The translations under genes and the position numbers were made by a program. From assembly GCF_029961155.1 (NCBI RefSeq), contig NZ_JASBRH010000026.1, positions 1 to 59,766 on the forward strand: DNA of 59,766 nucleotides, given 5' to 3'. Source of the DNA: Pontibacterium granulatum (GTDB lineage: Bacteria > Pseudomonadota > Gammaproteobacteria > Pseudomonadales > Balneatricaceae). Of the stretch, positions 1 through 59,766 are shown piece by piece; the stretch's first letter is position 1; the number at the start of each line of letters is the position of its first letter. The notes beneath the pieces were generated by a model, which searched no databases, was not told where the DNA came from, and was given only the letters and a program-made list of their open reading frames with translations.

Positions 1-95
1 GTTCCGACCTGGGCGATGACCACAAAGAATACTACGCTGGTGAGAACGCGCTGAAAGCGGGCGGTGCGAAAAACACCTCCAACCAGTTCAGCTAA
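1..95 (+). CDS. 3' end of a CDS, probably isocitrate lyase
   Basis: An open frame enters from the left edge and stops at TAA 93-95, leaving about 30 C-terminal residues that end in NTSNQFS. The hydrophilic tail (GDDHKEYYAGENALKAGG) resembles what I remember of the C-terminus of the longer, Pseudomonas-type isocitrate lyase of the glyoxylate shunt. The identification rests on this short tail only, with no catalytic residue in view. A strong terminator follows directly, so this is the last gene of its transcript. Confidence 0.5.
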   Translation, partial: SDLGDDHKEYYAGENALKAGGAKNTSNQFS

Positions 96-112
96 TCGTC
101 CCCTTCAAGACG

Positions 113-140
113 AAAAAGGGTGCTTCGGCACCCTTTTTGT
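113..140 (+). terminator. Rho-independent terminator
   Basis: Stem AAAAAGGGTGC with loop TTCG and arm GCACCCTTTTT, followed by more T. It sits 18 bases after the stop of the left-edge gene. The A-tract on the 5' side could also serve the opposite strand gene at 189-371. Confidence 0.9.
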
Positions 141-188
141 TTTCTCCCAACGCTAGCTGTGGTTCGACAACAAACCTATTACGTCGTA

Positions 189-371
189 TCAACACACGTA
201 GGCTGTATGCGGCGCCGTATCAACAAGCAGCGTCTGGTCCACCAGGACAATCTTTACTCTGTTTACCGGCACGGAGATCGCTTTGCTGATCACCTGTTCA
301 ACATCGCGGACTAAACGTTCTTTCTGCTCTTGGCTACATACTTCCAAAAGATCAATTCTTGCAACTGGCAT
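189..371 (-). CDS. 4-oxalocrotonate tautomerase-family small protein
   Basis: About 60 residues beginning MPVARIDLLE. In the tautomerase superfamily the initiator Met is removed and Pro1 is the catalytic base. I chose the ATG at 369-371 rather than the upstream GTG at 378-380 because only the ATG puts proline second. The rest (a helix with QKERLVRDVEQVISKAISVP and strand VKIVLVDQ) fits a single beta-alpha-beta unit, which usually assembles into hexamers. GGTGA lies upstream as a plausible ribosome site. The substrate is unknown and the gene stands alone. Confidence 0.75.
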   Translation of the reverse strand: MPVARIDLLEVCSQEQKERLVRDVEQVISKAISVPVNRVKIVLVDQTLLVDTAPHTAYVC

Positions 372-380
372 AGCTTTCAC

Positions 381-572
381 CCATCTCTTTAATCACTGTC
401 TTGCTGCCGGTCGTTTTGTCTTTGTTAGATTCCACCTGCCTTAGGCCAGAATGGAGAGACCGGTCCTCTACTCAAGATAAAGCATGTGCCATGCCAGCCT
501 TAGCTTTTATCTATAACATCTTGAAAACGTAGTACTTGTCACCCAAAGGCCAAAGCCGGGGCACACAGACGC
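381..572. other. Intergenic, no gene seen
   Basis: First part of a 343-base gap between the tautomerase and crotonase genes. No open frame with coding character, no tRNA and no clear promoter was seen. Confidence 0.5.
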
Positions 573-609
573 TGTGTCAAATTTGCCCAATTGGTTAATT
601 TTTGACACA
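573..609. promoter_or_regulatory. Inverted repeat TGTGTCAAA / TTTGACACA
   Basis: TGTGTCAAA at 573-581 is mirrored exactly by TTTGACACA at 601-609, with 28 bases between the two starts. It lies 115 to 151 bases upstream of the crotonase start. The symmetry suggests a regulator site for that gene; the regulator is unknown. Confidence 0.4.
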
Positions 610-723
610 TTGACTCTACGATTTCCTTAACCTGACCGAAAATAAGTACTTTCCCTTAGACTCACTCATCACAATCTCTTATCCTCTTACCTACACAAGA
701 ACAAATATAGAAGGATAAGAGTT

Positions 724-1563
724 ATGGTCAGCACCCCGGAGTTTCCGACACTTTCAGACGCTACACTGACGCTTGATGATCGTGTCGCACTGCTCACCTT
801 CAATCGCGATGATCTGCGCAACGCCTTAACCGGCAGTAATCTGATTGATGACATCTGTAACACCGTTGCTTGGGCCAATCATAATCCTGACGTGTCTGTT
901 CTAGTGCTTACCGGTGCCGGTAGCGCGTTCTCTTCTGGTGGCAACATCAAAGAGATGCAGTTGCGTGACACCGAACACAAGGACGCAGCCTTTGGCGGTA
1001 ACGTATATGAAGTACAGGAGAAATACCGTGCGGGTATCCAGCGTATTCCACTGGCGATCTACAATGCCGAAATACCGGTGATCGCTGCTGTAAACGGACC
1101 TGCGATTGGAGCAGGCTTTGATTTGACCTGCATGTGTGACATCCGTATCGCGTCCAACAAAGCCGTGTTTGGCGAAACCTTTGTTAACCTGGGTATTATC
1201 CCGGGTGATGGCGGTGCCTGGTTCCTGCAGCGCCTGATCGGCTACCAACGCGCCGCAGAGCTGACCCTGACCGGCCGTGTGATTAAAGCGGATGAAGCAA
1301 AAGAACTGGGTATCGTATTGGACGTGGTTGAACCGGAAGAGCTACTGCCACGCGCAATGGAAATGGCCAAACAGATGGCATCCAAGCCACCTCAGGCACT
1401 GCGCATGACCAAACGCTTGCTGAAAACCGCTCAGCGCCAGGAGCTGAAAGATTTCCTGGAACTATGCGCTGTGTTCCAGGGCATTTGCCACAACACCAAC
1501 GACCATATGGAAGCGATCAACGCGTTTATTGAAAAACGCCCGGGGGAGTATCAGGGGAATTAG
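724..1563 (+). CDS. Enoyl-CoA hydratase/isomerase (crotonase) family protein
   Basis: A 279-residue crotonase-fold enzyme, expected to act on an acyl-CoA in the cytoplasm. The N-terminal strand RVALLTFNR, the SSGGNIKEM stretch (oxyanion-hole region), the NGPAIGAGFDLTCMCDIRIAS core and the FVNLGIIPGDGG loop are typical. The C-terminal helices (QALRMTKRLLK) are complete and the length is normal. Glu in FGETFVNLGIIPGDGG occupies a usual catalytic region. An AGGATAAGAG site precedes the ATG. It is a single gene, so the substrate (fatty acid or aromatic acyl-CoA) cannot be read from context. Confidence 0.85.
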   Translation: MVSTPEFPTLSDATLTLDDRVALLTFNRDDLRNALTGSNLIDDICNTVAWANHNPDVSVLVLTGAGSAFSSGGNIKEMQLRDTEHKDAAFGGNVYEVQEKYRAGIQRIPLAIYNAEIPVIAAVNGPAIGAGFDLTCMCDIRIASNKAVFGETFVNLGIIPGDGGAWFLQRLIGYQRAAELTLTGRVIKADEAKELGIVLDVVEPEELLPRAMEMAKQMASKPPQALRMTKRLLKTAQRQELKDFLELCAVFQGICHNTNDHMEAINAFIEKRPGEYQGN

Positions 1564-1583
1564 GCGTATAGATCTGCGCCTTA

Positions 1584-1716
1584 GCTGGATGCCGCAGTGT
1601 AGCTCTACATAATCTACACTGCGCCTGTAGGGTAGCCTTTAGGCTACCGGCAGGCTGAAGCCTGCCCTACAACCTATCAGACGTAGTAGACTAGATCGAA
1701 CGAAGCGACATCCAGC
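1584..1716. repeat. REP-like nested palindromic element
   Basis: Between convergent genes lies a nest of inverted repeats. TGTAGGG at 1626 pairs with CCCTACA ending at 1671, and inside this are two hairpins, GTAGCCT/AGGCTAC and GCAGGCT/AGCCTGC. An outer pair GCTGGATG (1584-1591) and CATCCAGC (1709-1716) encloses the whole. Paired palindromes between gene 3' ends are the usual setting of REP/BIME elements, which may also act as terminators. Confidence 0.7.
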
Positions 1717-1731
1717 AAAAATCCTCAAAAA

Positions 1732-2865
1732 TTACAAAGACTGCTTTAACTCCATCCCAGCCTCCACCGATACCAAACGGGTCTCCTCGCCGCGCCACCA
1801 GCGATTGCCTTCTGCGACCTGCAGATTATCCAGCGACACCCGCTGCCCCATCTCCGGCGTGATCATCGGTACACCCTTCGCATAAGCCAACGCATTCAAA
1901 CGTTCCAACGGTTCGTACCATGGGTGCATGGCAAGGTCGAAGGTACCGTTATGTACCGGCAGCATCGCCTTCCCTTCCAAATCCTGATGAGCTTGAAACG
2001 TCTCTTCAGGTGTCATATGCACCATCGGCCAATTCTCGTTGTAGGCTCCGTTTTCCATGATTGTCAGATCAAATGGCCCCAATCGTTCACCAATCTCCTT
2101 AAAGCCCGCAAAATAACCGCTATCACCGCTGAAATAGATTTTCTTGCCGCGTGCCTGAATGACCCACGATGCCCACAGGGTTTTGTTACGGTCATTTAGG
2201 CCACGTCCCGAAAAGTGTTGTGAAGGTGTCGCTGTTAGCTCAAGCTGACCCACCGATATGCTGTCCCACCAATCAAGCTCGTGAATGCGACCATCCGAAA
2301 CACCCCATGCGCGCAGGTGGTTACCAACACCCAGCGGTACAACAAAACTTTCTACCTTGGCTTTCAAAAACGCGATGGTTTTCTTATCCAAGTGGTCATA
2401 GTGGTCATGAGAGATCAACACACCCTTGATCTCTGGCAGTTGCTCCAGCGTCAATGGCGTTTTATGGAATCGCTTAGGGCCAGCCCAGTTGACCGGCGAT
2501 GCCCGCTCAGAAAAGACCGGATCAATCAACCAGAACTCCCCTTCTGCCGCCAACAACAGACTGGAGTGCCCCAACCGGTAGATAGCAACACCCGTTTGGT
2601 TCTCAGCCACCAACTGCTCGGAAGCTAGCGGCTGTACCGGGATAGGATCGGCCGGTTTTGCATCTACCCGTTTTTCGGTCAGGTATCGCCATAGAATTTT
2701 TACCACGGTGCCCGCCTCCGACATCCTAAATTGCTTTTCATTTTTAAACTCACCATCGCCAAAGTCTTCCGAATGGTTGAAGGCGGCCTCTTTTGGCTGG
2801 GTCGCGCAGGCATACAACGCCACACTCAGCAATCCTCCCAGAATCACCATGCCCAATATCTTCAT
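1732..2865 (-). CDS. MBL-fold metallo-hydrolase, lipoprotein (RomA/NAPE-PLD-like)
   Basis: A 377-residue protein with a lipoprotein signal (hydrophobic MVILGGLLSVAL followed by YAC, Cys near residue 20), so probably membrane-anchored in the envelope. The metal-binding HxHxDH is seen in LISHDHYDHLDKKT; further ligands occur in TPSQHFSGRG, FSGDSGY and PVHNGTFDLAMHPW. This pattern matches the RomA/N-acyl-phosphatidylethanolamine phospholipase D-like branch of the metallo-beta-lactamase superfamily. It is divergent from a TetR gene with palindromic sites between them, so it is the likely regulatory target. The substrate is not known. Confidence 0.85.
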   Translation of the reverse strand: MKILGMVILGGLLSVALYACATQPKEAAFNHSEDFGDGEFKNEKQFRMSEAGTVVKILWRYLTEKRVDAKPADPIPVQPLASEQLVAENQTGVAIYRLGHSSLLLAAEGEFWLIDPVFSERASPVNWAGPKRFHKTPLTLEQLPEIKGVLISHDHYDHLDKKTIAFLKAKVESFVVPLGVGNHLRAWGVSDGRIHELDWWDSISVGQLELTATPSQHFSGRGLNDRNKTLWASWVIQARGKKIYFSGDSGYFAGFKEIGERLGPFDLTIMENGAYNENWPMVHMTPEETFQAHQDLEGKAMLPVHNGTFDLAMHPWYEPLERLNALAYAKGVPMITPEMGQRVSLDNLQVAEGNRWWRGEETRLVSVEAGMELKQSL

Positions 2866-2891
2866 CTATTCCGTCCAGGACCCTGCCCATA

Positions 2892-2964
2892 AGTAAACTA
2901 CACCGTGCAGTGTAATTATTGGATTTATAAAAGTAAACTTCGCAGTGTATACTTTACAAAACTT
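2892..2964. promoter_or_regulatory. Operator/promoter region between MBL hydrolase and TetR gene
   Basis: AGTAAACT occurs at 2892-2899 and again at 2932-2939. Each is followed by a CAGTGTA element (2908-2914 and 2943-2949). The first copy forms a palindrome TACAC/GTGTA at 2899-2914; the second reads GTAAA...TTTAC around a TATACT that could be the -10 of the TetR gene. The arrangement suggests two operator copies for autoregulation and control of the hydrolase. Confidence 0.5.
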
Positions 2965-2983
2965 ATGAATTCCCCATCGAACA

Positions 2984-3604
2984 GTGAATAAGAACCTAAC
3001 ACTCACAGAGCGAAAACGCGCCGCAATCATCGATGCGGCCATCCTGGAGTTTCGCGAAAAAGGCTTTCAGTCCACGAGCATGGATGCACTGGCCGCACGC
3101 GCGGAAGTCTCCAAACGTACGGTATACAACCACTTTGCCAGCAAAGAGCTGCTGTTCCAGGAGTTGGTGCAGCAGATGTTTGAAGTTGCATGCGCCAGTG
3201 ATGCTTTCGTTTATGATGAAGACACTTCGCTTAAGGAGCAGTTGGTTCGCTTTGGTCACCACAAGCTAGAACTGCTTCAATCACAGCGCTTTCTTGATCT
3301 GGCCAGAATCTTGATGGTTGAATGTGTGCACGACCCGAAACTCGCTGACGAGGCCCGCCAGCGATTTGAGCAATCAGATCAGGGATTGGATAAATGGATC
3401 GAGAAAGCGATTTCCGACGGTCGTATGAAACCCGTTGAGCCTGCCTATGCAGCAAACCAGTTTTTCGGGCTAATAAAAGCATCTGCGTTCTGGCCACAGC
3501 TACTGATGAATCAGCCTTTCCCCGATACCCAGGCGGCCGAATTCATCATCCACGATACGGTCGAAATGTTCCTCAGCCATTATGAAAAAGCCGGTACCAA
3601 TTAG
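2984..3604 (+). CDS. TetR/AcrR family transcriptional regulator
   Basis: A 206-residue regulator with a classic N-terminal TetR helix-turn-helix: ILEFREKGFQSTSMDALAARAEVSKRTVYNHFASKELLF, about residues 20-55. The C-terminal half is an alpha-helical ligand domain with AefR-like character (DKWIEKAISDGRMKP). The start is a GTG at 2984; the nearby ATG at 2965 is out of frame and runs into a stop. It probably represses itself and the divergent metallo-hydrolase. The inducer is unknown. Confidence 0.85.
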   Translation: MNKNLTLTERKRAAIIDAAILEFREKGFQSTSMDALAARAEVSKRTVYNHFASKELLFQELVQQMFEVACASDAFVYDEDTSLKEQLVRFGHHKLELLQSQRFLDLARILMVECVHDPKLADEARQRFEQSDQGLDKWIEKAISDGRMKPVEPAYAANQFFGLIKASAFWPQLLMNQPFPDTQAAEFIIHDTVEMFLSHYEKAGTN

Positions 3605-3727
3605 TCCGACCTCGGCTCTTACAGCAACCTGGGCCAGGAACAGAATATCCAGCAGACAAAAAGTTGCATACGCTATCTTCGCAACGCATCATAAAGCATC
3701 ACTTACGCAGCTTCATAAGGCCCTGAA

Positions 3728-4201
3728 ATGCTAGACTTTATTTTTCCAATCCTGCTGATCCTTATCGTGTTTTTCCTGTTTCGAAACAGCCAGAAGAACA
3801 AACAGGCCGCGGCACAAAATAAAACGGCCGGCGAAGCATTTCTCGCAAAAAACAAGGATGAAGAAGGCGTGATGACCACCGCATCTGGCCTTCAATATAA
3901 AGTACTGCAGGCAGGCAGTGGTACCGAACACCCTGTAGCCACATCAAAAGTGAAAGTGCACTATCACGGTACGCTGATCGACGGAACGGTATTTGACAGC
4001 TCCGTTGAGCGTGGTGAACCTATTGAGTTTGGTCTAAATCAGGTTATCAAGGGTTGGACTGAAGGCGTTCAGTTGATGGTCGTCGGTGAAAAGACCCGCT
4101 TCTTTATTCCCAGCGATCTGGCCTACGGTAACGGATCTGCGGGCATCATCACACCGGGTTCCACCCTGATCTTTGATGTGGAACTGCTGGACATCAGGTA
4201 A
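3728..4201 (+). CDS. Membrane-anchored FKBP-type peptidyl-prolyl isomerase
   Basis: A 157-residue protein with one N-terminal transmembrane segment (about residues 3-19), a short basic linker, then a complete FKBP domain. Landmarks are VKVHYHGTLIDGTVFDSS, the GWTEGVQLM loop, KTRFFIPSDLAYGNG and the final strand TLIFDVELLDI. It would catalyse Xaa-Pro cis/trans isomerisation. The basic residues after the membrane segment suggest a cytoplasmic domain, but topology is uncertain. It stands alone, followed by a terminator. Confidence 0.88.
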   Translation: MLDFIFPILLILIVFFLFRNSQKNKQAAAQNKTAGEAFLAKNKDEEGVMTTASGLQYKVLQAGSGTEHPVATSKVKVHYHGTLIDGTVFDSSVERGEPIEFGLNQVIKGWTEGVQLMVVGEKTRFFIPSDLAYGNGSAGIITPGSTLIFDVELLDIR

Positions 4202-4300
4202 ACCCATCAAAGGGAGATAACCAGGTGGCCGGAGCATAGACCTGGCGACGCCCATTTTACTTGATGGATCTCTGTAGAATTTGAATCCAATCTATGTCAG

Positions 4301-4327
4301 AAAAGCCATCCCAAAGATGGCTTTTTT
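4301..4327. terminator. Bidirectional terminator
   Basis: AAAAGCCATC (4301-4310) pairs with GATGGCTTTT (4316-4325), with T on the right and A on the left. It lies between the convergent FKBP gene and the secreted-protein gene and can serve both strands. Confidence 0.85.
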
Positions 4328-4367
4328 ATTCCACAAAGAAACGTAAATCACGTTCACTTAGAAGCGA

Positions 4368-5198
4368 TCAGGGTTTCTGGACTGTCGCTAAGACGTTTTC
4401 ACGCTCAACCTGGAGTCGGGCACCAAGCTTGCTTCGCCAGCGGATCGTCATGGTTTTATCACAGCCCGCTTCCATATCCACCTCAATGGTGTACGGCTTC
4501 CCGTGACCATCTTTTACGTCCCACAGCAGATTCCCTTTTACCCGTTTGGGTTTTCCCAGGTCATACAGTGTTCGCTCAGAGCCGTGTAAACCGCTTCCCA
4601 GAAAGTCACGCAGGGTAACGGCCACAAACGGCGGCAGATCCTCTTCCCGCGCATAGCGCCCCTTGCGATTCACACGGTAGCTGTATCTCTGGGTTTCGAT
4701 CAGGTTCATTTCACAGCGATGCTTTGCATTTTTCGGCACTGAGACCAGCCTGCTTTCCGGGATGATGTTTTCCTGAATCAGACTTTCAATGTTGTGGGTG
4801 CCTTTTCCAGTGCGGTTTGGGTAAGAAAGGATAATCTGCTTGATACAGCCCTGCTGCTTGGTAACAACCAGATGCACTTCGTTGCGGCCTGCCTTCTGAT
4901 GCCAGGTAAAGCGGGTTTGCTTGCCGTTCACCTGCTCCATCTCAGGTGCTACGGTAAAGAAACGCGTTATCCATGCATTGGATGCATCAATCGGCACCGT
5001 GCCAATCTCTTCGAAGATCTGTGCCATCACTGGTGGCACACTGTCTGGAACCTCGTTGAAGCGCTCCCAGCCCGCTGTTTTGTGTTCGCGCTTTTCAACC
5101 ATGTATATATTTGTGGCGCATGCCTGATCACGCTCGTACGCATAGACAGGGGAAGAGACTACAGAGATAAGGCCTAACAGGCCGAGTGCAGATCGCAT
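4368..5198 (-). CDS. Secreted protein of unknown function
   Basis: About 276 residues with a cleavable signal peptide (MRSALGLLGLISVVSSPVYA). I prefer the ATG at 5196-5198 because it puts the signal peptide at the N-terminus; an in-frame ATG at 5241-5243 would add 15 residues in front of it. The mature part has several Cys (DQACATN, QQGCIKQ, KHRCEMN, EAGCDKT) that could form disulfides, and beta-rich stretches. I recognise no family. It follows the response regulator gene by about 240 bases on the same strand and may or may not belong to that transcript. Confidence 0.7.
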   Translation of the reverse strand: MRSALGLLGLISVVSSPVYAYERDQACATNIYMVEKREHKTAGWERFNEVPDSVPPVMAQIFEEIGTVPIDASNAWITRFFTVAPEMEQVNGKQTRFTWHQKAGRNEVHLVVTKQQGCIKQIILSYPNRTGKGTHNIESLIQENIIPESRLVSVPKNAKHRCEMNLIETQRYSYRVNRKGRYAREEDLPPFVAVTLRDFLGSGLHGSERTLYDLGKPKRVKGNLLWDVKDGHGKPYTIEVDMEAGCDKTMTIRWRSKLGARLQVERENVLATVQKP

Positions 5199-5437
5199 TA
5201 AAACATACTTTCCATCAAACAGTGTGCTGGAGAATCGACCCATCCAGATACAGACAAGTCGATTCCGACCGGTTTCAATCAGAATCTGGCGCTAATGTAC
5301 CTGAAGGACGATGGATGTATCTATAACCGATCCGTTTAAACCCACAAAACCACAAAAAATCATAGGAAGAAGCGACGGAAAGCAGTGAATTAAAACCTGA
5401 TCAGGAAAGCCTTCTTTGAGCAACCGGTATCTAGTCA

Positions 5438-6121
5438 CTAAATCTCAAACTTGTAGCCCATGGCATACACCGAGTGAATCAGCACCCGCTCGTCATACAC
5501 CGCACTGATCTTCTTACGAATCGATTTAACCAGGGTATCGATAGTTCGATCGGTTACAACACGGTGATCATCATGGATACGATCCAGTAACTGTCCCCGA
5601 CTAAAGATCTGGCCCTTATGGTTGTGCAGCACTTCCAGTAAACGGTATTCCGACGCGGTAAGCTGAATATCGTGCCCATTAACCCGAAGCTTGATTGAGT
5701 CGCAAAGCAGCTCAATCAACTCCTTAGGCTGCTCCTGTACCTGAAGGCGTTTTACTCGGCGAAGTGTGGCACGAATACGTGCCTCCACGTTTACCATCTG
5801 AAACGGCTTGCATATGTAATCATCCGCACCGAGATCCAACCCCTGCAGTTCGTCCACCTGCTGCACCCGCGCGGTCAGTATAATAATCGGGATATCCGAG
5901 TGTTCACGCAGATCGCGACAGACATCGAACCCATCCTTGCCGGGCATCATAATATCCAGCAACAACAGGTCGGCATGGTTTTCCGCCAGCCAAGGCTCAA
6001 CCCGATCTCCCCGGTCCACATGGTGGCATTGATACCCCTGAGCTTGCAGATAGTTGCTCAACAGGCGTGCTAGCTTCTGCTCATCCTCTGCAATCAGTAT
6101 TGTTGGCAAATGATCCGTCAT
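5438..6121 (-). CDS. OmpR-family response regulator (BaeR-like)
   Basis: A 227-residue two-component regulator. The receiver domain has the acidic pair (IAEDEQ), the phospho-Asp in LLLLDIMMPGKDG, Thr in ILTAR and Lys in CKPF. The C-terminal winged helix has SEYRLLEVLHNHKGQIFSRGQLLDRI and a DRTIDTLVKSIRKKI recognition region. It lies 48 bases downstream of the split sensor kinase on the same strand, so the two form one operon with the kinase first, as in baeSR. Confidence 0.9.
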   Translation of the reverse strand: MTDHLPTILIAEDEQKLARLLSNYLQAQGYQCHHVDRGDRVEPWLAENHADLLLLDIMMPGKDGFDVCRDLREHSDIPIIILTARVQQVDELQGLDLGADDYICKPFQMVNVEARIRATLRRVKRLQVQEQPKELIELLCDSIKLRVNGHDIQLTASEYRLLEVLHNHKGQIFSRGQLLDRIHDDHRVVTDRTIDTLVKSIRKKISAVYDERVLIHSVYAMGYKFEI

Positions 6122-6169
6122 AGGGTTGTTCCATAATTAACTTCGCACTATTTAACCCGTTTGGGTCTA

Positions 6170-7721
6170 TCAGACCCGCTCGAGTGGCAACATTATTCCA
6201 ATGGCGAGGCCGCCAAGTTCGGAGTGAGCTGCTGTGATCTCACCTTCCTCCGCATCAATAATGCTCTTACAGATTGATAACCCCAAGCCTGAACCACCGG
6301 TTGCACGGCTGCGTGAGCCTTCGACTCGGTACAAGCGCTCAAATAGCATGGGCAGCGATTCGTCGGGTACCGATGGATCGGAATCTTCCCACAGGATCTG
6401 CAACCGGTTGTCCGCAATGGTCGCTGTCAATCGAATCATGCCGCCACTGTCGGTATACCGCAGACTGTTCTGAAGCAGATTATCAAATACCTGGCGCAAG
6501 CGGTTTTCATCTGCGAACAAGGTCACGTTAGAAGGCAATGCGGCCAGACTCAGCTCAAAGTTTAAATTGCGTTTGCTTGCGGCGTTTCGAATCTTATCGG
6601 CAAGCAGCGCTAAAAACTGATCAACCTTTAATTCGCTTCGCTCAAAGTTAAGCCCCCCTAGATCGGAATGACTCAACATCTTGAGGTCGTTGATCAACTG
6701 ATTCAGCTGTACAACCTCTTCGCGCATGGACTTCAGCATATCTTCGGACGACCCCTGAATTCCCGCTTCCGCTGACTCGATTTCCGCGTTCAGGATACTA
6801 ACCGGCGTGCGTAACTCATGGGAGATATCACTGATCCAGCGTTGACGTGTCTCTTTACTCTCCTCCAGCGCACGGCCAAGAAAGTTTACGTCATCACAGA
6901 TCGGCTGGTAGGCGACATTATTGATTACGGGCACACGGGCATCAAAGTGCCCGGAAGCCAAATTGCGCAGGGTTGTGGAGATGTGAATAAGCGGTCGGGT
7001 TAGGTTCTTACTGACCACGTACGCCGAAAGCAGCGAAAAGGCGAGTGCAATCAGCAATCCCCACACCAAGGTTTCGGTTGCCGTACTCCAAACACTGAAC
7101 TTTATCTTCTGAATCTCGTGCAGGGGACGGGGGCGTTTCAATAGGCCGACCACCTCTCCCCGCACAATAATAGGCACCTCCACCGAGGTAATACGTTCGT
7201 GCTTGGGGTCTCCGCGTAGCAAATTGCCATCCGTATCATAGAGCAGCAGCGATCCAGCAATTTCAGTTAATGACGGCAGTCGACGCGGGGGGGGGTGCAA
7301 GATCTCGTGGGCCTGCATCTGCACTTGGCATCGGTTGAACATGCAGATCTTTAGCAACCAACGAGGCAGGTCCTCCATAGCTTTCGGATGTCAGCATCGG
7401 ATGCAGATAGGTGTGATTTTTGAGCATATCGGAGAGGTCGGCCGCACTGCCGTCCGGATTGGGCATCATCGCCATCGGCGACGCCAGCGTCCACCACAGC
7501 TGCGTGTTATCAATCACCGGTTGCCATTCACCATGATAGGCATAGTGGCGCGCCAATACCCGGGCCATACCGCTCAAGTGGTCTTGCTGCGAGCGCCCTA
7601 CGGTGTCTCGTGCACTGCGATCCAGCGCCTGCTTGCCGACCACAGTCATAAATCCGATGCTGAGCAAGTTTGCCAGCAAAATCCATACAACAAACTGCCG
7701 TAGCAGCGCCCCCTGCTTCAT
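6170..7721 (-). pseudogene. Sensor histidine kinase (BaeS-like), split by a frameshift in a G9 tract
   Basis: Two frames together make one kinase of about 515 residues. The first (from ATG 7719-7721) has a membrane segment near residues 8-30 and a sensor region, and stops at 7263. The second carries a membrane segment (VWGLLIALAFSLLSAYVV), HAMP, a HisKA box with phospho-His in ISHELRTPVS, and ATPase motifs (NRLRQVFDNLLQNSLRY, GGSGLGLSI). They overlap at nine G on the plus strand (7287-7295). Removing one base would join them in frame. This may be a true loss, a phase-variable switch or a sequencing error. Confidence 0.8.
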
Positions 7722-7800
7722 TGTTTGGAAACACCCTTTCCACTATAAAGATGGCGCCAATATACCCCGCCATCCGATACCAAGACAGACAAACAGACAG

Positions 7801-7822
7801 AACTCACATTTAACTCACATTT
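7801..7822. promoter_or_regulatory. Tandem 11-bp direct repeat, candidate response-regulator site
   Basis: AACTCACATTT occurs twice back to back (7801-7811 and 7812-7822), about 80 bases upstream of the kinase start. OmpR/PhoB-family regulators typically bind direct repeats with an 11-bp period, so this is a good candidate for autoregulation by the adjacent regulator. Confidence 0.55.
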
Positions 7823-7929
7823 ACACTCGATACATGGAAACGTCGAAAAGACGGCCGTGATTAGAAAAACAACGGCGCAGGCAACACAAAGCTGCAGCTT
7901 TAACCATGCCCCTCACTAATCCGTACGTC

Positions 7930-8418
7930 TCAACGTTGAATGTACTTTAACGGCACCGCACAGCTATCCACGATCTTACGCATTACAAAGGAAGACTTTA
8001 CCCCAGTCACACCTTTGATTCGGGTGATCGTTCCCAGCAATACGTTGTGATAGCTATCCATATCCGGTACAGCAATCTTCAGCTGGTAATCCGCTTCGTG
8101 ACCAGTGATCAGCAAACACTCCATCACCTCCGGCATCTTACCGATCGCACGCTCAAACTCTTCAAAACGTTCCGGGATGTGCTTATCCATACTGATATGC
8201 AGGATGGCGATCAGGTTCAGGTTCACCGCACGCTCGTTCAATCGCACCACCCGCTCGGCAATCACACCGTTCTCTTCCAGCTGTTTAACCCGTCGCGAGC
8301 ATGGCGCTGCAGTCAGCCCGACTCGCTCAGCCAAATCCTGGTTGGAAAGCCCGCCATCTCGCTGCAATTCGTGCAATATTTTGATATCAAACCGGTCCAG
8401 ATCGACATTTATCTTCAT
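7930..8418 (-). CDS. Lrp/AsnC family transcriptional regulator
   Basis: About 162 residues: N-terminal helix-turn-helix (LDRFDIKILHELQRDGGLSNQDLAERVGLTAAPCSRRVKQLEE) followed by the RAM/AsnC ligand domain (LLITGHEADYQLKIAVPDMDSYHNVLLGTITRIKGV). I chose the ATG at 8416-8418 (MKINVDLDRF), which matches the normal family N-terminus; an in-frame start at 8451 would add 11 residues. It is divergent from leuA, and the intergenic region has an ATTGCGCAAT palindrome. Sensing of leucine or another amino acid is likely by analogy. Confidence 0.88.
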   Translation of the reverse strand: MKINVDLDRFDIKILHELQRDGGLSNQDLAERVGLTAAPCSRRVKQLEENGVIAERVVRLNERAVNLNLIAILHISMDKHIPERFEEFERAIGKMPEVMECLLITGHEADYQLKIAVPDMDSYHNVLLGTITRIKGVTGVKSSFVMRKIVDSCAVPLKYIQR

Positions 8419-8553
8419 ACAAAATCCACTAAACGCAATTTTATTTACCAATAAATACTAAACCCTTATATATAATTGCGCAATTTGCGATAATTCCTTG
8501 AATTAAGCGGATTAATTGCGGGGCATTTTCCCTACACTATTCCTCGTTGACTG

Positions 8554-8703
8554 ATGAGCCCCAGGGCAACTCAGACACAGGAGAGCAGTTCCCCGGTGGT
8601 GTTACCTCCCATCGGTGGCTTCGCAGCCAAAAGCTGTTGCGGCCTGACACTTTCCCGGTTTATCGAACCGAACACCCAAGCGCCAAAAGCGCCGGATGAC
8701 TAA
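8554..8703 (+). CDS. Candidate 49-residue leader reading frame upstream of leuA
   Basis: ATG 8554 opens a 49-codon frame whose TAA (8701-8703) overlaps the left arm of the terminator hairpin just before leuA. The position is what transcription attenuation needs. The peptide contains SCCGLTLSR and PVVLPPIGGF but no run of leucine codons, and no good Shine-Dalgarno sequence is visible. It may instead be part of a structured leader RNA: GGCT/AGCC closes a small hairpin at 8626-8637. The coding claim is inference. Confidence 0.35.
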   Translation: MSPRATQTQESSSPVVLPPIGGFAAKSCCGLTLSRFIEPNTQAPKAPDD

Positions 8704-8735
8704 AGCCCCGTTTCAGCTATGATCGCGGGGCTTTT
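8702..8735 (+). terminator. Terminator hairpin in the leuA leader
   Basis: AAAGCCCCG (8702-8710) pairs exactly with CGGGGCTTT (8726-8734), followed by T. It lies about 60 bases before the leuA start, so read-through would decide leuA expression. The 15-base loop contains an out-of-frame ATG. Confidence 0.75.
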
Positions 8736-8796
8736 GCAGTTGAGTAGCCAGAACAATATAAATAAACCAGCAACATTAAGACTCAGGAACACCGTC

Positions 8797-10455
8797 ATGT
8801 TTGACCATCGTAAATACAGTCCATTTCCAGCGCTTGCTTTGACCGATCGCACCTGGCCGGACAAGCAGATCACTAAAGCTCCCGACTGGTGCAGCGTTGA
8901 TCTACGTGATGGCAACCAGGCTCTGATCAACCCAATGTCGGTTGAGAAGAAAACCAAACTGTTCCAGTTGCTGGTAAAACTCGGCTTTAAAGAGATCGAA
9001 GTGGGTTTCCCTTCCGCCTCTTTGCCTGATTACGAATTCATGCGCAAACTGATCGACGAGGAGATGATCCCGGACGACGTATGCATTCAGGTGCTGGTAC
9101 AGGCACGCGAAGAGCTGATCAAGCGCACCTTCGAATCCCTGCGTGGTGTGAAAAAAGCGATCGTGCACGTATACAACTCCACCTCTACCGTTCAACGCGA
9201 ACAAGTATTCGGCATGGAACGTGACGGCATCACCGGTATAGCTATTCAGGGCGCCAAGTGGCTGAAACAGTACGCAGCAGAACACCCTGACACTGACTGG
9301 ACCTTCCAGTACTCGCCGGAGAGCTTCACCGGTACCGAGATGGATTACGCCGTTGATGTCTGTGACGCGGTGATCGACGTGTGGCAGCCAGAGCACGGTC
9401 AGAAGGTCGTAATCAATCTGCCATCCACCGTTGAGATGTCCACGCCAAACGTATTTGCTGACCAGATCGAATACTTCTGCCGCAAGCTGAAAAAACGCGA
9501 GCACGTTCGCATCAGCCTGCACACTCACAACGACCGTGGTTGTGCCGTTGCCGCGGCTGAGCTGGGTGTGATGGCTGGCGCAGACCGTGTTGAAGGTACC
9601 TTGATGGGTAACGGTGAGCGCACCGGTAACATGGACATCATCACCATGGGTATGAACCTCTACTCCCAGGGTATCGATCCAAAGCTGGACTTTTCTGACA
9701 TCAACGAAATTAACGAAACCGTCGAGTACTGCAACGAACTGCCGGTACCTGCGCGTCACCCTTGGGCGGGCGAGCTGGTATACACCGCGTTCTCCGGCAG
9801 CCACCAGGATGCGATTCGCAAATCGATGGCCTACCACGAAGCGAAAAACCTACCGCACTGGGAAGTGGCTTACCTGCCGATCGATCCACTGGATATCGGC
9901 CGTGAATACGATGCGGTTGTGCGCATCAACAGCCAGAGTGGTAAAGGCGGTGTGGCACTGGTACTGGAGCGTGACTACGGTATCGAACTGCCGAAGTGGA
10001 TGCACGCAGCCCTGAGTAAAGTGGTTCAGAAAGCCACCGAACAGAGCGGACGCGAGATCTCCCCGGAAGAGATCAAAGCCCTGTACGACGAGAACTTTGA
10101 AAACGTTAACGCACAGTGGATGCTGGACGGCTATGACCTGCACACCGAAGGTGAACAGACCCAGGCAGAGATCCGCGTGGCAGGCCACTCCCTTCAGGGT
10201 ACCTGCACTGGTGCAGTCGGCGCGCTGTGTGAAGCACTGACAGCCAAATTCGGCTGCGAAATTGAAGTGACCCACTTCGATGAATTCGCGGTATCCAAAG
10301 GCACCGATGCCAAGGCGCGTGCCTGCGTGGGCGTTAACCTGAACGGCGAACAACACTTTGCTGTTGCGGTTGCTGCAGATACCTCCGCAGCGACCCTGCA
10401 GGCCGTACTGACAGCCTTTAGCCGCAGTGCGCAGGCGGCAACTCAGGCTGCCTAA
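8797..10455 (+). CDS. leuA: 2-isopropylmalate synthase
   Basis: About 552 residues, the long form of the enzyme that condenses acetyl-CoA with 2-oxoisovalerate, the first committed step of leucine synthesis. The DRE-TIM barrel motif is seen in CSVDLRDGNQAL, the HxH metal site in SLHTHNDRG, and the C-terminal regulatory domain (HSLQGTCTGAVGALCEAL) that binds leucine is present. I chose ATG 8797 (MFDHRKYSPF); earlier in-frame starts would extend back to 8719. The upstream terminator and leader frame suggest attenuation, and the divergent Lrp-type gene may also act here. Confidence 0.95.
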   Translation: MFDHRKYSPFPALALTDRTWPDKQITKAPDWCSVDLRDGNQALINPMSVEKKTKLFQLLVKLGFKEIEVGFPSASLPDYEFMRKLIDEEMIPDDVCIQVLVQAREELIKRTFESLRGVKKAIVHVYNSTSTVQREQVFGMERDGITGIAIQGAKWLKQYAAEHPDTDWTFQYSPESFTGTEMDYAVDVCDAVIDVWQPEHGQKVVINLPSTVEMSTPNVFADQIEYFCRKLKKREHVRISLHTHNDRGCAVAAAELGVMAGADRVEGTLMGNGERTGNMDIITMGMNLYSQGIDPKLDFSDINEINETVEYCNELPVPARHPWAGELVYTAFSGSHQDAIRKSMAYHEAKNLPHWEVAYLPIDPLDIGREYDAVVRINSQSGKGGVALVLERDYGIELPKWMHAALSKVVQKATEQSGREISPEEIKALYDENFENVNAQWMLDGYDLHTEGEQTQAEIRVAGHSLQGTCTGAVGALCEALTAKFGCEIEVTHFDEFAVSKGTDAKARACVGVNLNGEQHFAVAVAADTSAATLQAVLTAFSRSAQAATQAA

Positions 10456-10511
10456 GCATCAAATGTTCTCCCTGTCTTGTCCTGATATAGGTTGACACTA
10501 TTTCAGGTTAA

Positions 10512-10543
10512 AAACGCCCGATGTACCTCATCGGGCTTTTTGT
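10512..10543 (+). terminator. Rho-independent terminator after leuA
   Basis: GCCCGATG (10516-10523) pairs with CATCGGGC (10529-10536) and is followed by TTTTTGTTT. Confidence 0.9.
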
Positions 10544-10600
10544 TTAAGCGTACCGAACTGTTTATGCAATCCTTCGAATCGCAAAACACGCTCATATATT

Positions 10601-11044
10601 CTACCTCACAGACCAGATCTCTAATGCCCTTAGTGCACTGTCAGCACAGCAACCATTTTCCATTTCCGAGCTGAAATCCAGAATCAAATATTCAAGAAAG
10701 CGTGTGATAAAAGTGCGTTGCTCTGGGGTGCAAGCCTTGTAATAGTCATTACCCGGGCCGTCGTATTCCAGATGAAACAGGAACTGGTCGATGTACAACT
10801 CATCCGCCATCGTCGCTAAACTCAGACGCACAAACGCTGGCGTATAGTAGACTTTACCTTCGGGAGAACAGAAACAGATTGGGTCCCATCCCGGATGGCC
10901 CAACGCCTCAAGACCAATTTGGTGAACATCGGTGCTGCATAACGTGTCATCATGCTCCGCACACTCGCAACAGTGGCGGTAATCGGTGAAGTGTTCAGGT
11001 TTATCAACCGCAAACAGTGTCTCCGCTTCTTTAACCCAATCCAT
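10601..11044 (-). CDS. Hypothetical cytoplasmic protein, Cys-rich
   Basis: About 147 residues, starting MDWVKEAETLF at ATG 11042-11044 (an in-frame GTG at 11056 would add four residues). It has no signal peptide or membrane segment. Notable are a Cys/His cluster (YRHCCECAEHDD), the stretch GHPGWDPICFCSPEGKVYYTPAFVRL and a second Cys pair near the end (NGCCADSAL), which could bind a metal. I do not recognise the family with confidence. It is followed on the same strand by an unrelated gene, so operon membership is unclear. Confidence 0.65.
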   Translation of the reverse strand: MDWVKEAETLFAVDKPEHFTDYRHCCECAEHDDTLCSTDVHQIGLEALGHPGWDPICFCSPEGKVYYTPAFVRLSLATMADELYIDQFLFHLEYDGPGNDYYKACTPEQRTFITRFLEYLILDFSSEMENGCCADSALRALEIWSVR

Positions 11045-11105
11045 TACGTATCGCACTTCGGAAAACCTAAAGTGTAGCTGACCCGATCAGAAGCTAAAGA
11101 ATCAT

Positions 11106-11675
11106 TCACCTACACGGATCACCAAGTGGCAGATACCCAGCTTTCATTGCAGTACGCAACGACTTCGCCGCCCCACTCCAGATCCGTACCGTATGCCCCG
11201 GCCTTGAAACCACCTCTACCCGTGGATCAGACGCGTCACTCTGCAATCCTTTGATCAATGAATCGTGAGACACCCACTGCCAGTTAAAGCGCTCTACATC
11301 GCGACAGGCACGCCGCTCTTTGATGTGATCCTTGGTGACATAGGGTACTTCAGCGACGAAGTTGTAGTAGCTCCCGGACTTACTCGGTCCCTTCAACACA
11401 AGCTGACCAAGAAACGCCTCGGAGAAAACGCAATTGGTCTCTTCCCGCAGTTCACGTAGTGCGGTTTCTGACGCTGTTTCGCCCTTCTTGGGACCACCGC
11501 CAAAAGCACCCCACGCTAAGCGACGCGGGTGAGGATCAAACGCCAAAAGGTACTGTGCACCGGAGTCGGTGCAAGCGTATGGGGTTACTCCAGCGTTAAC
11601 GTTTCGTAGCTCATCTGCCGCCACTAACCCGGGAAGAAAAGTCAGTGATAGAACGAAGTTTCTAAGCTTTGTCAT
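11106..11675 (-). CDS. Nudix hydrolase with an N-terminal export signal
   Basis: A 189-residue protein whose first 20 residues (MTKLRNFVLSLTFLPGLVAA) look like a Sec signal peptide, so the enzyme probably acts in the periplasm. The Nudix box is nearly complete: G60, E66, R74, E75, E78 and E79 (GPKKGETASETALRELREET), but the usual Gly after EEx is Asn81. Most Nudix enzymes are cytoplasmic, which makes the signal odd. The substrate, some nucleoside diphosphate linked to X, is unknown. Confidence 0.75.
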   Translation of the reverse strand: MTKLRNFVLSLTFLPGLVAADELRNVNAGVTPYACTDSGAQYLLAFDPHPRRLAWGAFGGGPKKGETASETALRELREETNCVFSEAFLGQLVLKGPSKSGSYYNFVAEVPYVTKDHIKERRACRDVERFNWQWVSHDSLIKGLQSDASDPRVEVVSRPGHTVRIWSGAAKSLRTAMKAGYLPLGDPCR

Positions 11676-11790
11676 AGCGAGGTGTTTCGTCTGCTATCTG
11701 ATAAAGGTGCTTTCGAGCAATACGAAAATACGATGCCGCAGTGCAGCATACATCAAAAGACCGCGCCATCTATTTCCAAAACTTTCGCGC

Positions 11791-12531
11791 TTAAGGCCCC
11801 AGCAGAATCTTGTAAATGTTTTCGCCATCCACACGTGAGTGTTCCAACTGATGCACTTTTACAACAGATGCGACCGGTAGATTGGCTACATCAGCCAACG
11901 GTTGCCACCAGTTGTTCTGCTGATCGGGTTCGATCCACTCGACCCGATCAGCAAAGGCCGTGATATCCACTTCAAGTACAACCGGGCACTCTTCAGGCTC
12001 AAAATACCGGGCAGCGATCGTCTCAACCGCTTCCGGCATGTTCAGATGAATACGGTTTCGAGTGTTGTCATTCCCGCACCGAGGCACCAAACCTGATTCC
12101 TGAGCCTGATCCCACACCTCTGCTCGGATGACACGATAGAGTGTACGCACATCTGGTGGAGGGGCTTTTATCGACTGGCTTGGGAAAGAGACCTCCAGAA
12201 CAATACACCCCTCTTTACAGAGAAACGGCCCATGCAATTCACCCGGCGGACGACTGGCGAAGTGCCCCGCCTCAAGCCACATATCAAAGGCAGCATCGTA
12301 TAACCGACCAGACACAATATAGATCTCTTCGGGATAATCGTGGGACTTAGCCCCAAACGCCTTGGTATCAGCGCCCGCCTTAAATCGGGTTAAGCGGGTG
12401 TAGTCACCCGTGTTTTCATCAATCGCCAGAGTTAACTCATCCAGCATACCTTCCGTACCTGGAATCGACTGCCACTTACCTGCATTTTCCGGATTAAGAA
12501 CGTTCCAATAGGTTGCTGTGGTTTTTGCCAT
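11791..12531 (-). CDS. Cupin-domain protein
   Basis: A 246-residue soluble protein. The N-terminal half has cupin features: DYTRLTRFKAGADTKAFGAKSHDYPEEIYIVSGRLYD then EAGHFASRPPGELHGPF, with the two conserved motifs carrying His and Glu metal ligands. The C-terminal third (DRVEWIEPDQQNNWWQPLADV) may form a second, degenerate cupin unit. The reaction cannot be told. It stands alone between an exported Nudix gene and an HlyU-family gene. Confidence 0.7.
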   Translation of the reverse strand: MAKTTATYWNVLNPENAGKWQSIPGTEGMLDELTLAIDENTGDYTRLTRFKAGADTKAFGAKSHDYPEEIYIVSGRLYDAAFDMWLEAGHFASRPPGELHGPFLCKEGCIVLEVSFPSQSIKAPPPDVRTLYRVIRAEVWDQAQESGLVPRCGNDNTRNRIHLNMPEAVETIAARYFEPEECPVVLEVDITAFADRVEWIEPDQQNNWWQPLADVANLPVASVVKVHQLEHSRVDGENIYKILLGP

Positions 12532-12668
12532 AAAGCCTATATACCTCTTCCATGTTCTTCCGTGTTTATGTTCTTTGCCTCTGCCGCCTCCCTTAAACGG
12601 AGCAGCTAAGCTAAGATAGGTATCAGTCTAATTTACAGTAATTATTAACCTGCAACAAAGGGTATGAA

Positions 12669-12947
12669 ATGAGTCTGTTTTCCTCGCTCAAGTCTATTTT
12701 TTCTGGTGGCGAAGCTAAACCAAAAGAACCCGAGGCGATGCCATCTGTAGAGTACAACGGCTTTACCATCACTCCTGCCCCTGCTCAGGAAGATACTGGC
12801 TTTCGTATAAACGGTACCATCACCAAGGGCGACCAGACTCATGCGTTTATCCGAGCTGATACGTTGCCCAGTGCCGACAGCTGCGCGCAGGAGATGATCC
12901 GAAAAGCGAAGCAGATGATTGACCAGCAGGGTGATCGGATTTTTTGA
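12669..12947 (+). CDS. HlyU-family protein
   Basis: A 92-residue protein with the pattern of the HlyU family: an amphipathic start (MSLFSSLKSIFSGGE), a central VEYNGFTITPAPAQE, then HAFIRADTLPS and a final helix EMIRKAKQMIDQQGDRIF. Family members in Vibrio are winged-helix-like regulators of virulence genes, but many non-pathogens carry them with unknown role. GGGTATGAA precedes the ATG. No partner gene is evident. Confidence 0.75.
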   Translation: MSLFSSLKSIFSGGEAKPKEPEAMPSVEYNGFTITPAPAQEDTGFRINGTITKGDQTHAFIRADTLPSADSCAQEMIRKAKQMIDQQGDRIF

Positions 12948-13064
12948 TTCCGATCGTTGGATGAAGTAATTCTTCATCCCATCAAGAACGAGAAGCAGGA
13001 ATCACTCTCACAATACGCCACTTCTCGTTCACCACCTATCTGACTGGCAGCTTTGAGGAGCAGT

Positions 13065-13943
13065 TTAACCACTAGAGGATACGTTGGCAGCCAGACGCTT
13101 ACTTCTTCGCCACTGAAACACCCCATGTATCAGCAAGGTGCTGACCACGACAACGCCACCCTGAATTGCTTGGGTTGACGGGACTTCATCAAGAAAAATC
13201 CAGGTCCAGAGCGGGCCCGTGGCGGTTTCAAGTAGCATCAGCATGCCGACTTCGGCTGCAGGAATACGGGTTGGTCCGAGGGTGATCATGATAAAGGCGA
13301 GCGGCACTACAACAAAACAAAGCAGTACCATCCACCCCCACGCTGCACCTTGTAAGCTGAACGGAGAACCCAGCACCAGACTGACTGCAGCAATCATCAA
13401 TCCGGACGTAATCAATGCCGGTGTCATATCTCGATGCGAACAAGCTCGATCGTTAACGAACTTACCTGCCAGCATCAATGCGACGCCCAGCGCTAACAAA
13501 TCACCCAGTATGCTTGGGCTGTTCCACGATCCTGCCAGCACCCAGAAGATTGCCCCCATACAGATCACAATCGCAATCCAGGTAATCGGCGGTGATTTCT
13601 CACCTAGGAAGATGCGGGACATGATGGCGGCAAACAGTGGCTGAGCGCATATGATCACCAGCACGTTGGCCACCGAGGTGAGATTCACGGCAGAGACAAA
13701 GAAGATTGCGTTAACCGCAAACAAGACGGCTGAACGAATAAAGGCCGCATCGAAGCTGAACAGCGGCTGGTCTGGTTTACGCACACGACACCAGATCAGT
13801 ACCGCCACGCTCATCAATATACCGCGCCAGAACAGCAGATCGAAGGATTCAGAATGGATCAGTCGGATCAGGAGCGCATCGAAACTGAGTACCAGTACGC
13901 CCAACGCGGTGAGCGTAAACCCTTTCATGTACTCCGTTTTCAA
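13065..13943 (-). CDS. EamA/DMT-family transporter
   Basis: A 292-residue inner-membrane permease with about ten hydrophobic segments in two EamA halves, as in RhaT/RarD-type exporters. The first half ends near LAGSW and the second half starts near SILGDLLALGVAL. The motifs NVLVIICAQPLFAAIMSRIFLGEK and LLETATGPLWTWIFLDEVPS are the matching ends of the two repeats. The substrate is unknown; the family commonly exports amino acids or metabolites. Confidence 0.88.
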   Translation of the reverse strand: MKTEYMKGFTLTALGVLVLSFDALLIRLIHSESFDLLFWRGILMSVAVLIWCRVRKPDQPLFSFDAAFIRSAVLFAVNAIFFVSAVNLTSVANVLVIICAQPLFAAIMSRIFLGEKSPPITWIAIVICMGAIFWVLAGSWNSPSILGDLLALGVALMLAGKFVNDRACSHRDMTPALITSGLMIAAVSLVLGSPFSLQGAAWGWMVLLCFVVVPLAFIMITLGPTRIPAAEVGMLMLLETATGPLWTWIFLDEVPSTQAIQGGVVVVSTLLIHGVFQWRRSKRLAANVSSSG

Positions 13944-13994
13944 TACTTCTACTCCTGATCCAACTTAGGTGATGCGTATTACCAAAGCTAACGA

Positions 13995-16952
13995 TTAGTC
14001 CGGTTTGCGTTTGCGATCCGCCTGCTCGTCAAAGTCTTCAGGCTTTTCGTCGAGGCCCATCATCCACTCCTCTTCCTTAGCCTCTTCGCCTTCACTAATC
14101 GCATCCACCACATCGGATGCAGCTTCAGGAATAGACTCAACAACGGCAACCGCCACATCCATCGCGTTGTCTGGAGATACTTCGGACAGACGCTGAACCA
14201 ACTCAACTGCCGCTTCGTGGGATCCTTCCTCTTCTCCCTTGATCACCTGCTCAGACTCGTCCTGTGCATCTTCAGGTACACCTGCTTCATCATTCTCAGT
14301 TTCATCCAGCTCAGCGGCATCACTCATCGTGCTCGCCACCTCAGCAGCCACGGATGCGGCTGCATCCGGCTCTGCCTCAACAACCGCCACAGCTACATCC
14401 ACCGCCTGATCAGGCGCTACTTCAGACAGACGCTGTACCAACTCAACTGCAGCCTCATAGGTGTCCTCAGATTCTTCTACAGAAGAATCACTTTCCGCTC
14501 CAGAAACAACCTGCTCCTGAGTTTGCGCCTGCGGCTTGTCTGAATCAGCCTCTTCATCCAATTCGCTCCAGGTACTGGCAACTTCAGAAGCCACAACGGC
14601 CGCAACTTCTGGTTCAGCTTCTACAACAGCAACCGCGACATCAACGGCCTGGTCAGGCGCCACTTCAGACAGACGCTGCACCAACTCAACCGCTGCATCC
14701 TGCAGCTCTTCAGAAGATTCATCGCCTATAGATTCTTCAGTTAGCGCTTCGCTGACGTCCGATGTTTCTTCCGGCGCACCGTCAGCACTTTCATTCTCAG
14801 TCGAATCACTCCAGGTATTCGCAACTTCGGAAGCAACAGCCGCAGCCGCCTCGGGCTCCGCCTCGACTACCGCAACAGCCACGTCCACTGCCTGATCCGG
14901 TGCAACTTCAGCCAAACGCTGAACCAGCTCTGCCGCCCCCTGCTGAATCTCTTCTGGAGATACATCTGGCGCTTCAATCGGCTGATCGCTCTGTGCAACT
15001 TCAGCTTTGTGGCTACCCAGCTCAGAGCGGCGAGAATATGCAGCTTCCAGCTCGTCCAATGAAGAGCCCTGTTTCTCCTCTTCACTGATTTCGACCTCCG
15101 CCGCCGCTGCCAAGAGATCACGATGCAGATACAACTGCGCTACAGATACCGCACTATCAGGTACGGCATCCACAAATGTCGCTGCCACATCCAGTGCTTG
15201 ATCTGGAGACGCATCCCAAAGCGTTGCGGCGATGTTTACCGCATCCGCTTCACTGGTATCACCTTCTCGATCTGCCGGACGCAGATTTTCACGGTACTCA
15301 GCCAATACCTGGGCATAGTACCGAGCTACCTCTACCGCCGATTCTGGTGCATGCTCAGCAGCAATACGGGCCATTTCAACGCGCTGTTCAGGCAACGCGC
15401 GACCAATCTCCGCCGCTACGCTCACAACTTGCTCCGGATACCACTCTGCAAGTTTCTTAACCAATTCAGACGCTAATTCAGGTCGGCTGGTTACGATCGC
15501 ATTGGTGACCTCCAGAATCTGGAACGGGACCACGTCATTCATCGCTTCATACAGGCTGAGTACATTCAGGTTCTCAACCTTGGCGACCGCACCCGCTAAC
15601 TCTGTCGCCCGCAGCGGATTGCTCTTGATGATCGCTTTTGCCACACGAACGGCTTCTATCGGATCGTACTCGGCGACACCCATAATGGTTTGGGCCTCAG
15701 CACTAAGAGGCGCTTCACGCTCTACGTATTCCGTACGCGGGTCAAGATCTACAATAGCTGGAACTGCAGCCCCCTGCATAACAAAGCTTTCCTGATCCTC
15801 AACAGGCAGTGCTTCACGTACTCGCATGCGATAGATAACAAATACAGCGAGAGCGACCTGGATAACAGCCAGGAAGTAGAACAACGCACTGTTACCAAAC
15901 ACCTTCATCACCCATGAAGCACTGTATGGACCAATAACGCCCCCCAGAGAAAACGCCAGGATCATACTGCCCATCGCGGCAACCATCTCGTTCTGGCGCA
16001 ACTTATCGAACGCCTCGGAGATACTCAGCGGGTAGGTACACGCGATGATGCCACAGGTGATACCGGTGGCAACAAACACTGCCCAGATCATACCCAGAGG
16101 TGCGGCAATGATCACCAGCAGACAATTGACGGCAGATACCGCCAACAGCCCAAGCAATACAGTACGACGGTCGAAGCGATCCGAAAGATAACCAACCGGG
16201 AACTGCAGCAAGAATGCACCCGCGATTGCCGCACCCACGTACAGTGACAACTGGAACCCTACGATGCCATAGTCCTTCGCAAATAACGGCAAAAGGTTGA
16301 AGCTGGCCGAGTAGATAACACCCGACACTAAGCAACTAACCACCCCCAGAGGAGAAATTCTGAACAGTGTTCGAAGCGGCATTGAAGTAGCATCTTCAAT
16401 CTTTGGCCCTTTGTGGCGGCTCATTACCACAGGCACAACCGCCAGACTAAGTAACACGCCGGACACGACAAACAGAGTGCTTGTCGCAGGATCGGAGAAG
16501 TTCATAAAGAACTGTCCGACAAACAGGCCTGCCAACACCACTGCGTTATAGATCGCCAGGACCTTGCCACGTGTATTCTTGGTGGAGGCGTCACTCAGCC
16601 AACTTTCCATCGCAGCAAATGCACACGCATTGCAGAAGCCGACCACCAAACGCATCCCCCCCCACACATACGCATCATCCACGAGGCTGCAGACAAGCAT
16701 ACTGGCACCGCCCATCGACACACAGCCAGCGAACATGCGGATATGCCCCGCACGCATAATAAGATTCTTACTGTAGATTGCGCCCAGCAACAGGCCGACG
16801 AAATAGAGGGATTGCACCAGACCGATCGCATCGGTACTGATTCCATCCAACTCCATTCGCACCGGCATCAGTACGTTCATCAAACCGTTCCCAAGGAACA
16901 GGATGAAACAGCTGATAAACAGCGAAATGAGCGATATAAATGTCGCAGTCAC
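13995..16952 (-). CDS. MFS permease fused to a ~600-residue repeat tail
   Basis: A 985-residue protein. Residues 1-376 form a 12-helix major-facilitator permease (NLIMRAGHIRMFAG and GYLSDRFDRRTVLLG are the usual loop motifs; YcaD-like). Residues 377-985 are hydrophilic and should be cytoplasmic. From 431 to about 550 a Pro begins almost every 15th residue (431, 446, 476, 491, 506, 521, 536), each followed by an E/D/L-x-A-x-x-V-A helix. More pairs with the same 15-residue step occur at 583/598, 685/700, 766/781, 847/862 and 927/942. The last four lie in near-identical blocks separated by acidic linkers. I know of no MFS family with this tail. Confidence 0.85.
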   Translation of the reverse strand: MTATFISLISLFISCFILFLGNGLMNVLMPVRMELDGISTDAIGLVQSLYFVGLLLGAIYSKNLIMRAGHIRMFAGCVSMGGASMLVCSLVDDAYVWGGMRLVVGFCNACAFAAMESWLSDASTKNTRGKVLAIYNAVVLAGLFVGQFFMNFSDPATSTLFVVSGVLLSLAVVPVVMSRHKGPKIEDATSMPLRTLFRISPLGVVSCLVSGVIYSASFNLLPLFAKDYGIVGFQLSLYVGAAIAGAFLLQFPVGYLSDRFDRRTVLLGLLAVSAVNCLLVIIAAPLGMIWAVFVATGITCGIIACTYPLSISEAFDKLRQNEMVAAMGSMILAFSLGGVIGPYSASWVMKVFGNSALFYFLAVIQVALAVFVIYRMRVREALPVEDQESFVMQGAAVPAIVDLDPRTEYVEREAPLSAEAQTIMGVAEYDPIEAVRVAKAIIKSNPLRATELAGAVAKVENLNVLSLYEAMNDVVPFQILEVTNAIVTSRPELASELVKKLAEWYPEQVVSVAAEIGRALPEQRVEMARIAAEHAPESAVEVARYYAQVLAEYRENLRPADREGDTSEADAVNIAATLWDASPDQALDVAATFVDAVPDSAVSVAQLYLHRDLLAAAAEVEISEEEKQGSSLDELEAAYSRRSELGSHKAEVAQSDQPIEAPDVSPEEIQQGAAELVQRLAEVAPDQAVDVAVAVVEAEPEAAAAVASEVANTWSDSTENESADGAPEETSDVSEALTEESIGDESSEELQDAAVELVQRLSEVAPDQAVDVAVAVVEAEPEVAAVVASEVASTWSELDEEADSDKPQAQTQEQVVSGAESDSSVEESEDTYEAAVELVQRLSEVAPDQAVDVAVAVVEAEPDAAASVAAEVASTMSDAAELDETENDEAGVPEDAQDESEQVIKGEEEGSHEAAVELVQRLSEVSPDNAMDVAVAVVESIPEAASDVVDAISEGEEAKEEEWMMGLDEKPEDFDEQADRKRKPD
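14091..14936 (-). repeat. Four ~240-bp in-gene repeats in the MFS tail
   Basis: Four blocks encode almost the same 40 residues (AVELVQRLSEVAPDQAVDVA, then VAVVEAEPEAAA): residues about 673-715, 753-796, 834-876 and 914-954. The starts are 80-81 residues apart. The linkers between them differ and are rich in Glu, Asp and Ser, so the core is conserved and the linkers drift. The last block is the most diverged. Confidence 0.9.
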
Positions 16953-17070
16953 GGCAGAGCTCTCTACAGTTAAGTGGCGCCCCCACCGTCTAGTTTTACG
17001 ATTTCGGTCAGCGCCTGTTTAGTCGTTACATTTAAGTCCACCTGCGCAGGTTTTGAAAACAATGCAGGTT

Positions 17071-17147
17071 AAAAAACGACAAAAGCCGATAACTGTGGTC
17101 TCGACCCTCTGTTCGGAAAGGTTCGTGACTACGGCATATCGGCTATG
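17071..17147 (-). ncRNA. Candidate small RNA with terminator-like end
   Basis: Read on the minus strand, AGCCGATA (17144-17137) pairs with TATCGGCT (17091-17084) and the 3' side runs TTTTGTCGTTTTTT. Between them a GGTC-GA-GACC hairpin and a possible CCTTT/AGAGG stem can form. This shape fits a small RNA of about 75 bases or a long-looped terminator for a leftward transcript, but no gene to its right on that strand needs one. No promoter was identified. Confidence 0.3.
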
Positions 17148-17494
17148 TCTGATTGTAGGTGTTACACATGGGCTGACGCGTCGATAGATCAGCCCGTCGA
17201 TCGAGCTAAGTCGATCAATTTGCGAGCATGCTATTGGAGATATTCCACAAAATCAAAGGATTTTTTGTATGTGTTTGGGGTGATTAATTGCCCCCTGAAC
17301 CAAATAAATCCCTACAGTAAAAAATACCGCTAAAAGCCGTTATGACGGCGCGATAATATAAGCTTAATAATGTGTTTTGTGATAATAAATCACGCATTAG
17401 CATATCTCATTGGCCGATTAGATAAACTCATTACACGCTTGGAACCTGACACTGGATAATCCATGCTCCGATTCCTCGCTGTTATGATCCGCCG
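17148..17494. other. Intergenic, A+T-rich, no supported gene
   Basis: About 350 bases upstream of the TSUP gene, noticeably rich in A and T around 17240-17420. A 62-codon frame here has no coding character. It probably holds the promoter of the downstream permease, but no convincing box was found. Confidence 0.5.
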
Positions 17495-18223
17495 ATGCTT
17501 TTCGATCCCCTTCTTCTGTCCATCGCCTTACTTTCCGTAACCCTGGGTGCAGCACTCCAAAGCCTGACGGGCATCGGTATGGCGGTTATCGCGGCACCTG
17601 TTTTGATTCTGATAGAGCCAGCATTTCTGCCTGCGCCCATTCTTTCGCTTGGGTGCTCACTGTGTATTCTGAATACCGTTCGTAATCGACAGAACCTCAA
17701 AGCAGGCAATATTCGTTTGGCGTTGTACGGACGTTTTCCCGGTGTACTCGCCGGTATTCCCTTGCTCGTCCTGTTGCCGCAGCCGATTCTAATGATTGGC
17801 TTCGCTGTCCTGATCATTTTTTCTGTAGCTCTTAGCTACCATACTGCTCAGCTACATCAGACACCACGCAACCTCATCGTTGCCGGATTCTTTTCTGGCC
17901 TGATGGGCACAACAACCTCCGTGGGGGGACCGGCAATTGCACTGGTGTACCAAAACAGCTCACCTCAACAGGCTCGTGCAGAACTGGGGTTTTACTTTCT
18001 TGTTGGCACTTTGATGTCGCTGAGCATGCTGGGAGTGGCCGGGCAGATATCTGCACAGCAAGTATCACTCACCCTACAGATGCTTCCAGCGGTACTGGTG
18101 GGATTTTTGGGATCGATCTGGCTGGACCGTTATTTCAAGGCGAACTACCTAAAACCGGTGATCGCACTATTATCGCTAAGCTCCAGCGCCCTGATTCTAT
18201 GGCGTGCAATTTCACAGATGTAA
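17495..18223 (+). CDS. TSUP/TauE-SafE family permease
   Basis: A 242-residue inner-membrane protein with about eight hydrophobic segments in two similar halves. The halves are marked by GAALQSLTGIGMAVIAAPVL and GLMGTTTSVGGPAIAL, which are the family's repeated glycine-rich segments. TSUP proteins export sulfite, sulfoacetate and similar anions or take up small organic acids. The substrate here is unknown. The gene stands alone. Confidence 0.85.
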   Translation: MLFDPLLLSIALLSVTLGAALQSLTGIGMAVIAAPVLILIEPAFLPAPILSLGCSLCILNTVRNRQNLKAGNIRLALYGRFPGVLAGIPLLVLLPQPILMIGFAVLIIFSVALSYHTAQLHQTPRNLIVAGFFSGLMGTTTSVGGPAIALVYQNSSPQQARAELGFYFLVGTLMSLSMLGVAGQISAQQVSLTLQMLPAVLVGFLGSIWLDRYFKANYLKPVIALLSLSSSALILWRAISQM

Positions 18224-18229
18224 GCACGG

Positions 18230-18595
18230 CTACTTCACGCTGGATTCCATGATGAATTGCTCCAGCTTTTTATCTGTGCCCAGCACATGACGCTTGAGCC
18301 ACTCGCGCAGGAATAATGAGAGGCTCTGTCGTAGATCCTCATCGTAGGTTTCGTGCTCTTCCAACATGGTTGCCAGCTCGCGGCGAAACTTATCGTGGGC
18401 CGCTTTGTGGGTATCTCGATCAGGGTAATTCAGCGTTTCCATGTACTGCTCTTCCAACATGAAGTGATACTCCGCGTAGTCATTCAACTTCTTAAATACA
18501 CTGTTATCGATATTGGACTCCTTAATCTGATCGATCAGGCGAAACAGCTGCTGGTGCTGCGTATCCTGCCAGATCACATCGCTTGTTTTTTGCAT
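18230..18595 (-). CDS. Bacteriohemerythrin
   Basis: A 121-residue four-helix protein with all seven di-iron ligands in the right spacing: H14, H44-x3-E48, H63-x3-H67 and H103-x4-D108. Such proteins bind O2 reversibly and may deliver it to membrane oxidases or act as O2/NO sensors. There is no signal, so it is cytoplasmic. It ends convergently, six bases from the TSUP gene. A role in O2 handling fits the quinol oxidase genes 3.7 kb away, but that link is inference. Confidence 0.9.
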   Translation of the reverse strand: MQKTSDVIWQDTQHQQLFRLIDQIKESNIDNSVFKKLNDYAEYHFMLEEQYMETLNYPDRDTHKAAHDKFRRELATMLEEHETYDEDLRQSLSLFLREWLKRHVLGTDKKLEQFIMESSVK

Positions 18596-18724
18596 GATGA
18601 CCGAACTCCGTTTGGGTTCTTTTTATTCGACTTATCTACTAAGCGTAAGTGCCCGATTAAGTGGGTGCCAGAGTGATTCCATTGCAAAGTGACAAAGATC
18701 AGGAGATCGTGATATTGGTAGCTG

Positions 18725-18760
18725 ATTCCCTTGTGACGGTCGGGACCGCGACAAGGGAAT
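18725..18760 (-). terminator. Strong hairpin, possible terminator
   Basis: ATTCCCTTGT (18725-18734) pairs exactly with ACAAGGGAAT (18751-18760), with ACGGT/ACCGC able to extend the stem. It lies just past the stop of the truncated MDR gene on the minus strand. The T run is poor, so termination may be weak. Confidence 0.45.
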
Positions 18761-18766
18761 AAATAA

Positions 18767-18912
18767 TCACATATCAGTCGTCCGTGGCGGCACCAACACC
18801 AGCTTGCCCACAAACCGCTTCGACAAAAACACTTCCTGCGCTTCACAGATATCCTTAAGGTCAAAGGCCTTGGCCACCAGCGGTTTGATCTCACCGCGCT
18901 CGATAGAGTTGT
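18767..18912 (-). pseudogene. 3' remnant of a zinc-type alcohol dehydrogenase/quinone reductase (MDR)
   Basis: About 48 codons ending at TGA (18767-18769) read IERGEIKPLVAKAFDLKDI, then EAQEVFLSKRFVGKLVLV. This is the C-terminus of an MDR-family oxidoreductase, normally about 330 residues. No start codon or Rossmann domain precedes it; homology stops abruptly near 18910 where a LysR fragment on the other strand begins. It is therefore a truncated, presumably dead gene. Confidence 0.75.
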
Positions 18913-19348
18913 GTCAGGGGAATCCGAAAACAGTGACGAGATGCAACTCTGGAACGAGCGTCTTATCTGGTCCTCCCCGCTTAGCTCACCGCTTGAAGAA
19001 CAAACCAAGTTGCCGATCGCACAGCTGAAATGTGACTGCATCCTGCGAGATATTTTCCTTGCCGATCTTAAGCGCGCCGAGATCTCCTATCAGGTTGTGT
19101 TCTCAAGCCCGGTGGTTGATAAACTCGCGTCTGCCGTCGAAGAAAACCTCGCGATCACCCTGCTACCCGAGTCCGTTCTGCATGCCAACCGCACCAGCAA
19201 AGTCCCGAGCAACCTGATCAAAAGCAATCGCACGCTGAGTATCAACATGATCTACCGCCCGGAGATCGACGACACCACGCTGGAAGCGGTCTCTAACTGT
19301 ATGCGTCAGGCCTCCAATAACCAGCGGCATACAGCCGATATGACATAA
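18911..19348 (+). pseudogene. 3' half of a LysR-family regulator
   Basis: The frame encodes about 145 residues that match the second half of a LysR effector domain (CDCILRDIFLADLKRAEISY, then SSPVVDKLASAVEENLAITL, then LPESVL). The N-terminal winged helix and first half are absent. Nothing upstream in any frame supplies them, because the sequence there belongs to the MDR remnant on the other strand. A GTG at 18911 could start translation, but the product would lack DNA binding. Confidence 0.75.
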
Positions 19349-19474
19349 CAGCACTTAATCACTTTACAAATAGTTAAGCGAACACGACAAAATGATCGTT
19401 TGTCGCCGCCGGCCCGCTTGGACAAAATCGCCTCAAGAGATCGCTTCACAAGAACAATAAGAGGAGACAGTGCA

Positions 19475-20242
19475 ATGCGATTTGAAAACCAAGTGGTGGT
19501 TATTACGGGTGCGGCTGGTGGTGTGGGCAGAACACTGGTCACGCTGTTCGCCAAAGAGGGCGCGCAGATGATGCTGGCGGACATGAACGAAGCAGGCTTA
19601 CAGGAAGCAGCTAGCGAAGCCCAAAACTACGGTAGTAACGTCGCCTATCTTGCAGGCAACTTGCGCGAAAAAGATTACTGCGAGCAACTGATCACGACCG
19701 CCGCAGAAACCTTTGGTGGCGTGGATATTCTGCTCAATAACGCAGGCATCATCCCCCGCGGTACCATCGAAGAAACCACGGACGAGATGTGGTTTACGGC
19801 GATGGATGTAAACCTCAACGCGGTATTTTTTCTATGTCGGGCGTCGGTCCCACACATGAAGCGCCGGGGTGGCGGTGCTATCGTCAATACCTCGTCGGTC
19901 TGGGGTACCTATCCAGGTCCCGGTCACGTTGCGTACTGCACCAGCAAAGGTGCGGTGGCTGCACTCACTAAAAACCTGGGCCGTGACTGCGCACCCATGC
20001 AGATACGTGTAAATGCCGTCTGCCCGCACGAAATCAACACACCGATGATCCGCTCCGGCTTTGAACGTCGAGGACTCGATCCAGATAAAGCGATCGATGA
20101 GCTGAATAAAACCGTACCGCTGGGCCGTATCGCCGAGCCCGAGGATATTGCCGATGCGATCGCCTTCCTGGCATCCGACGAAGCACGCTATATAGCAGGT
20201 GAAACCGTTGAAGTAACCGGCGCGAAGCCGGTATCAGGCTGA
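19475..20242 (+). CDS. SDR-family oxidoreductase
   Basis: A 255-residue classical short-chain dehydrogenase: NAD(P) motif TGAAGGVGR near the N-terminus, NNAG (LLNNAGIIPRG), catalytic Ser in VNTSSVWG and Tyr-x3-Lys in AYCTSKGA. ATG 19475 follows AGAGGAGACAG, a good ribosome site; earlier in-frame starts lack one. The second SDR gene starts 11 bases after its stop, so the two are co-transcribed. Substrate unknown; pairs like this often oxidise and reduce neighbouring positions of a hydroxyacid or polyol. Confidence 0.88.
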   Translation: MRFENQVVVITGAAGGVGRTLVTLFAKEGAQMMLADMNEAGLQEAASEAQNYGSNVAYLAGNLREKDYCEQLITTAAETFGGVDILLNNAGIIPRGTIEETTDEMWFTAMDVNLNAVFFLCRASVPHMKRRGGGAIVNTSSVWGTYPGPGHVAYCTSKGAVAALTKNLGRDCAPMQIRVNAVCPHEINTPMIRSGFERRGLDPDKAIDELNKTVPLGRIAEPEDIADAIAFLASDEARYIAGETVEVTGAKPVSG

Positions 20243-20252
20243 GGACCAAACA

Positions 20253-21008
20253 ATGAATCTGAACAACAAACTCGCCGTTGTTACCGGCGGTGGTCGTGGT
20301 ATCGGCCGTGGCATTACGGAAAAACTACTGGCGGCAGGTGCCCGTATACTAATCGCACAGCGTCAGCCTCTGAATAATGACCTGTCGGAAAACGAAAGCG
20401 TCTCCTACATCTACTCAGATCTGACCGAGCGGGAAGCACCCTATCAGATCGCAAAGGCAGCAGCTGAACTGGGTGGCTGCGATATTCTGGTCAACAACGC
20501 CGGTTTCATGTTCGAGAAAACCCTCGACGAGATGAGCGAAGATGACTGGGACCAGATGATGATCGTTAACATGCGCGCACCGGTCTTCCTGGCAAAAGCC
20601 CTGCTGGAGCAGATGCGCGGAAAAGACAGCGCCAGCATCATCAATATCGGTTCAATCGAAGGCATCGGTGCAAACCCATATCACGCGGCTTACTGCGGTT
20701 CCAAAGCAGGTGTACACGGTTTTACCCGCGCACTCGCCGTCGATCTGGGCAAGGACGGTATACGCTGTAACGCCATCGCACCGGGCTGGATAAACTCAGA
20801 CCTGAGTAACGATTACATCAACGCCCAGTCCAACCCGGAACAAGCCCGGCAGGACCTTTACGCCCTGCACCCAATCGGCCGTACCGGCGAACCCGCCGAC
20901 ATCGGTGCAATGGTGGCGTTTCTAGCATCAGAGGAAGCGGCGTTTGTAACCGGTCAGGTGTTTGTGGTGGATGGCGGAAGAACGGCTAAGTTGCCACTGC
21001 CGTTTTAA
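20253..21008 (+). CDS. SDR-family oxidoreductase
   Basis: A 251-residue classical SDR with TGGGRGIGRG, NNAG in LVNNAGFMF, Ser in INIGSIEG and Tyr-x3-Lys in AYCGSKAG. The C-terminus has the usual FVTGQVFVVDGGRT. It is the second gene of a two-gene operon with the SDR at 19475. Both lie directly beside the truncated LysR/MDR pair and could be survivors of the same catabolic locus. Confidence 0.88.
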   Translation: MNLNNKLAVVTGGGRGIGRGITEKLLAAGARILIAQRQPLNNDLSENESVSYIYSDLTEREAPYQIAKAAAELGGCDILVNNAGFMFEKTLDEMSEDDWDQMMIVNMRAPVFLAKALLEQMRGKDSASIINIGSIEGIGANPYHAAYCGSKAGVHGFTRALAVDLGKDGIRCNAIAPGWINSDLSNDYINAQSNPEQARQDLYALHPIGRTGEPADIGAMVAFLASEEAAFVTGQVFVVDGGRTAKLPLPF

Positions 21009-21108
21009 CAGACGAAGCAGCGTCCGCTTGCAGGCTGCAATCAGCCAAAAAATACGCGAAGCTACAGACGCTGCTATGCCATATCAAAACAAGGCTGGAT
21101 ATCCCCTG

Positions 21109-21417
21109 CTACTCACGGTAATCATCGAGGCACGCTTTGCAGGACTGCGCTAATTCAGAATATGCCTTAGCAGCAGCCTTGGAATTTCTGTTTATACCTG
21201 CCTGCTGAAGTCGCTCTGAAGCCTTGATTTGAGTTTCTTCACGCGTCTCAAACTGCTCAAACTCTTCCCAGATTAGATTAAGCGCTTCCGATGTATGTGG
21301 ATTCGAATTCTTAGGAAAGTACTCCGTAAGTTTCAATGCCCAGCGACTAATGGCCTTCGCCTCATCATTGATCGTATCAAAGTCGTTGTTGCGAACAGCC
21401 TTTTTGAGCAGCTTCAT
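21109..21417 (-). pseudogene. Cytochrome c'-like remnant lacking signal peptide and heme histidine
   Basis: The 102-residue frame follows the last three helices of cytochrome c' (NLIWEEFEQFETREETQIKA, then KAYSELAQSCKACLDDYRE). The family ends in CxxCH; here it is CKACL. One base change, CAC to CTC, explains the loss. The normal N-terminal signal peptide and first helix are also absent, with an in-frame stop four codons before the ATG. Without export and heme ligand it cannot act as a c-type cytochrome. Recent decay is the simplest reading. Confidence 0.7.
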
Positions 21418-21662
21418 AGATGCTTTGGATTATGCAACCTATTACCAAGTATCTTCGAATAACTCCAGCATCTGGTCGATGGCGGGTTTAGAAAATTCTG
21501 TAGCATAGATGGCACTAGGGTCGGGAACAGAGTTAGGTAGGTTAGATCTGAATCCATACGGTCACCAAAAGCATGACCTCAGATACACTGACCAACCCCT
21601 CCCCCGCGTAGCAAAAAGCGCTCAACATACAACCCAAAAAGCAAGAATCTGATAAAAACCAA

Positions 21663-21676
21663 TTGACCCAGATCAA
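21663..21676 (+). promoter_or_regulatory. FNR/Anr-like box
   Basis: TTGACCCAGATCAA fits the FNR/Anr consensus TTGAT-N4-ATCAA with one mismatch. Centred 41.5 bases from a start site at about 21711, it would suit class II activation of the regulator-oxidase genes under low oxygen. Confidence 0.6.
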
Positions 21677-21687
21677 TTTTTATTTAA

Positions 21688-21709
21688 ACTTTCAGAAAAT
21701 ACTGAAAGT
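21688..21709 (+). promoter_or_regulatory. Palindromic operator ACTTTCAG-N6-CTGAAAGT
   Basis: An exact 8-bp inverted repeat (21688-21695 and 21702-21709) lies just before the GbsR/MarR start and covers the expected -10 region (AAATACT). It is a likely autoregulatory site of that repressor. Confidence 0.65.
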
Positions 21710-21722
21710 TCGGAATGTTCTG

Positions 21723-22268
21723 ATGAAAATGACAGAGAAGATTGAATCTTTCGTAATGCATTGCGGAGAGATGGGAAGCCGATGGGGTTTTAACCGCACC
21801 GTTGGCCAGCTGTACGGCTTGCTGATCATCAGTAAAGAACCGCTCAGCGCTGTAGATATTGCAGAGCAACTTAATATATCCCGCGGCAACATTAGCATGG
21901 CGATCAAGGAACTACAGGCCTGGCGGCTGGTGCAGGTCAGTCACCGCCCAAAAGACCGTAAAGAGTATTATTCACCCGCCGGTGATATCTGGGACATGGC
22001 CATACGGGTATTTGAAGAACGCCGTAAACGCGAAGTGGATCCAACATTGTCGCTCCTGCGAGACAACCTCATGGATGAGCCCGCTAATGACAATGAACGC
22101 TATGCCCAGGAGAAAATGGGCGAAATTCATGACCTGTTGGAAACCATCACCAATTGGGCGGGCGAGCTACAAAACATGAGCCCAGATAAGCTGAACACGC
22201 TGATGAAGCTTGGCGCGGGCGTCAGCAAAGTAATCGATATGAAGGACCGCCTGTTGCATAACAGCTAG
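21723..22268 (+). CDS. GbsR/MarR family transcriptional regulator
   Basis: About 181 residues (MKMTEKIESFVMHCGEMGSRW). The winged helix is seen in FNRTVGQLYGLLIISKEPLSAVDIAEQLNISRGNISMAIKELQAWRLV, with wing HRPKDRKEYYSP, typical of GbsR-type regulators. The track allows an earlier TTG start at 21663, but that would overlap the FNR-like box and operator, so I chose ATG 21723. It precedes the oxidase genes by 67 bases and probably controls them. The signal is unknown. Confidence 0.85.
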   Translation: MKMTEKIESFVMHCGEMGSRWGFNRTVGQLYGLLIISKEPLSAVDIAEQLNISRGNISMAIKELQAWRLVQVSHRPKDRKEYYSPAGDIWDMAIRVFEERRKREVDPTLSLLRDNLMDEPANDNERYAQEKMGEIHDLLETITNWAGELQNMSPDKLNTLMKLGAGVSKVIDMKDRLLHNS

Positions 22269-22335
22269 CAATTGTCATGAGCATCAGGCCTTCCTTTCGA
22301 TGCTCTCATGTTTCAACATTTTCTTGAGGTGGGTT

Positions 22336-23721
22336 ATGGTTGAAGAAACCCTTATGCTCTCGCGCCTGCAGTTTGCCGCGAATGTAAGTTTCCACATTTT
22401 ATTCCCTACAATCAGCATTGCGCTGAGTTGGTTCTTAGTCGCTTTCAAAGTTCGTTTTAACCAGACCGGTGATCCTGTTTGGATGCGCGCCTACCGCTTT
22501 TGGGTAAAAATCTTTGCGTTAACCTTCGCCTTAGGGGTGGTTAGCGGAATCACCATGTCATTTCAGTTCGGTACCAACTGGCCAGGCTTCATGGAAACGG
22601 TTGGGAACATTGCCGGCCCGTTGCTCGGTTACGAAGTCCTCACCGCATTTTTCCTGGAAGCTGGCTTTCTCGGCATCATGTTGTTTGGCATGAACCGGGT
22701 GTCGAACCGTGTCCATACCGCGGCAACGATCATAGTGGCGGTCGGCACAGCGTTATCGGCATTTTGGATACTGGCGTTAAACTCGTGGATGCAAACACCT
22801 CAAGGCTTCGAAATGCGTGATGGGGTCGCACATGCCACCAACTGGTTTGAAATTATCTTTAACCCTTCGTTTCCTTACCGCCTGATCCATATGGTGCTGG
22901 CGTCGGCGCTAACGGCGACCTTTCTAATTGCCGGTATCAGTGCATATCGCCTGTTAAAAGGAGACGATAAACGAGCCCCAAAACTAACCCTTAAAGTTGC
23001 CTTATTCGTTGCTGCAGTGCTGGCACCTACGCAAGCGCTGGTAGGCGATTTTCACGGCCTGAATACGCTAGAAAATCAGCCACAGAAGATTGCTGCGATG
23101 GAGGGCATTTGGGAAACCGAAAGCCGCGTCCCTCTGCTGCTGTTTGCTATCCCGGATGAAACCTCACGGGAGAACCACTTCGAAATTGGCATCCCTGGCT
23201 TAGCCAGCCTGATCCTCAAGCATGACATTAACGGCGAATTACAAGGTTTAAGCGAATTCGAAGGAAACCATCCGCCAGTTGCGCCAGTGTTTTATGCATT
23301 CAGGATTATGGTTGGTATCGGCATGCTAATGATGGCCATTGCCTGGTTCGGTAGTTTCCAGTTAATGCGCAAGGGCCAGGTGTCCGCGCTGACGCTTAAA
23401 GCAATTGTCGCTATGAGTTTCTCTGGCTGGATTGCAACCCTGGCAGGCTGGTATGTCACAGAAATTGGGCGTCAGCCTTGGTTAGTCAGTGGCGTCTTAA
23501 CGGCACAACAAGCGGCAACTGATATTGCCCCGGCCAATGTCGCCATCTCGTTGGTGATGTACTGTGTGCTCTATCTGGTGCTGCTTGGTGCGTATCTACA
23601 TACGCTCTTTGTTATGGCGCGGCGCGCGGTGGAAATCGAAGAGATCAAACCGGAAGAGATCGCGGACGCACGCTCTCGTACAGGCCAAAACACGATCAAA
23701 GGAGAGGCACGTTATGTTTGA
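22336..23721 (+). CDS. cioA: Cytochrome bd-type quinol oxidase subunit I (CIO type)
   Basis: About 461 residues with roughly nine membrane helices. It carries the family's conserved features: SRLQFAANVSFHILFPT (heme ligand His), GVVSGITMSFQFGTNWPGFM, the quinol loop and GWYVTEIGRQPW. The Q loop between helices is short, as in the cyanide-insensitive (CioA) branch rather than long-loop CydA. ATG 22336 follows GAGGTGGG; the in-frame start at 22300 has weaker support. It reduces O2 with quinol at the inner membrane without pumping protons. It overlaps the subunit II gene. Confidence 0.9.
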   Translation: MVEETLMLSRLQFAANVSFHILFPTISIALSWFLVAFKVRFNQTGDPVWMRAYRFWVKIFALTFALGVVSGITMSFQFGTNWPGFMETVGNIAGPLLGYEVLTAFFLEAGFLGIMLFGMNRVSNRVHTAATIIVAVGTALSAFWILALNSWMQTPQGFEMRDGVAHATNWFEIIFNPSFPYRLIHMVLASALTATFLIAGISAYRLLKGDDKRAPKLTLKVALFVAAVLAPTQALVGDFHGLNTLENQPQKIAAMEGIWETESRVPLLLFAIPDETSRENHFEIGIPGLASLILKHDINGELQGLSEFEGNHPPVAPVFYAFRIMVGIGMLMMAIAWFGSFQLMRKGQVSALTLKAIVAMSFSGWIATLAGWYVTEIGRQPWLVSGVLTAQQAATDIAPANVAISLVMYCVLYLVLLGAYLHTLFVMARRAVEIEEIKPEEIADARSRTGQNTIKGEARYV

Positions 23722-24712
23722 CGCCAACACACTTGCGATCATTTTTATCGCGCTGATGGGTCTGTCTGTCATTCTTTATGCCGTACTTGATGGCTACGAT
23801 TTGGGGGTGGGGATATTACTGCCTCTGGAACATGATCAGCATAGTGATCGCATGGTCGCGTCAATCGGCCCCTTCTGGGACGCAAATGAAACCTGGTTGG
23901 TCTTGGCAGTCGGCTTATTGCTGATCGCTTTTCCATCAGCACACAGCCTGATCCTCCGTGAGCTTTACCTGCCCACCGCCATCCTATTGATCAGTTTGGT
24001 ACTCCGTGGCGTAGCATTTGATTTCCGGGCCAAAGCACCGTTTAGCCATAAACCCACCTGGAACCGGGTCTTCAAAATTGGCTCATTGCTGGCAGCACTC
24101 AGCCAGGGTTATATGTTGGGCATGTATGTTATGGGCTTTGAGGAAAGTTGGGCCGCTGTGGGATTTAGCCTACTGAGTGCCTTAGGGGTCGCTGCCGCTT
24201 ATACCTTTATCGGGGCCTGCTGGTTGATTATGAAAACCGAAGGTGTACTGCAAAAACGGGCCGTTGGCTGGGCTAAAAAAGCGGTGGGACTGTGTATTGT
24301 CGGTACTTTTGCGGTTTCAGTGGTCAACCCCTGGATTAACCCGACGGTGTATGGGCGCTGGTTAAGTTGGCCAAATGTGCTTTACCTGGCTCCGTTACCA
24401 ATCCTGTGCATGCTGCTGTTTGCGTTTAACTACCGTGCCCTATCGAAACTACCGGCCTCAGGCGATCGTGGTTGCTGGATACCCTTTGTTTCAGCCGTGG
24501 CGATATTTCTGCTGTGTTTCTTCGGCCTGGCGGTCAGCTTTTTCCCATACATCGTACCGGGACAGCTCACCATATGGGACGCAGCGGCAGCACCTGAGTC
24601 TCTGACCATTATCTTGTGGGGCGCGATTGTTGTAGTCCCAATTATCCTCTGTTACACCGCGTTTGCTTATCGGGTTTTCTGGGGCAAAGTAGACGAACTG
24701 AAATACTATTGA
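23714..24712 (+). CDS. cioB: Cytochrome bd-type quinol oxidase subunit II
   Basis: About 332 residues, eight or nine membrane helices, with the typical start (YAVLDGYDLGVGILLPLE), GPFWDANETWLVLAVGLLLIAFP and RGVAFDFRAK. The ATG overlaps the last codons of subunit I by eight bases (translational coupling). No small CydX-like gene and no cydDC genes follow here. The overlap and the single upstream regulator make this a three-gene unit. Confidence 0.9.
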   Translation: MFDANTLAIIFIALMGLSVILYAVLDGYDLGVGILLPLEHDQHSDRMVASIGPFWDANETWLVLAVGLLLIAFPSAHSLILRELYLPTAILLISLVLRGVAFDFRAKAPFSHKPTWNRVFKIGSLLAALSQGYMLGMYVMGFEESWAAVGFSLLSALGVAAAYTFIGACWLIMKTEGVLQKRAVGWAKKAVGLCIVGTFAVSVVNPWINPTVYGRWLSWPNVLYLAPLPILCMLLFAFNYRALSKLPASGDRGCWIPFVSAVAIFLLCFFGLAVSFFPYIVPGQLTIWDAAAAPESLTIILWGAIVVVPIILCYTAFAYRVFWGKVDELKYY

Positions 24713-24794
24713 GGGCTTAGTGAGCTAAAGCTTGAGCGTACGTTATGGGTTAAGCTTGTCTAGTCCGATTCGGCTTGCCCTTAACTGACCAATA

Positions 24795-24822
24795 CACAGG
24801 CTCCCAATCGGGAGCCTGTGAC
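24795..24822 (+). terminator. Hairpin after the oxidase operon
   Basis: CACAGGCTCCC (24795-24805), loop AATC, GGGAGCCTGTG (24810-24820), an exact 11-bp stem 80 bases after cioB. The T run that follows is short (ACATTTC). Confidence 0.65.
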
Positions 24823-24975
24823 ATTTCACCAATAGCCATATCGAACCGCCGACATTCCAGTTAAGAATTGAAGTGAGTCCACGATTAAAAGCAGACTTTC
24901 CAGTCTAAGAGCCAGCACGCCAACGTGAAAACGGTATACTTGCCTTTTTAGCCGCTGCGAAGGAAACTGCGAACC

Positions 24976-25320
24976 ATGGCAAAGTCCCCGAGAAAAGAAG
25001 TTGTATCGGACGAAACCAAAACGGACGCACTGAAAATCGCCCGTGCCACCCAGAAGCCGGGCCAGACCAAGGAACAGACCAAACTGATCGCCCAGGGAAT
25101 CGAGAAAGGGATTGCTCAGTACAAGAAACAGCAGAAAGCCAAGGCCCGCGAGCTGGATCGCCAGCGCAAAAAGGAGAAACCTGCAGCGTCTGCCGCTTCC
25201 TCAGGAACGGGATCTAACATACCAACGACGGCTCAGCCCGGCTCTAAACTCCCCTGGATTCTACTTCTACTCTCTTGGCTGGCGTTCGCCGCTTACCTGT
25301 TCCAGCAACAAGGGAACTGA
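24976..25320 (+). CDS. DUF2956-family protein
   Basis: 114 residues. The basic N-terminal part (KIARATQKPGQTKEQTKLIA, then QGIEKGIAQYKKQQKAKARE) is the hallmark of DUF2956, followed by a Pro/Ser linker and one C-terminal membrane helix (LPWILLLLSWLAFAAYLF). The topology would be a tail-anchored cytoplasmic protein rich in Lys. Function is unknown; the family is widespread in marine gammaproteobacteria. GAAGGAAACTGCG precedes the ATG. Confidence 0.8.
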   Translation: MAKSPRKEVVSDETKTDALKIARATQKPGQTKEQTKLIAQGIEKGIAQYKKQQKAKARELDRQRKKEKPAASAASSGTGSNIPTTAQPGSKLPWILLLLSWLAFAAYLFQQQGN

Positions 25321-25460
25321 GTTTTTGCTGGCGCTGCGTTCTTAACCCAAATTGCGGTTTCCATTTCGGGAAAATGGTCTGTGTCCGCTTTGTAGCAAAG
25401 CGGACATTTCGGCCCCAAACTCAGATACTGTTTTACAGCGGTGTTCAGAAAGTGCAAATC

Positions 25461-26048
25461 TCAGTCTGTCAGTGCCCTTTCTACCCACTCCAGCCGATCC
25501 TGCCCGAAGTAGATCTCGTCATCGACAAACATTGTCGGCGCACCGAACACGCCACGCTCGGAGGCTTCTCCGGTTGCGGCAATCAACGCCTGTTTTATCT
25601 CTGACTGAGTCATCGCTTCCATCACTTGTGCAGCATCAAAACCCGCTTCATTGAGCACATCGGTCAAAACCTCTGCATCGGACAGATCCTTCCCATCGGC
25701 CCACGCGGCTTTGTACATCGCCTGGCAGTAAGCCTCGATGCAGCCCTCTTCTAGCGCCCACATCGCACCACGCATGGCACTGACAGTGCTGAAGATAAAA
25801 TGCGGATTCATCTGGTACGGAATGCCGTAGTACTCGGCATAGCGGGCGAAGTCTTTTTGTATCCACTCCCACTTTGCCGGAACAGTGATCGGACTGGTGT
25901 TGCCTACAGCTTTGAAAACACCACCCAGCAACATCGGCTTGTAGTTGATTGTTGCGCCCGTACGCTCGCAGATATCGTGCAAACGCTTAAAGGCGATATA
26001 GGACGCCGGACTGATGTAGTCGAAATAAAAATCTACCGTCTTGCTCAT
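25461..26048 (-). CDS. 2-hydroxychromene-2-carboxylate isomerase-like (DsbA-fold) protein
   Basis: A 195-residue protein of the kappa-GST/DsbA fold. The start VDFYFDYISPASYIAFKRL has the Ser-Pro in place of CxxC, and the end has GVFGAPTMFVDDEIYFGQDRLEWVE with the cis-Pro loop, typical of NahD-like isomerases. These use glutathione in aromatic degradation, though many homologues have other roles. ATG 26046-26048 follows GAGGAATTATTG. It is second in an operon with the SDR gene at 26083. Confidence 0.85.
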   Translation of the reverse strand: MSKTVDFYFDYISPASYIAFKRLHDICERTGATINYKPMLLGGVFKAVGNTSPITVPAKWEWIQKDFARYAEYYGIPYQMNPHFIFSTVSAMRGAMWALEEGCIEAYCQAMYKAAWADGKDLSDAEVLTDVLNEAGFDAAQVMEAMTQSEIKQALIAATGEASERGVFGAPTMFVDDEIYFGQDRLEWVERALTD

Positions 26049-26082
26049 CAATAATTCCTCTTATTGTTGTTCGTCTGTTGGA

Positions 26083-26814
26083 TTACCAAGGCTCTGCGTA
26101 CGGACGCACATCCTGCTCGAAGGTCCAGGTGCTGCGCGGTTGGTTATGCAGTTGCCAGTACACGTCCGCCAGTTCGTCCGGTTGGATAATGCCGTCATCG
26201 CCTTTACTGGCGTAGAGATCAGGCAGGAACTCCTTAGTCGCCTGGTTCTCAATCAAGCCATCAACCACCACATGGGCCACGTGAATCCCCTGCGGGCTCA
26301 ATTCACGCGACATGCTCTGTGCCAGCGCCCTCAACGCATGTTTACCACCTGCAAATGCAGCGAAGCCACTGTTGCCGCGAACGCTGGCCGACGCGCCGGT
26401 AAACAGAATCGTCCCTTGCTGACGGGTGAGCATTTTCTTCGCCACTTCCCGCCCCACCAGAAAACCAGCCAGAGCACACATCTCCCACACCTTGCGGTAC
26501 ACACGGCTGCTGGTTTCAGTAATGCTAAAGCGAACATTTCCGCCGACGTTAAAGACCAATACGCTGATTGGCCCCAGTTCGGATTCCACTGTCTCGACCA
26601 GATTGATCACCTGATCTTCATCCCGTGCATCCGAATGCATCGCCCTCGCCTCAGATCCCAGCGTCTGAACCTCATTGACTAAGGTATTCAGGTCGCCACG
26701 ACGGCGGGTGGCGACGATGTGAAATCCCTCTTTGGCAAAGCGTCGGGCAATGGCCGCACCCAGGTGATCACCCGCGCCGATGATCAGTGCTATAGGCCTT
26801 TGAGTTGTTGTCAT
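26083..26814 (-). CDS. SDR-family protein with Phe in place of the catalytic Tyr
   Basis: A 243-residue SDR-fold protein: cofactor motif IGAGDHLGAAIAR, then FNVGGN, and FTGASASVRGNSGFAAFAGGKHAL. The usual Tyr-x3-Lys is Phe154-x3-Lys158, so classical proton transfer is lost. A subgroup of SDR proteins with this change exists and its members have unclear roles. It precedes the isomerase gene by 34 bases and is divergent from a LysR gene that probably regulates both. Confidence 0.85.
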   Translation of the reverse strand: MTTTQRPIALIIGAGDHLGAAIARRFAKEGFHIVATRRRGDLNTLVNEVQTLGSEARAMHSDARDEDQVINLVETVESELGPISVLVFNVGGNVRFSITETSSRVYRKVWEMCALAGFLVGREVAKKMLTRQQGTILFTGASASVRGNSGFAAFAGGKHALRALAQSMSRELSPQGIHVAHVVVDGLIENQATKEFLPDLYASKGDDGIIQPDELADVYWQLHNQPRSTWTFEQDVRPYAEPW

Positions 26815-26940
26815 GCCCCTTTCCTTCTTGTCTGCGTGATAACTAGAAAAAGTGTATGACGCAGCATAAAATAATTAAAATCGATTATTTGAATAATTAC
26901 GATAACTACTAGTTATGGCTATTCTCTTGAGGGGTACGAT

Positions 26941-27813
26941 GTGGAGCTACAGCAATTAAGACTTTTCCTGGCGGCTGCCGAATCGGAAAGCTTCACCCGT
27001 GGCGCCGAGCGTGCCTTTGTGTCCCAACCCGCCCTTTCGGCATCCATCTCCAAACTGGAATCGGAGATGGGGGTGAAACTCTTCACCCGAAATAAGCGTA
27101 ACGTGGTACTTACGCCAGCAGGCAGAATGCTCTTAAAACGGGCAAAGATCATTGTGGGAGAGTGTTCCAAAGCAAAAGACGAGCTACGCTTGCACGACGT
27201 GCAGCGTATTCTTCGACTGGGCGTAATCAATACCCTTCCCATCACCCAGGTCGCGCGCTTGATCGAACAGTACCGTCGAGAAAACCCAAGCCTGACGTTG
27301 AGCGTAATTGATGCCAGCGGACCGGAGATCGAAAGACTGGAGCGGGAAGATCGTATCGATCTGGCACTGACGCTGTTATCGGATCAACCCGGCAACACTC
27401 GCATATTCATGCACACCAGAGAGTTGTTTCGTGAATCCTATGTAGTGGCGATGTCTCCCGATCACCACCTCGGTCGATCACCGCTGGTGAGCCTGGAAGA
27501 CATCGCCAAAGAGTCGTTCATAGCCCGCTCCCACTGCGAGCATCGACGCATCATCCAAACCCTGTTGAAGTCATACGGTATACGATTAAATGTCACCTAC
27601 GTGACCAATCAGGACGAACGCGCGTTGGCACTGGTTGCAGCGGGGGTTGGCATTGCGATTGTGCCCGAAGGCTACCGCTCGCCCGGCATTGTGACCTGTC
27701 CGCTAAAGGAGATGCAGGACCATCGGGCAATTGGCTTTGAATGGGGATCAGGCGAAAGCGAGGAAGAGGTTACGCGCTTTGTGGAGTTTGCCAGCACAGC
27801 GCGTTGGAAGTGA
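26941..27813 (+). CDS. LysR-family regulator
   Basis: 290 residues. The N-terminal winged helix (MELQQLRLFLAAAESESFTR, then GAERAFVSQPALSASISKLE) is complete and the effector-binding domain runs to GVGIAIVPEGYRS. The start is GTG 26941, preceded by GAGGGGTACGAT. It is divergent from the SDR/isomerase pair with a 126-base A+T-rich intergenic region that likely holds its binding site. Confidence 0.88.
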   Translation: MELQQLRLFLAAAESESFTRGAERAFVSQPALSASISKLESEMGVKLFTRNKRNVVLTPAGRMLLKRAKIIVGECSKAKDELRLHDVQRILRLGVINTLPITQVARLIEQYRRENPSLTLSVIDASGPEIERLEREDRIDLALTLLSDQPGNTRIFMHTRELFRESYVVAMSPDHHLGRSPLVSLEDIAKESFIARSHCEHRRIIQTLLKSYGIRLNVTYVTNQDERALALVAAGVGIAIVPEGYRSPGIVTCPLKEMQDHRAIGFEWGSGESEEEVTRFVEFASTARWK

Positions 27814-27823
27814 GGTGCGGGTG

Positions 27824-28153
27824 TCAATTCACCCGCATTGCATCAATATGCCAACACACCCGGCCAAACACAGTGCGATCGCCGGTACCGATCAGCTCAA
27901 GCGGCGACTTACCTTCGTAGTACGGATCGTCGTGCGGTGCTGACATATAGCCGTATACTTCTTCGGGATCGTTATAGATAGAACTGAGATCCGAATGGAT
28001 GTTGAGTACGAAGGTGACACGCTCACATTGCTCATCACTCAGGACTTCAGGAAACGGTTGATCAGGATCGAGTTTAAGAATTGCCAGTGCTTGGTTTGGC
28101 GTGCATTGCCATTGCGCCAGGATATGTAATGCGTTGGTTAGGCCGGTGCTCAT
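27824..28153 (-). CDS. DUF2384 (MbcA/ParS/Xre antitoxin C-terminal) domain protein
   Basis: 109 residues. The C-terminal half (RVTFVLNIHSDLSSIYNDPE, then APHDDPYYEGKSPLELIGTG) matches the toxin-binding domain of Xre/MbcA/ParS antitoxins. The usual partner is a RES-domain toxin, but no such gene lies next to it here; the neighbours are two LysR genes. It may be an orphan antitoxin or a housekeeping member of the family. Confidence 0.7.
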   Translation of the reverse strand: MSTGLTNALHILAQWQCTPNQALAILKLDPDQPFPEVLSDEQCERVTFVLNIHSDLSSIYNDPEEVYGYMSAPHDDPYYEGKSPLELIGTGDRTVFGRVCWHIDAMRVN

Positions 28154-28310
28154 AGGTGTTACCCCCGATTACAACACGTTGGGTATCCCGCCAGCGCCAG
28201 TGCAACTGGCCGGATACATAAATAATAGAATGTCCGATCAATTCTAGGTAATCCTGTGATTGTGGGAGTAGATCTTGGTCAAGTCCGAGGCACCTTACTA
28301 CGTCTGCTGC

Positions 28311-29210
28311 TCACAGCTCCGATAACACCTCAGCACATCTCTCTCGCAACAGATCGCGCAACATCAGTATTGCTGGTGTAACCTGCTTTCGGCTTGGGCA
28401 GAGCAACCATGCATTGAGTGGTTCAGACTCGTACTCAGGCAACAGCCTCACGATATTGCCCGCCCGCAGATCCGCGCTCAGATCCAGGCCAGATTTAAAT
28501 GCGATTCCCTTACCCGCAACCGCCCAGCGTCGCACAATATCCGCATCGTTACTTTCGCGATTTCCTTTCACCTGAACTTTGTGACGCTCACCGTCTTTCA
28601 TAAACTCCCAGGTATCGAATGCCCGACTGCCGATCAGGTAGCGTAAACAGTTATGTTCGCGAAGCTCCTCGGGATGTGTGGGTTCACCGTATTTGGCCAG
28701 GTACTCTGGTGACGCAAACGCAATGCGTTTTGCCGTTGCGATCTGAAACGCGACCATGCTGGAGTCTTCCGGCTCACCATAGCGCAGCGCGACATCCACC
28801 CGATCCAGATAAAAGTCCGACAGCGAATCCCCCACGCTCAGATGCAATGAAAGCTCGGGGTGTTCCTCCATCGCCTCATCCAACCAGGGGAGCACGATAT
28901 TGCGTCCCAGATCCGAAGAAACCGACAACCGGATCTCCCCGGCGATTTTGCCGCGCATGGCATCCAGCGAGGCTTTACCCTCCTCCAGCGAATCCAGAGC
29001 ATTACGGCAATAGAGCAAAAACCGCTCCCCCTCGGAGGTAATGCGCAGTTGACGGGTGGAGCGGATAAACAGCTGCACTTCGAGCTGCTTCTCCAGTCGC
29101 TTCAGCGCGGCGCTAGCCGCAGCAGGCGTAATCCCCAACTGATCAGCCGACGCGGTGATACTGCCGGTATCAGCCGTACGAATAAACAGAGCAAGATCGG
29201 ACGTATTCAT
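28311..29210 (-). CDS. LysR-family regulator
   Basis: 299 residues with N-terminal winged helix (LALFIRTADTGSITASADQL, then GITPAAASAALKRLEKQLEV) and a complete effector domain. The ATG 29208-29210 gives the normal N-terminus (MNTSDLALF); the upstream TTG is not needed. Divergent from the ABM-family monooxygenase gene with a 127-base spacer, so this is its likely regulator. The protein is of the CrgA/DsdC-like size class. Confidence 0.88.
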   Translation of the reverse strand: MNTSDLALFIRTADTGSITASADQLGITPAAASAALKRLEKQLEVQLFIRSTRQLRITSEGERFLLYCRNALDSLEEGKASLDAMRGKIAGEIRLSVSSDLGRNIVLPWLDEAMEEHPELSLHLSVGDSLSDFYLDRVDVALRYGEPEDSSMVAFQIATAKRIAFASPEYLAKYGEPTHPEELREHNCLRYLIGSRAFDTWEFMKDGERHKVQVKGNRESNDADIVRRWAVAGKGIAFKSGLDLSADLRAGNIVRLLPEYESEPLNAWLLCPSRKQVTPAILMLRDLLRERCAEVLSEL

Positions 29211-29337
29211 TATCAAAAATATATTGAAACTAACTAAATGATTACCCTGTTTTTAGCTTAATTAGATTCGCACACAATGTCTCTATCCATTGCTATCATT
29301 GCTCCATTAAACGGACCATGAACCAAGGAAATACACC

Positions 29338-29631
29338 ATGAGCACTCCTCTCACCATTGTTGCACGTATTGAGGCCAAACCAGACCAAGTCGAGCTGGTG
29401 AGGTCCGAATTGATCAAGCTGATCGAACCAACCCGTGCGGAAACCGGCTGCATCCAGTACGACCTGCACCAGGACAACAACCAACCAGAGGTGTTTCTGT
29501 TCTTCGAGAATTGGGAAACCCGTGAACTGTGGCAGGCACACATGGAAAACGACCACCTGAAAGCCTATCTGGCAGCGGTCGACGGCGCAGTAGCCAACTT
29601 CTCAGTGAGTGAGATGAGCCGTATCGGTTAA
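29338..29631 (+). CDS. Antibiotic biosynthesis monooxygenase (YgiN/ABM) family protein
   Basis: A 97-residue ferredoxin-like fold protein with IVARIEAKPDQVELVRSELI, then TRAETGCIQYDLHQDNNQPE and FLFFENWETRELWQAHMEND. ABM proteins such as YgiN act on quinols without a cofactor. It is divergent from a LysR gene, a very common arrangement for this family. Substrate not known. Confidence 0.88.
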   Translation: MSTPLTIVARIEAKPDQVELVRSELIKLIEPTRAETGCIQYDLHQDNNQPEVFLFFENWETRELWQAHMENDHLKAYLAAVDGAVANFSVSEMSRIG

Positions 29632-29696
29632 CCTTTCCCTTCGCGATGGCCGATAGATTGAAACTTGCTCTCTCGTCTATATCTACCGGCCTGACT

Positions 29697-29732
29697 CGAC
29701 GCCAGCCTGCATCAGCCGAGGCGTTTTTTCGT
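29697..29732 (+). terminator. Possible terminator after the ABM gene
   Basis: GACGCC near 29697 pairs imperfectly with GGCGTT just before a six-T run (CGAGGCGTTTTTTCG). About 65 bases after the ABM gene stop. Confidence 0.5.
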
Positions 29733-29823
29733 TCGCTAAAAAATAACTATCAACCCGTTCAATAAAACCAACTGTGCTCTCTCCTTAATCTGTCCTACCT
29801 TGAATACACCGTCGTTGAATTAG

Positions 29824-32064
<2,241 letters not shown>

Positions 32065-32090
32065 AACTGATCAGGTGTGCAGTTCGCCAA

Positions 32091-32117
32091 AAGAGGCCTA
32101 CAGAGGCCTCTTTTTCT
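32091..32117 (+). terminator. Rho-independent terminator after katG
   Basis: AAGAGGCCT (32091-32099), loop ACAG, AGGCCTCTT (32104-32112), then TTTC. Twenty-six bases after the katG stop. Confidence 0.9.
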
Positions 32118-32183
32118 TGCGCGTTCCAAAGTGTGACGCAAAACCTATCCATCACAATGCGTGTTAGCGCAAGGCGGCCAACC

Positions 32184-32410
32184 ATGACCAATCTCTGCCA
32201 CTCATGCCGCGTACCACTCGAATACCCTGTCTTTAAAGGTAGATCAGAGATCTATACAAATACGGTGTAGCTGAAACCGGAAACCTGAAATCACAAAAGA
32301 ACGTGCAACGGGGTGTCCCACTGTGGCTGAAGTCCTGGCAACCGGAGATTGATGATGAGACGGCGTTAGCGCGCGGGTCACTTTATGAAAGCGATGCCTG
32401 CGTGGCGTGA
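32184..32410 (+). pseudogene. Possible small zinc-ribbon-like gene broken by a frameshift
   Basis: ATG 32184, preceded by AAGGCGG, starts a peptide with CxxC (MTNLCHSCRVPLEYPVFKGR) that stops after 28 codons. In the next frame, from about 32255, a reasonable continuation (KYGVAETGNLKSQKNVQRGV, then PLWLKSWQPEIDDETALARG) runs to TGA 32408-32410. One inserted base would explain the split. The rest of the 430-base gap between katG and the gene at 32494 holds only the katG terminator. Confidence 0.3.
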
Positions 32411-32493
32411 TCAACAAGCACGGATTGTGTTGCTTGGGGCGGGAAGGAGGAGCATCCGGTCAGATGCCCCCGCCCTGCGGGTAATGCAGAACC

Positions 32494-32778
32494 TTACATC
32501 AACTCACTTGGGTCAATCACAACGCCCAGAGAGTTTTTGTCGATCATCTTATCCTTCGTGGTTTCTTTGTACCTGAAGGTCACTTTCTTGCCGATTTCGA
32601 TTGGCAGCTCTTTGTCAGGTGACAGGTAACTAAATTCCTCAGAGTCTACGGTGATGCGGTGAATGTAGTACTGAGGCATGCCCACCCAATCGTTGTAAGG
32701 CCCTTCGGTTTTTACTGCTTCCATGATACCCCGACCGACCTTCTTCGGATTGGCACGCTTGTATCCTGATCTTCTCAT
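32494..32778 (-). CDS. Hypothetical protein
   Basis: 94 residues, basic N-terminus (MRRSGYKRANPKKVGRGIME) and a beta-rich remainder (YIHRITVDSEEFSYLSPDKE, IGKKVTFRYKETTKDKM). No signal or membrane segment. It might be a small OB- or SH3-like domain. I do not recognise a family, and neighbours give no clue. Confidence 0.55.
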   Translation of the reverse strand: MRRSGYKRANPKKVGRGIMEAVKTEGPYNDWVGMPQYYIHRITVDSEEFSYLSPDKELPIEIGKKVTFRYKETTKDKMIDKNSLGVVIDPSELM

Positions 32779-32935
32779 ACTTAACCTTCTTTCATTCGTG
32801 CAAATAGCGATTGCTCTGTATAGGCTAACACAGCATGAGAGAAAGGCTACCGTGACAAGGCAATCCGTTGCGATCTGTCCTGGTTGCGGACATGGCTAAG
32901 TAACTGCGAGGCATGAGAAAACATGTCGCTGCCTT

Positions 32936-33760
32936 TTATAACGGCTTAAACCAGTGGTAGTTCGGTTCGCTCTGGGCGTTATCGATATTTTCGGGCGGCG
33001 TCACACCTGGTTTGCCCTTAGCTCCATATGAGCGCATTTCCAGATTAAAGCGGAACCCTGAGCGTGGTTCAGGGCTGCTGCCATGAAGGTGAGCACTGGA
33101 GAAACAGAGCAGATCACCCGGTTCGATTAGGATCGGAATACCGTTGTCACTGTTGATCGCCTCTTTCGCTTCTGGGGCGTAAGGGTAATCGATCTGGGCA
33201 TCTGAGGATTGGGATCGCGCCAAGCGGCGGGCTTCACGAAACGCTTCGAACGACCACTCTGCAGTCGTGTTGGCGACAGGCTTGCTCCAATAGTCAGGAT
33301 ATAAAACCAAGGTATTCGCTTCCGAGATGGGATACAGCGGCGTCCACCAGTTGATCTGCTGCTGGATATTACTGCCCCATGTGTCCCGGTGATAGCCGAT
33401 ACTGCCTCTAAACTGCGCCTGCGAATTTTCCGTAGGCGGAACGCACCGCAGGAACAACTTATCCGCAAAATTACGCGTAACATCCATTCCACTCTGTGCA
33501 AGGGCGTGGGCAAACAACTCCCGTGTTTGAGGCATTACATTAAACCGCTGTTGCAACGCTGCCATCCGTGCACTGAAGTCACTTGAGTACACATCAACAT
33601 CCTCAAACCAATCCCCCAGGGTTTGCCGAACCAACCGATCTAACAAACCCTGTAGTGCCTGCAGCGCTGGGATCTGGCAAAACACCACCAAATCCCCACG
33701 AAACAGAATCTCATTCCGTACGTCATCACTCAGTGCCTGAGTGCTACGGATGATCTCCAT
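32936..33760 (-). CDS. PhyH-like Fe(II)/2-oxoglutarate dioxygenase
   Basis: 274 residues. The facial-triad candidate HxD is in IGYHRDTWGSNIQQ, and the distal His in SSAHLHGSSPEPRSGFRFNL with a following Arg for 2-oxoglutarate. It starts by overlapping the stop of the DUF934 gene (TGATG), so it is translationally coupled to the sulfite/nitrite reductase operon. That context suggests a role in sulfur or nitrogen assimilation, such as freeing sulfite from an organic compound. The substrate is an inference. Confidence 0.75.
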   Translation of the reverse strand: MEIIRSTQALSDDVRNEILFRGDLVVFCQIPALQALQGLLDRLVRQTLGDWFEDVDVYSSDFSARMAALQQRFNVMPQTRELFAHALAQSGMDVTRNFADKLFLRCVPPTENSQAQFRGSIGYHRDTWGSNIQQQINWWTPLYPISEANTLVLYPDYWSKPVANTTAEWSFEAFREARRLARSQSSDAQIDYPYAPEAKEAINSDNGIPILIEPGDLLCFSSAHLHGSSPEPRSGFRFNLEMRSYGAKGKPGVTPPENIDNAQSEPNYHWFKPL

Positions 33761-34269
33761 CAGCTTAGCTTCTGCGTGCGTCGATGGAACGGTGTTCGCG
33801 GTGAAGTCACACTGCCCTGATAGCTCTCAGCGCTGAGGCTGAGCAGCTGAAGCGCCTGTTCCAGATCTTTCTGTTCTGAGAGTACAATCGCATCAAACCC
33901 ACAACGCAGCAGGTATGGCACCTGGTCGGGCAGCAAAGCCCCGGTCGCTCGCAGTTCACCCGTGAAACCAAAGGTTTCCCTCACGAGCGAGGCATCGGAG
34001 AACCCGGTGCCATCGGTGAAGCTGGTAAAGCGGATCGCCACGACAGGCGCGGCATTGATCACCACTTCCATCTCGTCGGTCACCTGCCCCGCATCCAGCC
34101 AGAAGCCAGGCGTGTGTTCAAGCCCTTCGAAATCAGGCTGCAGCTTGAGCCATTGCTCAATCGGTAGAATCAACTGGCCTTGGGTAAGAGAGTTCGGTTC
34201 AGCGGCTTCTTCCGCCACCATTAGCCAGTTATCAAGCTGCACAGAACCATTTTTAAGAATGTGAGGCAT
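33760..34269 (-). CDS. DUF934 family protein (sulfite reductase associated)
   Basis: 169 residues matching the DUF934 pattern: WLKLQPDFEGLEHTPGFWLD, then VVAIRFTSFTDGTGFSDASL and GELRATGALLPDQVPYLLRC. These genes almost always follow an assimilatory nitrite/sulfite reductase and probably help its maturation or activity. Here the start overlaps the end of the reductase gene by 17 bases, and the stop overlaps the next gene. Confidence 0.9.
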   Translation of the reverse strand: MPHILKNGSVQLDNWLMVAEEAAEPNSLTQGQLILPIEQWLKLQPDFEGLEHTPGFWLDAGQVTDEMEVVINAAPVVAIRFTSFTDGTGFSDASLVRETFGFTGELRATGALLPDQVPYLLRCGFDAIVLSEQKDLEQALQLLSLSAESYQGSVTSPRTPFHRRTQKLS

Positions 34270-35905
34270 AAACGCGTTCCTTAAACGGGGCTTTACCTAA
34301 GCGCGCGTAAACAGCGGCAAAGCTGTCGTTCTTATCCGCGCGGTGTTCTACGTAAACATCAATGATCTTTTCGACCGCACTGGCGACCCGCTCCATTGGC
34401 AACGATGGCCCCAGAACCTTGCCAACGGCAGAGCGCTGGCCCGTCTCACCTCCCAGAGTTATCTGGTAAAACTCTTCACCGTTTTTATCGACACCCAGAA
34501 TACCGATGTTGGCGATATGGTGATGCGCACAAGCGTTAATACAGCCGGAAATACGCAAGCTAATATCGCCCAGGTTGTAGAGCTGCTGCAGATCGCCAAA
34601 GCGCTGCAGGATCGCCTCGTTGATAGGCAGCGAACGAGCATTGGCCAGGTTGCAGAAATCCCCGCCCGGACAGCAGACGGTGTCGATCAATGTGCCTGCG
34701 GTTGGCGTAGCGAGGTCCAGCGCGTCCAGCTGTTTCCAGAGCGCATAGAGATCCGAACTCTTCACATCGGTCAGCAACAGATTCTGCTGCTGGGTGGACC
34801 GGACTTCGCCAAAGGAGTACTGCTGCGCCAAGTCTGCAATCTGCTCCAGTTGGTGAGTTGTGATGTCACCGGGTGCTTGGTTCTTATGCTTGAGCGAGAT
34901 CGTCACAATCCGGTAGCCCGGTACTTTGTGTTGCTTCACATTGCGCTCCAGCCAACGACCGTAGGCGGAGCCCTGCGCGGGTTTAGCAGCAGTTTCAGCA
35001 ATCAGCGGCGCATACTCCGGTGCGCTGAAAAACGACTTCGCGTAGTCGATTTCTTCTGTCGTCAGCAGCGTATCGTCGCGGTAGTTCTTCTGATATTCCG
35101 CTTCCACCTGCAGGGTAAAGGCCTCGATACCCAAACTGCCCACCAGGATTTTAATACGTGCTTTGTACTTGTTATCGCGGCGGCCATAACGGTTATAAAC
35201 ACGCAAAATAGCCTTCAGATACCCCAGCAACTGTTCCTGCGGCAGGTACTCGCGCACCACCTGCGCAAGCATCGGCGTGCGGCCTAAGCCGCCGCCCACC
35301 CAGACCTTAAAACCAAGCGCGTCACTGTCGTCACGCACCAGTTGAAGGCCAATATCGTGCAAGCGGACCGACGCTCGGTCCTCGTCTGCGCCAATCACGG
35401 CGATCTTGAACTTACGCGGCAGGAAGGCAAACTCGGGATGAAGGGATGACCACTGACGGATGATTTCGCAGTACGGTCTTGGATCCGCCACTTCGTCATT
35501 ACACACACCTGCCAGCGGATCGGAGGTGGTGTTACGAATGCAGTTACCGCTGGTCTGGATGCTGTGCATCTCCACACTGGCCAACAGGTTCAGGATCTCT
35601 GGCACCTCGTGCAGCTGCACCCAGTTGAACTGCACATTCTGGCGCGTGGTGATATGACAGTAGTCCTTGTCGTGATCCCGACAGATACGGGCCAGCATCC
35701 TTAACTGGTTTGACGACAGCATGCCGTAAGGGATGGCAACCCTCAGCATCGGCGCATGTTTTTGTACATACAAGCCATTCTGAAGACGCAGAGGCAGAAA
35801 CGCCTCCTCACTGATCTCACCCTTGAGGTAGCGCGCCATCTGGTTACTGAACTGTAAAACTCGGTTGCGGACAACCTGATGATCAAGCTCATCATATCTG
35901 TACAT
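34253..35905 (-). CDS. cysI: Siroheme nitrite/sulfite reductase (CysI-like)
   Basis: 550 residues. Two ferredoxin-like repeats (CHITTRQNVQFNWVQL, then IQTSGNCIRNTTSDPLAGV) and the Fe4S4/siroheme Cys ligands (VCCPGGDFCNLA near residue 407 and SGCINACAHHHI near 452). It reduces sulfite (or nitrite) by six electrons in the cytoplasm and supplies sulfide for cysteine. The pairing with DUF934 favours sulfite reduction. First gene of a three-gene operon with overlapping ends. Confidence 0.9.
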   Translation of the reverse strand: MYRYDELDHQVVRNRVLQFSNQMARYLKGEISEEAFLPLRLQNGLYVQKHAPMLRVAIPYGMLSSNQLRMLARICRDHDKDYCHITTRQNVQFNWVQLHEVPEILNLLASVEMHSIQTSGNCIRNTTSDPLAGVCNDEVADPRPYCEIIRQWSSLHPEFAFLPRKFKIAVIGADEDRASVRLHDIGLQLVRDDSDALGFKVWVGGGLGRTPMLAQVVREYLPQEQLLGYLKAILRVYNRYGRRDNKYKARIKILVGSLGIEAFTLQVEAEYQKNYRDDTLLTTEEIDYAKSFFSAPEYAPLIAETAAKPAQGSAYGRWLERNVKQHKVPGYRIVTISLKHKNQAPGDITTHQLEQIADLAQQYSFGEVRSTQQQNLLLTDVKSSDLYALWKQLDALDLATPTAGTLIDTVCCPGGDFCNLANARSLPINEAILQRFGDLQQLYNLGDISLRISGCINACAHHHIANIGILGVDKNGEEFYQITLGGETGQRSAVGKVLGPSLPMERVASAVEKIIDVYVEHRADKNDSFAAVYARLGKAPFKERVYASHS

Positions 35906-36009
35906 CGAGGAAAGGACTCACGCTATTTGTTGTAATAGCTCACACGGTAAGGGTTCCGCCCAAACGGGTACAGGTACAATTTTTTAATAAATAGGAGCAC
36001 AGATAGAAA

Positions 36010-36948
36010 TCAGGAGTGTTCGTTCCGAAGCACAGCGGTTTGCTCCAGCACCCAACTGCGCAACATCTGCATTGCAGGTAGCTGAGCCAGATCGTTTCGA
36101 CACACAAAGTAGTGCCCACGCGCTGGCGCTGGGTAGCTATCGCGTACCGGTCGAATCAAGCGGCCATCGTCCAACCGATCCTGAACCAGGTGTCGCCACC
36201 CCAGTCCTACACCAACATCCTGCAACACCGCATCCAGCAACATCGGAAAGTGGCTGAAGGTCATCTCGGCTTTAACCGGTGAGGCATCAACACCACACTG
36301 CCGCAGCCAGAAGTTCCAATCTACGGGCGACCACCAGCGTGCTCTCCAGAACTGAGGATCGAGATCCAGCAACGGATGCTGTATGAGCCCCTGCAACGTG
36401 TTGACTTCAGGGTGGGCATCTCGAAATGCAGGTGTGCACACCGGAAAGATCTCCTCGGCGAACAGGAACTCGGATTGGTAACCCGCATCTTCTTCCAACC
36501 CCAACGTGATCGCGGCATCAAACTTATCCGCGACCAGTGGGTTTTCATCCACGCTAACGAGATTGAGATGTATACCAGGATACAGACTGCGAAGCGCGTT
36601 CAATCGGGGCACCAGCCAAAGCTGGGCAAAGGAGCTGGTCACATGCAGATTGAGGTGGGCTGGACCTGAACTGTGATGAATTTCGCGGCTGGTTTCAGCA
36701 ATATCGATCAGACTTCGATGTACGGTGGCGTAGAGCTTTCGCCCTGCTTCGGTGAGCTCCACCCGCCTGTGTGACCGCAGGAACAGATCAGTTTTTAGTG
36801 ACTCTTCCAGATACCTGATCTGACGGCTGACCGCTGCCTGTGTGACGCACAACTCATCCGCTGCATCCTTAAAACTGCAAAGGCGTGCTGCCGCTTCAAA
36901 GGTGCGTAGCGCATTTAGCGGAGGCAGGAAGATCGGTTTTTGTTCCAT
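36010..36948 (-). CDS. LysR-family regulator (GcvA-like)
   Basis: 312 residues with MEQKPIFLPPLNALRTFEAA and winged helix SFKDAADELCVTQAAVSRQI, the GcvA subgroup signature. The effector domain is complete. It lies downstream of azlD on the same strand with a 23-base gap, so it may be the last gene of the long operon and control it. Alternatively it has its own promoter. Confidence 0.88.
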   Translation of the reverse strand: MEQKPIFLPPLNALRTFEAAARLCSFKDAADELCVTQAAVSRQIRYLEESLKTDLFLRSHRRVELTEAGRKLYATVHRSLIDIAETSREIHHSSGPAHLNLHVTSSFAQLWLVPRLNALRSLYPGIHLNLVSVDENPLVADKFDAAITLGLEEDAGYQSEFLFAEEIFPVCTPAFRDAHPEVNTLQGLIQHPLLDLDPQFWRARWWSPVDWNFWLRQCGVDASPVKAEMTFSHFPMLLDAVLQDVGVGLGWRHLVQDRLDDGRLIRPVRDSYPAPARGHYFVCRNDLAQLPAMQMLRSWVLEQTAVLRNEHS

Positions 36949-36971
36949 ACCAGCCTCTTTTCGTCAGTTAG

Positions 36972-37298
36972 TTACTGCAACCAGCGCAGTAACCAGAGGC
37001 AGATCATCCCACCCACCACCGGCCAGAATACGCTGCGGCTAAACTTAGCAATCAGAATACACACCAGTGCAGCCATCACCTGGGCAATATCCAGCTGGTA
37101 TTCGGTCGCGGGACGGGTAAACAGAATCGCGGGGATACAGAGCGCCGCCAAAATTGCCGGCGGTAGCAGCATTAAAATGTCTTTGCTGCGATCCAGTAGT
37201 TCTCGGGTCGCGCCATGCAGTTCGATAAAGGAGACTCGCACCAGAAAGGTGCCTAGACCCACCGCGAAAAAGAGCAACCAGAGCGTAACCGTATCCAT
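36972..37298 (-). CDS. azlD: AzlD-family branched-chain amino acid exporter subunit
   Basis: 108 residues with four membrane helices (LWLLFFAVGLGTFLVRVSFI, ILMLLPPAILAALCIPAILF). AzlD is the small partner of AzlC in amino acid efflux. The start overlaps the stop of azlC by one base. Confidence 0.85.
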   Translation of the reverse strand: MDTVTLWLLFFAVGLGTFLVRVSFIELHGATRELLDRSKDILMLLPPAILAALCIPAILFTRPATEYQLDIAQVMAALVCILIAKFSRSVFWPVVGGMICLWLLRWLQ

Positions 37299-38017
37299 CA
37301 GCGCCCCTCCTGCGGTTTGACCGGACGGCCCAACAGTCTAGGTAGCAGCAATCCGGCACTCACACCTGCGGCAACCGCAACGATAAACCCGCTGTTATAC
37401 GGCAGCATCTGAAACAACACCGCACTCAGGCCAGATACGACCGCGACGAACAGCAAAATCGGACGGGTAATCGTGGACACCAACATCGCCAGAAAGGCGA
37501 GAGGAATGGTGAACTCCAACGACCACTCGGACGGAATACTGGCGCCCAATGCGATCCCGGCGACCACTGACAGTACCCAACTCAGCCACATGGAGGTTGC
37601 TACGCCGATAAGGTACCAGAGCCGCTCACCGTCCGAGCGTTGCTGCTGCGCGGGGACCGAGCACAACCCATACACCTGGTCGGAGAGCATATAGGCCAGT
37701 GGCCAGCGTTTGATTCGCTTCATCGGCGCGAGTAGCGGTGCAAAAGTGGCACTGTAGATGGCAAAGCGCAGGTTCACGACCACCGCGGTGACGAGGATAA
37801 TCACAAACGGCGCGTTTTCCTGGATGAGTTGGTAGGCAGCCAGTTGCGCAGAACCGGCAAAGAACAGCACCGTCATACCCATGATGGTTTCAGGACTCAT
37901 CCCCAATGCCACACCGTTGGCACCGGCGATCAAGCCAAAGGGCAACACGCCGGATACCAGCGGCAGCAGGTCACGCACGCCCTGCCAGAATTCTGCTCGA
38001 TATGCACTGAATTGCAT
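37298..38017 (-). CDS. azlC: AzlC-family branched-chain amino acid exporter subunit
   Basis: 239 residues, about seven membrane helices, with the family start VRDLLPLVSGVLPFGLIAGA and the loops VVNLRFAIYSATFAP and YMLSDQVYGLCS. Together with AzlD it forms an exporter, classically for azaleucine or branched-chain amino acids. It follows the reductase gene by 123 bases. Confidence 0.85.
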   Translation of the reverse strand: MQFSAYRAEFWQGVRDLLPLVSGVLPFGLIAGANGVALGMSPETIMGMTVLFFAGSAQLAAYQLIQENAPFVIILVTAVVVNLRFAIYSATFAPLLAPMKRIKRWPLAYMLSDQVYGLCSVPAQQQRSDGERLWYLIGVATSMWLSWVLSVVAGIALGASIPSEWSLEFTIPLAFLAMLVSTITRPILLFVAVVSGLSAVLFQMLPYNSGFIVAVAAGVSAGLLLPRLLGRPVKPQEGR

Positions 38018-38140
38018 CCACCTACCTCCGACAACCCGTTCCTTTGGTTTATTGCGCCCAAACTAAAAAAGCAGGGGACCTGGGAAGGGACCCTGCAAAG
38101 AGTGCTATGAACCTTAGGAGGGCTCAAAAAGAACTTGGGT

Positions 38141-39250
38141 TTAAGTTTCGATCTGTACGTCACCCTTAACTTGGGTGCAGCAAGAGAGCACGTACCCTGC
38201 TTCGATCTCTTCTTCGGTGATACCGCCGTTGTGGGCCATCTCCACATCACCGCTCACGACCTTCACACGACACGCACCACAGATACCAACACCACAGGCT
38301 TTGGCGATGTTTACGCCCGCCTCTGCTGCGGCTTCATTCAGCGTGACACCCACTTCGACTGCCGCTGTGGCATCGCTATCGGCAAACGAGATCTGCACGG
38401 TTTCTTTTGGCTGCTGCTCTTCCAGCTCGGCCTCATCGGCATGCTTCTCAGCCTGCTTAACATCTTTGGCCGGCGTTTCACCGAAGGACTCTTCGTGGTA
38501 GCGGTCCATGTCGTAACCGGCGTCCCGCAGCATGTTACGCACCGCTTCCATATACGGCTCAGGACCACAGCAGAACACCTCTCGCTCCATAAAGTCAGGC
38601 GCGATCAGGCTCAGCATATGCAGATTCATATAGCCGCGATAACCACCCCACGCCTGCCCGATCTCGTTGCGCTCACAGATCAGGTGCATCTGGAAGTTAT
38701 CAATACGGGTCGACATATACTCCAGCTCTTTGGCGTAGATAATGTCGTTCGGCGTGCGTGCACTGTGGGCGAACACCATGTCCACTTCGGAATCGGTATC
38801 GAACCACCAGCGTGCCATCGACATCACTGGCGTGATACCGACACCACCGGATAACAGCAGCACCTTGTCGGCCGGGAAATCCATGCAGTTAAACTGACCC
38901 ACTGGGCCGTGTACCGCAATCTGGTCACCGGATTTCAGGTTGTCGTGCAGCCAATTAGACACCTTCCCACCCGGCACACGCTTCACGGTGATGGAGAAGC
39001 TGTACGGGATCGAAGGGGAACTGGAGATAGTGTAGGAACGCATCACACGCTCACCATCAATCTCCAGCTCCAGTGTGACAAACTGCCCCGGTTTGAAGAA
39101 GAACAGCACCGGCTGGCTCATGCCGAAGGTAAACGTGGTTACGTCGTGGGTTTCAGCAATGACTTTTACACAGCGGACCAGATGACGACCGTTGGTCCAG
39201 GTCTGGGTCAGCATCGGATTCATAAAGTCAGAGGTGTTAAATTCGCTCAT
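38141..39250 (-). CDS. GbcB-like ferredoxin reductase (FAD/2Fe-2S electron-transfer component)
   Basis: About 369 residues. FAD domain (FFFKPGQFVTLELEIDGERV, MRSYTISSSPS), NAD(P) domain (LLLSGGVGITPVMSM), an acidic linker rich in Glu/Ala, and a C-terminal plant-type 2Fe-2S domain (ACGVGICGACRVKV ... SCC). This is the layout of GbcB, the reductase of glycine-betaine demethylase, and of other Rieske-oxygenase partners. The start at ATG 39248-39250 follows GGGAGAGGCTG. The Rieske oxygenase itself is not in this window. Confidence 0.88.
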   Translation of the reverse strand: MSEFNTSDFMNPMLTQTWTNGRHLVRCVKVIAETHDVTTFTFGMSQPVLFFFKPGQFVTLELEIDGERVMRSYTISSSPSIPYSFSITVKRVPGGKVSNWLHDNLKSGDQIAVHGPVGQFNCMDFPADKVLLLSGGVGITPVMSMARWWFDTDSEVDMVFAHSARTPNDIIYAKELEYMSTRIDNFQMHLICERNEIGQAWGGYRGYMNLHMLSLIAPDFMEREVFCCGPEPYMEAVRNMLRDAGYDMDRYHEESFGETPAKDVKQAEKHADEAELEEQQPKETVQISFADSDATAAVEVGVTLNEAAAEAGVNIAKACGVGICGACRVKVVSGDVEMAHNGGITEEEIEAGYVLSCCTQVKGDVQIET

Positions 39251-39313
39251 CAGCCTCTCCCGGTCAGGTACAAGACCTGTGGGTTCATTATTCTTGTTTA
39301 GCATTGACAGGCC

Positions 39314-40663
39314 CTATAATTCGATACCGGCTTGCCACTCTTTCCAGCGCATTGTCATATTAGCCCCTAATGACAAAAATGGCTCTGGTGGCAATAACTT
39401 AGGCTGCTGATGGTCGAGGAATTCGGTCAGCATTTCGGAGCTGCCCAACACCGCCTGTTCGGCCGCCATCATGCCGGACAGCGTGCCCTTAACCGTGCCC
39501 AGACCGTTCTGGCAGCAGGCAGACCACACCCGGTTTTCCACTTCGCCAAACGCGGGCATGGAATTCCAGGAAAGACACAAACGTCCTCCCCAGCGGTGTT
39601 CCATCTCGACACCTTTCAGCATTGGGAAACGGTTGGCAAACGAGCGATCCTGCAGTTTCGCTGCACGTCGCAAGTTGCTCTCGTTGGCTTCTATCGACTG
39701 GTTGAGCGTGGCATGGTTACGGATCACAATACGGTCGCCACTGCCCATCAAATTGGATGAACGACGCACGGTGGTCCCCATCGGATCAGCAGGCAAGATA
39801 CCCCAATCGTCCGCACCACCCAGGCGATTTACTTCACTTGGCGTCAGTGCACGGGTCATCGATGCAAAGGTGAATACGTGCAGCAACTGACGCGGGAAGA
39901 AACCAAATGACTGTACATGGCCGTTCACCGCGAGGATCACCCCTTTGGTACGGATCTGTCCTTTTGGCGTCGTTAGGAGGTGATCGCTACCCAACGCCAT
40001 CTCAACCACCGGGCTGTTTTCATAGATCGACACACGGTCGCTTAAGCCCCGTGCGGCCTGGCGGACAAACGCCGCCGGCTGGATCATCACTGCGCCCGGC
40101 GTATACAGGCCTTGGCGGTAGAAATCGCTACCGGTCCAATCTTTCATGTCCAGCGCACTTCGCAATTCGTAGAGTTCACCCAGTGCGTCCAGGTGTTTGC
40201 GGTAACTTTCGATATGGGCGATACCCTTATCAGAACCTGCAGCGGTCACTTTGCCGCATGGATCGAAGACTTTGCGTCCCATGCCGTACTCTTCGGCCAT
40301 CTCAGCCGCGAAGGCAATGGCAGCACGGTTCAGACGGATCTGCTGCAGATCGTGGTCGTGTGCACCCGCGTAGGTTTCAGAATTCAGCTCGTGCGGCAGG
40401 TCGATCATAAAACCGCTGTTACGTCCGGCAGGTCCATCTGCAAGTCGGCCCGCTTCCAGCACAACGATACTGTCGTTGCCGGTCAGCTGTGCCAGCCGTC
40501 GCGCGGCTGCAAGACCGGTGAATCCGCCACCAATAACCACCCAGTCTGCCTGCACGCTGCCAGCCAATGCTGGATATTCCGGTGCAGGCGTCAAAATTCG
40601 GTTCCAGGCAGCAGGGCCAGGATCTTTTGGTAAGCGCTTAACTGTTATTATTTTTTTGCTCAT
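39314..40663 (-). CDS. FAD-dependent amine/amino acid oxidoreductase (PuuB/DAO family)
   Basis: 449 residues. The FAD fold starts after a 35-residue lead (WVVIGGGFTGLAAARRLAQL), the central part follows the DAO family, and PAGRNSGFMIDLPHE is typical of PuuB-like oxidases. The C-terminus (RWGGRLCLSWNSMPAFGEVE, CCQNGLGTVKGTLSGMMAAE) completes it. It likely oxidises a secondary amine or N-modified amino acid. It is third in the run and ends 63 bases before the reductase start. Confidence 0.85.
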   Translation of the reverse strand: MSKKIITVKRLPKDPGPAAWNRILTPAPEYPALAGSVQADWVVIGGGFTGLAAARRLAQLTGNDSIVVLEAGRLADGPAGRNSGFMIDLPHELNSETYAGAHDHDLQQIRLNRAAIAFAAEMAEEYGMGRKVFDPCGKVTAAGSDKGIAHIESYRKHLDALGELYELRSALDMKDWTGSDFYRQGLYTPGAVMIQPAAFVRQAARGLSDRVSIYENSPVVEMALGSDHLLTTPKGQIRTKGVILAVNGHVQSFGFFPRQLLHVFTFASMTRALTPSEVNRLGGADDWGILPADPMGTTVRRSSNLMGSGDRIVIRNHATLNQSIEANESNLRRAAKLQDRSFANRFPMLKGVEMEHRWGGRLCLSWNSMPAFGEVENRVWSACCQNGLGTVKGTLSGMMAAEQAVLGSSEMLTEFLDHQQPKLLPPEPFLSLGANMTMRWKEWQAGIEL

Positions 40664-40844
40664 GCTTTGTTCCCATCCGGACCAAAATGCTGTCCTTCAG
40701 GCGCAGGCCGCCCTGAGCCGAGACACAGGGGTGGCCCTCTCCTGTTGGAGATAACGCTTTAAGGAGAGCCTGGACCACATCCGAGAAGCTAGTCGCGGAC
40801 GATAGAAGCGGGTCACAGGCTCCGGATTAAGAAGATCAGTGCGA

Positions 40845-42362
40845 TCAGTCGAGGCAGCCGTCTACGGCATCGTCGCTCAGATCAACCCAGATCGTCTTCA
40901 GTTCGGTGTACTGGTCGTGGGCGTGAATGGAGTTGTCACGTCCACCGAAACCGGACTGTTTGTAGCCGCCAAATGGCGTCGTGATGTCACCTTCACCGAA
41001 GCAGTTAACGGTTACGGTACCCGCCCGTACTGCCTGTGCAGCGCGCAACGCTTTCTTAGCGTTAGCGGTGAACACAGAGGCTGCCAGACCGTACTCGGTG
41101 TCGTTGGCTACAGCGATCGCTTCGTCGTAGCTGGATACGGTGATCACGGACAGAACCGGACCAAAGATCTCTTCCTGCGCCAGCTTATCGCTGTTGTTTA
41201 CACCGTCGAAGATGGTTGGCTGGATGAAGATGCCATCCATAGTTTCGCCACCCAGTACCAGATCGTGACCGGCAGATTTGCCTTCATCGAGGTAGCTGGA
41301 CACTTTAGCGAAGTGACCTTTGTCGATCATCGCGCCCAGCGCGTTGTTTGGATCCAGCGGGTCACCCACTTTCCAGTCACGGGCATGTGCCTGGATACGT
41401 TCCAGCAGCGCGTCTTTGACACCTTCCTGTACGATCAGGCGGGAACCGGCGGAGCAGTTTTCGCCCATGTTCCAGAACGCTGCTGCACATACCTGCTCGG
41501 CAACCTTGTCCAGGTCTTCCGCGTCATCCAGTACGATGCATGGGTTCTTACCACCCAGCTCAAGAACTACCTTTTTCAGGTTGGAATCCGCTGCGTAACG
41601 CAGGAAGCGACGGCCGGTTACGGTTGAACCGGTGAAGGTCACCATATCCACGTCCATGTGCATACCCAGTGGCTCACCCACTTCAGCGCCACCGCCGGTT
41701 ACGATGTTCAGTACGCCACGCGGCAAACCGGCTTCAGCAGCCAATTCAGCAATGCGCAGTGCAGTCAGTGACGTCTGTTCGGCCGGTTTCACAACCATGG
41801 AACAGCCAGCCGCCAGTGCCGGAGCGATCTTCCACGCCAGCATCAGCAGCGGGAAGTTCCAAGGCAGGACGGCACCCACAACACCAACCGGCTCGCGTAC
41901 AACCATGGCGATTGCATCTGAGCCCACAGGAGCAGTCTGGTCGTAGATCTTATCGATCGCTTCCGCGTGCCAGGTCAGTGTGTGGATGAACTCGGGGATA
42001 TCGATGTTTTCACAGTCTGCGATCGGCTTACCGGAGTCGAGACTTTCCAGTACTGCCAGTTCACGGCTGTTACGCTTCACCAGCTTGCACAGCTTGATCA
42101 GCACTTCTTTACGCTCACCCGGATGCAGCTTGCTCCAGCGACCGTCTTCAAACGCTTCACGTGCTTTGGCTACCGCGAAGTCAACGTCTTCTGCATTACA
42201 TGCCGCAACGTTGGCCAGTACTTCGTTTGTCGCCGGATTAACGGTCTCGAAGGTGTTACCGGAAACGGATGGACGGTAACCACCGTCAACAAAGCTCATC
42301 GCAGGTGGAGTCAATTCAGCGGCGATTGCCTTGTACTCTTCCAGGGTTAACAGATCAGACAT
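40845..42362 (-). CDS. Aldehyde dehydrogenase (PuuC-like)
   Basis: 505 residues. Catalytic Cys303 in NMGENCSAG, Glu268 in LELGGKNP, Asn169 in LPWNFP and Lys192 in VKPAEQTS are all present. It resembles PuuC, the gamma-glutamyl-aminobutyraldehyde dehydrogenase type, and oxidises an aldehyde with NAD(P). It starts four bases after the DapA-like stop, so it is co-transcribed. The most likely substrate is an amino- or oxo-aldehyde released by the FAD enzyme. Confidence 0.92.
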   Translation of the reverse strand: MSDLLTLEEYKAIAAELTPPAMSFVDGGYRPSVSGNTFETVNPATNEVLANVAACNAEDVDFAVAKAREAFEDGRWSKLHPGERKEVLIKLCKLVKRNSRELAVLESLDSGKPIADCENIDIPEFIHTLTWHAEAIDKIYDQTAPVGSDAIAMVVREPVGVVGAVLPWNFPLLMLAWKIAPALAAGCSMVVKPAEQTSLTALRIAELAAEAGLPRGVLNIVTGGGAEVGEPLGMHMDVDMVTFTGSTVTGRRFLRYAADSNLKKVVLELGGKNPCIVLDDAEDLDKVAEQVCAAAFWNMGENCSAGSRLIVQEGVKDALLERIQAHARDWKVGDPLDPNNALGAMIDKGHFAKVSSYLDEGKSAGHDLVLGGETMDGIFIQPTIFDGVNNSDKLAQEEIFGPVLSVITVSSYDEAIAVANDTEYGLAASVFTANAKKALRAAQAVRAGTVTVNCFGEGDITTPFGGYKQSGFGGRDNSIHAHDQYTELKTIWVDLSDDAVDGCLD

Positions 42363-42365
42363 GGC

Positions 42366-43343
42366 TTATTCCCCCGCCTCGTTGCTGGTTACTTCTACTT
42401 CACTGATGCTGGCTTTAATCGACTCAACAAACTGCGCCGGTGCTTCCGCTTCGATAGAAGCGATGGTGGTCTTCAGGGTTTTCACCACCTGAGCCATTGC
42501 GCGTTTTTCGTCTTTGTTCAGGCCACGCAGCGGTTTGCGTACTTCGCCGGAGAAACGGCCGTCCAGGGTCACACCGTACTTAACGCTCTGGATGAACTTG
42601 CCGCCCTGCTCCAGGACACGCATCAGGGGCATCATTGCAGACATGATGCGACGACCAGTACGGAAGTCATTGTTCTGTACACACGCTTTGTAGAGTGCGA
42701 TGTGTTCCTTAGGCAGGAAGTTGGAACCGGCACAGACCCAGCTCTTTGCACCCCAGGCGAAGAATTCCAGCGCCTGGTCGTCCATGCCACAGGACACCTG
42801 AATGTGCGGGTAGTCGCGCGCCAGCATGTGCAGGCGGTTGATATCGCCGGAGCTCTCTTTGATACCGCAGAAGTTAGCGGAGCGGCCCACGCGGTCGAGG
42901 AATTCCTCTTCCATGTTCACGCCCATGCGATCCGGATAGTTGTACAGCATGATCGGCAGATTCGCTGCGCGATCAACCGCCAGTGCATGCAGTGCCAACT
43001 CGCGCTGTGTTGGCAGAGAGTAAGGCGGTGTTGCCACCAGCAGGACATCAGCGCCGTTTTTCGCGCCGTCTTCTGCCAGCTTGATAGAGGCATCCGGGTT
43101 AACGGAACCTGTACCAAAAATAATCTGGATGTTGTCACCCACCACTTCACGTGCGACTTTCAGCAGTTCTACACGCTCTTCGTGGCTTTCTACGTAATAT
43201 TCACCCGTGGTACCACCGATCATCAGACCGTGTACACCAGAGTCCAGCAGGAACTGTACGTGGGCAGCGTAAGCATCGAAATCGATTGAGTAATCTTCCC
43301 CAAACGGGGTGATCACCGGGGTATATATCCCTTCGAAGTGCAT
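42366..43343 (-). CDS. DapA/NAL-family aldolase or dehydratase
   Basis: About 325 residues. Family motifs are GTTGEYYVESHEERVELL, catalytic Tyr in LYNYPDRMGV and Schiff-base Lys in FCGIKESSGD. Family members include dihydrodipicolinate synthase and 1-pyrroline-4-hydroxy-2-carboxylate deaminase. A housekeeping dapA would not sit in a catabolic run, so a degradative role (as in hydroxyproline or sugar-acid pathways) is more likely. I chose ATG 43341-43343, preceded by AAGGTGAAACAG; ATG 43362-43364 is possible. Confidence 0.8.
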   Translation of the reverse strand: MHFEGIYTPVITPFGEDYSIDFDAYAAHVQFLLDSGVHGLMIGGTTGEYYVESHEERVELLKVAREVVGDNIQIIFGTGSVNPDASIKLAEDGAKNGADVLLVATPPYSLPTQRELALHALAVDRAANLPIMLYNYPDRMGVNMEEEFLDRVGRSANFCGIKESSGDINRLHMLARDYPHIQVSCGMDDQALEFFAWGAKSWVCAGSNFLPKEHIALYKACVQNNDFRTGRRIMSAMMPLMRVLEQGGKFIQSVKYGVTLDGRFSGEVRKPLRGLNKDEKRAMAQVVKTLKTTIASIEAEAPAQFVESIKASISEVEVTSNEAGE

Positions 43344-43552
43344 CTGTTTCACCTTAGTTATCATTGTTCTTTGGGATCGGATTTTGATCTCTTCGATGTG
43401 TTATCCGAGCTTCACACAATGGTAACGAGGCGATCCGATAGCCCACAATCAACCTTTTTTTCGCGCAAAACATAACGTCAGGTTATGGAAAAACCCGCCA
43501 AGTAAGCGCTGCGCCGTACTCCTTAATCAAGGTGACTCCACAACATTGATTA

Positions 43553-43566
43553 GATGAAATTTCATC
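43553..43566. promoter_or_regulatory. 14-bp palindrome GATGAAATTTCATC
   Basis: Exact palindrome between the DapA-like gene (minus) and a small secreted protein gene (plus). It could be an operator for either. No regulator is identified. Confidence 0.4.
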
Positions 43567-43620
43567 CTCGATTCAACCATTATTCCTATAGTGACGGTTC
43601 ATCTTGAAGAGGAGAAAAAA

Positions 43621-43791
43621 ATGAATCTGATCAGCAAATCCCTACTAGGAGTGATTGCCGCGTTGGTGGTCGTAGGTAGTGTATCTGCAGACCCTATACG
43701 TCCATCACACGACTATGATGACGATTGGGATTCACGGGTAATGCGTTTTACCCCGGAATGGCGACAACTGGATCAAAGAGGTAATGACTAA
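43621..43791 (+). CDS. Small secreted protein
   Basis: 56 residues: signal peptide MNLISKSLLGVIAALVVVGS followed by a short acidic mature part (DPIRPSHDYDDDWDSRVMRF). ATG 43621 follows GAAGAGGAGAAAAAA, an excellent ribosome site; the upstream in-frame start has none. The mature 30-odd residues are rich in Asp, Tyr and Trp. I do not recognise it. A strong hairpin follows, so it is its own transcript. Confidence 0.65.
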   Translation: MNLISKSLLGVIAALVVVGSVSADPIRPSHDYDDDWDSRVMRFTPEWRQLDQRGND

Positions 43792-43813
43792 ATCCATTTA
43801 ATTAACGTTAGTG

Positions 43814-43842
43814 GGTTATCTGCCCCTTGGGGGCAGATAACC
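43814..43842 (+). terminator. Hairpin after the small secreted protein gene
   Basis: GGTTATCTGCCCC (43814-43826), loop TTG, GGGGCAGATAACC (43830-43842), an exact 13-bp stem. The T tail is absent on the plus strand, so it may act as a processing or partial stop signal. Confidence 0.6.
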
Positions 43843-44143
43843 ATCCGTTCCCCGCTGAAAACAACCCGACAAAACCAACACTTTACTTCAAAAACTTCCC
43901 TTCAAATAAAAACAAATCACCTCATTGCGCTTTAAATATATCTCCAAAAAAATTTCACTTACACACAAAAGTTAATTGAAAATGAATATTTGCCGAATAA
44001 CCATTATTTTTTGACCCACAACACCTAACCAAACCTTAAATAAAAATTCAAAAAACACATGAACTCAAATCAACATTCTTAAAATACGTTGATGTTTAAA
44101 TACCTCATACATTGATCAACAACCACTCAAAAGGGATCAAACC
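43843..44143. other. A+T-rich intergenic region upstream of ompW
   Basis: About 300 bases with long A/T runs and no gene. It probably holds the ompW promoter. A TTGATCAA sequence lies near 44113, but it does not fit an FNR box. Confidence 0.5.
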
Positions 44144-44758
44144 ATGAAAAGCCTACTAAAACCTACAATTCTCGGAATCGCTTTTATCACCACGCCGCTC
44201 AGTAGTTTCGCATACGAATCAGGTGACATCGTAGTTCGTACTGGCATTATATCGGTGCAGCCAAATGAGACAATGGAATCCGGGAGCACCTTGGATTCAA
44301 TAAACGGTGGTTTGGGTAATAACGAGCAATTAGGTATTACCGCATCTTATATGTTAAGCGACAACATGGGGTTGGAGCTTCTTGCAGCTACACCATTCAA
44401 ACATGACATTATGGCCAATGGCGCTAAAATCGGCGAAACCAAACAGCTTCCACCAACACTCTCTCTCCAATACTTCCCGTTGGAAGCATCTTCAACGCTG
44501 CAACCATATTTGGGAGTCGGCATAAACTACACAACCTTCTTTTCTGAAAAAAGCACGCTTGGGGGACTTAAACTCGACGATTCACTTGGACTGTCTGCGC
44601 AAGCAGGCATCGATTATGCAATATCCAAAAATGTCCTGTTAAACGCTGCGGTTTGGTATATAGACATCGATTCAGATACCACGCTTAATGGTTCGGACAT
44701 TGGAACAGTGTCAATTGACCCATGGGTGTACATGGTCGGATTGGGTTATAAGTTTTAA
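44144..44758 (+). CDS. ompW: OmpW-family outer membrane protein
   Basis: 204 residues. Signal peptide (MKSLLKPTILGIAFITTPLSS to AYES), then an eight-strand barrel with GDIVVRTGIISVQPNE, DNMGLELLAATPFKHDI, LQPYLGVGINYTTFFSE and the C-terminal aromatic MVGLGYKF. OmpW proteins form small hydrophobic channels. AAAAGGGATCAAACC precedes the ATG, and a hairpin follows. Confidence 0.92.
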   Translation: MKSLLKPTILGIAFITTPLSSFAYESGDIVVRTGIISVQPNETMESGSTLDSINGGLGNNEQLGITASYMLSDNMGLELLAATPFKHDIMANGAKIGETKQLPPTLSLQYFPLEASSTLQPYLGVGINYTTFFSEKSTLGGLKLDDSLGLSAQAGIDYAISKNVLLNAAVWYIDIDSDTTLNGSDIGTVSIDPWVYMVGLGYKF

Positions 44759-44784
44759 TAAACGAGAGGTTAATTAAAACCTAA

Positions 44785-44812
44785 ACGCAGCGAGTCAATG
44801 CACTCGCTGCGT
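44785..44812 (+). terminator. Terminator hairpin after ompW
   Basis: ACGCAGCGAGT (44785-44795) pairs with ACTCGCTGCGT (44802-44812). T run follows weakly (CACATTCAGTTTT). Confidence 0.7.
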
Positions 44813-44906
44813 CACATTCAGTTTTAGCGTATGATTCTAGCTAAGCCACAGCGACACCCAAAAAAGACAGGGACTTGTTACACACAACTTCCAACATCAT
44901 ATTCGA

Positions 44907-46217
44907 TTAATGACCCTGCCTATAGGGAATCATCAAGGAAACTCTCAACCCACCCAACTTATCATCGTTTGATAGATCCACCCTACCACCATATTGATCC
45001 ACAATATCCACAACAATACTCAACCCAAGACCGTGTCCTTGCTCTGATTCATCAGCTCTAACACCACGCTGAAGCAGATGGCTCGGGTCATCCAGACCGC
45101 TTCCTGGACCATCATCAACAATATCGATCAAGAGGAAACTCTCACTGGATTTCGCCGTCACGGAAATCGTACTCTTACACCACTTCCCTGCATTGTCTAA
45201 CAGATTTCCCATCAACTCGATAAAGTCCGAACGATCTCCGGGAAAAACAACATTGGTAGCACAATCCACCTCTACAAATATGGGCTTTTGCGGGTAGATC
45301 ATCTTGATTGTTCCGGAAAGATCCTGAATAACGTGCTCCACTGAAAATACCTGAGACTTACTCCCTGGTCCAGAAATTCGCGCCCGCTTTAATTCTCTTT
45401 CTACAATCAATGACAGCTGTTCTGCTTGCTGTAGAAGTAAATCCCGATCACTATTGATCAGGCCATTATCATCTCGCTCGGCTACCTGGCGTATAACAGC
45501 AAGAGGCGTCTTCATAGCGTGTGATAAGTTACCAATAGCATGACGATTACGACGTGACTTGTGTTCCAAAAAACCCAGCAACTGATTGATTGCACCGACC
45601 AAAGGCTCTAGTTCCTTAATCGAGCTACTCTTTAATCTGGGAGCATCACCTCGCTGCATCATATTAACCTCCTTGATAAGCAGATTGAGGTGGGAGAAAG
45701 CATTTACTATCAGTATTCTTTGCAGATACATTAGAAAAATAACCGCAACTAAAGAAATCGCTAAAAGGTATCGATGCCCTTTTGTTAACTCCAACGACGA
45801 AAATGAGATATCCTCTATCACAATAATTGAAAATTCGTCATCGAGAATGTCAACTAACCCCAAGAATTTTTTTCCTTCGCTTCCAGTGTACTCAAAATAA
45901 CCAGCCGTATTCTGCCAGGCTCTCAGAGGCATGGACCGAACAACGTCAGGAGCAGAGCTCCATACCTTATTCCGTTGAGTTACTATATAAATATGTGAGC
46001 TGTGGTTCGGAAGTGAAATTTTAACACTAGAAACCTTATCCATTTGTTCCTCATTGAGATGTTTTTTCAGTGCCTCCGCTTCACGAACTAACTGACCCTG
46101 ATGAATATTCAGCCACACACTACTAAACCACCATTGATGCAGAAAGGTGCTGAGCGATATTAGAACAAGCGCCATAATAAAAATACGCTTAAGTAGCGAC
46201 CGTTCTATAGAAATCAT
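44907..46217 (-). CDS. Sensor histidine kinase (PhoQ-like ATPase domain)
   Basis: 436 residues. N-terminal membrane helix (LLKRIFIMALVLISLSTFL), periplasmic sensor of about 130 residues, second helix, HAMP, HisKA box with phospho-His in GNLSHAMKTPLAVI, and ATPase with FIELMGNLLDNAGKWCKSTI and QGHGLGLSIV. The start overlaps the stop of the regulator gene by four bases. It is last in the czc operon and likely senses a metal through the periplasmic domain. Confidence 0.9.
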   Translation of the reverse strand: MISIERSLLKRIFIMALVLISLSTFLHQWWFSSVWLNIHQGQLVREAEALKKHLNEEQMDKVSSVKISLPNHSSHIYIVTQRNKVWSSAPDVVRSMPLRAWQNTAGYFEYTGSEGKKFLGLVDILDDEFSIIVIEDISFSSLELTKGHRYLLAISLVAVIFLMYLQRILIVNAFSHLNLLIKEVNMMQRGDAPRLKSSSIKELEPLVGAINQLLGFLEHKSRRNRHAIGNLSHAMKTPLAVIRQVAERDDNGLINSDRDLLLQQAEQLSLIVERELKRARISGPGSKSQVFSVEHVIQDLSGTIKMIYPQKPIFVEVDCATNVVFPGDRSDFIELMGNLLDNAGKWCKSTISVTAKSSESFLLIDIVDDGPGSGLDDPSHLLQRGVRADESEQGHGLGLSIVVDIVDQYGGRVDLSNDDKLGGLRVSLMIPYRQGH

Positions 46218-46882
46218 TCCACCCCTCTAAAGATATAACCTTGAAAGCGTTTGTTAACGATGGCTCCCTTACCAAGCTTTAACCTCAAACGACGAATATA
46301 GCTTTCTACGATATTACTCTCTGGCTCATGATCAAACTGATACAAATGATCTAACAACTGCTGCCGACTGATGATCCTCCCAGAGCTGCGCATAAAATGC
46401 TGTAATAAACGGTATTCTGTAGACGTAAGTGTCAGGCTTTCGCCGGTAGAGACAATAACCGCTTGTTGCATTTCGGGTTCTAGTCTCACACCGCCTACTT
46501 CCAACTGCGGGCATCGGTGCGGTTGGCTTCGACGCAGCAACGCCTCTAGCCGAGCTTCCAACTCTCCTCGATGAAATGGCTTGCACAGATAATCGTCAGC
46601 ACCCGCTCGAAATGCAGATACCTTCTCCTCCCATTCACTGCGCGCCGTTAATACCAATACTGGTGTGTGATTGTGGATACCACGCCAGCCGGTCAGTACT
46701 TCAATACCATTGCGATCCGGCAAACCAAGATCAAGTATTGCGATGTCGTAGCGGATCTCGTTCATCTTATAATCTGCATCAGAAGCTGTTCTGCTGACAT
46801 CAACGATATAACCTGCCGAATGGAGATTGACACTCAATTGTTCCGCTAACTGCGGATCATCTTCTACCAATAACAATCTCAC
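46214..46882 (-). CDS. OmpR-family response regulator
   Basis: 222 residues. Receiver with acidic pair LLVEDDP, phospho-Asp in AILDLGLPDRNG, Thr in VLTAR, Lys in CKPF; winged helix with LTSTEYRLLQHFMRSSGRII, SRQQLLDHLYQ, then ESYIRRLRLKL. The gene lies 91 bases after the RND pump gene and overlaps the kinase gene. It likely activates the upstream efflux operon in response to metal. Confidence 0.9.
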   Translation of the reverse strand: MRLLLVEDDPQLAEQLSVNLHSAGYIVDVSRTASDADYKMNEIRYDIAILDLGLPDRNGIEVLTGWRGIHNHTPVLVLTARSEWEEKVSAFRAGADDYLCKPFHRGELEARLEALLRRSQPHRCPQLEVGGVRLEPEMQQAVIVSTGESLTLTSTEYRLLQHFMRSSGRIISRQQLLDHLYQFDHEPESNIVESYIRRLRLKLGKGAIVNKRFQGYIFRGVE

Positions 46883-46973
46883 GATTGCTTTTCCTTCTCT
46901 TGCGTTGTTACAACAAGAAGCCGTGGCCTAACGAACGCATTCATCAGCCCACGGCCTCACATCCATTGTTCGA

Positions 46974-49900
46974 TTATTGCTCTGCTTGGTATTTAAAGCG
47001 TGAAAATGCGCTATACAAAGTTGGCAACACCAACATGGTCAGTAATGTTGACGAAATCAGTCCACCCACGACTACCGTTGCCAGAGGTTTTTGGATCTCG
47101 GATCCAATATCGTTAGACATCAAGATCGGAAGCAGGCCCAACGCTGAGGTTAACGCGGTCATCAGAACAGGACGCAGACGGGAACACGCTCCCTCAAAGA
47201 TCGCCTGCTGCAATTTCTCACCATCCTGTACTCGTAGATTGATACTTTCGACCATAACTACGCCGTTCAACACCGCTACACCGAACAAGGTAATAAAACC
47301 GATAGAGCTCGGTACCGATAGGTATTGACCGGAAATAAACAGCGCGACAATTCCACCAATCAGCGCCAATGGCAAGTTCAGCAAGACCAATGCTGCCTGT
47401 CCCAAAGATGCGAACGAGAAGTAGAGCAACAATCCAATCAGTGCGATGGATAATGGAACGACTATCATCAACCGGGCCTGGGCCCGCTGCTGGTTCTCGA
47501 ACTGACCACCAATGTCGACAGTATAACCGGCGGGTAATTCCACATCGTCTTCGATTTTTTTGTAAATGTCCGCTACTACACTGCCCATGTCTCGGCCTGA
47601 CACGTTTGCCTGTATCACCACACGACGCTGAACATCATCGCGGCGAATCTGAGGTGGCCCCTCTTCTATTGTCACTTGAGCGACATCCCCCAACCGGACA
47701 CGAGCCCCATTTACCGACTGCATTCGCAGATCTCGAATAGCCGCAATGTTGCTGCGCTGATCTGATTGCAAGCGAATATAAATATCATAACGCTCATTTC
47801 CATTGATAACTTGACCTGCACTTGTGCCCCCAATACCGGTTTCGACCAAATCCATCACATCAGAGACAGCAAGGCCATATCGGAAGAGACTTTCGCGATT
47901 AGGACGCACTACTAACTGAGCCTCGCCCTCGACCTGCTCCATAGAAACATCAGCAGCTCCAGGAACCTGCTTGACGGCCGCCTCAATTTCACGCGCTTTA
48001 GCTGCGAGTGTATCCAGATCACTACCAAACAACTTGATTGCCAATTGTGCTTTAACACCAGAAAGAAGCTCATCCACACGGGTAGCGATCGGCTGAGAGA
48101 ATGTAAACAGCAAACCCGGATGAACATTCATCCGCTCCTGCATCAAAGACTGCAGCTCCTGCCGGGTTGATGCAGAAGTCCATTCTTCTTTTGGCTTCAG
48201 ACCAATATAAATTTCTATATTCGATACTGGCTCTGGGTCTCCGCCTAACTCGGCTCGACCTATACGACTCAAGGCATAGGTCACTTCTGGAAAACTCAAA
48301 AGCTCCCTTTCCAAACGCGGTGCAACAGCTAGCGCTGAACTCATATTTGCCGAGGGAGCTAAGGTAACGCGCAGATTTATCGTTCCCTCTTCCAACTCCG
48401 GCACAAATTCGCTTCCAAGTTTCGGGATGAGCGCAGCAGAACTGATAAAGCCCGCCAAAGCAGCTATTACGACAGCCTTTCGATTATTCATCGCAACAGA
48501 CAGCACGGCTCGATAAGCTCGATCAATCGGCTTCAGGATAAAACTCTCTTTCTCACGGATACCCGTGCGAAAAACCAAGCTTGCCAACGCAGGCACAACC
48601 ACCAAAGCCACCAGCAGCGCAGCCAACATCGCAATGATGATAGTGATAGCCATAGGCTGGAATAACTTCCCTTCGACTCCTTGCAATGTGAACAATGGCG
48701 CAAACACCACCACAATGATCATCACAGCAAAAAACACCGGCCGCGCAACTTCAGTCGCTGCGATTTTGATACGCAACGCAATACCGTGGGTGTCATGCTG
48801 TGCATCAAACGGATCTTCAGCACCTGGTGCCGTATGCCCTTCGTGACGTCGATCTGGTCGAGACAAATGTTTGAAGATGTTTTCCATCATCACGACCGCG
48901 CCATCTACCATCATTCCGATAGCTATTGCCAAGCCGCCCAGAGACATCAAGTTCGCTGACATTCCGTAATAAGCCATAACGGCCAAAGCCAGCCCGACAG
49001 AAAGTGGTATGGACAACAATACCAATGTCGTCGCGCGCACGTTCAGAAGAAAAAGGGCCAAAACAATCACAATGAAGATGAACGCTTGAACAAGCGCTGT
49101 GACCACCGTACTGATCGCCTTTTTTACCAGATCAGCCTGATCATAGTACGCCTCGAAAGTCACCCCATCCGGCAATGCACGGTTAATCAATTCGATGCGT
49201 TGCTCGATTTCATTAATAGTCGTGTTGGTATTACTACCCATGCGTTTAAGCACAATACCCGTCACAACTTCTCCCAGATTCTGAATCTCTCCGTTTTCAG
49301 TCTTTCGGGACATTGTGACAGCACCTTGGCGAATCTCTACACCATACTCAACCTTTGCCAGATCAACGATGCGAACCAGAGTGCCATCCACCTCTTTCAG
49401 CGGAACCGATGCGATATCTTCCAGGCCTGAAGCATTACTACGCAACCACCCCACACCACGCACGACGAGTTGCTCGCCCGCGCGATCCAGGTACCAACCG
49501 CCGGCATTGCGGTTGTTTTCTTCCAGGGCAACAACCAAGTCATCAACGCTAACCCCATATGCCAACAGCTTCTCTGCATCTACATTTACCTGATATTGCC
49601 GCACCTCACCGCCAAAAGAGAGTACATCAGTCACCCCCTCCACCGGCATTAAAAGCAGCTTAACAACCCAATCGTTCAAACTTCTCAATTGCATTACATC
49701 GTATGGACTCTCTGGCTCAGCTTTAAGGAAGTATTGATAAATCTGCCCAAGTCCTGAGGTATTAGGTCCCATTTCTGGAATGCCAACACCGTCAGGGATC
49801 ATCTCTTTCGCCGCCTGCAATTGCTCAAATACCTGTTGCCGCGCAAAGTAGATATCAGTACCTTCCTTAAAAACAACAGTTACACCTGCTAGGCCCGTTT

Positions 49901-50159
49901 TTGAGATGGATCTCACCGCTTCCACATCTGGCATTGAGTACATTACCGACTCGATAGGAAAGGTGATCAGTTGCTCTACCTCTTCTGCGGCCAATCCCGG
50001 TGCCTCCGCGTTCACAGACACCTGTACATTTGTTACATCAGGAAACGCATCCAGATTCAACCGAGGAATCAAAAAGACACTACCCACCAAGGCAACGATA
50101 ACAGCGATCAATATAAGAATCCGGTTTGTGACCGACCACCCGATAACCTTATTCAGCAT
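46974..50159 (-). CDS. czcA: Heavy-metal RND efflux pump (CzcA/CusA family)
   Basis: About 1,061 residues, a full HME-RND pump. MLNKVIGWSVTNRILILIAV starts the first membrane helix. The TM4 motif is GLAIAIGMMVDGAVVMMENI with the Asp and Glu used for proton coupling. Both large periplasmic loops and 12 helices are present. ATG 50157-50159 follows AGGAGGACAGGC, far better than an in-frame start at 50243. With CzcB and CzcC it spans the envelope and exports metal ions. The metal (Zn, Co, Cd or Cu/Ag) cannot be fixed from sequence alone. Confidence 0.92.
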   Translation of the reverse strand: MLNKVIGWSVTNRILILIAVIVALVGSVFLIPRLNLDAFPDVTNVQVSVNAEAPGLAAEEVEQLITFPIESVMYSMPDVEAVRSISKTGLAGVTVVFKEGTDIYFARQQVFEQLQAAKEMIPDGVGIPEMGPNTSGLGQIYQYFLKAEPESPYDVMQLRSLNDWVVKLLLMPVEGVTDVLSFGGEVRQYQVNVDAEKLLAYGVSVDDLVVALEENNRNAGGWYLDRAGEQLVVRGVGWLRSNASGLEDIASVPLKEVDGTLVRIVDLAKVEYGVEIRQGAVTMSRKTENGEIQNLGEVVTGIVLKRMGSNTNTTINEIEQRIELINRALPDGVTFEAYYDQADLVKKAISTVVTALVQAFIFIVIVLALFLLNVRATTLVLLSIPLSVGLALAVMAYYGMSANLMSLGGLAIAIGMMVDGAVVMMENIFKHLSRPDRRHEGHTAPGAEDPFDAQHDTHGIALRIKIAATEVARPVFFAVMIIVVVFAPLFTLQGVEGKLFQPMAITIIIAMLAALLVALVVVPALASLVFRTGIREKESFILKPIDRAYRAVLSVAMNNRKAVVIAALAGFISSAALIPKLGSEFVPELEEGTINLRVTLAPSANMSSALAVAPRLERELLSFPEVTYALSRIGRAELGGDPEPVSNIEIYIGLKPKEEWTSASTRQELQSLMQERMNVHPGLLFTFSQPIATRVDELLSGVKAQLAIKLFGSDLDTLAAKAREIEAAVKQVPGAADVSMEQVEGEAQLVVRPNRESLFRYGLAVSDVMDLVETGIGGTSAGQVINGNERYDIYIRLQSDQRSNIAAIRDLRMQSVNGARVRLGDVAQVTIEEGPPQIRRDDVQRRVVIQANVSGRDMGSVVADIYKKIEDDVELPAGYTVDIGGQFENQQRAQARLMIVVPLSIALIGLLLYFSFASLGQAALVLLNLPLALIGGIVALFISGQYLSVPSSIGFITLFGVAVLNGVVMVESINLRVQDGEKLQQAIFEGACSRLRPVLMTALTSALGLLPILMSNDIGSEIQKPLATVVVGGLISSTLLTMLVLPTLYSAFSRFKYQAEQ

Positions 50160-50172
50160 GCCTGTCCTCCTA

Positions 50173-51336
50173 TTAGTGGTTATGAATATCGAAGCCGGAT
50201 TTGGACTGTTCCGAAGATAGGAAGAAGGTACCTGCCACCACAACAGGCGTACCAGCCTTGATACCGTCTACGATACGCTGGCCACGTAAATCTCTGATCA
50301 CCTCTACCTCCTGAAGCTTGTACTCGCCAGGCTGCTGTTCAACAAATACTCCCCAATCACCGTCTGGCGTACGCGTAAAAGCTGACTCAGGAAGCACAAG
50401 CTGTGGTTTCGTTTCCCGGGTGGGGACATCGACTTGGGCGAACTGCCCCGGATGTAGTGCGTGGTTACTATTGTCGACAGTAATTCGCACCATCCGCGTT
50501 CGAGTCATTTCATCAATCGTATGTGCTACCTGCTGTAAAGAACCGGTATAAGCACCGTTACCTATTTGAAGTTGTACAGCTGTACCCACCGGGCTGTTAA
50601 TCGGATGGTTAGGGGATACCTGTGCTTCTACCCATATTTCTTGCTCATCCACTAAAACAATCAGTTGATCACCAGCTGCCAACTGCTGCCCGACCAAAAA
50701 ATCGTCCCGCTGGACCACACCATCATGAGGCGCGCGCAAAGCGAATTCCCCCAGACTTTCTGAATGGGAATTATTCAGCTGCTGCTGTATTTCAGTCTCA
50801 CTCAAACCGAAAGACTTAACTTGCGCTTTCGCCTGTAAAAAGGCTGATTTAGTGGCAACAAACCGCTGTTTCCCTGCCAATTTTCGTCCCATCTTATTTA
50901 CTAGCTCCCACTCTTTCTCAGCGACACGCAGCTCTGATAATCTCTCGGCCAACTCTTTTGAAAATAACGTAATCAGAGGCGCACCCTCTTTAACGTGGTC
51001 ACCAAGCATCACATGGCGCTTAACCACTCGAACGTCGGAGCGGGGAGAAATAACGCTACTTCGGTAGGCATTGAAAGTAACTTCACCAGGCACCCGCAAC
51101 GTCTGTGCCATATCCTTTAACGAGACTCGCTCAACCTTCAATCCAATCATTTCGCGCTGTTGAGGCGAAATGTGAATTACACCATCTTCAGCCTCAACAT
51201 CATCATGATCCTGGGTTTCAACTAAAGACAGCTCCAACGTATCACTATGTTCATCCACAGCACCGGCATACACTGCAGTGCAGCCTCCCATCAGAAAAAG
51301 GGATAACAGAACACTCTGAATTTTCTTTTCGTTCAT
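50173..51336 (-). CDS. czcB: RND efflux membrane-fusion subunit (CzcB-like)
   Basis: 387 residues. N-terminal signal, with a possible lipobox near GGCTAVYA, then the HlyD-type hairpin and barrel-sandwich halves (VISPRSDVRVVKRHVMLGDH, and FALRAPHDGVVQRDD). It joins the inner-membrane pump to the outer-membrane channel. Starts 31 bases after the channel gene stop and ends 13 bases before czcA. Confidence 0.9.
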   Translation of the reverse strand: MNEKKIQSVLLSLFLMGGCTAVYAGAVDEHSDTLELSLVETQDHDDVEAEDGVIHISPQQREMIGLKVERVSLKDMAQTLRVPGEVTFNAYRSSVISPRSDVRVVKRHVMLGDHVKEGAPLITLFSKELAERLSELRVAEKEWELVNKMGRKLAGKQRFVATKSAFLQAKAQVKSFGLSETEIQQQLNNSHSESLGEFALRAPHDGVVQRDDFLVGQQLAAGDQLIVLVDEQEIWVEAQVSPNHPINSPVGTAVQLQIGNGAYTGSLQQVAHTIDEMTRTRMVRITVDNSNHALHPGQFAQVDVPTRETKPQLVLPESAFTRTPDGDWGVFVEQQPGEYKLQEVEVIRDLRGQRIVDGIKAGTPVVVAGTFFLSSEQSKSGFDIHNH

Positions 51337-51367
51337 AAGTTACTCATCTTCGAAATTGTGGGATGTA

Positions 51368-52585
51368 TTACTGATTTTGGAGCCACGTTAAAACTTGGTT
51401 ACTACTGCGCAACCATTCGACAAAGTTCAAATCGGCTTGTGCTTCAATCTCAATTTCGGCAAAAAGAGAGGCATTAGTCTGTTGCAAGTTCTGGAGGTAG
51501 GCAGTGGTGGTCAGCTCACCTAAGCGCCAAAGCTTTTCGAGCTGACGATTTAAACGTGACATACTGTCATGACTGCCAGACTGGAATGCACGCATTTGTT
51601 TGTCATAACGTTTATATGCACGCCAACTACTTGTCATGTCAGCGACTTTTCGCGCTTTTACATCCTGTAGTCGCTTGTCCGCAGATTCACCACGCATCCT
51701 TGCCGCATCTACTTCTGCACTGTATGTGTTACGCACAAATAGGGGCATGCTAAAGGTCAGCGCCACTACATTGTCATTGCCATCTCGCCCTAGACCGATA
51801 CCAATAGAGGGATCGGCTTTGGTTTCTTTCTCAGCCTTACGTACATCAAGCAACGCTTTCCTGGATTGTGCTTCAGCAATAAGCACCTCGGGTTCTTGCT
51901 GTAACAGTTCTTCAAAGTCCGGCTCTGGCAGCTGCATGTAGGCAAAGTAGTTAGGCAGTGCCACATTGCTTTCGCCCAAGATTGTCGATAACTCCAAGCG
52001 AGTTCGATCCCTTTCTGTTTGAGCTTCAACCAATGATTTGGTTGAATCAGTTGATGCCAAGCGTGCTAACTGAACATCCAGGGCACCAATATCCCCAACC
52101 CGTAGGCGCTCTTCTGCAATATTTACTAAGTTTTGTGTAATTTTTTGCTGATTACTGGCGAGTAGAAGTACCTCATTCGCTCGACGAAGGCTTACCATCC
52201 CTATCAGCGCTTTCGCTGCCAACTCATTACGCTTTTTCATTTGCTCAAAACGAGCAATGTCTGCATTTACCGCTCCAATTTGACTAAGAACCAGACCTTT
52301 GTCACTTCGATCAAGTTGTTGAGAAACACCAATCTGATACGCGCGTTCCGATGTGTCTTCGTAACTCAACTCCAATTCTGGGTTATACAATGGTTGAGAT
52401 GCCGCCACCTGGTCTTTGATCGCGGCGTTTACCTCAGTATCCGTAACTTTCCATCGCGGATGTTTCTGTAGCTGACCCAACAGTGATTCAGACCACTGTG
52501 CAGCTGATACTGAAGTACTCAACGCTAACAAAGAAAGTAAAATACTACCTGCCAGTATATTTTTTGTGGTTGTTTCTTTTCTCAT
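51368..52585 (-). CDS. czcC: RND efflux outer-membrane channel (CzcC/TolC family)
   Basis: 405 residues. Signal peptide (NILAGSILLSLLALSTSVSA) then two TolC-type repeats: YNPELELSYEDTSERAYQIG, VSQQLDRSDKG in the first half and VALTFSMPLFVRNTYSAEVD in the second. First gene of the czcCBA-regulator-kinase operon. Its ATG is preceded by GAAAGGGTGTTAG. Confidence 0.9.
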   Translation of the reverse strand: MRKETTTKNILAGSILLSLLALSTSVSAAQWSESLLGQLQKHPRWKVTDTEVNAAIKDQVAASQPLYNPELELSYEDTSERAYQIGVSQQLDRSDKGLVLSQIGAVNADIARFEQMKKRNELAAKALIGMVSLRRANEVLLLASNQQKITQNLVNIAEERLRVGDIGALDVQLARLASTDSTKSLVEAQTERDRTRLELSTILGESNVALPNYFAYMQLPEPDFEELLQQEPEVLIAEAQSRKALLDVRKAEKETKADPSIGIGLGRDGNDNVVALTFSMPLFVRNTYSAEVDAARMRGESADKRLQDVKARKVADMTSSWRAYKRYDKQMRAFQSGSHDSMSRLNRQLEKLWRLGELTTTAYLQNLQQTNASLFAEIEIEAQADLNFVEWLRSSNQVLTWLQNQ

Positions 52586-52901
52586 CTAACACCCTTTCAA
52601 CAAGCTCAGCTCCAAACAAACTGACACCCTAATTTAATGACAATTTTTTTGGGGGGCTTACAAAGGCATATGCACACCTTGAATATAACTTCTGATTTAA
52701 ACCGTTGACATTCAACAAATCAGAACCAAGACACTCTGGTTTTCACATCAACAAGAAGGACACTGAAGCATCTAAAACCCACCAAACTCAAATATAAACG
52801 GTGTAAATGAGTCTAAAATGATAAACACAATCTCTTCTTAAACTCCCCTCCCGGAACAGGACGTACCATATAAGTACTAACCGAAATAAATAGCCATATT
52901 G
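52586..52901. other. Upstream region of the efflux operon
   Basis: About 315 bases with no gene. A T7-G6 tract lies at 52644-52656. The promoter of the leftward operon should be here; no metal-regulator site was picked out. Confidence 0.5.
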
Positions 52902-52938
52902 AAAAAAAAGCCGACTGAAACTATCCAGTCGGCTTTAC
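52902..52938 (-). terminator. Rho-independent terminator after the porin gene
   Basis: On the minus strand AAAGCCGACTG pairs with CAGTCGGCTTT and is followed by a T run. It ends the leftward porin transcript, about 180 bases past its stop. Confidence 0.9.
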
Positions 52939-53117
52939 CTGGTCAAGCAGAGACGTAAAAGCAGGAATTCCTAATCAAGTGACAAGGACACACTCACTAA
53001 AGATAAACCCGGTTCGCCGCATCACAGAAAGCGAACATAACGCCTAACCACTTAAACAACAGCATAGGAAGCCCAAACCCGATCGCTATAGATCCCCCCT
53101 AGCGCTGCATCCAGCTA

Positions 53118-54326
53118 TTAAAATCTAATACGAGCACCAACCAATGCTACGGTAATATCATCGAAGTTTTTGCCAGGCGCAGTACGCTCGTATTGATTCA
53201 CCCCGAAATACACATCCGCTTTGAAATCGCGAATTTGCTGGGCAACTTGAAAACCGTATCCTTTGACTTCTTCATCAGCTCGCTGCTGCTCTTCACTCAA
53301 ACGATAGTCCACGGAGAATGAAGTAAGTCCCATGTCGTTTAACGTCGTACGGTATCCGATTTTTGTGTAGAGGTTTGAAGGATCTGCGCCGTTAGCGGCC
53401 CGAGTTCCGGTGGACTTCAAATCATCTGCACCAAATGACACCAAGCCATTCCATCCACTATCAAACAGAACAGCAACAGAGCCATTTACGCGGGAATCGA
53501 TATCCGAATCTTCTTTTCGAGAAGAGTCTGAGTATGCCAGTGCAGCCATCAGATGCATTCCATCATCCTCATATCCATAACGCCCCGCGATATCCCAGGC
53601 GCCGCCCTGCACTGCACTCGTGGCGAAAGAGAAGCCGCCAACCTCGGGAGTGTCATACCGAATACGATCGTTACGGCCCAAACCATCTAAATCGCTAGTC
53701 AGACTGTACAAAGTAGTGGAGTCTAGAGAACCATCCGCGTTTCTGAAAAGCAGACCTGCACCGCCCCCGGCGTACGCACCATTGGCTAGGAAGGTACCCG
53801 ACAAATCAAGCTCAGAAACATTGTCACTTGCAGCCCATCCCTGCCCTAACCACAATTTGCCGAAACGTTCGTGGTCAAAATAAATTTCTGCACGACGCTC
53901 AGTAAACGTCGCGGTTCCATCGCCGCTTTCTTCATTCAGCTGATTAATTTTGTACGTGCTGTTTGACTCAAGCTGAACTTCTAACGCTCCGCCCATAACC
54001 AACTCACTGCTCAAATCAGACTCCGCAATAAATCGAACGCGAGTAGACGAATTATCGTTATCAACCGAGTTGAGATAGGTGTCGGAACCATCATCAACTC
54101 CCTGAATCGCACGATTGACGTGACCGGAAACCTCCAATCTCACCTTATCTGAGTGAGTCGAAACAGTCCCTTTACCCTGCTGGGATTGCATTTTCTCAAT
54201 TTCTGCCTTCATAGAAGTAACCTGCTCTTGCAGATGTTCGTAGTCACCAGCCAGAACCGTTTGAGACATACCAAATGCAGAAGCACCTATTAGCGCTGCC
54301 GTCGAAATCATTGTCTTATTTTTCAT
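53118..54326 (-). CDS. Outer-membrane porin
   Basis: 402 residues. Signal peptide (MISTAALIGASAFGMSQTVLA), then a short coiled-coil segment (HLQEQVTSMKAEIEKMQSQQ), then a 16-strand-type barrel ending in Phe (VGARIRF). The C-terminal aromatic is needed for outer-membrane insertion. The family is general porin (Gram-negative porin superfamily). Its place beside metal genes hints at a link to metal stress, but that is inference. Confidence 0.85.
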   Translation of the reverse strand: MKNKTMISTAALIGASAFGMSQTVLAGDYEHLQEQVTSMKAEIEKMQSQQGKGTVSTHSDKVRLEVSGHVNRAIQGVDDGSDTYLNSVDNDNSSTRVRFIAESDLSSELVMGGALEVQLESNSTYKINQLNEESGDGTATFTERRAEIYFDHERFGKLWLGQGWAASDNVSELDLSGTFLANGAYAGGGAGLLFRNADGSLDSTTLYSLTSDLDGLGRNDRIRYDTPEVGGFSFATSAVQGGAWDIAGRYGYEDDGMHLMAALAYSDSSRKEDSDIDSRVNGSVAVLFDSGWNGLVSFGADDLKSTGTRAANGADPSNLYTKIGYRTTLNDMGLTSFSVDYRLSEEQQRADEEVKGYGFQVAQQIRDFKADVYFGVNQYERTAPGKNFDDITVALVGARIRF

Positions 54327-54608
54327 AATTCACACTCAAAAAATTGGTGGATTAAGGATGCTGAATAACAGCAAAAACTTGTAAGCGATTCAAAAAAAGT
54401 GCGGGATGAAGAAGGGAGGTCACCCCACACTCAACAAGTGAATCCACACAAATTATTTATGAAGCGATGAACAATTCAATAAAAAAGGACACAGACAACA
54501 AAAACCACAAACAAATACTAAGACTATCTTAATGTTTTCATTTACGTTTCATTTTCGTTGACCAAAAGCGACTTAACATGACTAAAAACACCTCAACATA
54601 AATCGCTC
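54327..54608. other. A+T-rich intergenic region
   Basis: Between the porin gene (minus) and copA. Holds the porin promoter and, at its right end, the copA promoter. Many A/T runs; no gene seen. Confidence 0.5.
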
Positions 54609-54639
54609 TTGACGTTCCACCCTATGGAAGGTTTAACCT
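54609..54639 (+). promoter_or_regulatory. CueR-type (MerR family) copper promoter of copA
   Basis: TTGACG (54609-54614) and TAACCT (54634-54639) lie 19 bases apart, the long spacer used by MerR-family activators. Between them is the CueR-like dyad GTTCCACC...GGAAGGTT. The arrangement closely matches the copA promoter of E. coli. No cueR gene is in view. Confidence 0.85.
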
Positions 54640-54698
54640 AATAAACAATTTGAAGTTAATGCCTTCATGTAACCACCAAAACATAACGGTCATTCAGC

Positions 54699-56945
54699 AT
54701 GAGCGATGAAAACTCAGCATTACAAAAACTATTAATTATTGAAAACGCAGCTTGTTCAAGCTGCGTCGAAAAAATCGAACGGACTTTATCCAACGTTCCT
54801 GGCGTAGACCATGTTTCGATGAATTTTGCGCAAAAGATCGTCGTAATTACCGGTACACCCAACGATGATCATCTACTTAACGCACTCGAAAGCATTGGTT
54901 ATACCGGGCATGTGGCAGACCCGAATAAACACGATGTTCTTACTGAACAAGAACATGCAGATACCACCTACTATAAACGCTTAATGAAAGAGGCTGTAAT
55001 TGCCTTGTCATTGGGCACCCCCTTGATGGTCTATGGCTTATTCATCGGAGAGATGACGGTTTCAACAAACCTCCAACGCTCTGCTTGGCTGATAATTGGC
55101 CTGCTTACTTTGGGAATCATGTACTTCGCCGGAAAACACTTCTATGTTGGAGCTTGGAAGTCCTTTCTCAACCATAGTGCCAATATGGATACATTGATCG
55201 CATTAGGCACAGGCACTGCATGGATTTACTCCATGACGGTTGTGTTCATTCCGGATCTGATACCCGCGATGGCACGCCATGTTTACTTTGAAGCCACCGC
55301 AATGATTATCGGCCTGATTAATCTGGGTCTCGCTTTGGAGATCAAAGCCAGAGGGCGGACATCAGCGGCGATCAAACGCCTTATCGGATTACGCCCCAAA
55401 ACCGCCAGAGTAATACGCGAGAGCGACGAAGTTGATATCCCCATTGAAGCTGTTGAACTCGAAGACCTAGTGCGCGTTCGCCCTGGCGAAAAAATCCCCG
55501 TCGACGGTATCGTCACTGATGGCTCTACAGCCGTAGATGAATCCATGTTAACCGGTGAACCCATGCCTGTAGAAAAACAGATAGGTGATGAGGTCGTTGC
55601 CGGAACTATCAATAAATCAGGAACCTTTTTATTCCGCGCAACCCGTGTAGGTACAAACACCGCGCTCTCACGCATAATCGAAATGGTCAAGCGCGCCCAA
55701 AATTCAAAACCCTCCATCGGCCGATTGGCTGATGTAATCTCTGGCTACTTTGTGCCTGTGGTCATGATTGTAGCCATCCTGAGTGCTTTGGCCTGGCTGA
55801 ACTTTGGACCTGAACCTGCCATTGCTTTTGCCATAGTTTCAGCCACAACGGTATTAATTATTGCCTGTCCTTGCGCACTGGGCTTGGCCACACCTATGTC
55901 AGTTATGGTTGGTGTTGGGAAGGCTGCCGAATCTGGCGTCTTGATCCGAAACGGCGAAGCACTGCAAACAGCATCAAAAATTACTGCAATGATTCTTGAT
56001 AAAACGGGAACAATCACAGAAGGAAACCCCGAGGTTACCGAAATAATCGGTACTCAGGACTGGAACAAGAATGACATCCTACGTCTGGCCGCAAGTCTCG
56101 AGACAGGCTCAGAACACCCCTTGGCTCTATCTATAGTTGCGTCAGCCAAGTCAAAGGACATTCCACTAGGCCTTGTACGCGACTTCCATTCAATCACCGG
56201 ACGTGGTGTGAAAGGGACAGTTGATAACAAAACATTGCTATTCGGTAATGAGAAACTGATGCGCGAGCAATCGGTAACGATCGAGAGCTACGTTAACGAA
56301 GCACAAAGGATGGCAGCTGAAGCCAAAACTCCCATGTACTTGTCGGTGGATGGCATTCTAGCCGGTATTGTTTCGGTAGCAGACCCAGTAAAAAGCGACT
56401 CAATTGCCGCAATTAAACGTTTGCAAACTAATGGTATCCGCGTCGTTATGCTTACCGGCGATAACCGGGCTACAGCAGCAGCCGTCGCTAAAAAAGTCGG
56501 CATCACCGAATACTTTGCCGAAGTTTTACCAGAGGACAAATCAAACAAGGTAACCGAATTGCAGGCTCAAGGAGAAATCGTCGGCATGACTGGCGATGGA
56601 ATTAATGATGCCCCAGCATTAGCAAAAGCCAACGTGGGATTTGCAATCGGAACAGGCACCGATGTTGCCATTGAAAGTGCTGACATTACCTTGATAAGAG
56701 GATCATTACACGGCCTCGCCGATGCCATAGCCGTCAGCAAAGCCACCTTGCGCAATATTAAACAAAACCTTTTTGGCGCCTTTATTTACAACATTGCAGG
56801 AATACCGTTTGCGGCAGGCGTGTTATATCCGTTTTTCGGACTATTGCTTAGCCCCGTCATTGCTGGTGCTGCAATGGCGTTCTCATCTCTAACGGTCGTA
56901 AGCAATGCCAATCGTCTACGTTTTTTTAAAGCAGCTGAGCACTAA
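54699..56945 (+). CDS. copA: Copper-translocating P-type ATPase
   Basis: 748 residues. One N-terminal metal-binding domain with CSSC (Cys19, Cys22), eight membrane helices, the transport motif CPC (390-392) in [11 protein letters not shown], phosphorylated Asp in DKTGTITEG (about 434), SEHPLA and [13 protein letters not shown]. It pumps Cu(I) out of the cytoplasm. CueR-type promoter upstream. The cupredoxin gene starts 14 bases after its stop, so a copper operon is formed. Confidence 0.95.
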
Positions 56946-56959
56946 ATAGAGAGGAAATA

Positions 56960-57328
56960 ATGATAATCGTGAACCTAATAGGCCTAGTACTAATTGTTGT
57001 CGTCGTATGGTGGTTTTGGCTATATAAAGTAAAAACACCTGACACTGCAAGTGGCGAGGTAATAATCAAGGTTGAAAACGGAGTCTATGAGCCAGCTCTA
57101 ATAAGAATGCACGAAGGCGAAAAAATCACACTAATTTTTTTAAGAAAGGATCGCTCAGCATGCTCCTCAGTGGTGCAGTTTGATGCCCTTGAGCTTAGTG
57201 AAGAACTCCCGCTAGATAAAACGAAATCAATAACTTTGGACTCACTTGATACAGGTAGCTATTCCTTTAACTGCCAAATGCAGATGTATAAAGGCAAGCT
57301 TATTGTGGAGGATAAAAAAAATGGGTAA
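56960..57328 (+). CDS. Membrane-anchored cupredoxin-like protein
   Basis: 122 residues: one N-terminal membrane helix (LIGLVLIVVVVWWFWLYK) and a cupredoxin domain. Copper-ligand candidates are Cys in DRSACSSVVQF, Cys in SFNCQMQMYKG with Met near it. This is the cupredoxin_1 type found beside copA in many bacteria. It probably accepts copper in the periplasm. Confidence 0.8.
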   Translation: MIIVNLIGLVLIVVVVWWFWLYKVKTPDTASGEVIIKVENGVYEPALIRMHEGEKITLIFLRKDRSACSSVVQFDALELSEELPLDKTKSITLDSLDTGSYSFNCQMQMYKGKLIVEDKKNG

Positions 57329-57659
57329 GCACGCAGGATTTTGGCGTTCTCCAAAAGGACTATTCGCTTTAATTTTTATAGGGGTATTGGGTTTTTTCTT
57401 ACTATCTGAACACTTCGGTCATATCTTTCCTTTTCTGCCATATTTATTTCTATTTCTATGCCCCCTAATGCATTTATTTATGCACGGAGAGCATGCCCAA
57501 CATACTCATAATGAAAGTGATACAGAAATATCCAAGGAAGATAAGGCTATAAATTTTTCAGAAGAAAGCCAGAAGAATGAGGCATACCGAAAAGGGTACA
57601 TCGAAGGCCTTAAAACCGCACGGTACGAAGCTGAGAAAAACACTTTATCTGACAAATAA
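57321..57659 (+). CDS. DUF2933-family small membrane protein
   Basis: 112 residues. Two hydrophobic segments (LFALIFIGVLGFFLLSEHFG, LPYLFLFLCPLMHLFMHGEH) and a His-rich loop (HGEHAQHTH), then a charged C-terminal helix. DUF2933 proteins sit in copper clusters. The ATG (57321) overlaps the stop of the cupredoxin gene (57326-57328). Confidence 0.8.
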   Translation: MGKHAGFWRSPKGLFALIFIGVLGFFLLSEHFGHIFPFLPYLFLFLCPLMHLFMHGEHAQHTHNESDTEISKEDKAINFSEESQKNEAYRKGYIEGLKTARYEAEKNTLSDK

Positions 57660-57693
57660 TTATTACATTGACCGAACAAGGGAGGTATATTAC

Positions 57694-58038
57694 ATGACCA
57701 AGGAGCATCGTTTAGGTGTAGCCGAAATAAATCTTGTTAAACGACACCTTAAAATCAACCAAGCCGACAGATCGGATATAAACGCGGCAATTTACGAAAT
57801 AGATAAACTGTATGGAATTGATGAGGTTACCTATGAAGAATCTACAAATTTTATCAACCTAGCATATGACGCATCAAGACTCTGCATCGACAGTTTGGAA
57901 GCCATAATTATGAATCACAATATTAAGATAAGTGATGATTTATGGACTCGTTTCAAAGAAGGCTACTATCGATTTGTAGATCAAAACATTAAAGACAACC
58001 ACGCGCACGAACCCTGGAGCTGCCATAAAAAGCCATGA
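57694..58038 (+). CDS. Unknown protein in the copper operon
   Basis: 114 residues, no signal or membrane segment. Helical (EINLVKRHLKINQADRSDIN, SRLCIDSLEAIIMNHN), ending HAHEPWSCHKKP, a His/Cys tail that could bind metal. ATG 57694 follows GGGAGGTATATTAC. It begins 34 bases after the DUF2933 gene stop. I do not recognise a family; the place suggests a copper chaperone or regulator. Confidence 0.65.
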   Translation: MTKEHRLGVAEINLVKRHLKINQADRSDINAAIYEIDKLYGIDEVTYEESTNFINLAYDASRLCIDSLEAIIMNHNIKISDDLWTRFKEGYYRFVDQNIKDNHAHEPWSCHKKP

Positions 58039-58087
58039 CAAGAAAATTAAAAAACCAACCACCCAAACAGTTAAGGTAGTAGACATT

Positions 58088-58128
58088 ATTGCCTATCCCT
58101 AGATTATTCGCGACTGGAGATAGGCAAT
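58088..58128. repeat. Inverted repeat, possible terminator
   Basis: ATTGCCTATC (58088-58097) pairs with GATAGGCAAT (58119-58128) around a 21-base loop, between two convergent genes. No T tail, so it may be a stop signal or a regulator site. Confidence 0.45.
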
Positions 58129-58175
58129 ATCACCAAGTTCTTAAAAGCACCACACCTGCAGTCCTTTTATCTTTC

Positions 58176-58838
58176 TCATTGAATTCTATGAAATGAATAA
58201 CCACTCCCTCTTACGGTACGAATGTAGTGAGCTCCAATTTTTCGTCTTATATTCCTTACATGGACCTGGACGGTATTACCTACACCACCGCAGCGACTAC
58301 CTACGACATCACGCAAATAACTTGTAGGGAATACACGATCTGGCTGAAAAGCTAAAGTTCTTAGTATCTTCATCTCGCTGAGAGTCAGGTCAACCACCGA
58401 ACCATCACCTGTAATAACTTGCCTGCACCTTTCATTAAGCTGTAGTAAACCGATTTTGTATTCGTAGGGAGTTAACCAAGACTCTCTGCCGCCTTGAAAC
58501 GTGCGGATAGCATATAGAAACTCATCTACCTGCACGGGGCGCTTCAAATAAACACAATGCTCTTCTGGCAGCACTTGGTAAACGTGTTGTCCAGGCTCGT
58601 AAATACCACTCACCTCAATAAGCGGTATACAGCGTTCTACCAAAGGCATAATATCTGCGACACCACACCCTTCCTCAAATGAACGATCGTAAACAACAAG
58701 GCAGTAAAAGGAATTCTCCGTTACCCTTAATCCTTCCGATATGGAGTTAACTACCTCAAGGTCATATCCAAGCTCCCGAAGTCTATTCGCATGAATATTA
58801 AGAAAAACAGAGTCTGACTCTATCCACACTATCTTCAC
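58176..58838 (-). CDS. Orphan OmpR-like response regulator
   Basis: 220 residues. Receiver domain is divergent but keeps Asp51 (VVYDRSF), acidic residues at the start (WIESDS), Ser in IEVSG and Lys in YLKRP. The winged helix is intact (DLTLSEMKILRTLAFQPDRV, NTVQVHVRNIRRKI). No kinase lies beside it. It is convergent with the copper operon. Confidence 0.8.
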   Translation of the reverse strand: MKIVWIESDSVFLNIHANRLRELGYDLEVVNSISEGLRVTENSFYCLVVYDRSFEEGCGVADIMPLVERCIPLIEVSGIYEPGQHVYQVLPEEHCVYLKRPVQVDEFLYAIRTFQGGRESWLTPYEYKIGLLQLNERCRQVITGDGSVVDLTLSEMKILRTLAFQPDRVFPTSYLRDVVGSRCGGVGNTVQVHVRNIRRKIGAHYIRTVRGSGYSFHRIQ

Positions 58839-59114
58839 TTTCCCACCACTTCACTCAACTAGACCTAACACTACACCCTTATGAATGGAGCAAATTATCT
58901 CCAATAAATATTGAAGCATAAATTACGACCTTCAATACCAGAGCACATAGCAAAGTAACATTAGGCAATAAAAATGATTCAAAAATGAACACATACCAAG
59001 CAGACCAATAATTAAATATAAAACTGTCTTTTACAAAGTGTCAGCTTGTTTTTCACTCTCAAATCATTTTCCACATGCACTATACGCATCAACCAACGTG
59101 AATGAGGAAAAGCT

Positions 59115-59432
59115 ATGAAATCACTATCCAAAGTAATCGTGCTATCTACATCAATCTTGGCAGCAAATACATATGCAGGCGGATTCGATAGCTCTCCGTT
59201 CGCGGCATTGGAGCCTATGCCGCAGTCCAAAGAAGCTCTGATGGTAGGAACACCTGGAGATATCGATAATTCAGCACCATTCACAGGGCTGGAGCCTCTG
59301 CCACCATCTAAAGAAGCACATATGTCAATGGAAGTGGGCTCTCAGACACTAAGTAACCCAATTACTTCGAATTATGATAGTACTCACCCCCTGGAGCCTC
59401 AGTACCCGTCGAAGGAAGCCCAGATGCGATAA
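59115..59432 (+). CDS. Small secreted protein with three LEP..SKEA repeats
   Basis: 105 residues: signal peptide ending in ANTYA then a mature part with LEPMPQSKEALM, LEPLPPSKEAHM and LEPQYPSKEAQM, each ending in Met. The first two repeats are followed by Gly/Asp-rich spacers. Met and His could bind copper. GAATGAGGAAAAGCT precedes the ATG. No family recognised. Confidence 0.7.
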   Translation: MKSLSKVIVLSTSILAANTYAGGFDSSPFAALEPMPQSKEALMVGTPGDIDNSAPFTGLEPLPPSKEAHMSMEVGSQTLSNPITSNYDSTHPLEPQYPSKEAQMR

Positions 59433-59465
59433 CTGAACAGTACGTTCAGCATAAATTCTACATTT

Positions 59466-59502
59466 ACAGACGACCTCACCCCTTCAGGTTGTCTGTATTT
59501 TT
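59466..59502 (+). terminator. Rho-independent terminator
   Basis: ACAGACGACCT (59466-59476) pairs with AGGTTGTCTGT (59486-59496, one G-T pair), followed by ATTTTT. Ends the transcript of the LEP-repeat gene. Confidence 0.85.
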
Positions 59503-59671
59503 ACAGATGAATATTAAACGTTAATAGAATCTGCTATGTATTAGTTAGATTCAAGCATTACTGCTGTCAGCTATTTCCTGTATTCAACATCATCATAAAA
59601 CCCTACCGCTTCATTAACATAAAATGGGGTTGCTACAACTGATCCCCACTTTATGGGAATGGAAATGATTA
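59503..59671. other. Intergenic, no gene seen
   Basis: About 170 bases between the LEP-repeat gene and the putative insertion-sequence end. Apart from an AAAATGGGG / CCCCACTTT pair near 59620-59652 nothing was found. Confidence 0.4.
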
Positions 59672-59766
59672 TGTAAACCTCCCCTAAAATAGCGGCATCC
59701 ACATTTAGAGTTCTCCGGCGTACACTACGCCAATACGGAGAGCTAACAATGAAGAAATCACGCTAC
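59672..59766 (+). mobile_element. Left end of a probable IS3-family element, transposase truncated by the window
   Basis: TGTAAACCTCCCCTAAAATA (59672) could be the left inverted repeat. ATG 59749 begins MKKSRY, the start seen in IS3-family OrfA transposases, preceded by GGAGAGCTAACA. Only six codons are visible, and the right end lies outside the window. Confidence 0.45.

Follow-up and report, generated by a model that had tools for sequence, protein, structure and literature searches.

Bacterial permeases of the major facilitator superfamily (MFS) are known to carry appended regulatory domains, among them the extended cytoplasmic C-terminal domain involved in the osmotic activation of ProP, and fusions to CBS, cyclic-nucleotide, PAS and UspA domains (described in a section of PMC10710835). 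In yeast, Rgt2 and Snf3 combine 12-TM MFS cores with cytoplasmic signalling tails (excerpt of PMC10876965), and HubP is described, in a portion of PMC12918733, as having an acidic cytoplasmic region of imperfect repeats that vary in number between close species, together with a C-terminal client domain. YcaD of Escherichia coli is a predicted member of the BC3310/UMF-2 family (excerpt of PMC6055358). The protein described here is encoded in a window (the whole stretch of DNA analysed) of 59,766 nucleotides from Pontibacterium granulatum. What sets it apart is an appendage of about 600 residues that exceeds the permease itself in length, is built on a 15-residue helical repeat, varies between relatives in its number of small self-similar units (beads), carries a net charge of −112 over 605 residues and stays below every curated family cut-off in the eight tails scanned.

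The ORF occupies positions 13995–16952 on the minus strand, begins with GTG and encodes 985 amino acids in one open frame; as relatives also have long tails, an artefact or frameshift is ruled out. The core matches Pfam MFS_1 above its cut-off (129 bits, E = 2.6e-37, cut-off 33.4), and the helix pattern of the full-length model is compatible with 12 TM helices, albeit in a prediction of low quality (mean pLDDT only 59, pTM 0.39). Permease residues 13–374 align at 138.7 bits with NF002962 (PRK03633), which we take to be YcaD, but this falls far short of the 361 bits required for the equivalog; with its 382 positions, the model includes no such tail. The motif B arginine (R101) and D258 are each present in all 60 proteins of the permease alignment, and loop 8–9 reads GYLSDRFDRR, matching MFS motif A; the motif B arginine and the loop 8–9 motif A are family marks according to the pertinent part of PMC4601019. 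The BC3310/UMF-2 (DHA4) exporters share with our protein the MFS fold, the motif B arginine and an acidic residue near the TM4 region (residue 116, acidic in 60 of 60 proteins here), but their motif A′ (E-r/k-P-L-x-r/k-x-G-x-r/k-P-x-I in loop 2–3, as given in the same part of PMC4601019) is absent, the loop in the window protein reading GAIYSKNLIMRAGHIRMFAG. By sequence, the permease is a member of the MFS and of a YcaD-like group within it. Of its 14 conserved polar positions, 13 recur in most outgroup proteins without a tail, so the permease has the appearance of a functional transporter.

The tail, which the MFS fold would place on the cytoplasmic side, consists of three parts: a solenoid, a series of beads and a C-terminal motif (Table 1). 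The preliminary description had placed prolines at residues 431, 446, 476, 491, 506, 521 and 536, with Asn at 461, and further pairs at the same 15-residue step at 583/598, 685/700, 766/781, 847/862 and 927/942; every one of these is present as claimed. The motif proposed at each proline, P-[ED]-x-[AV]-x-x-[VL]-[AV], describes these sites loosely: judged by eye, it fits strictly at three of the seven phased prolines of 431–536, namely 491, 506 and 536.

Table 1. Features of the tailed permease, with residue ranges, window coordinates and the basis of each assignment.
Feature	Residues	Window coordinates	Strand	Basis or remark
MFS permease core	1–380	15813..16952	-	Pfam MFS_1; helix pattern; conserved polar residues
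Linker, with QESFVMQ...LDPRTEY	381–414	15711..15812	-	DPR conserved; mostly low pLDDT
Predicted alpha-solenoid	415–555	15288..15710	-	AF2 on alignment A1; period z 6.7; near-gapless alignment
RPADR hinge	556–566	15255..15287	-	RPAD-like motif
Bead 0 (last three helices of solenoid)	567–614	15111..15254	-	AF2; part of profile A3 matched by later beads
Linker, net charge −9	615–664	14961..15110	-	Low pLDDT at 613–625 and 648–663
Bead 1	665–714	14811..14960	-	A3 match E 2.0e-8; helices in full model
Acidic linker, net charge −12	715–746	14715..14810	-	Low pLDDT at 720–744
Bead 2	747–795	14568..14714	-	A3 match E 6.3e-9; helices in full model
Acidic linker, net charge −11	796–829	14466..14567	-	Low pLDDT at 803–829
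Bead 3	830–876	14325..14465	-	A3 match E 2.7e-8; helices in full model
Acidic linker, net charge −13	877–908	14229..14324	-	Low pLDDT at 882–910
Bead 4 (last bead)	909–955	14088..14228	-	A3 match E 3.9e-10; last-last identity
C-terminal segment, with EEWMMGLDEKPE	956–985	13998..14087	-	Motif [LIVM][DNESTK]x[KR]P

Proline pairs 15 residues apart number 11 in the tail (shuffled mean 1.4, maximum 7 in 5000 shuffles), and the residue-similarity autocorrelation over 415–570 reaches z = 6.7 at lag 15, against a largest shuffled z of 4.6; the permease part (1–376) has no such period in the autocorrelation. Lag 15 is also the top lag in the tails of all eight relatives tested (z 4.0–7.8), so the period is not due to chance, with the two lowest values (L080, z 4.0; L054, z 4.1) barely exceeding their largest shuffled values of 3.8 and 3.9. 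Over residues 590–985, a lag of 81 stands out (z 11.5, largest shuffled 4.3). This second periodicity, unnamed in the preliminary description, is that of the bead-plus-linker units.

Residues 415–612 show hardly any gaps across 12 aligned proteins, and AF2 predicts an alpha-solenoid for this region with a pLDDT of 84.3 and a pTM of 0.72 (alignments A1 and A2 comprise 11 of 13 loci, the fragments L011 and L012 being left out and L005 lacking its C-terminus). Helices are predicted at 418–429, 431–444, 446–457, 464–474, 476–489, 491–504, 506–519, 521–534 and 536–555, and a phased proline marks the start of 9 of the 13 predicted solenoid helices. The rigid scaffold envisaged earlier is thus right for about one third of the tail, because the predicted solenoid is limited to the ~200 residues of 415–612; the other ~370 residues form separate beads on acidic, low-confidence linkers. 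All 45 tailed proteins have DPR in the linker that precedes the solenoid, and LDPR or IDPR occurs in 4 of the 15 outgroup proteins without a tail that were examined; an RPAD-like hinge motif, defined by a loose pattern, is present in 42 of the 45.

Four beads follow the solenoid, each of ~45 residues and three predicted helices. They match only the final 50–60 of the 213 positions in the solenoid profile A3 (built from 24 of the 45 tailed proteins), and so look like copies of the solenoid end; a search of the window's own genome with the tail profile gave this protein as the sole match at E ≤ 1. Bead number ranges from 0 to 6 among the 45 tailed proteins, and as three have no bead at all, beads are not essential to the role of the tail. 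Within the window protein, identity between interior beads is 86–89% at the protein level and 72–78% at the DNA level. Of the three interior pairs, two have an unsaturated dS, with dN/dS values of 0.02 and 0.05, indicating that selection maintains their protein sequence; as these beads differ at 22–28% of DNA positions, a recent duplication of DNA with no selection on the protein is ruled out. Between proteins (9 of the 45, with one L024 bead out of register by one residue), identity is 58% for first-first, 57% for mid-mid, 66% for last-last and 40% for first-last comparisons. First and last beads thus appear to keep position-specific sequence, although for the first bead the small excess of first-first over mid-mid identity counts against this. 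Of the 45 tailed proteins, 23 carry the C-terminal motif [LIVM][DNESTK]x[KR]P within their final 110 residues (mean 1.3, maximum 5 in 300 shuffles) and 22 lack it in its strict form; a looser pattern is found in 35 of 45, but shuffled sequences also match it often (mean 9.9, maximum 17).

The preliminary description had asked whether the tail is a conserved family joined to the permease and whether some relatives lack it, and both proved to be the case. The permease tree (the window protein plus 59 of 92 rows, after omission of duplicate entries of one gene, near-copies and contig-end fragments) contains one apparent clade of 45 tailed and two tail-less proteins, set against 13 tail-less outgroup proteins whose long branches were flagged. 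The two tail-less relatives are nested among tailed proteins, at a rearranged locus, and one gain and one loss of the tail would most simply account for the pattern. Where a locus has a named host, it is for example Pontibacterium, Neptunomonas or an Osedax symbiont, all of which we take to be marine. The dN/dS of the permease is 0.08 between the window protein and L074, a tail-less relative, compared with 0.07 and 0.09 for the window protein with L001 and L017, respectively; as the tail-less relative's permease is under like constraint, the tail is separable from the basic function. Within the tail, dN/dS is 0.08 for the last bead and C-terminus (L001), 0.20 and 0.15 for the hinge and bead 0, and 0.17 and 0.23 for the interior beads and linkers (L001 and L017, respectively), the last pair lying at the higher end among the regions measured; every region with unsaturated dS is far below 1. 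Once antisense-overlapping clusters are excluded, each of the 25 gene clusters listed is present in at most 9 of the 30 neighbourhoods of the permease, and assignment of function from neighbours was rejected, there being no candidate client gene. A scan for promoters and terminators was likewise discounted, with 5 promoter sites where 3.4 were expected and 4 terminator sites where 4.2 were expected.

Taken together, these data lead us to a tentative reading, to which we give a probability of about 0.42, that the tail acts as a multivalent scaffold in the cytoplasm, by which the permease is clustered, tethered or positioned, or tuned. A YcaD-like MFS permease would have gained a C-terminal extension made of a solenoid, a variable number of self-similar beads and, often, a short end motif. 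The solenoid would provide a binding platform held at the cytoplasmic membrane face; the beads, sharing the unit found at the solenoid end, may stack on those of adjacent permeases or on their solenoids, or else bind a partner in solution; and a client may be docked by the C-terminal motif. The permease would thereby be clustered, positioned or tuned, with transport itself having no need of the tail. Conserved, under selection and without a catalogued family above cut-off, the tail may represent an undescribed organising or regulating role for a transporter.

A different possibility, which we regard as somewhat unlikely, is gating by osmolarity or ionic strength, in which the acidic tail refolds or shifts its membrane contact with salt or crowding and so switches the permease. 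The strong net negative charge and the presumably marine hosts are in keeping with this, as is the precedent of ProP, in the same superfamily, for an extended cytoplasmic C-terminal domain in osmotic activation (same section of PMC10710835). HubP and FimV are also reported to be acidic, however, in the portion of PMC12918733 that concerns them, the proline-broken helices of the predicted solenoid speak against a coiled coil, and the tail is missing from the pair nested in the tailed clade. It is less probable still that bead number simply drifts, the last unit of a small ancestral solenoid duplicating readily to give neutral or weakly useful beads without a specific role: the range of bead numbers and the relatively high dN/dS of the hinge, bead 0, interior beads and linkers fit such an expansion, whereas dN/dS well under 1 wherever dS is unsaturated, and interior beads that are near-identical as protein and diverged as DNA, argue against it. 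Much the same doubt attaches, perhaps slightly more strongly, to a transceptor in which the permease core senses substrate and the tail signals to a cytoplasmic regulator, as in Rgt2 and Snf3. The C-terminal motif, carried by about half of the tailed proteins, would suit a signalling tail, but the polar residues shared with tail-less relatives speak for a working transporter, and in the clusters listed no regulator gene recurs beside the permease beyond 9 of the 30 neighbourhoods.

We consider it very unlikely that sequence searches have missed a known helical domain in the tail (TPR, HEAT, armadillo, FliG-like or YscP). NCBIfam TIGR02514 (YscP) matches residues 668–714 at 30 bits (E 4.7e-7), or 33.2 bits (E 5.1e-8) with the tail alone, but this is below its cut-off of 76.5 and occurs in only one of eight tails, that of the window protein, and assignment as a YscP needle-length determinant was rejected. 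Pfam INTS1_R4 scores 17.7–21.5 bits in four of eight tails, short of its cut-off of 27; T7SS_EccA1_N, presumably TPR-like, matches one of 24 solenoid members (E 8e-5), and the window solenoid gave no family match in that scan. Helical-repeat proteins take the top Foldseek ranks and a FliG fragment (5tdy) is matched by profile A3 with an E-value of 0.005, yet no PDB match to the tail reaches E ≤ 0.001 and TM-scores are at most 0.41 among the 50 matches listed. The earlier statement that no MFS family is known to have such a tail stands in so far as the tails of the window protein and seven relatives match nothing in Pfam or NCBIfam above a curated cut-off, and the papers listed from the open-licence literature include no report of such an MFS tail or of a 15-residue helical repeat. 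A viral origin was rejected (240 BFVD matches at E ≤ 10, none at E ≤ 0.001); a PHROGs scan of the tail gave five families, the best at E 0.0066.

The repeat itself extends beyond permeases. Profile A3 matches proteins from other bacteria of the phylum (L150–L153, L155 and L156; the A3-matched genomes G661 and G883 are left out of this set) that have 15-residue, alanine/valine-rich, helical-looking repeats, with a top lag of 15 or 30 in all six. Unlike the window protein they are not permeases: four start, by eye, with a signal-peptide-like stretch, and in two another region precedes the repeats (Pfam FecR in L155, a similar region by eye in L153), so they probably reside in another compartment. 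Alanine-rich helical repeats can converge, which also counts against the scaffold reading, and these proteins may share with the tail the repeat but not its origin. The tail points to an unnamed helical-repeat class that is found in signal-peptide-like and FecR-type proteins too.

An extension of the scaffold reading, which we hold to be unlikely, is that neighbouring tails join end to end into a cytoplasmic lattice or condensate with bead number as valency, and that proline-phased helices of 15 residues make up a repeat class absent from the catalogues and in use on either side of the membrane throughout the phylum. End-to-end joining would be possible because the beads are the solenoid-end unit, and, if true, a transporter would have been turned into a membrane organiser. 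The contribution of the tail to the permease is directly testable, as the nested tail-less relatives provide a natural control.

Among known systems, Rgt2 and Snf3 offer a parallel in their 12-TM MFS cores with cytoplasmic signalling tails, but the present protein is bacterial and its tail is different. ProP differs in that the tail here is ~600 residues of predicted solenoid and acidic beads, with short predicted helices, broken at prolines, that speak against a coiled coil; the 25 NCBIfam families listed as matches of the window protein include no ProP model, and a relative (L088) gives a weak match (E 0.0065). HubP and FimV resemble the tail in having a long acidic cytoplasmic region, a variable number of repeats (HubP) and a separate C-terminal element, as far as the cited portion of PMC12918733 describes them, but the anchor here is a whole permease and the repeats are proline-phased helices; neither LysM nor the FimV domain appears among the window protein's 10 Pfam families or its listed NCBIfam matches. 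Our best guess, by analogy, is that the tail works in the manner of the HubP acidic repeats or the ProP tail, while being a member of neither family.

The prolines of the tail were found, 15 residues apart, at every position claimed in the preliminary description, and both the exact period and the reading frame proved real. Pro-Pro pairs at lag 15 number 11, whereas 5000 shuffles average 1.4 and never exceed 7, and the lag-15 similarity of residues 415-570 exceeds that of all shuffles; residues 590-985 follow a second period of 81 residues, corresponding to units of one bead (three helices, ~45 residues) plus linker. The GTG start of the permease gene is in register with the starts of its relatives. 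A gene for an EamA-type transporter lies on the permease strand, beginning 51 bases past the end of the permease gene, and is possibly co-transcribed with it; it is absent from the recurrent neighbours of the permease among the neighbour clusters listed.

Coordinates of the genes and repeat proteins discussed in the text.
Feature	Location	Strand	Detail
Tailed permease gene	window 16952 -> 13995	minus	
EamA-type transporter gene	window 13065-13943	minus	
Tail-less permease and convergent TauE/SafE relative	L074:6918-8910		TauE/SafE relative 53% identity
Tail-less permease and convergent TauE/SafE relative	L075:6939-9007		TauE/SafE relative 50% identity
Short repeat protein, other bacteria of the phylum	L150:1114-2328		tail-profile match
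Short repeat protein, other bacteria of the phylum	L151:1321-2175		tail-profile match
Short repeat protein, other bacteria of the phylum	L152:1210-2187		tail-profile match
Short repeat protein, other bacteria of the phylum	L156:1051-1872		tail-profile match
Longer protein, 15-residue repeats after another region	L153:1-2343		tail-profile match
Longer protein, 15-residue repeats after another region	L155:1-2040		tail-profile match

Residues 1-380 form the MFS core (Pfam, 129 bits), for which the nearest curated model, NF002962, gives 138.7 bits and does not reach its cut-off of 361. Across the 45 tailed proteins, 14 charged, His, Asn or Gln positions of the permease are at least 90% conserved; at 13 of these most of the 13 tail-less outgroup proteins have the identical residue, and the remaining one, N219, occurs in none of them. 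Judged from its sequence, the permease looks like a functioning transporter. The tail (residues 381-985) has a net charge of -112, with linkers that are 24-44% acidic, and the linker after the permease contains DPR in all 45 tailed proteins. Residues 415-612 align nearly without gaps in 12 proteins, and AlphaFold2 run on this alignment returned 13 helices (pLDDT 84, pTM 0.72), the predicted solenoid that the preliminary description had anticipated; nine of the helices start at phased prolines (431, 446, 476, 491, 506, 521, 536, 583 and 598). The tail carries copies of one helical unit: the four later beads of the window protein match the tail profile (213 positions, built from the solenoid region of 24 tailed proteins) at positions 151-210 only, and therefore look like copies of the last three-helix unit of the solenoid. 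Between zero and six beads follow the hinge in the 45 proteins. The full-length model, weak overall (pLDDT 59, pTM 0.39), renders every bead as a helical triplet extending into its linker, with low-confidence linkers between beads. As structures, both solenoid and beads are predictions.

The whole protein as query finds matches in 94 of 99 family and 234 of 293 order genomes, and many of the matches listed are short proteins aligned through the permease alone. Genomes matched by the tail profile (E <= 0.001) number 54 of 99 in the family, 14 of 293 in the order, 2 of 274 in the class and 12 of 299 in the phylum, counts that at each rank include the window's own genome, where only the window protein is matched. 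The family and order results support a conserved tail family fused to the permease. Genome G095 encodes two tailed permeases, L079 and L080 (975 and 634 residues), which lie on separate tree branches (tree labels L026 and L080); G039, G052, G072 and G084 also have tail-profile matches at two places each.

Outside the family, 11 loci were examined and all except L154 classified. L099, L148 and L149 are tailed permeases, and L113 is a long protein of a different kind (tail-profile E 3.3e-4). The short repeat proteins have a signal-peptide-like start (by eye) and otherwise consist of 15-residue helical repeats; in the longer ones the repeats come after another region, which Pfam assigns to FecR in L155 and which looks alike by eye in L153. 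The top lag is 15 or 30 in all six. Apart from FecR in L155, Pfam returned no family at E <= 0.01 for these proteins. The two NCBIfam matches both fall below threshold: Lsa33 in L155, and FliH in L156, where it spans a portion of the repeats. The repeats of the four short proteins apparently represent an uncatalogued class.

A tree of the permease part of 60 proteins, with 13 tail-less relatives taken as outgroup, places the 45 tailed and two tail-less proteins on one side of a branch and the 13 on the other (support 100/99). The tail-less pair, L074 and L075, groups with the window protein and its relatives L001 and L017 (support 99/91); homologues without the tail, a point raised in the preliminary description, exist both here and in the outgroup. 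Two changes suffice for this distribution, most simply one gain and one loss. In the window and L001 a TauE/SafE gene lies upstream of the permease and divergent from it, whereas in L074 and L075 a relative of this gene is convergent. There the two stop codons are no more than 10 bases apart, at the place where a tail would otherwise start, so loss of the tail coincides with a rearranged locus. The tail profile has no match at E <= 0.001 in the genomes of this pair (G016 and G076).

The tail is conserved and selected. Between the window protein and L001, the permease has a dN/dS of 0.07 and the solenoid one of 0.10; the hinge together with bead 0 (the last three solenoid helices) reaches 0.20, the interior beads with their linkers 0.17, and the last bead with the C-terminus 0.08. 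These values are rough because dS exceeds 1 in all five regions and is saturated for the linker. Against L017, dN/dS could be computed for the permease (0.09), the linker (0.07), the hinge with bead 0 (0.15) and the interior (0.23). Within the window protein, interior beads share 86-89% identity at the protein level and 72-78% at the DNA level. Of the seven proteins with at least two interior beads, six show greater similarity of these beads within the protein than between proteins, the exception being L006 (50 within versus 55 between); this pattern suggests duplication or homogenisation inside lineages. We tentatively favor the tail as a scaffold (probability roughly 0.4; this figure and the gradings of its rivals are judgements), which would be cytoplasmic, would self-associate or bind a client, and would thereby act on permease clustering or activity. 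Osmotic or salt gating by the tail is doubtful, and both signalling through it and its being a product of drift are improbable.

That a known fold was overlooked in the tail is judged very unlikely, but there are helical-repeat leads among the sub-threshold matches. Bead 1 of the window protein (residues 668-714) is hit by TIGR02514, the NCBIfam model for the YscP type III needle-length determinant, with 30-33 bits (E 4.7e-7 and 5.1e-8; cut-off 76.5), a model not seen in the tails of seven relatives; Pfam INTS1_R4 occurs in four of eight tails at 17.7-21.5 bits, below its cut-off of 27, and T7SS_EccA1_N in one of 24 solenoid members (E 8e-5). The best PDB chain by sequence is a FliG fragment (E 0.005). 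We read these matches as an effect of acidic, alanine-rich helices, though the helical-repeat leads keep a small probability. Foldseek of the solenoid against the PDB gave 500 matches at E <= 10, of which the best reached 0.029 and none E <= 0.001; designed helical repeats, Wolbachia CidA and TPR-like proteins ranked high. Viral models gave no match at E <= 0.001.

Two known systems offer partial analogies. HubP has an acidic cytoplasmic region, repeats of varying number and a C-terminal client element (PMC12918733); the tail of the window protein resembles it in arrangement, being acidic, with repeats varying in number and a C-terminal element, although the defining HubP domains are not among the protein's matches. 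ProP is an MFS transporter with a modulating C-terminal domain (PMC10710835), an arrangement that the window protein, an MFS permease with a C-terminal extension, resembles, although its modeled tail shows no sign of the coiled coil of ProP.
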